From positions 56,627-95,642 of the forward strand of contig JABABM010000007.1 in the NCBI GenBank assembly GCA_014238205.1: a stretch of DNA of 39,016 bases, written 5' to 3'. Source of the DNA: Phycisphaerales bacterium (GTDB taxonomy: Bacteria; Planctomycetota; Phycisphaerae; Phycisphaerales; SM1A02). The notes under the pieces are model-generated. The model was not told the origin of the DNA, did not search any database, and worked only from the letters and a program-made list of their open reading frames with translations. A program made the position numbers and the translations under genes. Positions 1 to 39,016 of the stretch are shown here, piece by piece. Each line of letters opens with the position of its first letter. Positions within the stretch are counted from its first letter, which is position 1.

Positions 1-259
1 GGTACCACTGTTCCCAACTGTCGATCGTGCCGACGAAGGGAAGTGTCAGTTGGAGGCGGTCGATGACCTGGGCCTCGGACTGGTACTGGCTCCATTCCTG
101 TCGACTGATTGATCGGCCGTCGACGGTCGCGACGATTGATCGGTTGAGTCCCATGTTCGAAACAAGCGAGGGGATTTCCGGCATGAGGAAGATGACCATC
201 AGGCCGGATCCGAAGACTGCCAGGAGCCACTTGTTGTACTTGCGGAAGAACTTGTTCAT
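1..259 (-). CDS. N-terminal part of a membrane-anchored SurA/PpiD-like protein (partial)
   Basis: The reading frame opens with ATG at 259 and runs left off the window, so only the first 86 residues are present. They show a short basic start (MNKFFRKYNK), one hydrophobic segment at about residues 11-28, then an extracytoplasmic part with the pattern IVATVDGRSISRQEW at about 42-56. A single N-terminal anchor followed by 'V..V.G..I...E' is how SurA_N/PpiD-type periplasmic chaperones and peptidyl-prolyl isomerases begin. No PPIase domain is visible because the gene is cut. It lies downstream of rpsD in the same direction, about 97 bases away. No clear Shine-Dalgarno precedes the ATG. The CDS is fairly sure; the product is a family-level guess. 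Confidence 0.6.
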   Translation of the reverse strand, partial: MNKFFRKYNKWLLAVFGSGLMVIFLMPEIPSLVSNMGLNRSIVATVDGRSISRQEWSQYQSEAQVIDRLQLTLPFVGTIDSWEQWY

Positions 260-269
260 CGATTGGGAA

Positions 270-296
270 CTGGTTCTGGGAGCATGCCTGAACCAG
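270..296. repeat. Inverted repeat between rpsD and the SurA-like gene
   Basis: CTGGTTC at 270-276 and GAACCAG at 290-296 form a perfect 7-bp stem with a 13-nt loop, in the short gap between rpsD and the next minus-strand gene. A second small stem (GGGTG/CACCC) follows at about 296-310. No T-run follows on either strand, so it is not a convincing rho-independent terminator. It could be an mRNA processing or rho-dependent element. Confidence 0.3.
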
Positions 297-356
297 GGTG
301 ACCTCCACCCTCTTCATATCCCCCGGCGAACCGGTGGGCTCGAGACCAACGAGGAA

Positions 357-956
357 TCAGCGATAGAACTCGACGATGAGGTTGGTATTCACGTCGAAGG
401 GAATCTGGTCTGGTAGTGGCGTTGAAACAACCCTTGCTGAAAGTTCAGCGGGGTTGAGTTCAAGCCATTCGGGAACGATGTGGCCAGCCAGTGATTCCAT
501 GTTTTCTCGAATCACGTTCTGGATGTTGTCCTTGAAGGTAATGACGTCGCCGATCTTGATCGGAATGCTCGGCTTGCTGGCCTTCCTTCCGTTGACCAGG
601 ACGTGTCCGTGGCTGACGACCTGCCGTGCTGCCCAGATCGTGCGGACGAAACCACTTCGGCGAACGATGTTGTCGAGCCGGGCTTCAAGCAACTGGAGAA
701 GGACATCGCCGGTATTACCCTTGCGGCGACCTGCTTCGGCGACGTATCGCCTGAACTGCTTCTCCATGATGTTGTAGTGGTAACGGAGTTTCTGTTTCTC
801 CGTCAGGCGGATTCCATAATCCTTCGGACGCCGACCGCGATAGCCATGCTGCCCAGGCGCATTGAGTTGCCGCCTTGCAGTGTGCTTCGGGATATCCGCG
901 ATGGGTACACCCACGCGGCGGGACAACTTCACCTTGGGACCTAGATACCTGGCCAC
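357..956 (-). CDS. rpsD: 30S ribosomal protein S4
   Basis: This is the 199-residue primary 16S rRNA-binding protein S4, which nucleates assembly of the small subunit body. The start is the canonical MARYLGPK, the N-terminal half has the expected LTEKQKLRYHY-type motif, and the S4 RNA-binding domain lies at about residues 90-155 (RLDNIVRRSGF, then VSHGHVLVNGRK). The N-terminus lacks the four zinc-ligand cysteines, so it is the C-minus form. The start codon is GTG at 956, preceded by AGGAG with a 7-nt spacer. The gene stands apart from other ribosomal protein genes, downstream of purF, and has its own promoter candidate at 1015-1043. Length and motifs are standard. Confidence 0.97.
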   Translation of the reverse strand: MARYLGPKVKLSRRVGVPIADIPKHTARRQLNAPGQHGYRGRRPKDYGIRLTEKQKLRYHYNIMEKQFRRYVAEAGRRKGNTGDVLLQLLEARLDNIVRRSGFVRTIWAARQVVSHGHVLVNGRKASKPSIPIKIGDVITFKDNIQNVIRENMESLAGHIVPEWLELNPAELSARVVSTPLPDQIPFDVNTNLIVEFYR

Positions 957-1014
957 GGAGGATCTCCTGAAAAAACAAGGCCGCCCCTCGACAAGGGAAC
1001 GGGCCGAGCGGGGT

Positions 1015-1043
1015 ATTTGACCCGTTTTTCACCCTCCAGTCAA
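1015..1043 (-). promoter_or_regulatory. Candidate sigma70-type promoter of rpsD
   Basis: On the minus strand TTGACT (1043-1038) is followed after exactly 17 nt by TCAAAT (1020-1015). It lies in the purF-rpsD gap and would give a leader of about 50 nt ending in the AGGAG of rpsD. The -35 is a 5/6 match and the -10 a 4/6 match to consensus. The leader is G/C-rich and could fold, but I cannot identify an S4-type autoregulatory pseudoknot. Confidence 0.45.
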
Positions 1044-1096
1044 GGCAAGCAGGAGGCTTTCACCCCCCGGGAGACCACTGCATGGCCTTGAAAGAG

Positions 1097-3010
1097 TCAA
1101 TAGGCGCGTTGGTCGAGTCCTGCACGCCAGTTCAGGTAGGACCTGTTCAGGACATCCAGGCCTCCTGGGGTCGGATATTCGCCTGTGAAGTACCAGTCAC
1201 CGGTGTATTCGGGCATGGAGGAACGGAGCCCCTCAAGGTCCTGGTAGATGATCTGCAGGTCCCCGTTCCACTCGACATCCTTGGGGCGGACAAGTTGGGC
1301 AATCTTGCCCGAGAGCGTCTCCAGGTCGAAACTGTCATAGATTCGCCGGACATGGTTGACCATGCTGGCAGGGGGGGTGCCTGCCTGGGCCTTGCAATCG
1401 TGCTCGATGGCTTCAAGGAGGTCGGATTTTCCATGGTCCTCAAGGAGGGCGACTGCAGCCTGGAAGGCGATGAACCGGTTGAGGTGGCTCATGTCGATCC
1501 CATAGCAGTCCGGGTACATGATCGGAGGAGCGGATGAAACGACGACGATCTTGCGTGGATTGAGCCTGCTGAGAATCGTGATGATCGATTCCCGCAGGGT
1601 CGTTCCTCGCACGATTGAATCGTCAAGTACGACAAGCGTGTCCTCTGGCTTGACGACATTTCTCGTGATGTCGTAGATATGCATGACGAGGTCCCGCCGT
1701 GCGGAATCATGCGTGATGAAGGTACGAAGCCTCTGGTCCTTGTGTGCGATCTTCTCGGCGCGGACCTGGCTTGCATTCATTCGGTGAAATGCTTCCTTGT
1801 CAGGTGCACCGGCCTCGATGCTGGCCCAGAAAGCTTCGGCATGGGCTTTCCGAACCTGCCTCTGGGTTTCACCAACGAGGCCCAGGAATGCAGTCTCGGC
1901 TGTGTTTGGAATGAACGAGAAGACGGCGTTTTCGATGTCATGGTCGATGGCTTCGAGGGTGCGTTCAGCCAGGTTTCTTCCAAGTTGCTTGCGTTCGTTG
2001 TAGATGTCCGGGTCGTTTCCGCGGCTGAAGTAGATGCGTTCAAAGGTGCACTGCCTCAGGGGAAGCGGGTCGATGAAGGGGACATGGGACGTCCGACCAT
2101 CCTGCTTGATGACGAGTACATGCCCGGGCTCGACCGGCTTGATGTCCTCGGGCTCGGCATCGAAGACGCTCATCAGCGGAGGCCGCTCGGATGCAGCCGC
2201 GATCACGTCCTCGTCCTCGTAGTAGAAGAGTGGTCGGATGCCGGCGGGGTCACGGCAGGTGAAGGCATCACCATTGCCCAGGAGCCCGGTGAAGGCATAC
2301 CCCCCGTCCCAGTTCTCAGATGCGCGTGACAGGATCTTCCCAATGTCGAGGTCGCTTGAAATGGCCTGCGCCAATTCCCGACCCTCCAGCTGCAGAAAGG
2401 ACTCGGGCCCCATCGTCGTTCGAAGATGACGATGTTCAAGATCGAGGAAATACCCGATGCGTTCAAGAACGACCTGGGTATCCGAATCTCCAACGGGACT
2501 GAGTCCGTACTCGACGAGTTGATCGAAGAGTTCACGGGAGTTGGTCATGTTGAAGTTGCCCGCAAGGGCGAGATTCCTGCTGGCCGTATTGTTCCTTCGA
2601 ATCAACGGGTGGCAGTTTGCAGTCGTGTTGCCTGCATGGGTTCCATATCGCAGGTGCCCGATGTAGACCTCGCCGAGATATCTGCAGCGGTGCTTCAGGG
2701 TCTTGAAGTTCGTGCTGCCGTTCTTCAGTTGAATCGATTCGAGGTCGCGTTGCACCGTATCGAAGATGCGTTCAATGGCGTTGTGCCGAGTTGATCGCAG
2801 TCGCCGCATGAAGGAGACGCCTGGTGGCATGTCGTGCTTTACGACGGCGATGCCTGCGCCATCCTGTCCCCGGTTGTGCTGTTTTTCCATGAGCAGGTGC
2901 AGGCGGCGCACGCCCCAACTCGGATCGCCGTAGCGTTCAGCGAAGTAGCTCAGGGGCTGCTTGAGTCGGACAAGTGCAAGGCCGCACTCGTGCCCGATTG
3001 AGTCGCTCAT
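1097..3010 (-). CDS. purF: Amidophosphoribosyltransferase (long type)
   Basis: Catalyses the first committed step of purine synthesis: PRPP plus glutamine to 5-phosphoribosylamine. The N-terminal Ntn-type glutaminase domain should begin at Cys9 after removal of an 8-residue propeptide (MSDSIGHE|CGLALVRL). Further motifs are QHNRGQDGAGI near residue 45, GHLRYGTHAG near 120 and GDSDTQV near 175. The PRPP-binding loop VVLDDSIVRGTT lies at about 459-470. At 637 residues it is clearly longer than the E. coli enzyme (about 505). The C-terminus carries the extension TGDWYFTGEYPTPGG that I associate with the Bacteroidetes-type PurF. No Shine-Dalgarno precedes the ATG at 3010; a TAGAAT box lies only 10 bases upstream. 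Confidence 0.95.
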   Translation of the reverse strand: MSDSIGHECGLALVRLKQPLSYFAERYGDPSWGVRRLHLLMEKQHNRGQDGAGIAVVKHDMPPGVSFMRRLRSTRHNAIERIFDTVQRDLESIQLKNGSTNFKTLKHRCRYLGEVYIGHLRYGTHAGNTTANCHPLIRRNNTASRNLALAGNFNMTNSRELFDQLVEYGLSPVGDSDTQVVLERIGYFLDLEHRHLRTTMGPESFLQLEGRELAQAISSDLDIGKILSRASENWDGGYAFTGLLGNGDAFTCRDPAGIRPLFYYEDEDVIAAASERPPLMSVFDAEPEDIKPVEPGHVLVIKQDGRTSHVPFIDPLPLRQCTFERIYFSRGNDPDIYNERKQLGRNLAERTLEAIDHDIENAVFSFIPNTAETAFLGLVGETQRQVRKAHAEAFWASIEAGAPDKEAFHRMNASQVRAEKIAHKDQRLRTFITHDSARRDLVMHIYDITRNVVKPEDTLVVLDDSIVRGTTLRESIITILSRLNPRKIVVVSSAPPIMYPDCYGIDMSHLNRFIAFQAAVALLEDHGKSDLLEAIEHDCKAQAGTPPASMVNHVRRIYDSFDLETLSGKIAQLVRPKDVEWNGDLQIIYQDLEGLRSSMPEYTGDWYFTGEYPTPGGLDVLNRSYLNWRAGLDQRAY

Positions 3011-3019
3011 GGGGTGGGC

Positions 3020-3025
3020 ATTCTA
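3020..3025 (-). promoter_or_regulatory. TAGAAT -10-like box just upstream of purF
   Basis: TAGAAT on the minus strand (3025-3020) is a 5/6 match to the -10 consensus and ends 9 bases before the purF ATG. Transcription starting about 7 nt downstream would give a leader of only 2-4 nt, which fits the absence of a Shine-Dalgarno sequence. No good -35 lies 16-18 nt upstream. The same hexamer occurs before ppdK and acpP. Confidence 0.35.
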
Positions 3026-3089
3026 TCCAGTGGTTTGCGACACCGCGAGTATACGGAACCGGTCGCGTGGTTCCAGACCGGGGAATCGA

Positions 3090-4499
3090 TCAAAGCGTTG
3101 CCGTATTCTTCGTCGTCGAGCAACCTGCCCGGTTCCATGCCGCCATGCCTCCAAGCTGGTCCAGCACCTCTACCCCGGCCTGTTCGAGCAGGCTGGCTGC
3201 GATCGCTGATCGGTATCCGCCTCCACACACGGTCACGACGGGGCCCTTGTTCTTCAGATCATCGATGTTGGCAGTGAGATCCTGAAGGACCATGTGATGG
3301 GCAGCTGGAATATGTCCATTCTCCCATTCCCGATTGGTCCGGACATCCAGGACATGGAGTTCTTCCCCGGAAGCGATTCGTTCCTGGAGTTCACTTGAGG
3401 GAATGACTTCGTGCTGTGCAACCGGCAGCCCGGCCTTGGCCCAGGCCTTCATGCCACCGGTGAGATGGCCTGCAATGTTGTCCAGTCCGACCCGGACAAG
3501 TCCACGGACCGCCTGCTCGATGTCCTGGATCGAAGTGCCCAGCAGGAGCAGGGGTGTTTCCGGCGGAAGCATCCAGGCAGCCCAGGTCGAGAAACTCCTG
3601 CCACCGCCTATGCAGATCGAGCCGGGGACATGTCCACGACCAAAGTCGGTCTGGTTTCGCAGGTCGATGATGATTCCTGCCTGGCTGAAGTCACGTGCGT
3701 CTTCTGGTGTGATTGATGGTCCGGCTGAAAGTTGCCCAAGAAGAGCAGGGCCCGTGCTGTTGAGTTGCTTCATGCGGGTGTAGTACTCGGGCCGGGGAGG
3801 AAGATTGGAGAGGATCTTCTCGACAAAGGCGTCTTCCGTGAGTCCAGGGTCGAGCATGGGATTGGCAATTCGTTCATACCCGAGGGTCGACATGGGCCGT
3901 CCGCTCATTCCCGCGCCGCACATCGAACCCGCGCCATGGCCCGGGTGGATTTCCATCGAATCTGGAAGTCCATCGAGTGCTCGAACACTTGCATGGAGTT
4001 TTCGCGCAAGCCCGTCCGTTTCAGCCTTGCCGAGGAGATCCGGTCGGCCGAGCGAACCTACGAACAGGAAGTCGCCGGAGAGCATCGCCATGGGCGTGTC
4101 CGCACTCCGCTGGAGGTCGTACACGAGAAAGGACATGTGTTCCGGGGTGTGCCCCGGGGTATGGTGTGCGACGAGTTTGACGTTCCCGATGTCGATGGAA
4201 TCACCGTCATTCAACCTCGTTCGAGGGAACTGGATTTCAAACAGTTCACCTTCGTCGAAACCCGAGAGGCAGAGTTCGGCACCGGTCTTCTCCGCCAGTT
4301 CGCGTGCTCCGGATGCGAAGTCGGCATGAATGTGCGTTTCAAGCACATGTGAAATGGTGACACCCTTCCGCTGGGCATAATCGAGGTAGACATCGATGTC
4401 ACGCATCGGGTCGATGACGGCGATGGTGCCTGCACCTTGGCAGCCGATGCAGTAGGAATACTGTGAGAGCCCGGGTTCTTCTAAGCGTTCAAAGATCAT
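3090..4499 (-). CDS. Metallo-beta-lactamase-fold hydrolase with two rhodanese domains (persulfide dioxygenase/sulfurtransferase-like)
   Basis: A 469-residue cytoplasmic protein with an MBL-fold domain (about 1-240) followed by two rhodanese modules (about 265-355 and 370-469). The metal motif is THIHADF at 55-61 (His56, His58, Asp60); later ligands are in AHHTPGHTPEH and HPGHGAG. Such MBL-rhodanese fusions belong to the ETHE1/CstB-type persulfide dioxygenase group, which handles glutathione or CoA persulfides in sulfide detoxification. The second rhodanese has the active-site loop C-G-G-G-Y-R-S with Cys425. The first has no cysteine in the corresponding loop and is probably structural. It lies downstream of the small plus-strand gene's divergent start and ends 79 bases before purF begins. 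The precise substrate is not shown by sequence. Confidence 0.88.
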   Translation of the reverse strand: MIFERLEEPGLSQYSYCIGCQGAGTIAVIDPMRDIDVYLDYAQRKGVTISHVLETHIHADFASGARELAEKTGAELCLSGFDEGELFEIQFPRTRLNDGDSIDIGNVKLVAHHTPGHTPEHMSFLVYDLQRSADTPMAMLSGDFLFVGSLGRPDLLGKAETDGLARKLHASVRALDGLPDSMEIHPGHGAGSMCGAGMSGRPMSTLGYERIANPMLDPGLTEDAFVEKILSNLPPRPEYYTRMKQLNSTGPALLGQLSAGPSITPEDARDFSQAGIIIDLRNQTDFGRGHVPGSICIGGGRSFSTWAAWMLPPETPLLLLGTSIQDIEQAVRGLVRVGLDNIAGHLTGGMKAWAKAGLPVAQHEVIPSSELQERIASGEELHVLDVRTNREWENGHIPAAHHMVLQDLTANIDDLKNKGPVVTVCGGGYRSAIAASLLEQAGVEVLDQLGGMAAWNRAGCSTTKNTATL

Positions 4500-4560
4500 T
4501 GGTGTGTCCTGGATGCCTTTCGTGTACAGGGAAGTCTACCCTCGAACAGACCGGGAGCCT

Positions 4561-4881
4561 ATGCTGCAACGCATGGATTCAGCAGGTCATGCCCGGGAGA
4601 TAGAGGCGGCGACGGCGATGTGGCCGGCACTCTGGTCCTTTGCACAGGAATCGCATGCATTGAGTGGACGTGGTGCCGTTCTCATGGAGCGGGAATCACT
4701 CCTCGACCCGGAGAGGGACGGGGGACGCCCGGTCATGAACTACATTGCGGCCGATGACGTGCCGGCTGGAGACGACTTCAGGACGTTGATGCTCAGCCAT
4801 GATCCCAGCAGGCAGGTCGTACTCATCATCGGGGGTGGAGGAGCCGACGAGATCGCCATCGTGGTAGAAGCCGGAAAATGA
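4561..4881 (+). CDS. Small hypothetical protein
   Basis: A 106-residue frame on the plus strand, divergent from the MBL-rhodanese gene and ending 8 bases before the convergent ahcY stop. I chose ATG 4561 because GGGAG precedes it closely. A GTG at 4504 would add 19 residues but lies almost on the divergent gene's start. The protein is soluble, has no signal peptide, and contains an acidic middle and a hydrophobic stretch (VVLIIGGGGADEIAIVV) near the C-terminus. I recognise no family. It fills a space that otherwise has no gene, and no better frame exists on the other strand. Could be a fast-evolving lineage-specific protein. Confidence 0.55.
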   Translation: MLQRMDSAGHAREIEAATAMWPALWSFAQESHALSGRGAVLMERESLLDPERDGGRPVMNYIAADDVPAGDDFRTLMLSHDPSRQVVLIIGGGGADEIAIVVEAGK

Positions 4882-4889
4882 ACGGCTGA

Positions 4890-6392
4890 TCAGTACCTGT
4901 AGTGGTTCGGCTTGTACGGACCCTTGGTATCGACCCCGATGTACTCGGCCTGTTCAGGCGTGAGTTCGGTGAGCTTGATTCCGAGCTGTTCAAGGTGCAG
5001 CCGAGCCACCATCTCGTCCAGGTGCTTGGGCAGGACATGAACGGTGTCAAGTCCATACGCAGCTGCACTGGAATGGAGTTCCATCTGGGCAAGCACCTGG
5101 TTCGTGAATGAGTTGCTCATCACGAAACTCGGGTGACCGGTTGCACAGCCGAGGTTCAGAAGCCGCCCTTCGGCAAGAACAATGATGCTGTGGCCGTCCT
5201 TGAACTTCCATTCGGCAACCTGGGGCTTGATGTCGATCTTGGTCACATCGTCACGGCTTTCGAGGCCTGCCATTTCGATCTCGTTGTCGAAGTGACCGAT
5301 GTTCCCCACGATGGCATTGTGCTTCATGCGAGCCATGTGGTCGGCAGTGATGACATTGAAGTTGCCTGTCGTGGTGACGAAGATGTCACCACGCCCGACG
5401 GCTTCGTCAAGCCGGACAACCTCGTAGCCTTCCATCGCGGCCTGGAGGGCGCAGATGGGATCGATTTCCGTTACGAGAACGCGACAACCCTGCCCACGAA
5501 GTGACTGGCTGCAGCCCTTGCCGACATCCCCATACCCGCAGACGATCGCCGTCTTCCCGGCAAGCATCACATCGGTTGCACGCATGATTCCGTCTACGCA
5601 GGAATGTCGGCATCCGTACAGGTTGTCGAACTTGCTCTTGGTCACGGAGTCGTTCACGTTGATGGCAGGGAAGAGCAGCGTGCCTGCCTCGGCCATCTGG
5701 TAGAGGCGGTGTACACCGGTGGTTGTTTCTTCACTGACTCCCTTGATTGCCTTGGCATAGTCATCCCAGAAGTTGCCACACGCGGTGTGGATGTCCCTGA
5801 GGACCGTCAGAACGCAGCCAAACTCTTCGTTGTCGGCGGATGCCGGATCGGCTGTCTCCCCGGCTCGGTCCAGTTCAGCACCACGATGCACGAGCAGGGT
5901 TGCGTCACCGCCATCATCGAGGATGAGATTCGGCCCGTTGCCATCGCCCCAGTGCAGGGCCTGGAATGTGCACCACCAGTATTCCTCGAGTGTTTCACCT
6001 TTCCAGGCGAACACCGGAATGCCTGCGGGCGCGTCCGCAGTTCCATCGGGACCGACGGCTATGGCAGCTGCGGCATGATCCTGCGTGGAGAAGATGTTGC
6101 AGCTGGCCCAGCGGACTTCAGCCCCAAGATGAACAAGGGTTTCAATCAGCACGGCTGTCTGAATCGTCATGTGCAGTGAGCCGGTGATTCTCGCACCGGT
6201 GAGCGGCTTCGATTCGCCGTACTGGGCTCGCAATGCCATGAGTCCAGGCATCTCATGTTCAGCAAGTTCCATTTCCTTGCGACCGAATGCGACAACGTCC
6301 GGATCCAGCGAATGCACCTTGAAAGGGAGGTCCCCAAGGAGCGGCAGTCCGGTGTTCATGAATGTTTCGGTAGTCGATGCTGTCTGGCTCAC
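4890..6392 (-). CDS. ahcY: Adenosylhomocysteinase
   Basis: Reversibly hydrolyses S-adenosylhomocysteine to adenosine and homocysteine in the activated methyl cycle, as a cytoplasmic NAD-dependent homotetramer. The signature regions are [14 protein letters not shown], the NAD-binding [15 protein letters not shown], the TTTGN motif and the conserved C-terminus KPNHYRY. At about 500 residues it is the longer bacterial type, with the insert around [12 protein letters not shown]. The frame extends to a TTG at 6407. I prefer GTG at 6392 because GGAG lies 9 nt before it, whereas that GGAG would overlap the TTG start. It is monocistronic, with its own promoter candidate (6465-6493). Confidence 0.95.
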
Positions 6393-6422
6393 GTTCTGAT
6401 TCTCCAATGAAGGACAAACTTA

Positions 6423-6435
6423 GTTGCACAGCAAC
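6423..6435 (-). repeat. Small hairpin in the ahcY 5' leader
   Basis: GTTGC at 6423-6427 and GCAAC at 6431-6435 form a perfect 5-bp stem with a 3-nt loop between the proposed ahcY promoter and start codon. I looked for the conserved core of SAH and SAM riboswitches, which often precede ahcY, and did not recognise one. Function unknown. Confidence 0.25.
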
Positions 6436-6464
6436 AGCGTGCATCCGTTCATCCAGATATATGG

Positions 6465-6493
6465 ATAATATTGTAAAAACAGGCTTGAATCAA
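6465..6493 (-). promoter_or_regulatory. Candidate promoter of ahcY
   Basis: On the minus strand TTGATT (6493-6488) and TATTAT (6470-6465) are separated by exactly 17 nt, in an A/T-rich island that stands out from the GC-rich surroundings. It would start transcription near 6458 and give a leader of about 65 nt. The divergent atpC promoter must lie in the same gap, but I see no equally good match for it. Confidence 0.45.
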
Positions 6494-6610
6494 GGATATA
6501 GGCACCAAGAGGTCCTCGAATGGGTTCTGCTTCTCGTTACAATCCCACATTACAGGCGATGCAACACGGCCCTTGCAGGCCACTTGTACAGTTCAACTTG
6601 GGGAAATCAG

Positions 6611-7033
6611 GTGAGCACGTCATTCCAATGTTCGATTATCACACCCGAAGCCACTCCATTTGATGGTGAGGTGATCTACGTTCGCTTTCCTGCATGGGAT
6701 GGCCAGTACGGCATGATGGCTGGACTTGCACCCATGCTTTCCCGCCTTGCCCCCGGTGGACTTCGTCTAGACCAACCTGGTGGCAAGAGCGAGTGGTACC
6801 TGGTTGAGGGTGGGTTTGCGCATGTCACGGGAGATCATCTCACTGTGCTTGCCGAGTCCACGACCCTTGCGTCGGACATCGACCTTGCAGATGCTGAACA
6901 GACCCTTGCTGATATTTCCGGTCAGGAACCCACCGAGGACATGGACCGAAACGAGATTTCACGCCGCCAACAGATCGCTCGAGAGCGAGTGCACCTTGCT
7001 CGCCAAGGCGCAGGCCTCACGACCGATCGCTGA
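6611..7033 (+). CDS. atpC: F1-ATP synthase epsilon subunit
   Basis: The 140-residue epsilon subunit of the F1 sector, part of the central stalk and an inhibitor of ATP hydrolysis. The N-terminal beta-sandwich is typical: IITPEATPFDGEV near residue 10, the GQYGMMAGLAPM loop near 35-46, and VEGGFAHVTGDHLTVLAE near 70-87. A helical C-terminal part of about 45 residues follows. The start is GTG 6611, preceded by GGGGAA. The frame extends further upstream, but those residues do not resemble the family. It is unusual that no other atp gene is adjacent: ahcY lies divergently upstream and scpB follows. Confidence 0.9.
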   Translation: MSTSFQCSIITPEATPFDGEVIYVRFPAWDGQYGMMAGLAPMLSRLAPGGLRLDQPGGKSEWYLVEGGFAHVTGDHLTVLAESTTLASDIDLADAEQTLADISGQEPTEDMDRNEISRRQQIARERVHLARQGAGLTTDR

Positions 7034-7090
7034 TCGAGTCGATGTTTCCATCAGATGATGGAACTGTCGATTACGGAAGGAGCACGAGTC

Positions 7091-7780
7091 ATGACAGATA
7101 CGGGTTCAGCAGCCGGCGAATGCACGCTCGAACCCGCGGCTCGGCTTGAAGCCGTTCTCATGACAGCTGATCGTCCGATGAGTGATGCCAAGTTGGGCGA
7201 GGCTGCAGGCATCTCCGATGCCACGTCGGCAACCATTACCACCCTGGTCGCCAGCCTGAATGAAGCCTACGAAGAAAGCAGCCGTGTATTTCGAGTGGTC
7301 CGCGTTGCGAGCGGATGGCAGGTCATGACCATCCCCGAGGCCGCTCCCGTACTGGCACGAATCCTGGATCAGCGAAAGCAGTCCCGTCTCTCTCCAGCCG
7401 CAATGGAGACCTTGTCCATCATTGCCTATCGTCAGCCCGTCATGCGAGCGGAGATCGAGGCTATTCGGGGTGTTGCCTGTGGTGAGGTCCTTCGAAGCCT
7501 GCTTGAACGTCGGATGATCCGTATCGCCGGCAGGGCCGAAGAACTCGGCCGTCCCATGCTGTATGGAACGACAAAGGACTTCCTCCAGGTCTTCGGTCTC
7601 TCCGGCATCGATGACCTCCCCGAGGTCGAAGGATTGCAACGCGGTCACACCAGGACAGGGAAGGTGAAAGCCGAGAAGGCAGATGCCACTCCCGAGCCGG
7701 AGCAGGCTGTTACCGAGGATTCTCACGAACCGGATGAACCCGGCGAGGAGGCCCCGGTGGCAGAGGACGCGACCACCTGA
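7091..7780 (+). CDS. scpB: Segregation and condensation protein B
   Basis: ScpB is the kleisin-interacting winged-helix subunit of the SMC-ScpAB condensin and acts in chromosome compaction and segregation. The two winged-helix domains span about residues 10-165. Family motifs are LEAVLMTADRPMS near the start, SPAAMETLSIIAYRQPVMRAEIEAIRG near 105 (split here by the usual SIIAYRQP core) and GRPMLYGTTKDFLQVFGL near 150. The last 55 residues are an acidic, low-complexity tail. ATG 7091 is chosen because AAGGAG lies 8 nt before it; the frame opens at 7055. Its partner scpA is not in the window. Confidence 0.92.
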   Translation: MTDTGSAAGECTLEPAARLEAVLMTADRPMSDAKLGEAAGISDATSATITTLVASLNEAYEESSRVFRVVRVASGWQVMTIPEAAPVLARILDQRKQSRLSPAAMETLSIIAYRQPVMRAEIEAIRGVACGEVLRSLLERRMIRIAGRAEELGRPMLYGTTKDFLQVFGLSGIDDLPEVEGLQRGHTRTGKVKAEKADATPEPEQAVTEDSHEPDEPGEEAPVAEDATT

Positions 7781-7819
7781 TCCGGTCTCGACTGGTCGTA
7801 CACCCGTGGAGGTGGTGAC

Positions 7820-8995
7820 ATGGGCCGAAAACTGCTGCCCGTCAATGCGCCGGTGACCTTCCTCCTGCTGGTCTTCCTGCTGGCTCCAGCTGCGATGCTC
7901 CAGGGCAACAACATTCTCTTCTGGCTCCTTGCTGTTCTTGGAGGCATTCTTGTCGTTGCGATCGTCGGCAGTTCCTGGATGCTCCGTGGCCTGGAGTTGA
8001 AAAGGCAGTTGCCACTGCATGGCAATGTGGGCGAGCCTCTTGTCATTCGGTACCAGGTGATACGCCAGCGGCGTTGGGTTCCGGCCTTTGGGTTGTTCAT
8101 CGACGAGGTCTTCAGCGGGGCAGGCTCCAGGGTCTTCGACACATCTCGTTCCAGGGCATGGATTCTGCATGTCGGGCCGGGCGAAACAGTTCATGGTGAA
8201 GCCGTCTACACGCCGCTGCAGCGTGGGCGTGTTGAACTGACCGGGTTCAGTGTTCGAACCTCCTTTCCCTTCGGCATGATCCGCCGAAGTCGGCGGCTGA
8301 GCCAGTTGCAACATCTTCTTGTCTATCCGCGGGTCTACGACTTGCAGCATCGGGTGATGGAAGCACTGGTTCCACGTGGACCCGATGGCCTTCGAACCGC
8401 AAGACGAAGAGGTGGTGGCGACGATTACTTCGGCATCAGGCAGATCCGGACCGGTGACAGCGTCAGGGACATCGCGTGGAAGTTGTCAGCGCACAGGAAC
8501 GACCTCGTTGCGATCGACCGGGCTCGGCCGAGCCCTCCACGCGTTCGGATCGTGCTGGATCTTTCCACACCTACTGACCAGTTGCAGGTGGGTTCGGACG
8601 AGTCCCTCAGCCCCAGGGAACTGGAGGAGCGTGCCATCACGCTGGCCGCATCGCTGGTCAAGGCCGTGACTGCGGCACAACTGGAGGTCGACCTCCTGGT
8701 TCCAGGATTCAGTGCACCTCAACTGGGTTTCAGAGGACACGCGTTTCATGTCCATCGCCTGATGACGTTGCTTGCCGGTCTTGACCTTGATGCACCGAGG
8801 CGAACCGGCCAGGTCCATGTTCCAACCATGGAGCCAGCCGGTCTCGTAGTGATCAGGCCCGACCGAATTCGTACGTTGTCTCATCGGCCCGATGCCTGGT
8901 ATCTCACCGGGCGACAGCTTCCCGATCTCATCGTTGCGCCTTCACCGAAATCCGCTGCGGATGTTCAATCGGGCAAGCCGGAGGTGGCTGCATGA
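7820..8995 (+). CDS. DUF58 domain protein
   Basis: A 391-residue membrane-anchored protein with two hydrophobic segments at about residues 9-27 and 30-52. A beta-rich region and the DUF58 core follow, with the signature YFGIRQIRTGDSVRDIAWK at about 203-221. DUF58 proteins contain a von Willebrand A-like fold and are usually encoded with MoxR AAA ATPases and transglutaminases; their exact role is not settled. A GGAGG-type ribosome site precedes the ATG. It overlaps the next gene by ATGA, so the two are translationally coupled. No MoxR gene is adjacent; scpB occupies the upstream position. Confidence 0.9.
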   Translation: MGRKLLPVNAPVTFLLLVFLLAPAAMLQGNNILFWLLAVLGGILVVAIVGSSWMLRGLELKRQLPLHGNVGEPLVIRYQVIRQRRWVPAFGLFIDEVFSGAGSRVFDTSRSRAWILHVGPGETVHGEAVYTPLQRGRVELTGFSVRTSFPFGMIRRSRRLSQLQHLLVYPRVYDLQHRVMEALVPRGPDGLRTARRRGGGDDYFGIRQIRTGDSVRDIAWKLSAHRNDLVAIDRARPSPPRVRIVLDLSTPTDQLQVGSDESLSPRELEERAITLAASLVKAVTAAQLEVDLLVPGFSAPQLGFRGHAFHVHRLMTLLAGLDLDAPRRTGQVHVPTMEPAGLVVIRPDRIRTLSHRPDAWYLTGRQLPDLIVAPSPKSAADVQSGKPEVAA

Positions 8996-11226
8996 ACCTT
9001 GCACGCCTTGAATCCCGCATGTGCTTCGCCCTCGTCTTCACGGCGATTGTCGCTCACTGCATTGCCCAGCATGCAATCCTCCTGGTCCTTGTTTCCGGCA
9101 TGCTCGCGGTCGGCAGCAGGTACGTGTGTGAGGGTCCACGCGGGCTTACGCTTCCGAGGCCCATTTCGCTCCTGCTCACCGCGATCGTCATGGTCATCAC
9201 GGCAATCAACATCATCGCCCAACCAGGGAACGCATTGCCATGGATCGGCACCTTCGTGGTCTGGCTGACCATCTTCAAGCTCTACGAAGAACGATCCGTT
9301 GAGAACGAGGCCGAGCGACTGATCCTGAGCCTGCTCTTGATGGTTCTTGCGGCCCTGCTCTCCATCGACCTGCTCTTCGGCATCCTGCTGGTTGCCTGGA
9401 CAGGGATGGGAATCACGGTCCTGCTGCTCTTTCAGTTGTATCACGGGCAGGAGCTTGTTCTCCTGGAGAGGCGAACCGTTGTCGGGTCTGGTGACCTGGA
9501 GCCATCGATGTCCAAGCCGGTCTCCGGGCTCGGGGCTCGTCGTGATTTTCGAAGAATGTCCATGCTTGTCCTTGTGGCAATCCTCATCATGAGCGGCCTG
9601 TTCTTCATCGGATTTCCGCGGGCATGGACAGGCGGACTGGCTCGGGCGGCAACGGGACGTGCCGGGGAAGCTGTTTCCGGGCATTCCTCCCAGGTCGACC
9701 TGGTCGGTGGTACCAGGATCAACAACTCGCTCCTGGAAGTTCTGTCAGTGACCCTGGAGAATTCGGCAGGGGACATAGTCCAACTTGCCGAGCCGTTGCG
9801 ACTTCGAGGTTCGACGCTTGATCATTACAGTGGCGGGGGACTCTGGGTACCCTCGGAACTTGCAAGGGCCGACTGGCGGAATGACATTGAAGCCGGGCGG
9901 TGGCACACGCTCCAGACTACGAGGGAGTTTGAACTCGAGTCGGATCGGGTGCTGACGCAGCGTTTCGATCTTGCTGTTGCACTTGAAGATCTCTTCTCGA
10001 TTTCGGTTCCAATCTCGATCCGTGCTCCAGTCGACGTCGAGTTGGAATACAACAGTTACACGCAGGTTCTGCAGGCTGCTGGGGCATTGGCACCACTGCA
10101 GTACGAGATCCGAGCCGTACCCGGGCAACCCCAGGGACTTCCAGCGCCAATGACCTGGAATCGATACAGGAATGAAGAAGTTGCAACCGAAGCTCGTCGG
10201 CTCCTGGCAGAAGCGGGGCTTCCGACTCGAAGGCCCAGGACACCGGCGGAAGCATCTGCATGGAACAGGCAGGCGTCCGAGGTCTTCAGGCAGGCATTGG
10301 TCTCGGGTCGATATCGATACTCGCTGGATCTCACCCGCATCGGGCGGGAACCGGTGGGTGGGATGGATCCAGTCGAGTATTTTCTCCTGGTTGACCGCGT
10401 CGGGCACTGTGAATACTTCGCTGCGGCTTTCGTCAGCATGTGCCACACGGTCGACATCCACGCGAGAATGGTGACGGGCTTCGTCACCGACCGGTACGAC
10501 GAGTTGACGAACCGCTACATCGTGCTCGAGGCGGATGCCCATGCCTGGGGAGAAGTAGAGTTGTCGCCCGGTGACTGGCTCACCGTCGACCCGACTCCCG
10601 CTGCATTCACCCCGATTGGGAGGAGTGAGGCAACAACGTTTTCACAACGGTTGCAGTGGATCTACCGATGGGCCGAGGGTGCGTGGCGTACATCCTTCCT
10701 CGGATTTGATGAAGGCTCCCAGGCGACGGCGATGGCAACATGGTTGCCATGGTGGTCAAAGGCGGCTTCAGCGGTCTTCCAATGGGCAAAGGAGAGCCTC
10801 GTCACGTTGAATCTCGCCTTTGGTTTCGGAGGGGTCGGCTACATCTGGTTCGGCATCGTTCTGCTGATCATCGCGATGGGTCTGCTTGTCTGGAGAAGAA
10901 CACTCCGGCATCGCAGGAAAGTACTGGAACTCGTGGCCCGGCCAGATGCAACCGGGCGCGAAGCACGTTCCATCGAACGGGACCTTGGCTTCTACGTCGA
11001 CATGCTGAAGCGACTTGACGCTTCCGGATTCAGGAAACCTGCATGGCAACCTCCCCGGGACTGGGCCGATTCGCTTGAACAGGAAAGTGATGCGCTCTCC
11101 CGGCTCGTGGGCCGGCTCGTCGGCAGGTTCTACGCCATTCGATTCGGGGCATGTGCCACGGGTGATGTGGATGAGATCCAGGAGGATCTTCGCATGCTCG
11201 ATGACGTTCTCGAAGGACGACGATGA
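8992..11226 (+). CDS. TgpA-like transmembrane transglutaminase-core protein
   Basis: A 744-residue inner-membrane protein. The first about 225 residues hold several membrane segments (DUF3488/TgpA_N type). A large extracytoplasmic region carries the transglutaminase-like papain-fold core with a full triad: Cys473 in GHCEYFAAAF, His517 in DAHAWGEVEL and Asp533 in TVDPTP. A last membrane helix lies at about 610-640, and a cytoplasmic DUF4129-like tail ends the protein. By analogy with Pseudomonas TgpA it may act as a periplasmic protease or transglutaminase; substrates are unknown. It overlaps DUF58 upstream and the methyltransferase downstream by 4 nt each, forming a three-gene coupled unit. 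Confidence 0.9.
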   Translation: MNLARLESRMCFALVFTAIVAHCIAQHAILLVLVSGMLAVGSRYVCEGPRGLTLPRPISLLLTAIVMVITAINIIAQPGNALPWIGTFVVWLTIFKLYEERSVENEAERLILSLLLMVLAALLSIDLLFGILLVAWTGMGITVLLLFQLYHGQELVLLERRTVVGSGDLEPSMSKPVSGLGARRDFRRMSMLVLVAILIMSGLFFIGFPRAWTGGLARAATGRAGEAVSGHSSQVDLVGGTRINNSLLEVLSVTLENSAGDIVQLAEPLRLRGSTLDHYSGGGLWVPSELARADWRNDIEAGRWHTLQTTREFELESDRVLTQRFDLAVALEDLFSISVPISIRAPVDVELEYNSYTQVLQAAGALAPLQYEIRAVPGQPQGLPAPMTWNRYRNEEVATEARRLLAEAGLPTRRPRTPAEASAWNRQASEVFRQALVSGRYRYSLDLTRIGREPVGGMDPVEYFLLVDRVGHCEYFAAAFVSMCHTVDIHARMVTGFVTDRYDELTNRYIVLEADAHAWGEVELSPGDWLTVDPTPAAFTPIGRSEATTFSQRLQWIYRWAEGAWRTSFLGFDEGSQATAMATWLPWWSKAASAVFQWAKESLVTLNLAFGFGGVGYIWFGIVLLIIAMGLLVWRRTLRHRRKVLELVARPDATGREARSIERDLGFYVDMLKRLDASGFRKPAWQPPRDWADSLEQESDALSRLVGRLVGRFYAIRFGACATGDVDEIQEDLRMLDDVLEGRR

Positions 11227-11945
11227 AGATCGGTGATTGGCTCGATTCCGGCGATCCACATGAAGCAGACCGTTCGGCGGCGCAGGCTGCCTGGTTGAAC
11301 TCGTGGGCAGGATCACGTGAGACGGCAGAGGGTGCTCGAGTGCTCGACCTGGGGTGTGGTGATGGCCGAACAGTCATCCAGGCTGCAGTTGCAGGGTGTG
11401 ATGTGGTCGGGGTCGACTGCAAGGAGGATGCTCTTGCAAGATGTCGTGCTTCACTTGAGCAGTCCGGTGTTGATGCGAAGCTCATGCAGCAGGACGTTCT
11501 TGCACCCTGGGCCGACATTGGGTCGTCCTTCGACCTGGTGCTGTGCCTGGGCAATACGTTCATGCTGTTCTGGGAACTCGATGCTGCCACGACCCTGTTG
11601 GCCAGGTGCCGAACACACCTGGCTCCAGGTGGCATGGTGGTCATTGATGACATCCCTTCCGAGTTCCAGCCCGAGGTCGATTCAGGCAACTGGACCACGG
11701 GCCTGAGCCCGGACGGCAACCTGCAGATGATCTGGGACGAGCATGATTCCATCTTCACCATTCGCGGCGGGGATGCCATCGACGAAGATTCATGGTCCCT
11801 CCAGGATGATGATGTCCGACTCCGGCTCTGGACTCGTCAATCACTCTCCGATGTGGCCGGTGCTGCCGGGTTATCCGGACCTGATGCACCCGTAGAGGGC
11901 CCTGGCGAGGGGGCGGTACTGGTCATGCGTTCTACGCAGGCTTGA
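11223..11945 (+). CDS. Class I SAM-dependent methyltransferase
   Basis: A 240-residue soluble protein with the Rossmann-fold SAM-binding motif I VLDLGCGDGRT at about 40-50. The acidic end of strand 2 is VVGVDCKEDAL, motif II is DLVLCLGNTFML and motif III is LAPGGMVVIDD. The substrate cannot be read from the sequence; the 'GN' at the post-II position is common in small-molecule and protein methyltransferases of this fold. The start overlaps the transglutaminase stop (ATGA), so it belongs to that operon, though no functional link is known. Confidence 0.85.
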   Translation: MKIGDWLDSGDPHEADRSAAQAAWLNSWAGSRETAEGARVLDLGCGDGRTVIQAAVAGCDVVGVDCKEDALARCRASLEQSGVDAKLMQQDVLAPWADIGSSFDLVLCLGNTFMLFWELDAATTLLARCRTHLAPGGMVVIDDIPSEFQPEVDSGNWTTGLSPDGNLQMIWDEHDSIFTIRGGDAIDEDSWSLQDDDVRLRLWTRQSLSDVAGAAGLSGPDAPVEGPGEGAVLVMRSTQA

Positions 11946-11971
11946 GGATACATCCTGGCGGCACAATCGCA

Positions 11972-12014
11972 GAGGTGGTTTCAGGAGCACCTCGTGCGGG
12001 TCGATATCCCACCT
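11972..12014 (+). repeat. Hairpins with two alternative pairings before the PilZ-like gene
   Basis: GAGGTG (11972-11977) pairs perfectly with CACCTC (11988-11993). The overlapping AGGTGG (11973-11978) can instead pair with CCACCT (12009-12014), so the two pairings exclude each other. The element lies in the 105-bp gap between the methyltransferase stop and the PilZ-like start. No T-run follows. It may be a leader structure or chance. Confidence 0.25.
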
Positions 12015-12050
12015 GACCACAGTACGTTGCAGTAGGCAGGGGATACGAAC

Positions 12051-12938
12051 GTGCCAGCACAACGCTCAAGAACATCGGGATGGCGTCGCTGCCTGGAGCA
12101 GATTCACCAGCGACATGGTTCCATCGAAGTCGCCATAGATACCAGTGATGAAACAGGAGCCGGCGGGGATCGCGGCAGTGGAGGCGACCTTGTCTTCAGG
12201 TCCAAGCTCATCAACCTGACGGGGGATGAGATCTGGATCTGTCCACCTTCAGCACTGGGAGAGGTCATCAAACTGCATCCAGGACTCCGCCTGGTCGGGA
12301 TCATTGCCATCGGCCAGAACCGCTGGAAGTTCAAGACTACCTGCAGGGGCGAGACCAATGTGGACGGAGCCTCATGGCGAGGCGCCGCCTTGAGACTTCA
12401 GCTTCCTGCCAGTGTCGAGCGTTGCCAACGGCGTCGCGACTATCGACTGGATGCAACCGGCCTGGCACTTCCCGACGTGACGATCTGGCCGCTGCTCACT
12501 CCGCAGTCGGTCGTCCAGCCCGAGCGGGTCAACGCTGCAGCATTCATGGAAGAGCAGGACCGGCACGATGACTTGACAGGGCTGGCCCTGAAGGAAGAGC
12601 AGGGACTGCCTGAAGTCGGTCCGTCGATCTGTGGAAAGCTGGTGAATCTCGGTGGCGGTGGTGTTGGGTTGACCATCTCACCGGATGACACGGCGATCCT
12701 GCATCGTTCATCACTCTTCTGGACTCGCTTCTCACTATCGCCACATGTACGCACACCGGTCTGTGCGACCGCTCGTCTCGTGCATTCGCACATCTGTTCC
12801 GACAAGCGTGTCTACACGGGCATGACGTTCGACTTCACGTACAACCCTTCGAATCGCAGTTGCGTGGTTCAGCAGATTGTCAGGGCGATCGCCTGCCAGC
12901 AGAAACGGCAGCTGGCAACACGGAACCAGGCCGCATAG
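12051..12938 (+). CDS. YcgR/PilZ-like protein
   Basis: A 295-residue soluble protein built like YcgR: an N-terminal beta-barrel (about 20-120) followed by a PilZ-like domain. The c-di-GMP motif RxxxR is present as ERCQRRRDYRL near residue 125. The second motif (D/N)xSxxG appears as the altered NLGGGGVGL near 205, with Gly in place of Ser. A glutamate/aspartate-rich insert separates the two motifs. If functional it would bind c-di-GMP and act on motility or surface behaviour; with the altered second motif this is uncertain. The start is GTG 12051, weakly supported by GGGGA. It converges on pabB with a 9-base gap. Confidence 0.7.
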   Translation: MPAQRSRTSGWRRCLEQIHQRHGSIEVAIDTSDETGAGGDRGSGGDLVFRSKLINLTGDEIWICPPSALGEVIKLHPGLRLVGIIAIGQNRWKFKTTCRGETNVDGASWRGAALRLQLPASVERCQRRRDYRLDATGLALPDVTIWPLLTPQSVVQPERVNAAAFMEEQDRHDDLTGLALKEEQGLPEVGPSICGKLVNLGGGGVGLTISPDDTAILHRSSLFWTRFSLSPHVRTPVCATARLVHSHICSDKRVYTGMTFDFTYNPSNRSCVVQQIVRAIACQQKRQLATRNQAA

Positions 12939-12947
12939 TCGACGAAC

Positions 12948-14354
12948 TCAGGAGCAGCCAACGGTCGAGTGCGAAGCCAACTGCTCGAAGACCACGGCCT
13001 TGTGCACGGTTTCCTCGTACTCGGCATCCGGGTCCGAGTCGGAGACGATTCCTCCGCCAGTGCCATACTCCACGATGCCCTCGAACCCTGTGAAACCGCC
13101 GGAAAATCGACCTGACAGGGCGAGCGTCCGGATCCCCACCGAGAGGCATGCATCCTTTGCTCCAAGCCATCCCAATGCCCCGCAGTAGGGACCACGATGT
13201 GTTTGTTCCAGCTCATGGATGATCTGCATGGCCCTGATCTTCGGGGCACCCGTGATCGACCCGGGAGGGAAGGTGGCCTTGAGGAGATCAGACACTGCTG
13301 TTCCCGGTTCCAGTCGACCCCGGATCTCGCCGACACCGTGGTGCACCGTTGGATGACTTTCGATCGTCCGACCTTCTACGACATGCACGGATCCGGGTTC
13401 GCAGACACGGCCAAGGTCATTGCGCATCAGGTCCACGATCATGTGCAGTTCGGCGGCATCCTTTTCCGATTCGACCAGTTCACTGCAGGAGACGGTGGCC
13501 GGGCGAGTTCCCTTGATCGGTCGTGTCACGACATCTCTGTTTTCAACCTGCAGGAACAACTCGGGACTCAGGCTCAGGACAACTCGATCCTCATGCTCGT
13601 TGTCACCAGGAAGTTCCGCATAGAACCCATATCGTGGCTGGGCACCGGCCATGGCTTCCGTTGCCATGGATCTCGGTGAGAGGTGGACGTCCGCCTTGAG
13701 TCGACGGGAGAGATTCACCTGGAAGACATCTCCAGCATGTATGTACTCGACAATGCGTCGAACCTGGTCGGTGTACCCGGATCGATCCGGCAGGCTCGTG
13801 GGAGTTCCTATGCCACCCTGCCATGACGTGGGTGTCGTCGGGCTTGGCGGAACAGCCTCCCCGATGGACCACCATGCGTCATCACGTCCATCATGGACCA
13901 GGGCGGTGGGGCACCACAGGAGATCTATGAGTGGCCAGGTTGGTTTCTCGGCCCGGGTTGTCGATCCCATCGCGGCAGGTTCTAGAACCTGCCCCAGTTC
14001 GTAGGAAAGGACTGCCAGCCACTGCCCGGCGTTTCCAAGTGGAATATCGACATTGTTTCCGCATGGGCAGGTCGAGTCGAGGACCAGTTGGAGGAGCGAG
14101 AGGGGATCGTCGACGTGGGAGGGCAGATCGATCGGGGGGGGGCCATCGCCTGTCCAGGTCGCTTTCGAGTCGATGCGGAGATGGCCCCGTGGTTCGGCGA
14201 TCATCGACCAGCGTGACCAGGGGCCGCTTGAGACGGGACTCGATCGCACGAGTGCGACCGGGCGATCTTGATCCCATGCGGCCAGGAGGTCGAGGGGGTC
14301 GCTTGCATCAATATGTATTTGTTGTGGCGTGGGCGACTCCATGTACACGATCAT
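12948..14354 (-). CDS. pabB: Aminodeoxychorismate synthase component I
   Basis: A chorismate-binding enzyme of about 468 residues, which forms 4-amino-4-deoxychorismate from chorismate for folate synthesis. Motifs are VVTRPIKGTRPAT, HMIVDLMRNDLGRVCEPGSV, HHGVGEIRGRL and ATFPPGSITGAPKIRAM. The lysine in PIKGT is the covalent-catalysis residue of PabB; TrpE has alanine there, so PabB is preferred. No glutaminase domain (PabA) is fused or adjacent. The frame opens at 14426, but that would cross the ppdK control region. ATG 14354 or 14342 fits better; neither has a clear Shine-Dalgarno, so the start is uncertain. Confidence 0.88.
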   Translation of the reverse strand: MIVYMESPTPQQIHIDASDPLDLLAAWDQDRPVALVRSSPVSSGPWSRWSMIAEPRGHLRIDSKATWTGDGPPPIDLPSHVDDPLSLLQLVLDSTCPCGNNVDIPLGNAGQWLAVLSYELGQVLEPAAMGSTTRAEKPTWPLIDLLWCPTALVHDGRDDAWWSIGEAVPPSPTTPTSWQGGIGTPTSLPDRSGYTDQVRRIVEYIHAGDVFQVNLSRRLKADVHLSPRSMATEAMAGAQPRYGFYAELPGDNEHEDRVVLSLSPELFLQVENRDVVTRPIKGTRPATVSCSELVESEKDAAELHMIVDLMRNDLGRVCEPGSVHVVEGRTIESHPTVHHGVGEIRGRLEPGTAVSDLLKATFPPGSITGAPKIRAMQIIHELEQTHRGPYCGALGWLGAKDACLSVGIRTLALSGRFSGGFTGFEGIVEYGTGGGIVSDSDPDAEYEETVHKAVVFEQLASHSTVGCS

Positions 14355-14398
14355 AGCGGGCCACGATGTGATCGAGCACGGTGTGAACGGGGTCCGGT

Positions 14399-14404
14399 TA
14401 GAAT
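14399..14404 (+). promoter_or_regulatory. TAGAAT -10-like box upstream of ppdK
   Basis: TAGAAT at 14399-14404 (5/6 to the -10 consensus) lies 49 bases before the chosen ppdK start, in the gap between the divergent pabB and ppdK. No good -35 is seen at the expected distance. The same box is found before purF and acpP. Confidence 0.3.
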
Positions 14405-14453
14405 GACCCGGATACACGCAGCGCACTCAGCCTGCGCCAGGAGCTACAGAGCA

Positions 14454-17144
14454 ATGCCTGCAACTGCACGGAAGAGTCGAACAGGATCAAAGAAGAGTCG
14501 AACCGGCAAGTCCAAGATGGTCTACGCCTTCGGCCCTCGCAAGACCGAGGGTCGTGGTGACTGGAAGCAGCTGCTTGGCGGAAAGGGCGCCAATCTTGCC
14601 GACATGACTTCCATCGGTCTGCCGGTTCCGCCCGGGTTCACGATCACGACGGAAGCCTGCGCCGACTATTCGCGAGTTGGGGGGCGGATGCCCGCCGGCT
14701 GCATGGACGAGGTGCGCAGGAACGTGAAGCTCCTTGAGCAGACGACGGGAAAGCTCTTCGGTTCCAAGTCCGATCCGCTCCTTGTCTCCGTTCGATCCGG
14801 CGCAGCCGTGTCCATGCCGGGGATGATGGACACCGTGCTGAACCTCGGCCTGACTGACGCCGCCGTCAAGGGGCTTGCTCAGTTGACCGGAAACCCCCGC
14901 TTCGCCTGGGATGCCTATCGCCGGTTGATCAACATGTTCGGTGACGTGGTCATGAACGTCGACCACCATCATTTCGAGGCAGCATTCACGAAAATCAAGA
15001 AGAAGTACAAGGTCACCGAGGATACGGACGTGCCTGCCAAGGGACTTGAGGAACTCTGCGCCGCCTACAAGGCTGTGTACAGGAAGCACGTCGGCAGCGC
15101 GTTCCCGCAGGATCCGATGAAGCAGTTGCAGCACGCCATCGAAGCTGTCTTCGAGTCATGGAATGCGCCAAAGGCCATCTCCTATCGGTCGATCAACGAA
15201 ATCACGGGACTCGACGGTACGGCGGTGAACGTGCAGACCATGGTCTTTGGGAACATGGGGGATGATTCCGGAACAGGTGTCGCATTCACCCGCGATCCAT
15301 CGACGGGGAAGAACCAGTTCTACGGAGAGTTCCTCATCAATGCCCAGGGCGAGGATGTCGTTGCAGGCATCCGGACTCCAAAACCGGTTTCCCAGATGAA
15401 GAAATGGGATGCGAAGGCCTACGCGTCGCTGATGAAGATCCGCGGCATACTCGAGAAGCATTACCGAGATGTACAGGACATCGAGTTCACGATCGAGCGT
15501 GGCCATCTCTGGATGCTGCAGACGAGAAACGGGAAGCGGACTGCTGCAGCAGCGGTGAAGATCGCCGTCGACATGGTCAAGGAGAAGCTCATCAGTCGTG
15601 ATGAAGCGCTCCTTCGAATACCAGCCGGTGATCTGGTGCAGTTGCTGCTGCCCAGTTACACGGCCGCCAGCAAGAAGGGGGCAACCTGCATCGCCAGGGG
15701 GCTTCCCGCATCTCCCGGAGCGGCCTGGGGCGCACTTGCCTTCACGGCCGAGGAAGCGGTCGAGCGGTCACAGGCTGGCGAGAAGGTCTTGCTTGTCCGA
15801 ACCGAAACATCACCCGAAGACGTCGAAGGCATGCATCATGCCGCAGGGATCCTCACCAGTACCGGTGGAATGACATCGCATGCTGCGGTCGTGGCCAGGG
15901 GATGGGGCAAGTGCTGCGTCGCCGGGGCAGGCGCAGTTGTCATCGACGACCGCAGGCGACGGGCCACCGTCAACGGCAAGACCTACGGACCAAAGGACAT
16001 TCTTTCCATCGACGGCTCGACGGGCGAAGTGCTCGCCGGTCGTGTTGAGGGTTCGACTCCGAAGATGTCGAGTGACTTCAATACGATCATGAAGTGGGCC
16101 GATGCGGCTCGACGGTTGAAGGTTCGCACGAACGCGGATTCACCCACCGACTCCAAGCGGGCACGCAGTTTCGGAGCCGAGGGCATCGGACTGACGCGGA
16201 CGGAGCACATGTTCTTCGAAGGCGATCGCATCATCGCGATGCGGCAGATGATTCTTGCCGACACGCTGCCCGACCGGGAGAAGGCGCTCAAGAAATTGCT
16301 GCCGTTTCAGCGGAAGGATTTCATCGGGATCTTCACGGCCATGAAGGGGCTGCCGGTCACGGTACGCCTGCTCGACCCGCCGCTGCACGAGTTCCTTCCG
16401 CATGAGAAGGACAGCCAGAAGGAACTGGCGGCGGCAATGGGTGTGCCGCTGAAGAAGGTCGTGCACCGGGTCGAGGCGCTGCATGAAGCAAACCCGATGC
16501 TCGGCCACCGCGGTTGCCGCCTGGCAATCACCTATCCGGAAATTCTTCGCATGCAGGTCACGGCCATCGTCGAGGCGATGATCAACTGTCGCAGGAAGGG
16601 CATCAAGGCGATGCCCGAGATCATGATTCCACTGGTCGGTACGCACCAGGAACTGGGCCAGCTGCGAGCGGAGACGATCGAGACCATCGCGGCGGTCAAG
16701 GCAAGCAAGAAGTACTCAGGGAAACTCGATATTCCCGTGGGCACCATGATCGAGATTCCTCGGGCGGCATTGACGGCCGACGAGGTAGCTGCCGAAGCGG
16801 ACTTCTTCTCCTTCGGCACCAACGACCTGACGCAGCTGACCTACGGCTACAGTCGCGACGACATCAACGGCTTCCTGCCTGACTACATCAGGCGTGGCAT
16901 TCTCGAGAAGGATCCATTCCAATCGATCGATGCCGATGGCGTGGGCAAACTCGTGGATACGGCCGTGTTCAAGGGGCGATCCCTGAAGCCGAAGTTGAAA
17001 CTCGGTGTGTGCGGCGAGCACGGTGGTGATCCTGCATCGGTCGAGTTCTTCGATCGTGTCGGGCTCGACTACGTGAGTTGTTCACCCTTCCGCGTACCGA
17101 CGGCGCGCCTGGCGGCGGCCCAGTCGGCGATCCGCGCGAAGTAG
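14454..17144 (+). CDS. ppdK: Pyruvate, phosphate dikinase
   Basis: Interconverts pyruvate, ATP and Pi with PEP, AMP and PPi. All three domains are present in 896 residues: the N-terminal ATP-grasp domain (GGKGANLADM near 42, SVRSGAAVSMPGMMDT near 110), the phosphohistidine domain with His476 in GGMTSHAAVVARG, and the C-terminal PEP-binding barrel with Cys853 in GVCGEHGGDP. ATG 14454 follows GGAG by 10 nt; the frame is open from 14268. The first about 22 residues form a Lys/Arg/Ser/Thr-rich tail ahead of the usual MVYAFG start, which suggests an added tail or that translation starts at Met22. It diverges from pabB and converges on the HIT gene. Confidence 0.95.
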   Translation: MPATARKSRTGSKKSRTGKSKMVYAFGPRKTEGRGDWKQLLGGKGANLADMTSIGLPVPPGFTITTEACADYSRVGGRMPAGCMDEVRRNVKLLEQTTGKLFGSKSDPLLVSVRSGAAVSMPGMMDTVLNLGLTDAAVKGLAQLTGNPRFAWDAYRRLINMFGDVVMNVDHHHFEAAFTKIKKKYKVTEDTDVPAKGLEELCAAYKAVYRKHVGSAFPQDPMKQLQHAIEAVFESWNAPKAISYRSINEITGLDGTAVNVQTMVFGNMGDDSGTGVAFTRDPSTGKNQFYGEFLINAQGEDVVAGIRTPKPVSQMKKWDAKAYASLMKIRGILEKHYRDVQDIEFTIERGHLWMLQTRNGKRTAAAAVKIAVDMVKEKLISRDEALLRIPAGDLVQLLLPSYTAASKKGATCIARGLPASPGAAWGALAFTAEEAVERSQAGEKVLLVRTETSPEDVEGMHHAAGILTSTGGMTSHAAVVARGWGKCCVAGAGAVVIDDRRRRATVNGKTYGPKDILSIDGSTGEVLAGRVEGSTPKMSSDFNTIMKWADAARRLKVRTNADSPTDSKRARSFGAEGIGLTRTEHMFFEGDRIIAMRQMILADTLPDREKALKKLLPFQRKDFIGIFTAMKGLPVTVRLLDPPLHEFLPHEKDSQKELAAAMGVPLKKVVHRVEALHEANPMLGHRGCRLAITYPEILRMQVTAIVEAMINCRRKGIKAMPEIMIPLVGTHQELGQLRAETIETIAAVKASKKYSGKLDIPVGTMIEIPRAALTADEVAAEADFFSFGTNDLTQLTYGYSRDDINGFLPDYIRRGILEKDPFQSIDADGVGKLVDTAVFKGRSLKPKLKLGVCGEHGGDPASVEFFDRVGLDYVSCSPFRVPTARLAAAQSAIRAK

Positions 17145-17147
17145 TAC

Positions 17148-17567
17148 TCAGTCGATCGCGTCTGCAATGGCCTGTGCCAGCTGCTCGCCGTCTTCCAGCG
17201 GTCCGCTGTTCCATTCGATGTCCAGTCCCGAGCCGTCCTCATGCCTGGGAATGATGTGCACGTGCACATGGAAGACGGCCTGGTGGGCCGGGACGCCGTT
17301 GTTCTGCAGCAGGTTGTAGTGCTTGCAGCCGGTGGCGGCCATGACGGCCTTGCAGAGTCCTGGCAGCACGCGTCCGAGGGCGGCGGCGGAGTCCTCGGAC
17401 AACTCGTGCATGAAGCGGGCCCGTTCCCTGGGGATCACCAGTACGTGGCCACGGCTGAGAGGGCCGATGTCCAGGAAGGCCAGCACGTGGTCGTTCTCGT
17501 ATACACGGTGACAGGGAATGTCCCCGGCGAGGATGGCATCGAAGATGGTGGGGTCGTGTTCACTCAT
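17148..17567 (-). CDS. HIT family nucleotide hydrolase/transferase
   Basis: A 139-residue histidine-triad protein. The triad HVHVHII is at residues 100-106 (His100, His102, His104). Earlier family regions are IFDAILAGDIPCHRVYEND and LSRGHVLVIPRE. HIT proteins cleave or transfer nucleoside phosphates such as AMP-lysine or AMP-amidates; the physiological substrate here is unknown. Its ATG overlaps the stop of the upstream transporter gene by 4 bases, so they form a coupled pair. It ends 3 bases from the convergent ppdK. Confidence 0.93.
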   Translation of the reverse strand: MSEHDPTIFDAILAGDIPCHRVYENDHVLAFLDIGPLSRGHVLVIPRERARFMHELSEDSAAALGRVLPGLCKAVMAATGCKHYNLLQNNGVPAHQAVFHVHVHIIPRHEDGSGLDIEWNSGPLEDGEQLAQAIADAID

Positions 17568-18397
17568 CGGTAGTCCCCGGGCCCCGGGTCGGCCAGGTGT
17601 CGCTGCTCGGCATTCGGATCGATCTCAAGATACCTGCTGAGCCGGCGCACCAGGAAGTAGAAGGGGATGGTGTCCAGCAGCGCGATGAGGAACTTGAACA
17701 CGTAGCCGGTCGCGATGAGCATCAGGATGAAGGCGCCAGGGCTGGACTTGTCGGCCATCATGGCGTCGAACCCTCCAAGCCACCACGTGATGAGCACGAC
17801 TGCAACCGTGTCGATCAACTGGCTGGCGAGAGTGGACCCGTTGTTGCGGAGCCAGAGATGCCGTCCCTTGGTGAGTTTCTTCCAGAAGTGGAACATCCAG
17901 ACATCGGTGAATTGCGCCATCATGTAGGCGGCCATGGAGGCGATTGTCGCGCCGAAGGCGAAGGCTCTGACCTCGTAGAACACGGGCACACGACCGGCCT
18001 CGTCGGTTGCAAGCATGCCGGTCGTTGCGTCGATGGTCTCGAAGCCCGGCAGGATGCCTCCGATCCAGAGGATGAACAGGACCCAGGCGTTGAGCAGCAG
18101 CCCGACCCACACCACGGCGTTGGCACGCGCCCGGCCGTAGAGTTCGCTGATCAGGTCCGTGCAGAGAAAGGTCACAGGGTAGGGCAGTACGCCCACTGCT
18201 ACGGCGATCGGCAAAGGACCCCACTGCTCGGTCGGGATCTCGCCGAACGTGATGAACCGGAGAATGCCCAGGATGTTCAGCATCGCCAATGTTCCGAGGA
18301 ACAGGCCGGCTATGACGAGAAAGACACGCTCACGGCGTGCGTGCAGGGCCGAGGCCTCGATGGGATGAAGTTCAGGGGCGTGGTTGCTGACGGACAC
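17564..18397 (-). CDS. YhhQ/DUF165-family queuosine precursor transporter
   Basis: An inner-membrane protein of about 277 residues with six or more hydrophobic segments. Family features are ALAMLNILGILRFITFG-like first helix content, PYPVTFLCTDLISELYGRARA, and ASQLIDTVAVVLITWWLGG; the paired 'TDLISE.YG' and 'SQ.iDt' motifs are typical of YhhQ. The E. coli member imports queuosine precursors for tRNA modification. The frame extends to 19003 antisense to nadC, which is not credible. GTG 18397, just before VSVSNHAPELHP, is the first start clear of nadC, but it has no good Shine-Dalgarno. Coupled to the HIT gene downstream. Confidence 0.88.
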   Translation of the reverse strand: MSVSNHAPELHPIEASALHARRERVFLVIAGLFLGTLAMLNILGILRFITFGEIPTEQWGPLPIAVAVGVLPYPVTFLCTDLISELYGRARANAVVWVGLLLNAWVLFILWIGGILPGFETIDATTGMLATDEAGRVPVFYEVRAFAFGATIASMAAYMMAQFTDVWMFHFWKKLTKGRHLWLRNNGSTLASQLIDTVAVVLITWWLGGFDAMMADKSSPGAFILMLIATGYVFKFLIALLDTIPFYFLVRRLSRYLEIDPNAEQRHLADPGPGDYR

Positions 18398-18433
18398 GGG
18401 ACCAGAGGATAGGCTTCCCGGTTCGAGGTGCCA

Positions 18434-19384
18434 ATGCCACTGACTGATTTCAACCAACTCCCACTGACCGAGTGTGCACGACAGCTCGTTTCCGACGCCG
18501 TCGTCTGCCGCTTGATGGAGACCGCCTTCGGGGAGGACGGCTTCTTCGAGGGTGACATCACGACCTTGTCGATCATTCCAGAGGGTCGCGATGTCGAAGC
18601 GACCTTCGTTGCAAGGCAGCCGGGCGTCGTTGCAGGCCTTTCGATTCTCCAGCGTTCCACCGGGCTTTCTCCCATGGATGGTCGCCTGGAGATCGTGCCT
18701 GCCATTGAAGACGGACAGCACGTGAAACCCGAAGAGACCATCGGGCACATCCGTGGACCATGGCGAGATGTCCTCGCCTGCGAACGGGTGCTTCTGAACC
18801 TGCTCTCGCGACTCAGTGGAGTTGCAACGCAGACTGCTCGGTACGTGTCGGCAGTCAAGGATGTCGCACCCGATGTCCTCGTCTGCGATTCCCGCAAGAC
18901 CACGCCCGGCCTGCGACTGCTCGAGAAGTATGCCGTGCGCTGTGGTGGCGGACACCTGCATCGAATCGGGCTGCATGACGCGATCATGTACAAGGACAAT
19001 CATCTTGTCGCCATCGGTAATGCAGACCTCGGCGAATCCTTGAAGAGTGCGATCAAAATGGCTCGAGCCGATCGACCCTTGCGTTTCGTCTGCGTCGAGG
19101 TTGATCGACTTGACCAGCTAGATGAGGTCCTTGCGATGGATGAAGGACTCGTTGACATCGTGCTGCTGGACAACATGGACTGCGCCGACCTTCGCATCGG
19201 TGTTGAACGACGCAATGCCTCCGGACGTTCACTCATCCTGGAGGCTTCCGGCGGCGTGACGCTTGAGACCGTGGCGGACATCGCCCGGACCGGCGTGGAT
19301 CGCATCGCGGTCGGAGCGATGACCCATGGAGTGAAATGGCTCGACATCGGGCTGGACATCCAGCCGGGCGTCGACCGGGCATGA
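18434..19384 (+). CDS. nadC: Nicotinate-nucleotide pyrophosphorylase (carboxylating)
   Basis: Converts quinolinate and PRPP to nicotinate mononucleotide in de novo NAD synthesis. Motifs of the QPRTase family are present: EGDITT near residue 39, ACERVLLNLLSRLSGVAT near 115, CDSRKTTPGLRLLEKYAVRCGGG near 152-175 (read as DSRKTTPG then KYAVRCGGG), and EASGGV near 270. ATG 18434 has GAGG 5 nt upstream; a GTG lies two codons earlier. At 316 residues it is slightly longer than usual. nadA and nadB are not in the window. It overlaps birA by ATGA and heads the long plus-strand run that continues to 27.5 kb. Confidence 0.95.
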   Translation: MPLTDFNQLPLTECARQLVSDAVVCRLMETAFGEDGFFEGDITTLSIIPEGRDVEATFVARQPGVVAGLSILQRSTGLSPMDGRLEIVPAIEDGQHVKPEETIGHIRGPWRDVLACERVLLNLLSRLSGVATQTARYVSAVKDVAPDVLVCDSRKTTPGLRLLEKYAVRCGGGHLHRIGLHDAIMYKDNHLVAIGNADLGESLKSAIKMARADRPLRFVCVEVDRLDQLDEVLAMDEGLVDIVLLDNMDCADLRIGVERRNASGRSLILEASGGVTLETVADIARTGVDRIAVGAMTHGVKWLDIGLDIQPGVDRA

Positions 19385-19932
19385 ACATGGTCCAGCAGAT
19401 TGAACACTGGCCGGATCGCATCGAAGCACTTGTTGCACGCATCGGTCCACCGTTGCGGCGGGGTCGGGTCGTTTCGGAATGCGACTCGACGCAGGACATG
19501 GCACGTGCAATGGGAGTGGGCTCGCTGGTCGTTGCCGGGCGGCAGGTTGCAGGCCGTGGGCGTCGATCGCATCGCTGGGTCGACACGGGAAGTGAGGGCC
19601 TGGCCTTCAGCTTCGTACTTCCGTCGACCACTGAGCCGGAACGGTCGGTCGCACTGGCTGAAGCCATTGTTGCGGGGCTCCTGCCACTGGCACCCGTGGC
19701 AGTCAAGAAGCCCAACGACGTACTTCTTGAAGGCCGAAAGTTGGCTGGAGTCCTCATCGAGCAGTCAGACGACCTTGCCGTCATCGGCATCGGAATCAAT
19801 GTTCTGCAGCGGGAATGGCCCGCTGAACTGGTAGAAACAGCGATCAGTCTTCGCCAGGGGGGTGTGGACATCGATCGGTTGGAGGTCCTGGAGTTGCTCC
19901 TGCCAGACCTCGTGAAGGCCTGGGATGGCTGA
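19381..19932 (+). CDS. birA: Biotin--[acetyl-CoA-carboxylase] ligase
   Basis: A 183-residue catalytic-only biotin protein ligase, which makes biotinoyl-AMP and transfers biotin to acceptor lysines. Seen are ECDSTQDMAR near 38, the biotinyl-AMP loop AGRGRRSHRW near 59, and the VKKPNDVLLEGRKLAGVLIE motif near 112-131. It has no N-terminal DNA-binding domain, so it should not repress the bio operon, and it lacks most of the C-terminal SH3-like domain. It overlaps nadC by 4 bases. The nadC-birA pairing is common in bacteria. Confidence 0.92.
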   Translation: MNMVQQIEHWPDRIEALVARIGPPLRRGRVVSECDSTQDMARAMGVGSLVVAGRQVAGRGRRSHRWVDTGSEGLAFSFVLPSTTEPERSVALAEAIVAGLLPLAPVAVKKPNDVLLEGRKLAGVLIEQSDDLAVIGIGINVLQREWPAELVETAISLRQGGVDIDRLEVLELLLPDLVKAWDG

Positions 19933-19968
19933 CGATCCGCTGTGGGTCGGCTACCATGCCGATCCTCG

Positions 19969-20442
19969 ATGGAAGGGAAGCATTCCAAGCCGGAAGAAGC
20001 CAAGGCGGACGTTGTCCCGATTCGGACATGGCGGGTCCATCCTGCGCGTCAGCGACCCGGGCGGGCGATCCTCGGCCTGGCCATCATCTTCATCACCGCA
20101 TATGCCATTGCCGGCTGGGTTCAGGATCCATCCTGGCAACTGCCCATAGGGCTTGGGGCTGCCTTCATTCTCCTCCTGAGCGTCAATCGCTTCTTTCTGC
20201 CAACGACGTTCAAGATCGATGAGGATGGAATCACAGCCAACTATCCATTACGCAGCCAGCGGGCTCGATGGAGCGAGATCCGCCGATTTCTCGTTGGCAG
20301 AACGGGCGGCCTGTTGTCCAGACGTGCCAAGGCATCGAGCCTTGATGTCATGTCCGGGCTCCACTTGCTGTTCGACGAACATCGTGATGAACACGTCGCT
20401 TTCATTCGGAGCAGGCTCGACCTGGCGGGAGGCGTGAAATGA
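19969..20442 (+). CDS. Two-helix membrane protein with PH-like (bPH) domain
   Basis: About 157 residues. A polar N-terminus of 30-35 residues is followed by two membrane helices (about 38-57 and 62-80). A beta-rich tail begins TTFKIDEDGITANYPL and continues with ARWSEIRRF. A hydrophobic hairpin followed by 'f.i.edGi....pl....i.WseI..f' is the pattern of small bacterial PH-domain (DUF304-like) membrane proteins. The start at ATG 19969 is the best of several; the frame opens at 19942 and birA ends at 19932. It overlaps the next gene by 4 bases and begins the run of membrane-associated genes. Confidence 0.65.
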   Translation: MEGKHSKPEEAKADVVPIRTWRVHPARQRPGRAILGLAIIFITAYAIAGWVQDPSWQLPIGLGAAFILLLSVNRFFLPTTFKIDEDGITANYPLRSQRARWSEIRRFLVGRTGGLLSRRAKASSLDVMSGLHLLFDEHRDEHVAFIRSRLDLAGGVK

Positions 20443-20825
20443 AGGAATGGTTCCGGCATGCCTTTGCGGTCGAGGTCGACGCTGAACTCATCGTGGATGA
20501 TGAATGCGAGGCCATCATCGACAAGCTTGCACACGAGATCGTTCGACGACGTCTCACGACACCGGCACTCCTGGCATTGGAAATGGGTCGGCCCTTGAAC
20601 TACATCGGCTCCCAGGCCATGGTGTTCATGCAGCCGATCGTGTCCGTTCTCTTCGATACGAAGGGATACGAGGCCTTTGCCCGTTTCATGGAGCAACGCA
20701 AGTCGGTTGATTACCTCTGTGATCGAATCGAACAGGCTGAAGCCGATTCGATCGCGAAACAAAACGATTCGGACACGACAACGCCCACGGCGGATTCTTC
20801 AGGGGAATGTCATGACGAAGATTGA
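20439..20825 (+). CDS. Small helical protein of the GlmL-like cluster
   Basis: A 128-residue soluble, mainly helical protein. The core, about residues 38-95, contains RRRLTTPALLALEMGRPL, then SQAMVFMQPIVSVLF and a helix with FMEQRKSVDYLCDRIEQ. The last 25 residues are acidic, Thr/Ser-rich and probably disordered. I recall similar small proteins with an 'PA...LE...PL...GSQ' core in other bacteria but cannot assign a function. Its start overlaps the PH-like gene (ATGA), and its last 14 bases overlap the GlmL-like gene in another frame. That tight coupling suggests the products are needed in fixed ratio. Confidence 0.75.
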   Translation: MKEWFRHAFAVEVDAELIVDDECEAIIDKLAHEIVRRRLTTPALLALEMGRPLNYIGSQAMVFMQPIVSVLFDTKGYEAFARFMEQRKSVDYLCDRIEQAEADSIAKQNDSDTTTPTADSSGECHDED

Positions 20826-22644
20826 TCTTGAATCGATCAACGTGATTCTCGCAACAGATTGCGGGAGTACGACGACGAAGGCGATTCTCATCCAGAAGAT
20901 TGATGGTGAATATCGCCAGACGCACCGTGGGGAGGCGCCCACGACCGTCGAAAAGCCCTTCGCGAACGTGACAATCGGTGTCGCCAATTCCGTGACGGAG
21001 GTCGGGGAACTTGCCGGACGGAAACTGGTGTCCGACGAGGGCACGATCATCCAGCCCGCTTCGGACAACGAAGGATGTGACCTGTACATCTCGACGTCCT
21101 CGGCTGGCGGTGGCCTGCAGATGATGGTTGCGGGGGTGATTGCCGAGATGACTGCTGCCAGCGCAAAGCGGGCGGCGCTCGGGGCCGGTGCCATCGTCAT
21201 GGACGTCATTTCAAGCAATGACAAGCGGCGTCCGCACGAGCAGATCCAGCGGATCAGGGAACTTCGACCGGACATGATTCTCGTCTCGGGTGGTACGGAT
21301 GGGGGGACTACGGAGAAGGTCGTTGAACTGGCTGAACTGATAGCTCCTGCCAAGCCACAGCCCAGATTCGGCAGCGAGTACCTCATGCCGGTCATCTACG
21401 CCGGGAACAAGGATGCCAGGGGAAACATCGAGGACACCCTCGGGATCGACTGGATCGATCTTGCAGTCGTCGACAATCTCCGACCCGTACTTGAACATGA
21501 AAACCTCGGCCCGGCTCGCGACAAGATCCACGATGTATTTCTCGAGCACGTCATGGCGCACGCTCCGGGCTATGACATGCTGATGGATTGGACGGACGCC
21601 CCGATCATGCCCACGCCGGGCGCCGTGGGCGACATACTCCAGACGATCGCGTCCCAGCGCGGCATCAATGTCGTCGGGGTCGACATCGGTGGAGCAACGA
21701 CCGACGTGTTCTCCGTGTTCAACGAGACGTTCAACCGGACGGTCTCTGCGAATCTCGGCATGAGTTACTCGATCTCGAATGTCTGCGCCGAGGCGACCCT
21801 TCCGAATGTGCTCCGCTGGGTGCATTTCGACATGGATGAGCGTGAACTTCGCAACCGCGTCAAGAACAAGATGATCCGTCCCACGACCATTCCCCAGTCG
21901 CACGAGGCACTCGTCTTTGAACAGGCCGTCGCACGCGAGGCCCTTCGTCTTGCGTACAAGCAGCACAAGGAGTTCGCTACGACGTTGAAGGGTGTTCAAC
22001 AGCAGCGAACGGTGGGCGACACCTTCAGCCAGCAGTCCAGTGGCCAGACGATCGTCAACAACATGGAACTGGATCTCCTGGTTGCATCAGGTGGTGTTCT
22101 TTCACATGCTCCACGAATGCACCAGACGGCGATGCTGCTCATCGATGCCTTCGAGCCGGAGGGCGTGACCACGCTTGCCAAGGATTCGATCTTCATGATG
22201 CCGCACCTTGGCGTCCTCTCCTCCGTGCACCCCAAGGCAGCCGGCGAGGTCTTCGAGCGGGATTGTCTGGTCTTCCTTGGGACCTGCGTTGCTGCAAAGG
22301 GACTTGGGAAGCATGGCAAGCCGTGCTTCACCTATTCAATCGAGGGTGCCATCTCGGCATCAGGCTCGTTGAACTTTGGTGATCTCGAGTTGCTTCCTCT
22401 TGGCCAGGATGAAGTTGCAACCATTACCTGTGAACCTGCAAAGGGATACGATCTTGGCGAAGGTCCTGGCAAGAAGGTTGTTCGTGAGGTTCGCGGTGGC
22501 ACGGTCGGCCTGATCCTTGATGCACGGGGGCGACCGCTGGCTCTGCCCGATGAGCGAGCAGCCTGCCAGAAAACGATTGAACAATGGACCGAGGCCCTGG
22601 AGTTGTATCCAGCGGCCAGTGCACCAGAGCCCGTAGGGGCCTGA
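20812..22644 (+). CDS. GlmL/MutL-family ASKHA ATPase
   Basis: A 610-residue protein of the actin/Hsp70-like (ASKHA) fold. Phosphate-1 is DCGSTTTK at residues 16-23, and phosphate-2 is VDIGGATTDVF at about 290-300. The central region, RRPHEQIQRIREL, then LVSGGTDGG and MPVIYAGNKDARG, is characteristic of the 'glutamate mutase L' family. The founding member is linked to repair of the B12-dependent glutamate mutase in clostridia; it is unrelated to DNA mismatch repair MutL. No mutase subunit or B12-binding motif (DxHxxG) is encoded nearby. The frame opens at 20677, but ATG 20812 with AGGGGA upstream starts just before the ATPase core. Probably a partner of the surrounding membrane proteins. Confidence 0.85.
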   Translation: MTKIDLESINVILATDCGSTTTKAILIQKIDGEYRQTHRGEAPTTVEKPFANVTIGVANSVTEVGELAGRKLVSDEGTIIQPASDNEGCDLYISTSSAGGGLQMMVAGVIAEMTAASAKRAALGAGAIVMDVISSNDKRRPHEQIQRIRELRPDMILVSGGTDGGTTEKVVELAELIAPAKPQPRFGSEYLMPVIYAGNKDARGNIEDTLGIDWIDLAVVDNLRPVLEHENLGPARDKIHDVFLEHVMAHAPGYDMLMDWTDAPIMPTPGAVGDILQTIASQRGINVVGVDIGGATTDVFSVFNETFNRTVSANLGMSYSISNVCAEATLPNVLRWVHFDMDERELRNRVKNKMIRPTTIPQSHEALVFEQAVAREALRLAYKQHKEFATTLKGVQQQRTVGDTFSQQSSGQTIVNNMELDLLVASGGVLSHAPRMHQTAMLLIDAFEPEGVTTLAKDSIFMMPHLGVLSSVHPKAAGEVFERDCLVFLGTCVAAKGLGKHGKPCFTYSIEGAISASGSLNFGDLELLPLGQDEVATITCEPAKGYDLGEGPGKKVVREVRGGTVGLILDARGRPLALPDERAACQKTIEQWTEALELYPAASAPEPVGA

Positions 22645-22663
22645 GTCAGGTTGGAGCAGAGCA

Positions 22664-23794
22664 ATGGCCCATGCATATACCCCGGGATTGAAGGTAACGA
22701 GCCACATGGCGTACAGCGTCAAGCGGATCCTTCCCATCAAGGGAGACGTCCTGGTTTCCGTTGGTGACCAGGTCCAGGCAGACCAGGTTGTTGCCGAGAC
22801 TTCGATGCCCGGTGACATCTACCCGATGAACCTTGCAAACATGCTTGCCGTGCCACCATCCGATGTGGCCGAGTGCCTCCTGAAGAAGGAAGGCGACAGC
22901 GTGGACCTGGATGAGCCTATCGCCAAGACCAAGGGCCTGTTTGGAATGATGAAGAAGACCATTCAGTCCAAGTACACGGGCACGATTGAAACGATCTCGA
23001 ATGTGACCGGACAGGTCATTCTTCGAGGGGCGCCCATCCCGGTGCAGGTCAAGGCCTACGTGACTGGAAAAGTCGTCGAGGTTCTGGACGGTGAGGGCTG
23101 TGTCATCGATGCGGACTGCAGTTACATGCAGGGCATCTTCGGCGTCGGCGGGGAGACATGTGGTCCGATCCGCATGGTTGGTTCGGCTCATGATGAACCC
23201 CTTGAGGCATCTTCCATTTCGGAGGACATGTCCGGAACTATCGTGGTCGGTGGCGGCCGAATGACGGCTGCAGCCATCAAGAAGGCGAGGGATGTCGGAG
23301 CCGTTGCAATCGTGGCCGGTGGCATCGACGACCAGGATCTCAGGGACTTTCTCGGGTACGACCTTGGCGTCGCCATTACCGGCTCGGAGAAATTGGGCAT
23401 CACGATCGTGATCACCGAGGGCTTCGGGGACATCGCGATGGCCCGGCAGACCTGGGGCCTTCTTTCCTCCCGGGAAGGCCGTGAAGCCTCGATCAACGGG
23501 GCGACCCAGATCAGGGCGGGAGTGATGCGACCCGAGATCATCGTGCCCCATGGAGATGCTGCTCCTCCAACGACTTCAGACCTCGATTCCGTCGAGGAAG
23601 GTCTCCTCGTGGAGGGCCGCCCAGTGAGAATTATCAGGGATCCCTACTTCGGAGTCATCGGGTCCGTGGCCGGTCTTCCCTCGGAACCACAGGTCCTCGA
23701 CTCGGGATCCAAGGCACGCGTACTTGAAGTCAAGCTCGATTCCGGAGAGAGTGTTGTCATTCCACGGGCCAATGTGGAACTCATCGAGGAATAA
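22664..23794 (+). CDS. Barrel-sandwich/KOW-like protein of the GlmL-like cluster
   Basis: A 376-residue soluble protein with three apparent parts. Residues 1-150 hold repeats of the 'G.V.V..G..V..D..VA' kind (KGDVLVSVGDQVQADQVVAE) seen in biotinyl/lipoyl barrel-sandwich and membrane-fusion proteins, without the AMKM lysine site. Residues about 180-300 look like an alpha/beta domain (VVGGGRMTAAAIKKARDVGA, ITIVITEGFGDIAMARQ). Residues about 312-376 read like a KOW/SH3 barrel (EGRPVRIIRDPYFGVIGSV, then VIPRANVELIEE). GGAG precedes the ATG by 7 nt. The gene starts 19 bases after the GlmL-like stop and ends 8 bases before the DUF6754-like gene. Function unknown; probably a scaffold or adaptor. Confidence 0.7.
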   Translation: MAHAYTPGLKVTSHMAYSVKRILPIKGDVLVSVGDQVQADQVVAETSMPGDIYPMNLANMLAVPPSDVAECLLKKEGDSVDLDEPIAKTKGLFGMMKKTIQSKYTGTIETISNVTGQVILRGAPIPVQVKAYVTGKVVEVLDGEGCVIDADCSYMQGIFGVGGETCGPIRMVGSAHDEPLEASSISEDMSGTIVVGGGRMTAAAIKKARDVGAVAIVAGGIDDQDLRDFLGYDLGVAITGSEKLGITIVITEGFGDIAMARQTWGLLSSREGREASINGATQIRAGVMRPEIIVPHGDAAPPTTSDLDSVEEGLLVEGRPVRIIRDPYFGVIGSVAGLPSEPQVLDSGSKARVLEVKLDSGESVVIPRANVELIEE

Positions 23795-23802
23795 GGAACT
23801 CC

Positions 23803-24780
23803 ATGCTTCGACGACATTGGGCAATGATCCTGGGACTTACGACGCTCTTCCTGGCGACAGGCACTGCATTCGCCACTGCAGGTGGAGCGACGGGTTCGGA
23901 CGTTGCACATGAGTGGAACCTCCTTGAAGAACTCTTCAATCCAAAGAAGACATGGCTGCTGATCTGGTTCATTCTCATCAGCGGGGTCGTCGTCTACTAC
24001 ATCCGCGTCGCATCCAGTGGCAAGGACCTGAAGGTTCGCGAGATCGCCGGTCTGTCGGCGGTGGATGAAGCAGTTGGCCGTGCAACCGAAATGGGCCGTC
24101 CGGTGCTCTTCATCAACGGCATCCTCGACATCAATGACATCCAGACGCTTGCCGGTATCACGGTACTCTCCCGCGTAGCTCGTACGGCAGCCGAGTACGG
24201 CGCCGACCTGGAAGTTCCCACGTGTCGAGCGCTTGTCATGACGACCGCACGTGAAACGGTCCAGGAAGCCTACCTGGCTGCCGGTCGCCCTGATGCGTAC
24301 AACGAGGACAGGATCTACTACCTCACGGATGAACAGTTCGGGTACGTTGCCGGTGTCACTGGAACAATGGTCCGTGACAAGCCCGCCGCCTGCATCTACA
24401 TGGGCGCCTTCTATGCCGAGTCGCTCATCCTTGCCGAGACGGGAAACCACATTGGCGCCATCCAGGTTGCCGGGACGGCCATGCCATCCCAGCTGCCATT
24501 CTTCGTGGCTGCGTGCGACTACACCCTCATAGGTGAGGAGTTCTTCGCTGCAAGCGCCTACCTGTCCGGCGACCCGAAACAGATGGGTTCACTGAAGGGC
24601 CAGGACATGGGCAAGCTCATCGGTGCTTTCGGGATCATCCTGGGGGTCCTCATGGCGACCTTGTCCGTCCTCTTCGGAGGTGGCATCTTCGAGACCGTGC
24701 TTGTCTATCTTTCCGAGTACATGTTCGGTGACGACGGATTCCTCATGACCATCATTCTCATGGCGGGGGGTGGTGGATGA
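23803..24780 (+). CDS. DUF6754-like membrane protein
   Basis: A 325-residue protein with an N-terminal signal-like segment (about 8-25), a membrane helix at about 45-64 (KTWLLIWFILISGVVVYY) and a large soluble domain of about 195 residues. It ends with one or two further membrane helices (about 270-292 and 310-323) and a Gly-rich end. Conserved-looking features of the soluble domain are VLFINGILDINDIQT, CRALVMTTARETVQEAY and YMGAFYAESLILAETG. I assign DUF6754 from memory of this pattern. No catalytic motif is recognised. Its last codons overlap the next gene by 4 bases. Confidence 0.7.
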   Translation: MLRRHWAMILGLTTLFLATGTAFATAGGATGSDVAHEWNLLEELFNPKKTWLLIWFILISGVVVYYIRVASSGKDLKVREIAGLSAVDEAVGRATEMGRPVLFINGILDINDIQTLAGITVLSRVARTAAEYGADLEVPTCRALVMTTARETVQEAYLAAGRPDAYNEDRIYYLTDEQFGYVAGVTGTMVRDKPAACIYMGAFYAESLILAETGNHIGAIQVAGTAMPSQLPFFVAACDYTLIGEEFFAASAYLSGDPKQMGSLKGQDMGKLIGAFGIILGVLMATLSVLFGGGIFETVLVYLSEYMFGDDGFLMTIILMAGGGG

Positions 24781-25502
24781 AGCGAACGGTCCCACTGCTC
24801 ATCGCGATGTTCGCAGGCATCATGCTCCTCGCATCGACCTTCATTCCCTTGACGGAAACCTGGGGTGAGACGGTCACGATCTGGTTCGACATCCTTGCGG
24901 TCGGTGCATTCGTGCTTGGAGGTGGAAACCTGCTGAAGATCCACCTTGAGAAGATCTCGAGCAAGCGAAGTGGTTGGGCCTTCTCGGTCGTGACACTTCT
25001 TGCATTCGTCATCACGCTCTGGGTCGGCCTTGTGCAGTGGGGTGTGAATCCACCGAAGCTCTACCCGACCCATTCCTGGGCCGGTAACTACATCGAGGAA
25101 GGCTCAGGCCTCTTCTGGATCTACGACAACGTTGTCTATCCGTTGACGGCAACGATGTTCGCCATGCTCGCCTTCTACGTCGCTTCGGCGGCGTTCCGGG
25201 CGTTCCGTGCGAAGAACATCGAGGCCACCCTGCTGCTCTTCACCGCATTCATCGTCCTGCTTGGCCGGACGTATGCCGGTGTCTTCCTGACGGATTGGGT
25301 GCCGGGATTCATGGCGATGATCACGGGGATGACGCCTGAGCATTTCAACACCATGCAGCTTGACGAGTTGACCGGCTGGATCATGAATGCTCCGAACAAG
25401 GCGGGCAACAGGGCCATCACCATCGGGATCGCGCTGGGCGTGGTTTCCTATTCATTGAAGATCCTCATGGGCGTGGATCGTTCCTACCTGGGGCAGGATT
25501 GA
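24777..25502 (+). CDS. Six-helix membrane protein of the GlmL-like cluster
   Basis: A 241-residue integral membrane protein with about six hydrophobic segments (near residues 5-22, 36-52, 65-85, 112-140, 150-170 and 212-228). The loop between segments 3 and 4 carries GVNPPKLYPTHSWAGNYIEE. I recognise no named family. It starts within the stop of the DUF6754-like gene (ATGA) and is followed after two bases by the next gene, so it is part of the same coupled run. Most likely a membrane subunit of a complex. Confidence 0.7.
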   Translation: MKRTVPLLIAMFAGIMLLASTFIPLTETWGETVTIWFDILAVGAFVLGGGNLLKIHLEKISSKRSGWAFSVVTLLAFVITLWVGLVQWGVNPPKLYPTHSWAGNYIEEGSGLFWIYDNVVYPLTATMFAMLAFYVASAAFRAFRAKNIEATLLLFTAFIVLLGRTYAGVFLTDWVPGFMAMITGMTPEHFNTMQLDELTGWIMNAPNKAGNRAITIGIALGVVSYSLKILMGVDRSYLGQD

Positions 25503-25504
25503 CC

Positions 25505-26359
25505 ATGTACGAGTTCCTCAAGAATCTCGATCGCCGCTGGATCTTTCTGCTGATGCTCCTGGCCGTCTCCTTTCCGATTCTCGGCAGGTGGTCCTTCCCC
25601 GAGAAGATCTCCCCGATGGTGCATGATGTCTTTGCAGCCATTGAAGAATTGCCGGAGGGCTCGAAGGTCCTGATCTCCTTCGACTACGACCCGGGTTCGC
25701 AGGGTGAACTCCAGCCAATGGCCTCCGCCTTCACACGGCACTGTGCAGAGAAGAAGTTCAAGATGTACTTCCTCTGTCTCTGGCCGTTGGGCGAACCCAT
25801 GATCGAGAAGTCGACCAACCTTCTGAAGAAGGAATATCCGGACTTGAAGTACGGAGAGGATTTCATGAGTTTCGGCTTCAAGGCTGGTGGCGAAGGCGTT
25901 ATCAAGGTCATTGTCACCAACATGCGGGAGTTGATTCCCACCGACCAGTTCGGGACCGGGCTCGACAACATCCCGATGACCAAGGGCATCCAGAACATCC
26001 AGCAGATGGATCTGATCATCAATGTCTCGGCTGGTGACCCCGGAACCAAGCAGTGGGTGCAGTTCGCTTCAACGCCGTATGACCTCCTGACAGTTTCGGG
26101 ATGCACCGGTGTCCAGGCGCCATTGCTCTACCCATACATTCCAAAGCAGCTTCGAGGTCTGCTTGGGGCAATCAAGGGGGCTGCCGAGTACGAGCAGGCC
26201 ATCGATGAGCACTACCCGAAGATTGCTGCAATGCCCGAGGCCCAGGAAGCAAAGCAGCGGATGGGGGCACAACTCGTGGCCCACATACTCATGGTGATTC
26301 TCATCATCGTCGGGAACATCGTCTACTTCGTCGGTCGCAAGAGGGGGGATGCCCGATGA
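25505..26359 (+). CDS. Bitopic membrane protein with large soluble domain, GlmL-like cluster
   Basis: A 284-residue protein: basic N-terminus (MYEFLKNLDRRW), a membrane helix at about 13-28, a soluble domain of about 220 residues and a C-terminal membrane helix at about 256-276 followed by GRKRGDAR. The soluble part has an alternating alpha/beta look (GSKVLISFDYDPGSQGELQPM, KMYFLCLWPLGEP, MDLIINVSAGDPGTKQWVQF). With RRW/RKR flanks at both ends inside, the soluble domain should face the periplasm. ATG 25505 follows AGGATTGACC; an in-frame TTG lies two codons earlier. It overlaps the next gene by 4 bases. I know no function for it. Confidence 0.72.
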   Translation: MYEFLKNLDRRWIFLLMLLAVSFPILGRWSFPEKISPMVHDVFAAIEELPEGSKVLISFDYDPGSQGELQPMASAFTRHCAEKKFKMYFLCLWPLGEPMIEKSTNLLKKEYPDLKYGEDFMSFGFKAGGEGVIKVIVTNMRELIPTDQFGTGLDNIPMTKGIQNIQQMDLIINVSAGDPGTKQWVQFASTPYDLLTVSGCTGVQAPLLYPYIPKQLRGLLGAIKGAAEYEQAIDEHYPKIAAMPEAQEAKQRMGAQLVAHILMVILIIVGNIVYFVGRKRGDAR

Positions 26360-27486
26360 AGCAATCACAGTTGATCTGGCTCCTGATCTTCGTCGTCGGC
26401 GGCATCTTCCTTGCATGGCGTGTTTCAACGACTGACATGGGTCGAGTCTGGCACCATCCCGAAAGACAGATTCACCAGCAGAATGAAGATGGTTCGTGGT
26501 CCGAGGTCGAGCTGTCTCCTTCTCGAAAGTTCGACCTGCATGATGATGGGGACCTGGAAGCCAACCAGGAGGGGTGGAATACCTGGACTGTCCTCAAGAA
26601 CAGGAAGGGCTTCAACGAATCATTCGGAACGTCCCTGGCCACGGCTGGGATGGATCCGGAACTCGTACATGACCCTGTCGCCGCACAAGCTGCGATTGAC
26701 GGGAACCCGGACATGTCGGATGCAGACCGTGAGGTTCTGCAATCCATGGCTCTCATGTCGGAAGACTTCATCCTGAGCCCTGGACGCACTTTTGGCCTGT
26801 GGCTCTCGGCGTTCTTCACCCTGTGCATCATGTCATTCCTCTACAAGGACAACCCCTTCTACAAGTTCGCCGAAGCAGTTGTCATCGGCGCATCTGCCGC
26901 CTATGTCATGGCAGTTGGTTTCTGGACGATGCTGGTGAAGAACCTCTTCAGCAATCTCGCACCGGGCTTGATGAGGGAAACATTCATCCCGGGCTTGCCG
27001 GAGGAAATCGTATTCAATGGCTGGTATCTCGTGCCGGCTTTGTTCACCATTTTCCTGCTGTGGCGATTGATGCCGATGGGGGGCTGGATCAGCCGCTGGC
27101 CACTTGCCTTCTTCATCGGAATCACAGCCGGCCTTCGACTGATCGCCTTCCTCGAGGCCGACTTCATGGCCCAGATATCCGCGACCATGATTCCCCTGTG
27201 GGTTTCTGTCCAGGATGCCGCGGGTTCGATGATGCTCTGGGATTCGGTCTGGGCTTCCTTCACGAACATCATCATCATCGTGGCGACCATGACCGGGCTC
27301 GTGTACTTCTTCTTCTCCGTCGAGCACAAGGGTGCAGTTGGCGGGGCGGCGCGAGTGGGCATCTGGTTCCTGATGATCACATTCGGTGCCAGTTTCGGGT
27401 ACACCGTCATGGGCCGTATTGCCCTGCTTGCAGAGCGGCTTCAGTACCTCTTTGGTAACTGGCTCCACTTGACGCCACCAACCTGA
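26356..27486 (+). CDS. Polytopic membrane protein closing the GlmL-like cluster
   Basis: A 376-residue protein with a hydrophobic N-terminal segment (about 4-20). A polar region of about 120 residues follows and is rich in charged residues. Then come roughly six membrane segments starting near residue 137 (TFGLWLSAFFTLCIMSFL). Notable loops are MRETFIPGLPEEIVFNGWY and DAAGSMMLWDSVWASF. No family is recognised. It begins in the preceding stop (ATGA) and is the last gene before a 159-bp gap, which marks the end of the run that started with nadC. The N-terminal polar region is probably extracytoplasmic. Confidence 0.7.
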   Translation: MKQSQLIWLLIFVVGGIFLAWRVSTTDMGRVWHHPERQIHQQNEDGSWSEVELSPSRKFDLHDDGDLEANQEGWNTWTVLKNRKGFNESFGTSLATAGMDPELVHDPVAAQAAIDGNPDMSDADREVLQSMALMSEDFILSPGRTFGLWLSAFFTLCIMSFLYKDNPFYKFAEAVVIGASAAYVMAVGFWTMLVKNLFSNLAPGLMRETFIPGLPEEIVFNGWYLVPALFTIFLLWRLMPMGGWISRWPLAFFIGITAGLRLIAFLEADFMAQISATMIPLWVSVQDAAGSMMLWDSVWASFTNIIIIVATMTGLVYFFFSVEHKGAVGGAARVGIWFLMITFGASFGYTVMGRIALLAERLQYLFGNWLHLTPPT

Positions 27487-27544
27487 GTCCAACCCTCCAT
27501 CACGGCCTTCAGGGCCTGTTTCGGGGCGTGTTGTTCTGCACGTA

Positions 27545-27573
27545 TTGACACTCCAAGGGGGCCTCAATACAGT
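27545..27573 (+). promoter_or_regulatory. Sigma70-like promoter of the rpmF-fab operon
   Basis: TTGACA at 27545-27550 (perfect -35) and TACAGT at 27568-27573 (4/6) are separated by exactly 17 nt. Transcription would start near 27580, leaving a leader of about 65 nt before rpmF. This is the best promoter match in the window. Confidence 0.6.
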
Positions 27574-27576
27574 GTG

Positions 27577-27627
27577 TGGCCCCTTTGAGGGCCCTTGGGC
27601 CCTCTTTCACTCTGGGGCAGGGGCCCC
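27577..27627 (+). promoter_or_regulatory. Leader with mutually exclusive hairpins before rpmF
   Basis: GAGGGCC (27587-27593) and GGCCCTC (27598-27604) form a perfect 7-bp stem with a CTTG loop, followed by TTTC, a weak terminator shape. GGGGC (27614-27618) can pair with GCCCC (27623-27627). GGCCCC (27578-27583) can instead pair with GGGGCC (27620-27625), enclosing the first hairpin and breaking the second. The strong hairpin lies downstream of the promoter, so it may be an attenuator. Alternatively it ends the upstream transcript. Confidence 0.4.
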
Positions 27628-27645
27628 GGTAGAGGATGTGTTCAT

Positions 27646-27831
27646 ATGGCAGTACCAGCACTTAGAACATCCCCAAGCAGGAAACGCAAGCGTCGATCGC
27701 ACCACGCGCTTCGCAAGACGAACCTGTCGCTCTGTCCGGCTTGTGGCAACACGAAGCATCCCCATTCCGCTTGTCGTGAATGCGGATACGTGCGGCCCGG
27801 GTTGATGATCCGCGCTGCCGGAAACGAGTAA
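27646..27831 (+). CDS. rpmF: 50S ribosomal protein L32
   Basis: A 61-residue protein with the usual L32 start MAVPALRTSPSRKRKRRSHH and a four-cysteine zinc ribbon: CPAC at about 33-36 and CREC at about 46-49. The ATG at 27646 has AGAGGA 11 nt upstream; the frame is open further upstream but the family begins here. rpmF-plsX-fab is a widely conserved gene order that ties ribosome production to membrane lipid synthesis. plsX follows after 3 bases. Confidence 0.95.
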   Translation: MAVPALRTSPSRKRKRRSHHALRKTNLSLCPACGNTKHPHSACRECGYVRPGLMIRAAGNE

Positions 27832-27834
27832 TCC

Positions 27835-28854
27835 ATGAGGATTGGTCTGGACGTCATGGGTGGCGACCTCGCCCCCGATCCCATCCTGCAGGGTGGGCTC
27901 GACTCTCTTGAATTCCTGGACGTAGATGATCGGCTTGTTCTCTTTGGAGACACGAAGGTCATCGAGGCCGGAGTTGCATCGGCTGGTGTAGATCAAACCT
28001 GCATCGAGATCGTGGGTACAACCGAATCCATCGGCATGGAGGAATCGCCGGTCGAGGCAGTCCGATCGAAGGCGGATTCCTCGATGGTGAAGCTCTGCCA
28101 GATGGCCAGCCGCAAGGCAGGAGATCTCCGCCTCGATGCTGTCATATCAGCGGGGAACACAGGAGCCTTCGTTGCCGCATCGCAGATGTTCATGCGGAGG
28201 CTGCCCAACGTTGCCAGGCCTGGCATCGCCGCAGTCGTACCGACATTCGGCGGTCCGGTTGTCTTCATCGATGTCGGAGCGAATATCGATCCAAAATCCC
28301 AGCACCTCTACCAGTACGGCGTGATGGGTTCGATCTATGCGCAGAACCTGCTGGGCATCGATAAGCCCAGGGTGGCGTTGATGAATGTCGGCGGCGAGGA
28401 ACAGAAGGGGACCGAACTGCTCAAGCAGGCACGTGAGCAGCTCAGGGATTGTGAACACATCGATTTCATCGGGTATGTCGAGGGACGTGCCGTTTTCGAT
28501 GGTGCTGCAGATGTCGTCATTACCGACGGGGTTACGGGTAATGTCGTCATCAAGTTGTCCGAGGGCCTCTCAAGCGGCATCTTCAAGATGATTCACAGGG
28601 AGGTTGACGCCATCGACCCATCCCTGGCTGGCTCCTTCGAACCCATCGTGCAGAAGCTCTACACCGCGTATGATTACCACGAGTATGGAGGGGCACCTCT
28701 TCTGGGGGTCAACGGCCTCTGCCTCATCTGCCACGGGTCGAGCAAGGCCCGGACGATTACGAACGCAATTCGACGAGCCACCATGTACGTCAACGCCCAC
28801 GTCAATGAGAGCATCAACGACCGGTTGTGTGCCGTGGAAGTGGAGACCGGATGA
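27835..28854 (+). CDS. plsX: Phosphate acyltransferase
   Basis: PlsX converts acyl-ACP and phosphate to acyl-phosphate, the donor for PlsY in phospholipid synthesis; it is a peripheral membrane enzyme. The 339-residue protein begins with the diagnostic MRIGLDVMGGDLAPDPIL. It continues with AVISAGNTGAFVAAS near 104, NVGGEEQKGTELLKQA near 182 and GGAPLLGVNGLCLICHGSS near 285. It overlaps fabH by ATGA, showing translational coupling within the operon. Confidence 0.97.
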   Translation: MRIGLDVMGGDLAPDPILQGGLDSLEFLDVDDRLVLFGDTKVIEAGVASAGVDQTCIEIVGTTESIGMEESPVEAVRSKADSSMVKLCQMASRKAGDLRLDAVISAGNTGAFVAASQMFMRRLPNVARPGIAAVVPTFGGPVVFIDVGANIDPKSQHLYQYGVMGSIYAQNLLGIDKPRVALMNVGGEEQKGTELLKQAREQLRDCEHIDFIGYVEGRAVFDGAADVVITDGVTGNVVIKLSEGLSSGIFKMIHREVDAIDPSLAGSFEPIVQKLYTAYDYHEYGGAPLLGVNGLCLICHGSSKARTITNAIRRATMYVNAHVNESINDRLCAVEVETG

Positions 28855-29858
28855 CCGTGCCAACGCCCTTCGGGGTTCGTATTGCCGGTACCGGATCTTC
28901 GGTGCCGGATGGCGTGTTGACCAACGCTGATCTCGAGTCGATGGTTGATACATCCGATGAATGGATCGTGAAGCGAACGGGCATCCGCGAACGGAGGATC
29001 TGTGATCGTGCTGCAGGCGAAGGCGCTTTCGGCCTTGAGTGTGATGCCATCCGGAAGGCGCTTGATGCAGCCGAAATGGATCCCGGCGAACTCGACCTGC
29101 TCATCGTCGGTTCCTTGACTTCCGAAATGCGATGCCCATCGAATGCCTGTCGTATCAGCGAAGCCATCGGTGCCGCACCGGCAGGTGCCTTTGACCTCAA
29201 CGCGGCCTGCTGTGGGTACGTCTACTCGTTGAACATCGCTGAATCCTTGATCCGCAGTGGTCGCCATCGTGCAATCGGTGTCATCGGATGTGATGTGTTG
29301 AGTCCCTACATCGACTACGAGGAGCGAACGGTCTCGATTCTCTTTGGTGATGCAGCGGGGGCTGCGGTACTTGTCCGGGATGATGAGCATCCGGAACGTG
29401 GTTGCATCTACCAGAAGATAGAGGCCAATGGCAGCGGCTGGGAAAGTCTATACATGCCCCGCAGGGAGGAAGACATCCCCCCGAATGCGCCGCCGACGGA
29501 AGTACGCCTGGGAAACCTCCGCATGAATGGGCGAGAGGTCTACAAGTTCGCCGTCAAGAAATTCCAGGAAGTCATCGAAGACGCCCTCGAATCGACCGGT
29601 CTCGGTGTTGACGACATTTCCCAGTTCATCTGTCACCAGTCGAATATCAGGATCATTCAATCCGCCAAGGAGAAGATCGGTCTTCCCGACGAGAAGGTCT
29701 ACATCAACATAGACAAGTACGGCAACTCGTCCGCTGGTTCCGTTGCCCTCTGCCTGGACCAGGTCACACGAGCCGGCAAGATCAACCCAGGTGACCATGT
29801 TGTCATCGTGGCCTTCGGTGCAGGAATGACATGGGCCAGCAGTGTGTGGAAGATGTGA
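28851..29858 (+). CDS. fabH: 3-oxoacyl-ACP synthase III
   Basis: Condenses acetyl-CoA with malonyl-ACP to initiate fatty-acid synthesis. The catalytic triad is complete: Cys120 in FDLNAACCGY, His262 in FICHQSN and Asn292 in DKYGNSSAGS. TSDEWIVKRTGIRERR near residue 30 is also typical. ATG 28851 overlaps the plsX stop; the frame opens at 28827 inside plsX. It is 335 residues, close to the E. coli enzyme (317). fabD begins 2 bases after the stop if ATG 29861 is used. Confidence 0.97.
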   Translation: MTVPTPFGVRIAGTGSSVPDGVLTNADLESMVDTSDEWIVKRTGIRERRICDRAAGEGAFGLECDAIRKALDAAEMDPGELDLLIVGSLTSEMRCPSNACRISEAIGAAPAGAFDLNAACCGYVYSLNIAESLIRSGRHRAIGVIGCDVLSPYIDYEERTVSILFGDAAGAAVLVRDDEHPERGCIYQKIEANGSGWESLYMPRREEDIPPNAPPTEVRLGNLRMNGREVYKFAVKKFQEVIEDALESTGLGVDDISQFICHQSNIRIIQSAKEKIGLPDEKVYINIDKYGNSSAGSVALCLDQVTRAGKINPGDHVVIVAFGAGMTWASSVWKM

Positions 29859-29860
29859 TC

Positions 29861-30844
29861 ATGAGATCAGGTGCAATGGAACAGGACTTGAATGGCGGTC
29901 AGCCTGTACTGCTCTGCCCAGGGCAGGGAGCCCAGGCGGTCGGCATGGGTAGTGCCTGGGCGGAAGCATCTCCGGCTGCCAAGGCCGTGTTCGATCGAGC
30001 TGATGAAATCGCGGGAGATCGCTTCGATACTCCCCTGAGCAGGATCTGTTTCCAGGGACCTGCAGACATACTGAACCAGACGAATGTAAGCCAGCCGGCG
30101 CTCTTTACCTGCGGTGTGGCATGCCATGCCGCGCTTGTCGAGGCGAATGGCCCCATGGCTGCCTCTGCTGCGGCTGGTCTTTCGCTTGGCGAATACACGG
30201 CTCTTCATCTTGCAGGTGTCTTCGACTTCGAGACCGGTCTTGGACTGGTCATGGAGCGTGGTGCCCTCATGCAGGCAGCAGCCGAAGCCTCGAAGGGTTC
30301 GATGGTTGCATTGATGGGCCCCGACGAAGCGACAGCCGAGGCATTCTGTGCCTCTACGCTCGCTCTCCTGCCGGAAGGCGAGGTTCTCGTGCCTGCGAAC
30401 TTCAATGCCCCGGGCCAGATCGTCCTTTCAGGGTCTCTGGATGCCTGTGAAGCTGCCCTCGGTGCGGCCGAGGAGGCTGGCTTCAGGGCCAAGTCCCTGG
30501 TCGTGGCAGGTGCTTTCCATTCCTCGCTCATGGCACCTGCAGCAGGTGCCATGGCCTCCTGCCTCTCAGAAGCAGTGTTTTCAGAGCCGCGAATCCCTGT
30601 TTGGAGCAATGTGTCGGCAGAACCTCATCCCGTAGATGATCCGGAACACATACGGCAGTCACTCGTCGAACAGATCACTCACCCGGTACGATGGTCGCAA
30701 TCCTGCACAAGGATGATCGAGGCAGGATCGGCACTCTTTCTTGAGTTGGCACCTGGACGCGTCCTCAAGGGCTTGATGCGTCGTACAGATCGAAATGCGA
30801 AGGTAGTAACGAATGATGAACCAACACCGACACCAGCGGAATGA
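29861..30844 (+). CDS. fabD: Malonyl-CoA:ACP transacylase
   Basis: Loads malonyl groups onto ACP. The family signature GQGAQAVGMG is at about 20-29. The nucleophile is Ser108 in GLSLGEY, and His220 in GAFHSSLM completes the active site. The oxyanion region VSQPALF lies near 75. The start is uncertain: ATG 29831 lies within fabH, 29861 has GGAAG about 10 nt upstream, and 29876 has AGG 5 nt upstream. I use 29861 (327 residues). Its end overlaps the following lipoprotein gene when the latter's longer start is used. Confidence 0.95.
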   Translation: MRSGAMEQDLNGGQPVLLCPGQGAQAVGMGSAWAEASPAAKAVFDRADEIAGDRFDTPLSRICFQGPADILNQTNVSQPALFTCGVACHAALVEANGPMAASAAAGLSLGEYTALHLAGVFDFETGLGLVMERGALMQAAAEASKGSMVALMGPDEATAEAFCASTLALLPEGEVLVPANFNAPGQIVLSGSLDACEAALGAAEEAGFRAKSLVVAGAFHSSLMAPAAGAMASCLSEAVFSEPRIPVWSNVSAEPHPVDDPEHIRQSLVEQITHPVRWSQSCTRMIEAGSALFLELAPGRVLKGLMRRTDRNAKVVTNDEPTPTPAE

Positions 30845-31613
30845 CATGCGACACCACGCGACGCGTGGAGCCTGCTGCCTGCTTCTTGGCATGATGCCGG
30901 TCTTCATGGCCGGTTGCAGCGATCCCGAGCCTCCCCCGCCCCCGAAAGTCGCGAAGCCGGCTCCAGTTGCTCCTGCTCCATCATTCAACTGTGATCTTGA
31001 TCAACTTCGGGAAGAACTGGAGATTTCGGATCGTGTCCGCCTTTCACAGGCAGAGGCACCGCCGAATTGCCAGGAGCGACGTGACGTCTTCTCCTTCTTT
31101 GATGCATTCGTGGAAGCAGATGCTGACACGTTGCGGGGCTATCTGGCTTCGGACGACAGCCTGCAACTGGAAGCCATGATCAACGCCGGACACTTCGACG
31201 ATTCGGTTGAACGAATTCGAAATGTCACGCTCCAGACCGGGGTAAGTCCGGAAGGGCGGCACTGCATTCTTGCCATTTACCTTCTGGACGAAGGTGGATA
31301 CGAAGCCCAGCTCTGGTACTACGACCAGGGGCGGGCCGGCTCCAATGGGGTCTTCAGCGCGGCATCTCAGCCCCCTGACATCATGAACAAGCTTTCGGGC
31401 ATCGATCTCGTGGAATCATGGTTCAAGGTACTGCAGGCAGAGGCGGAGATCTGGCAGGAATACGACTACGAGATCGATGACATCAGCGAAGACATTGAAG
31501 TTGCACCCCCAAGTTCCAACCGTGGGGGTGGCGGAACGCTTCCCTCGGGGCCGATAGGCCCTGGATCACCGGGACGTTCACCAGGTGGGCCTGGGCCGGG
31601 TGGTCCAGGTTGA
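30813..31613 (+). CDS. Lipoprotein with Gly/Pro-rich tail inside the fatty-acid operon
   Basis: A 266-residue predicted lipoprotein. A basic/polar start is followed by a hydrophobic stretch and the lipobox MAGC (cysteine at about residue 35), then a proline-rich linker (PEPPPPPKVAKPAPVAPAP). A folded region spans about 60-235, with acidic segments and tyrosines near its end. The last 30 residues are a Gly/Pro/Ser-rich tail. ATG 30813 has AAGG 8 nt upstream but overlaps fabD by 32 bases. ATG 30846 gives a more compact signal peptide (MRHHATRG...) and is the alternative. I recognise no family. It is co-directional between fabD and fabG and shares their transcript. Confidence 0.8.
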   Translation: MMNQHRHQRNDMRHHATRGACCLLLGMMPVFMAGCSDPEPPPPPKVAKPAPVAPAPSFNCDLDQLREELEISDRVRLSQAEAPPNCQERRDVFSFFDAFVEADADTLRGYLASDDSLQLEAMINAGHFDDSVERIRNVTLQTGVSPEGRHCILAIYLLDEGGYEAQLWYYDQGRAGSNGVFSAASQPPDIMNKLSGIDLVESWFKVLQAEAEIWQEYDYEIDDISEDIEVAPPSSNRGGGGTLPSGPIGPGSPGRSPGGPGPGGPG

Positions 31614-31699
31614 GTCGAGTTTCTGCCTGAGCGTTTTCAACGTACACATGTGCCATCAAACGGAGTCTTCACATCTCTGCATCAGGTGATTCGTCGAAC

Positions 31700-32431
31700 G
31701 TGCGGCGCGTAGCGCTTGTGACAGGCGCCAGTCGGGGTATCGGGCGGGGTATTGCCATTCGCCTTGCCTCAGACGGGCATCGGGTTGTACTCGTCAGTCG
31801 GACTCGTGATGCGCTTGAATCGGTCCAGGCTGAGATCGAGTCTTCAGGTGGATCAGCTGCCGTCGTGACCTGTGATCTGTCCGATGGAGAAGCCGTTGCA
31901 GCCATGATCGAACAGGTGACATCCGACGAGGAACGGATCGACATTCTCGTGAACAATGCTGGGATCACGCGTGATGGTTTGATTCTCCGCATGTCGGATG
32001 AGGACTTCGATGCAGTACTCGCCGTGAACCTTCGTTCGGTCTTCGTGGCCTGCCGAGGAGTCGCCCGCACGATGATGCGTGGACGGTGGGGCCGGATCAT
32101 CAACATAAGTTCGGTGACGGGCCTCGTGGGAAATCCAGGTCAGGCGAACTACGCGGCCGCCAAGGCGGGTGTCATCGGCTTGACCAAGACCATTGCCAAG
32201 GAACTGGGTTCGAAGGGCATAACAGCCAATGTCGTTGCCCCAGGCTTCATTGGGACGGAGATGACCGAGGCCCTGGGTGAACAGGTGCTTGGCGAGGCTT
32301 CAAAGCGGATCCCCCTGAAGAGGCTTGGTACCCCGGAGGAAATCGCGGGAGCCGTCTCCTATCTCGCATCGGAGGATGGTGGGTACGTGACCGGGCAGGT
32401 CCTGACGGTGGATGGGGGCCTTGTCTGCTGA
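31700..32431 (+). CDS. fabG: 3-oxoacyl-ACP reductase
   Basis: NADPH-dependent short-chain dehydrogenase that reduces beta-ketoacyl-ACP. Motifs: TGASRGIGRGIA near residue 10-20, NNAG near 88-91, Ser138 in INISSVTG, Tyr151 and Lys155 in YAAAKAG. The C-terminus VTGQVLTVDGG is typical. At 243 residues the length and catalytic numbering match E. coli FabG. The start is GTG 31700; a stop lies a few codons upstream in frame and no clear Shine-Dalgarno is seen. An 86-base gap separates it from the lipoprotein gene. Confidence 0.96.
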   Translation: MRRVALVTGASRGIGRGIAIRLASDGHRVVLVSRTRDALESVQAEIESSGGSAAVVTCDLSDGEAVAAMIEQVTSDEERIDILVNNAGITRDGLILRMSDEDFDAVLAVNLRSVFVACRGVARTMMRGRWGRIINISSVTGLVGNPGQANYAAAKAGVIGLTKTIAKELGSKGITANVVAPGFIGTEMTEALGEQVLGEASKRIPLKRLGTPEEIAGAVSYLASEDGGYVTGQVLTVDGGLVC

Positions 32432-32447
32432 AACGCCCCTTGCCGAC

Positions 32448-32477
32448 TTGGACGAGTTGATCCAGAACCTGTAGAAT
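32448..32477 (+). promoter_or_regulatory. Candidate internal promoter of acpP
   Basis: TAGAAT at 32472-32477 (5/6) lies 18 nt downstream of TTGGAC at 32448-32453 (a poor -35), in the 93-bp fabG-acpP gap. An extra promoter here would make sense because acyl carrier protein is needed in large excess over the enzymes. The leader would be about 40 nt and end with GGAG 8 nt before the GTG start. Confidence 0.35.
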
Positions 32478-32524
32478 ATGACTTCTCACTCGGACAATAC
32501 CGAGCCAGCCATGGAGATCAAGAC

Positions 32525-32773
32525 GTGACGGAATCAGAGATCGAAGCAAAGGTCATTGAAATCGTCTCAGAGCAGATGGGTGTCGATCGTGCTGAAATCA
32601 AGCGCGAAACGAGCTTCGCCAACGATCTGAACGCAGACAGCCTCGACACCGTCGAACTCGTAATGGAGTTCGAGGATGAGTTCGAGACCTCAATCCCAGA
32701 TGATGAGGCTGAAAAGATTCAGACGGTCGGCCAGGCCATTTCGTACATCCTCAAAGCTTCTGAATCTGCCTGA
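32525..32773 (+). CDS. acpP: Acyl carrier protein
   Basis: An 82-residue, strongly acidic four-helix protein that carries growing acyl chains. The phosphopantetheine attachment site is Ser39 in [18 protein letters not shown]. The start is GTG 32525 with GGAG 8 nt upstream. It lies between fabG and fabF as in many bacteria. The 4'-phosphopantetheinyl transferase gene (acpS) is not in the window. Confidence 0.97.
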
Positions 32774-32834
32774 CAGGGGTTCCGCTGACAGAGGCAAGTA
32801 GCCTTTCCTGTCAGTGCTCCGGAGTGCATGCGCT

Positions 32835-34115
32835 ATGACATCAACCAGAACCGCCGGTGATCATTCCGACGGCAGGCGTCGTGTTGTCATAACCGGCCTC
32901 GGGGCTGTCACGAACATCGGAACGGACGTCGATTCATTCTGGAACAGCTTGCTGCAGGGTCGATCCGGTGTCTGTCCGATTACGGCCTTTGAGCAGAACG
33001 AGCAATGGCTGACAACGATCGCGGGCGAGATCCAGGATTTTGATGCCACCGACCTCGTGCCGAAATCCGAGCACAAGAAGATGGACCGTTGCACTGTTCT
33101 TGGCATGCATTCGGCCATGCAGGCTGCAGCTGACTGTGGTCTGGATTTCAATGAAGGTGATCCATATCGACGAGGCGTCGTCTATGGTTCCGGAATCGGC
33201 GGCATCATCACGATCGAGATGGGGCACCTGAAAATCCTCGACAAGGGACCACAGCGATTGAGCCCGTTTACGGTTCCCAAGTTGATGGCCAATGCCAGCG
33301 CAGGCCACATTTCCATCGCGCTGAACCTCAAGGGGTTCAATTCCTCGGTGACCACGGCCTGTGCAAGTGGAGGACACTCGATTGCAGAGGCCTTTCTCAC
33401 CATTCAGCGTGGAGCGGCTGACGTGATGGTGACTGGAGGAACCGAGGCTGCAGTCTCCTCGTTGTGCATCGCCTCCTTCTCGGCGATGAAGGCCCTGTCT
33501 ACGAGAAACGAAGATCCTGGGGCGGCGTCAAGACCATTCGACAGCGACAGGGATGGTTTCGTTCTCTCCGAGGGCGCGGCGGCGATGGTGCTTGAGGACC
33601 TTGAGCATGCCATGCAGCGTGGAGCCAACATCCATGGAGAGATACTTGGTTTCGGAATTACCGGTGATGCCTATCACATCGCAGCCCCGGATCCAGAGGG
33701 CCGGGGTGCGCGTGTTGCGATGGAGTTCGCACTGCAGGACTCCAGATTGAACCCGGAACAGATCGATTACATCAACGCACATGGAACATCCACTCCCCTG
33801 GGTGATGCGGCTGAAGTTCAGGCGGTGAAGGAGTTCTTCGGCGGACATGCGTATGAACTGGCCATGTCATCGACGAAGTCGATGACGGGGCATGCACTTG
33901 GAGCTGCCGGCGGCATCGAGTCGATTGCCGTCATCAAGTCGATCCAGGAAGGTGTCATGCCACCAACCATCAATCTTGAAAATCCGGATGAGGGCTTCGA
34001 CCTGAACTTCGTGGCCAATGAACCCCAGGAGCGGCCTGTCAAGATTGCTCTGAACAACTCCTTCGGGTTTGGTGGTCACAACGTCTCCCTGGCCTTTTCG
34101 GCATTCGATGGTTGA
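32835..34115 (+). CDS. fabF: 3-oxoacyl-ACP synthase II
   Basis: Elongating ketosynthase of type II fatty-acid synthesis. The Cys-His-His triad is intact: Cys176 in TACASGG, His316 in NAHGTSTPLGD and His353 in SMTGHALGAAGG. The C-terminal NNSFGFGGHN motif is present. ATG 32835 follows CGGAG; a GTG seven codons upstream opens the frame. At 426 residues it is a little longer than E. coli FabF (413). It is the last gene of the operon; a strong stem-loop follows. Confidence 0.97.
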   Translation: MTSTRTAGDHSDGRRRVVITGLGAVTNIGTDVDSFWNSLLQGRSGVCPITAFEQNEQWLTTIAGEIQDFDATDLVPKSEHKKMDRCTVLGMHSAMQAAADCGLDFNEGDPYRRGVVYGSGIGGIITIEMGHLKILDKGPQRLSPFTVPKLMANASAGHISIALNLKGFNSSVTTACASGGHSIAEAFLTIQRGAADVMVTGGTEAAVSSLCIASFSAMKALSTRNEDPGAASRPFDSDRDGFVLSEGAAAMVLEDLEHAMQRGANIHGEILGFGITGDAYHIAAPDPEGRGARVAMEFALQDSRLNPEQIDYINAHGTSTPLGDAAEVQAVKEFFGGHAYELAMSSTKSMTGHALGAAGGIESIAVIKSIQEGVMPPTINLENPDEGFDLNFVANEPQERPVKIALNNSFGFGGHNVSLAFSAFDG

Positions 34116-34139
34116 TGCAGCAACCGGGTATCAATGAAA

Positions 34140-34166
34140 CAGGCGGTCGTATTGCACGACCGCCTG
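34140..34166. terminator. Bidirectional stem-loop between convergent genes
   Basis: CAGGCGGTCGT (34140-34150) and ACGACCGCCTG (34156-34166) form a perfect 11-bp stem with a 5-nt loop, placed between the ends of fabF and the PagL-like gene. Downstream on the plus strand there is only GTGTTC, and on the minus strand TTTCATTG, so the T-runs are weak. Position and stability still make it the likely terminator of both units. Confidence 0.65.
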
Positions 34167-34190
34167 GTGTTCATCCATGATGCAGTACTG

Positions 34191-34883
34191 CTAGAAGGGC
34201 ATGTTCAATCCGGTGTAGACGTAGATACTGTCTCGCCCCGGGTTGTTGCTGTAGAGACCGGCGTTGGAGATGTGGTGCCAGCGGACACCCAGGAACCAAC
34301 GATTGTTGTTGCCTACGTCCCAGGTGACGCCGATTCCAGCCTGGGGTGTGAAGTTGAACTCCGATCCGCCTGGAGGGACGTCGTCGGTCGAGCCGAGCAG
34401 GCCGACGCCCGCATCAGCGTAGAGCGACCAGGTGTCATAACGGAGGAAGTGCCATTCAAAGAGCAGGTCCAGGCCGCCACCGAAGGCGTCACCGCGGTCC
34501 TGGAAGAAGCCGAACAACTTCAGTTCAGGGGCGAAGGCGAACGAATCAACGATGAAATATTCCCATTTCACGCCGAAGGCGATTTCCTGGTCGTTGTCGT
34601 GCTTGATATCGATTCCCCAGCCTCCAAGCAGAGCCCATCTCTGGGAACCTTCGGAGGCGAAGGTGGGGGTCGCTTCGGCGGCTCCTGCCCGCTTGTCTTC
34701 CTGGAACGCTGCAGGGGCGATCCGCAAATCGGATGTCAACTGCGATTCAAGGGAGGCTAGCAAGGCCTCTTCCTCGGCAAGGAATCGGTCTGTTGCCGAC
34801 GGAAGGGAGCTGCCGGTGTTGAGCGTAAAGTCGGGTACAGCAAGGATCGAACTGCTGCACAGTACTGCTGTCTGTAGGATCAT
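34191..34883 (-). CDS. PagL-like lipid A 3-O-deacylase (acyloxyacyl hydrolase family)
   Basis: A 230-residue predicted outer-membrane beta-barrel. The second half alternates in hydrophobicity, ends in Phe, and carries the signature WHHISNAGL followed by NNPGRDS. In Pseudomonas PagL the triad is His126/Ser128/Glu140. Here His204 and Ser206 align, and the residue 12 after the serine is Asp218 instead of Glu. The family removes the 3-O acyl chain of lipid A. The N-terminus is only weakly signal-like, followed by a Glu-rich helix and a linker. A strong GGAGG lies 6 nt before ATG 34883, so the start is good. It is 39 bases downstream of the nucleoside phosphorylase-like gene. Confidence 0.75.
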   Translation of the reverse strand: MILQTAVLCSSSILAVPDFTLNTGSSLPSATDRFLAEEEALLASLESQLTSDLRIAPAAFQEDKRAGAAEATPTFASEGSQRWALLGGWGIDIKHDNDQEIAFGVKWEYFIVDSFAFAPELKLFGFFQDRGDAFGGGLDLLFEWHFLRYDTWSLYADAGVGLLGSTDDVPPGGSEFNFTPQAGIGVTWDVGNNNRWFLGVRWHHISNAGLYSNNPGRDSIYVYTGLNMPF

Positions 34884-34922
34884 CCTGTTCCTCCAGTGGG
34901 GGGGTGTGCCTATGGCAACAGG

Positions 34923-35594
34923 CTACGTCGAGGCGTGATCGCTGGCAAGCAACTGCTCCAGGCTCGAACTGACGGACTGCATGGCACGCGTTGCCCTCCG
35001 CTGCAGGCCCGGGAGTTGAATGCTGATTTTCGGATCAGCCAGAATGCTTTGCAGGACCCGCCATGGGCGAGTTCTTCCGCCGGAATCGGTCCATTTGCCG
35101 CAGTTGGCGGGCAGGGGGGAGGAGGAATCATCACTGATGCCTCGAATGACACCCCACTTCCATCCTCGTTCTTCTGCAAGCTTCGCGAAGTAGATCGATT
35201 CCATGTCAACGGCATCTGCTCCCGTGCTGTCCCTGAGTCGAGCTTTCGCTTCGGGAGTACTGCAGAGGGAATCGCAGGTGCAGATGACACCGCCTTGATC
35301 ATCAAGTCGAAGTGGAGGGACTCGTTGAAGACCTTCCTCATCGATGACTGCATCGGCAACGAGGGAATGCCCCGATTCAAGTTCGGGGTTCAGTCCACCT
35401 GCAACCCCGGCCAGGATCACGGCATGCCCTGCTGGAATCCGGCACTGGCTTGCCATGCGATCTATACCGCCGCGGCCAGGTCCGCAGACAAGGAGGGGCC
35501 AGCCATTCTGCCTGGAAATCATTTGTATCCGTGTCGCTTCGAACGCCAGGGGGGTGACGATGGTCGTGCTGGGTGGATTCGATTCAGCCTGCAT
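34923..35594 (-). CDS. Nucleoside phosphorylase-superfamily protein (MTA/SAH nucleosidase or HpnG-like)
   Basis: About 223 residues with the PNP/UDP phosphorylase fold: TTIVTPLAFEATRI at the N-terminus, HAVILAGVAGGLNPEL near 60-75, and the purine/ribose site GADAVDMESIYFAKLAEERG near 125. WGVIRGISDD near 150 carries the catalytic aspartate. VDMES is the ribose-binding glutamate motif of this family. Members include MTA/SAH nucleosidase, futalosine hydrolase and hopanoid-associated HpnG; the sequence alone does not decide. The frame opens at ATG 35657. ATG 35594 starts just before the first strand and is preferred, without a strong Shine-Dalgarno. It is followed by the PagL-like gene. Confidence 0.72.
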   Translation of the reverse strand: MQAESNPPSTTIVTPLAFEATRIQMISRQNGWPLLVCGPGRGGIDRMASQCRIPAGHAVILAGVAGGLNPELESGHSLVADAVIDEEGLQRVPPLRLDDQGGVICTCDSLCSTPEAKARLRDSTGADAVDMESIYFAKLAEERGWKWGVIRGISDDSSSPLPANCGKWTDSGGRTRPWRVLQSILADPKISIQLPGLQRRATRAMQSVSSSLEQLLASDHAST

Positions 35595-35669
35595 GGCTTG
35601 GAAGCCTACCACGACACCGTATGCATGATCGCATTGCACCCCGCCATCGAATATCATGCCGGCTCGGAA

Positions 35670-35744
35670 GACCCCATCGTCTAGTCAGGTCTAGGACACC
35701 TGGTTTTCATCCAGGCAACAGGGGTTCGAATCCCCTTGGGGTCG
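35670..35744 (+). tRNA. tRNA-Glu (UUC)
   Basis: The cloverleaf is complete. The acceptor stem GACCCCA (35670-35676) pairs with TGGGGTC (35737-35743), and the anticodon stem is CCTGG/CCAGG. The loop has anticodon TTC at 35706-35708, and the T-arm is AGGGG-TTCGAAT-CCCCT. The discriminator is G35744 and CCA is not encoded. The sequence follows E. coli tRNA-Glu closely in the D- and T-arms. A TATCAT box at 35652-35657 lies at a suitable distance for a -10 element. Confidence 0.96.
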
Positions 35745-35814
35745 CTTGGACGGGGCCCGCGGCAATTCGCCGCGGGCCCACGATCCTTGAAGGACTGGAA
35801 CAGGGATCGCGGAC

Positions 35815-36549
35815 GTGACCTGGGTATCTCTTGTCATCCTTCTTTTCTTCTCGCCTCCCTGGCCGGGTCCACCGCCATGGATGGAATCCTCCGCACTGGC
35901 AGGTGCAGAAGATGACAGTGACATTCCGGATGAGTCGTTCTTCGTGCTTGTCGATCATGTGCGATCCTGGCCGGAGGGTGCTCGTACTCCAGGTGTTCGC
36001 CTTGAAGTGGCTCGTGAAGATCTGCTGAAGGATCCTGCGAGTCACCGTGGTCTCCTGCTTGTCATCGAGGGGCGGATCGAGCAGCATCGTGACCTGGGCC
36101 CTCCATTTGAAGATGTACAGGAGTGGTTCGTGCGTGACATGGCAGGTGATCCGTGGATTGTCTACGTCGTTGGTGAAGGGAATGGGACAACAAGGGATGG
36201 CCAGGGGGTGATCCTGGAAGCTCACTTCTACAAGAGGATGCTTCTTGAAGACCGGTCGGGGATTCAGCGTGCATACCCGGCACTTGCCGGGGCTTTCCCG
36301 ATCGTCCTGCCTGTTGAAGGCACATCACCGGTGGCTGGTGGTGTCGCCGGGCTCTGGGCGATCCTTGCCATTCTCGCTGGAGCGCTGCTCCTGGTGATGC
36401 TCCTTGCGAGGAGGGCCGCAGGACAGCCGGCAAGTCGTCGTGCTATCGTTCACAGTGAGGACTCGCTGCCGCCGGATCCTCCACTGCCGGGTGAGGCCGA
36501 TGAGGCCCTGCGGGAGTTGAAGCGGCGTGGACATGATGAGAGCACATGA
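35815..36549 (+). CDS. Exported protein with C-terminal membrane helix, unknown function
   Basis: A 244-residue protein. An N-terminal hydrophobic segment (about 3-17) resembles a signal peptide, followed by an acidic stretch. A beta-rich soluble domain spans about 38-160 (ESFFVLVDHVRSWPEG, LLLVIEGRIEQHRD, ILEAHFYKRMLLED). A membrane helix (about 175-198) and a charged cytoplasmic tail of about 45 residues follow. The start is GTG 35815 with AGGGA 8 nt before it. I do not recognise a family; the soluble part could be an OB-like barrel. It is coupled to aroB by an ATGA overlap, which is probably transcriptional convenience. Confidence 0.75.
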   Translation: MTWVSLVILLFFSPPWPGPPPWMESSALAGAEDDSDIPDESFFVLVDHVRSWPEGARTPGVRLEVAREDLLKDPASHRGLLLVIEGRIEQHRDLGPPFEDVQEWFVRDMAGDPWIVYVVGEGNGTTRDGQGVILEAHFYKRMLLEDRSGIQRAYPALAGAFPIVLPVEGTSPVAGGVAGLWAILAILAGALLLVMLLARRAAGQPASRRAIVHSEDSLPPDPPLPGEADEALRELKRRGHDEST

Positions 36550-37652
36550 GCAACCTGCGTGTGAATTGTCCTGGTGGGTCCTATGACGTCCTGGTCGAAC
36601 CCGGTGGACTCCAGTCGCTGGGTGGATACGTGGAATCCCTCCTTGGTCCTGCACGCTGCCTGCTCATAGCAGATTCAAATGTTGCTTCGACCCATGCAGC
36701 CCTGGCACGAGATTCGCTTGAAGCTGCTGGCATCAAGGCGAGTCTCCACCTGGTCGATGCGTGTGAGTCGAACAAGCGACTGTCGACCGTCGAGAGTTCG
36801 ATGTCATCGGCACTTGATGCGGGCCTGGGCCGCAGTGATTGCATTGTTTCGATTGGTGGGGGATTGGTCGGTGACGTCGCGGGATTCGCGGCTGCCTCCT
36901 TCCTCCGTGGCATTGCTCTGGTCCAGGTGCCCACGACCCTGCTCGCGATGGTTGATGCTTCCATCGGTGGCAAGACTGGAGTCAACCTGGTTCTGCCTGG
37001 AAGTGAGGACCTTGGCAAGAACCTGGCCGGCGCCTTCTGGCAGCCGCGACTGGTCCTCGCTGATCCGGAGGTGCTGGCAACGCTCGATGAGCGCGAACGT
37101 CGCTGCGGTCTTGCAGAATGCGTCAAGCATGGTCTCATCGGTGATCCCCAGCTGTTGTCGGTGCTGTCCGACGACCTCGAATGTCTGCTGGCGGCGGATC
37201 CTGGGGCAACAGCCAGGCTCATAGAACGCGCGGCGAAGGTGAAGATCGGAATCGTCGAGGAAGACGAGCGGGAATCAGGGCGGCGAGCCATCCTGAACCT
37301 CGGTCATACCTTTGCGCATGCCATCGAGACCGACAAGGCGTTGGACCTGAAGCATGGAGAGGCAGTGTCGATCGGACTCATGGCGGCAACGTCCCTGGCG
37401 GAGCTCCGTGGCATGATCGAGGGAGACTGGGTTGACGATCTGCGGAGCCTCCTTGGCAGGATCGGCCTCCCCCTGGAACTTCCACTTGCCCGTGATCCAG
37501 CCGAACTGATTGCACGGATGCGTTTTGACAAGAAGGTCCGCTCCGGGCAGCACCGATTGATTCTCCCTGTCTCCCCGGGAAGAGTCGAGTGCATCGACGA
37601 TATCGACGAGGACTCCATCCACCATGCGTGGATGCAGGTGATGCCTTCCTGA
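36546..37652 (+). CDS. aroB: 3-dehydroquinate synthase
   Basis: Second enzyme of the shikimate pathway: DAHP to 3-dehydroquinate, NAD- and divalent metal-dependent. Motifs: SIGGGLVGDVAGFAAASFLRG near 100-120 (NAD/phosphate region), QVPTTLLAMVDASIGGKTGVN near 127-147 (in order), ECVKHGLIGD near 195 and LNLGHTFAHAIE near 250-261 with metal-binding histidines. 368 residues, standard length. ATG 36546 overlaps the upstream stop. No other aro gene is nearby; pabB at 13 kb uses the same pathway's product, chorismate. Confidence 0.96.
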   Translation: MSNLRVNCPGGSYDVLVEPGGLQSLGGYVESLLGPARCLLIADSNVASTHAALARDSLEAAGIKASLHLVDACESNKRLSTVESSMSSALDAGLGRSDCIVSIGGGLVGDVAGFAAASFLRGIALVQVPTTLLAMVDASIGGKTGVNLVLPGSEDLGKNLAGAFWQPRLVLADPEVLATLDERERRCGLAECVKHGLIGDPQLLSVLSDDLECLLAADPGATARLIERAAKVKIGIVEEDERESGRRAILNLGHTFAHAIETDKALDLKHGEAVSIGLMAATSLAELRGMIEGDWVDDLRSLLGRIGLPLELPLARDPAELIARMRFDKKVRSGQHRLILPVSPGRVECIDDIDEDSIHHAWMQVMPS

Positions 37653-37761
37653 GCGTCCCATATTCAAGGCTCCCATCCACGACCGCCGATGATGCACTGG
37701 TGCGCCGCGTCTGCGCGCCGTGCTGAAAAATGCATCCCCCGGGCAAGGAGCGAGCAGGGCC

Positions 37762-39016
37762 GTGCGTACCGTTGCGATCGTCAACCAGAAGGGTGGCTGT
37801 GGGAAGACGACGACCGCCATCAACCTGGCCTCGGTGCTTGCCGGTCGGGGGACGCGGACGCTGCTTGTGGACATGGATCCACAGTCGCACTGTGCCGCGG
37901 GACTCGGTGTTCCTGAATCCTGCATCGAGTCGGGCATTGCCGAGGCGATGCTGTCGAACCTTGACCAGGGGTTTGAAGCGGGCAACAAGTTGTGGGAAGT
38001 GTCGCGTGGTCTGGATCTCCTGCCCAGCACCATGATGCTTGCAGGTCTCGAGTCGCCTGATGGAGGCTTGTACTCACTGCCGGACCGGGACCGGCGTCTT
38101 GCGAAGGTCCTGGCCCATGTTTCACCTCGATACGACATCTGCCTCGTGGACTGTTCACCCTCGATCGGCCTGTTGACCTACAACGCGCTCAGGGCGGCAA
38201 CCCAGGCGCTCATCCCGGTTGAAACGGGGTATTTCTCTCTTCGTGGTGCCAAGAGGCAGTGGGGCACGATCCAGTCGTTGATCGAGCGAATCGGGCGACC
38301 CATCGAGTGCTCGATGTTGCCAACGCTCCACAATCCCGACTCGCGTCTTTCTACACGTATCCTTGATGCGCTTGGCCAACACTTCCCCGATCACCTGCTG
38401 CCACTGGTGATCCGCGAACATGAACCACTGAGGGAAGCGGCGAGTCTCGGGCAGCCCATCACGGAATTTGCGCCAGGCTCGGAGGCCGAGCGTGACTTCC
38501 TGGATCTTGCCGACTGGTTGCTTGCACTTGAACCGCCCCCGATGCGACTGAGCGACCTCGATCGACCCAGTTCCTCCACGGCGCCTCCACCCGAAGCCAG
38601 GGCCAATACCAGGGTCGGTGAACTGGCCATGCGGATGCAGGTTGGCCTGAAGCAGGAAACCTCGACCCCTCCGACACCCGAGTCGGCACCAAGTTCGGTT
38701 GTCGATGAACCAGTCGTGTCCATCATGACTCCACCCGGTGGGAACATGACTTTCGGTGTCATCCAGTCGGAACTGGGCACCTGTTTCAAGCAACCTGGAC
38801 AGCCGGAACAGAGTCTTGCCATCTCCGGGGATTTCAACGGCTGGTCGACGTCGGCTACCCCGATGAGATATGACAGGGCGTCCGGGATGTTTGAAGCCAC
38901 CGTTCCACTCCCACCGGGGCGATATCGCTACCAGGTCGTTGTGGATGGACGAAGCCAGGTGGATGCCTACAACGACCAGGTGATCACGGGGGAGACCGGC
39001 GCCCGGACGAGTTGCT
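37762..39016 (+). CDS. ParA-type ATPase fused to a glycogen-binding (CBM48/AMPK-beta-like) domain (partial)
   Basis: The frame opens at GTG 37762 and is still open at the window edge after 418 codons. Residues 1-260 form a ParA/Soj ATPase: deviant Walker A KGGCGKTT at 10-17 with the signature Lys10, Walker A' LLVDMDPQSHCA near 35-46, and Walker B CLVDCSPSIGLLTYNAL near 128. A proline/serine-rich linker follows (about 260-335). Residues about 340-415 match the early-set glycogen-binding fold: ISGDFNGWS near 355-363, then PLPPGRYRYQVVVDG. ParA proteins position DNA or protein cargos; CBM48 domains bind alpha-glucans or serve as protein modules. The start has AGGG close upstream and AAGGAG 11 nt upstream. 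Follows aroB by 109 bases. Confidence 0.85.
   Translation, partial: MRTVAIVNQKGGCGKTTTAINLASVLAGRGTRTLLVDMDPQSHCAAGLGVPESCIESGIAEAMLSNLDQGFEAGNKLWEVSRGLDLLPSTMMLAGLESPDGGLYSLPDRDRRLAKVLAHVSPRYDICLVDCSPSIGLLTYNALRAATQALIPVETGYFSLRGAKRQWGTIQSLIERIGRPIECSMLPTLHNPDSRLSTRILDALGQHFPDHLLPLVIREHEPLREAASLGQPITEFAPGSEAERDFLDLADWLLALEPPPMRLSDLDRPSSSTAPPPEARANTRVGELAMRMQVGLKQETSTPPTPESAPSSVVDEPVVSIMTPPGGNMTFGVIQSELGTCFKQPGQPEQSLAISGDFNGWSTSATPMRYDRASGMFEATVPLPPGRYRYQVVVDGRSQVDAYNDQVITGETGARTSC

Follow-up and report, generated by a model that had tools for sequence, protein, structure and literature searches.

A ParA-type ATPase gene with a fused CBM48-like domain and its FlhG-like downstream partner in Phycisphaerae: a candidate intracellular positioning module

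The window, the whole stretch of 39,016 nucleotides analysed here, reaches the terminus of contig C76, which has 95,642 bases and belongs to a 2.44-Mb genome assembly that is about 95% complete and of Phycisphaerales type. A single open frame, referred to here as parA-CBM, runs from a GTG at position 37762 to the contig end and encodes a ParA core, a linker and an early-set domain. The ParA core with signature lysine, the linker and the CBM48-like domain, all described in the earlier note, are present at 37762-39016 of the window. The C-terminus, for which that note had pointed to the adjoining contig, is indeed supplied by contig C11: this contig carries the frame on to ...ARTSC-FEIESNPSP-stop, so that the last nine residues are encoded there (L153:16-42) and the full protein has 427 amino acids, as in relatives. 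The stop codon of parA-CBM overlaps the start codon of the downstream gene, c0, as ATGA, and parA-CBM and c0 form a conserved two-gene module. The order parA-CBM, c0 is uninterrupted in L033, a complete relative of 93% identity. The features of the locus are listed in Table 1.

Table 1. Features of the parA-CBM locus (window positions unless a contig or locus is named).
Feature	Position	Strand	Remarks
aroB (3-dehydroquinate synthase)	36546..37652	+	TIGR01357 4.8e-96, above cut-off; upstream neighbour
ParA/Soj-type ATPase domain, residues 1-255	37762..38526	+	Pfam AAA_31, Soj fold, motifs
Pro/Ser-rich low-confidence linker, residues 256-330	38527..38751	+	pLDDT 40-69 in L033 model
Linker helix TRVGELAMRMQ	38608..38652	+	motif [ST]R[AV]xE[LIV]xxR; kept with or without CBM
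AMPK-beta-type CBM48/early-set domain, residues 331-418	38752..39015	+	Pfam, PDB matches
16-base overlap	39001..39016	+	last 16 window bases identical to first 16 of contig C11
c0	L153:42-1292 (contig C11, same genome)		directly downstream of parA-CBM; about 415 aa

The one-frame fusion of ParA and CBM was found in 47 of 61 relatives searched; the others comprise ten complete orthologues lacking the CBM, three genes cut by contig ends, and one genome (G028) without an orthologue. Elsewhere in the same class, families f7 and f9 contribute four genomes that carry it too. A sequencing frameshift joining two genes, which the earlier note had named as one possible objection, is therefore excluded, as is a chimera, as the fusion recurs in one frame across the class Phycisphaerae. 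The distribution rests on these 61 relatives, the four f7 and f9 genomes and the best 80 of 200 relatives from a scan of genome contigs; almost all of these 80 are labelled Phycisphaerae or Planctomycetota, and a few MAG titles among them name other taxa. Both marine and freshwater Phycisphaerae bacteria carry the fusion. A literature search for ParA with CBM48, a glycogen-binding domain or an isoamylase early set found nothing relevant.

The upstream neighbour aroB is usual and not constant (cluster c2, in 43 of 80 loci from the best 80 of 200 relatives). The flanks change with lineage and include aroB, LpxK-like, ClpB-like and DnaJ-like genes (named by eye); no conserved cargo gene was found near parA-CBM beyond c0. 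Several other genes of the window were recorded in passing. A same-strand run at 20677-27486 contains a MutL (PF13941, glutamate-mutase type), a weak biotin/lipoyl match and a DUF6754 protein, and three proteins at 24777-27486 have no Pfam match. On the minus strand at 17564-19003, a Vut_1 transporter match is limited to residues 270-450 of a 479-residue frame, whose N-terminal 270 residues are without assignment, or whose true start lies further in. The minus-strand gene at 34191-34883, which close relatives likewise have next to fabF, is predicted to encode a beta-rich, outer-membrane-like protein, lipid A deacylase-like as judged by eye only.

The N-terminal 178 residues of ParA-CBM match AAA_31 (Pfam, 6e-40). 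The ATPase motifs are a Walker A of KGGCGKTT with the signature Lys10, a Walker A' of DMDPQ and a Walker B of LVDCSP. Among 97 homologues the first two, and the third as D-C-S/P-P, are invariant or nearly so; N8 to T17 (except position 13), D37, D39 to Q41, D130 and P133 are invariant. The AlphaFold model of L033 (pLDDT 87.5) consists of a ParA core, a disordered linker and a C-terminal beta-sandwich, and the ATPase domain matches Soj structures by Foldseek at 1e-22 to 1e-20, with an rmsd of 2.1-2.4 and 33-34% identity. PHROGs place the ATPase in a generic partition family, and PADLOC returned one match limited to the P-loop. Judged from its sequence, the gene encodes an intact deviant-Walker ATPase of the Soj type. 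Soj uses certain arginines for DNA contact. The Soj stretch around IPRNVRLAEAPSFG corresponds to IREHEPLREAASLG in ParA-CBM, where basic residues are shifted, not simply lost; nucleoid binding by ParA-CBM is uncertain for this reason.

The closeness of the ATPase domain to Soj would fit a ParA of chromosome segregation, or of plasmid partition. The genome has its own ParB, but it is encoded on contig C22, about 12.5 kb from a second, plain ParA (C22:62071) and not near parA-CBM. No ParB_N match was found beside parA-CBM in the window genome or its relatives, and the chromosomal housekeeping genes around parA-CBM vary. A role in segregation or partition is thus quite unlikely.

In the L033 model, residues 299-329 of the linker have a pLDDT under 50, and residues 284-297 form a helix. 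This helix carries the sole clearly conserved part of the linker, a motif (Table 1) found in its strict form in 80 of 97 sequences and as variants in most of the remainder. Orthologues that lack the CBM (e.g. L083, L097 and L099) retain the motif near their C-terminus, which makes it a better candidate than the CBM for an essential docking site.

The C-terminal domain matches two Pfam families above their gathering scores, AMPK1_CBM at residues 351-412 (4.6e-8) and CBM_48 at residues 351-396 (4.3e-6). The best PDB matches of the window CBM are to the glycogen-binding domain (GBD) of AMPK beta (5.6e-5), and the canonical form of the family's CBM matches the glycogen-binding domain of the AMPK beta subunit at 1e-7. 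The sugar-contact positions of AMPK, which we take to be W100, K126, W133, L146, T148 and N150, are occupied by W, R, W, F/Y, E and N in many relatives; the two sugar-platform tryptophans (equivalents of W100 and W133) occur together in 57 of 86 sequences. The window CBM has W, Q, S, T, A and T at these positions. Mapped on a ParA-domain tree, the CBM is ancestral, because it is present in the outgroup families; five changes in CBM presence are needed, of which at least three are forced by well-supported branches. ParA and c0 have thus persisted through at least three losses of the CBM.

The CBM48 matches above Pfam cut-offs and the paired tryptophans would agree with the proposal of the earlier note that the CBM binds glycogen or another alpha-glucan and that ParA distributes the granules, as would the presence of a GT3 glycogen synthase in 15 of the 61 genomes. 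The search of these genomes covered GlgA (GT5), GT3 synthase, branching enzyme and phosphorylase, with GH57 and an unknown GT4 synthase lying outside it. GlgA was above cut-off in 2 of 61 genomes, and a bacterial branching enzyme in 7, with distant SBE-like matches (about 200-270 bits) in 22 more; GT3 was absent from the window's own family. No GT5, GT3 or GT35 (phosphorylase) was detected in the window genome, although it does retain a single SBE-like GH13 enzyme of branching type (G000:C78:72669-74396). Four genomes (G010, G013, G024 and G030) have a CBM with the canonical contact residues, yet no GT5, GT3, GT35 or GH13 was detected in them; G010 is a single contig of 99% completeness. Conversely, all nine f1 genomes without the CBM have a branching-type enzyme. 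Fisher tests gave an association of the CBM with branching enzyme in the unexpected direction (p 0.011) and none with synthase (p 0.14). Independent pairs revealed no association between CBM and glycogen genes; they number only three to five, so that the phylogenetic test has no power and the argument rests on the genomes without the pathway. In gene content, then, the pattern of CBM and glycogen genes is opposite to that predicted by granule positioning.

Granule positioning is accordingly not supported, either by the gene content of the window genome or by the four genomes that combine a canonical CBM with no detected pathway, and is very unlikely. Loss of the aromatic glucan-contact residues, which the earlier note had set against its own reading, is found in part: in the window clade W361 is kept and the other five of six contacts are lost. 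The second use suggested there for the domain, as a protein adaptor, is the better of the two: the domain can be lost and shows no tie to alpha-glucan metabolism, and so probably serves as an accessory docking module that takes a protein. A CBM48 annotation alone does not imply glycogen. Because the glycogen reading fits poorly, the module looks like an uncharacterised intracellular positioning system.

The earlier note, limited to the window, could not take account of c0, which lies on contig C11. A match to c0 adjoins parA-CBM in 104 loci. Eight loci have no such match; seven of these are contig ends or an unrelated second ParA, the exception being L071 (ZRK32). Across the 61 relatives c0 was found in 57 at E<=0.001, nearly all as strong matches and a few only as an FlhG-type cross-hit (e.g. 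G031, in which parA is cut by a contig end). An adjacent c0 was not found in L071, G041 or G048; in G023 the downstream ORF resembles a far-diverged c0, by eye only. In family f7, genome G115 has a diverged c0 directly downstream (E 1e-17). The f9 genomes carry parA-CBM and no c0 was found in them; the fusion thus does not depend on c0. Beyond c0 (L153:1350-5807), the closest relatives have genes for a Ser/Thr kinase with TPRs, a DUF2752 protein and a pair of probable lipoproteins, of which one is weakly GNA1162-like; only some members of the family share these genes.

No Pfam, NCBIfam or PHROG match and no PADLOC family was found for c0, and its profile has no sequence relation to that of ParA-CBM. 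The c0 model (pLDDT 84) has two domains. The first is nearest to FlhG/FleN by Foldseek (9.7e-6) and by VIA-align, in which rows 1-7 are all FlhG/FleN (Z 9.4-10.7) and lower rows score 7.8 or less. Profile comparison relates c0 to the genome's own FlhG across the C-terminal half (P 94%) and to PDB FlhG at 8e-4. The second domain, of about 110 residues, is a C-terminal alpha/beta domain that follows a Pro-rich linker. A Walker A motif was found in none of 53 c0 sequences, the P-loop position being taken by a conserved GHLPV(R), and c0 is for this reason not filed as an FlhG.

The fold and profile of c0 would suit a module for flagellar number or placement with c0 resembling FlhG. However, a genuine FlhF-FlhG pair lies elsewhere on contig C11, beside a sigma-factor-like ORF, and the module itself is not near flagellar genes. 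Moreover, G003, G006, G018 and G035 (94-96% complete) keep parA and c0, having neither an FlhF above SRP level nor an FlhG-like cross-hit. A flagellar role is therefore most improbable. The FlhG-type antiactivator FleN binds FleQ (PDB entries), and members of the A/D family such as BcsQ act in assembly complexes; by analogy ParA-CBM and c0 could, instead of positioning a cargo, form a FleN-like regulator that depends on nucleotide and acts on transcription or on an enzyme, with the CBM sensing a sugar. No regulator gene is linked to the module, however, and the CBM site is degenerate in the window clade, so that regulation of this kind is unlikely.

The best reading is a positioning system of ParA type, specific to the class Phycisphaerae, in which a pseudo-FlhG serves as adaptor and the CBM as an optional docking domain; we give it about an even chance. 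It is favoured by the invariant ATPase motifs, the Soj fold, the recurrence of c0 beside the gene amid otherwise variable neighbours, the ATGA overlap of the two genes, the FlhG/FleN fold of c0 without a Walker A, the persistence of ParA and c0 through CBM losses, and the separate location of the canonical ParB, which shares a contig with the second ParA. In bacteria, many large cargos are placed by ParA/MinD ATPases, with varied partner proteins as the link between ATPase and cargo; the diversity of these partners hinders their recognition and leaves many of the ATPases as orphans (PMC10241942). In such a system ParA-CBM would cycle between an ATP dimer and a monomer on the nucleoid. The partner or adaptor c0 would bind ParA-CBM, perhaps through contact of the basic linker helix (RAxELxxR) with the acidic N-terminal helix of c0 (DxLADLF); the C-terminal domain of c0 would carry the cargo, and the CBM/early-set domain would be an accessory module for docking, probably of a protein. 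The association of the two proteins, the adaptor role of c0 and the positioning activity itself are all inferred. Several points count against the positioning reading: known partners use a positively charged, disordered N-terminus (PMC10241942), whereas the N-termini of c0 are mostly acidic; the shifted Soj arginines leave nucleoid binding in doubt; and c0 is missing beside the fusion in the f9 genomes and not adjacent in L071, G041 and G048. More tentatively, and rather doubtfully, an active ParA may be paired with a catalytically dead partner of FlhG/MinD type, maybe with the two A/D-ATPase folds joined in a hetero-complex and the CBM48 acting as an evolvable cargo-docking module, the whole being specific to the Phycisphaerae lineage.

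Here the orphan ATPase extends across the class, its fused domain can be recognised, and its family-specific partner is a degenerate A/D ATPase in its own right. For Planctomycetota, which have an unusual cell organisation, the two genes are a concrete target.

With the Soj/ParA chromosome-partition ATPases (PDB 8ray, 2bek, 6iub) ParA-CBM shares the fold, the deviant Walker A, the signature lysine and about 33% identity; it differs in its C-terminal linker motif and CBM48, in having c0 instead of ParB as partner, and in the shifted DNA-contact arginines. The early-set domain is common to the AMPK beta GBD/CBM48 (PDB 1z0n, 4y0g), and most family members have the W100/W133 equivalents, but here it is fused to ParA and the window member is without five of the six sugar contacts. 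The MinD-like ATPases FlhG/FleN (PDB 4rz2, 5j1j, 8p53) share the fold of c0 residues 38-240 and similarity in the C-terminal half, whereas c0 has no Walker A (0/53), has an extra C-terminal domain of about 110 residues, and adjoins parA-CBM and not flhF. McdA/McdB carboxysome positioning and other orphan A/D ATPases (PMC10241942) likewise have a ParA-type ATPase beside a small family-specific partner gene. Unlike McdA/McdB, the module described here has a partner with an A/D-ATPase fold, no cargo operon nearby, and an ATPase that, in contrast to McdA, carries a fused CBM.
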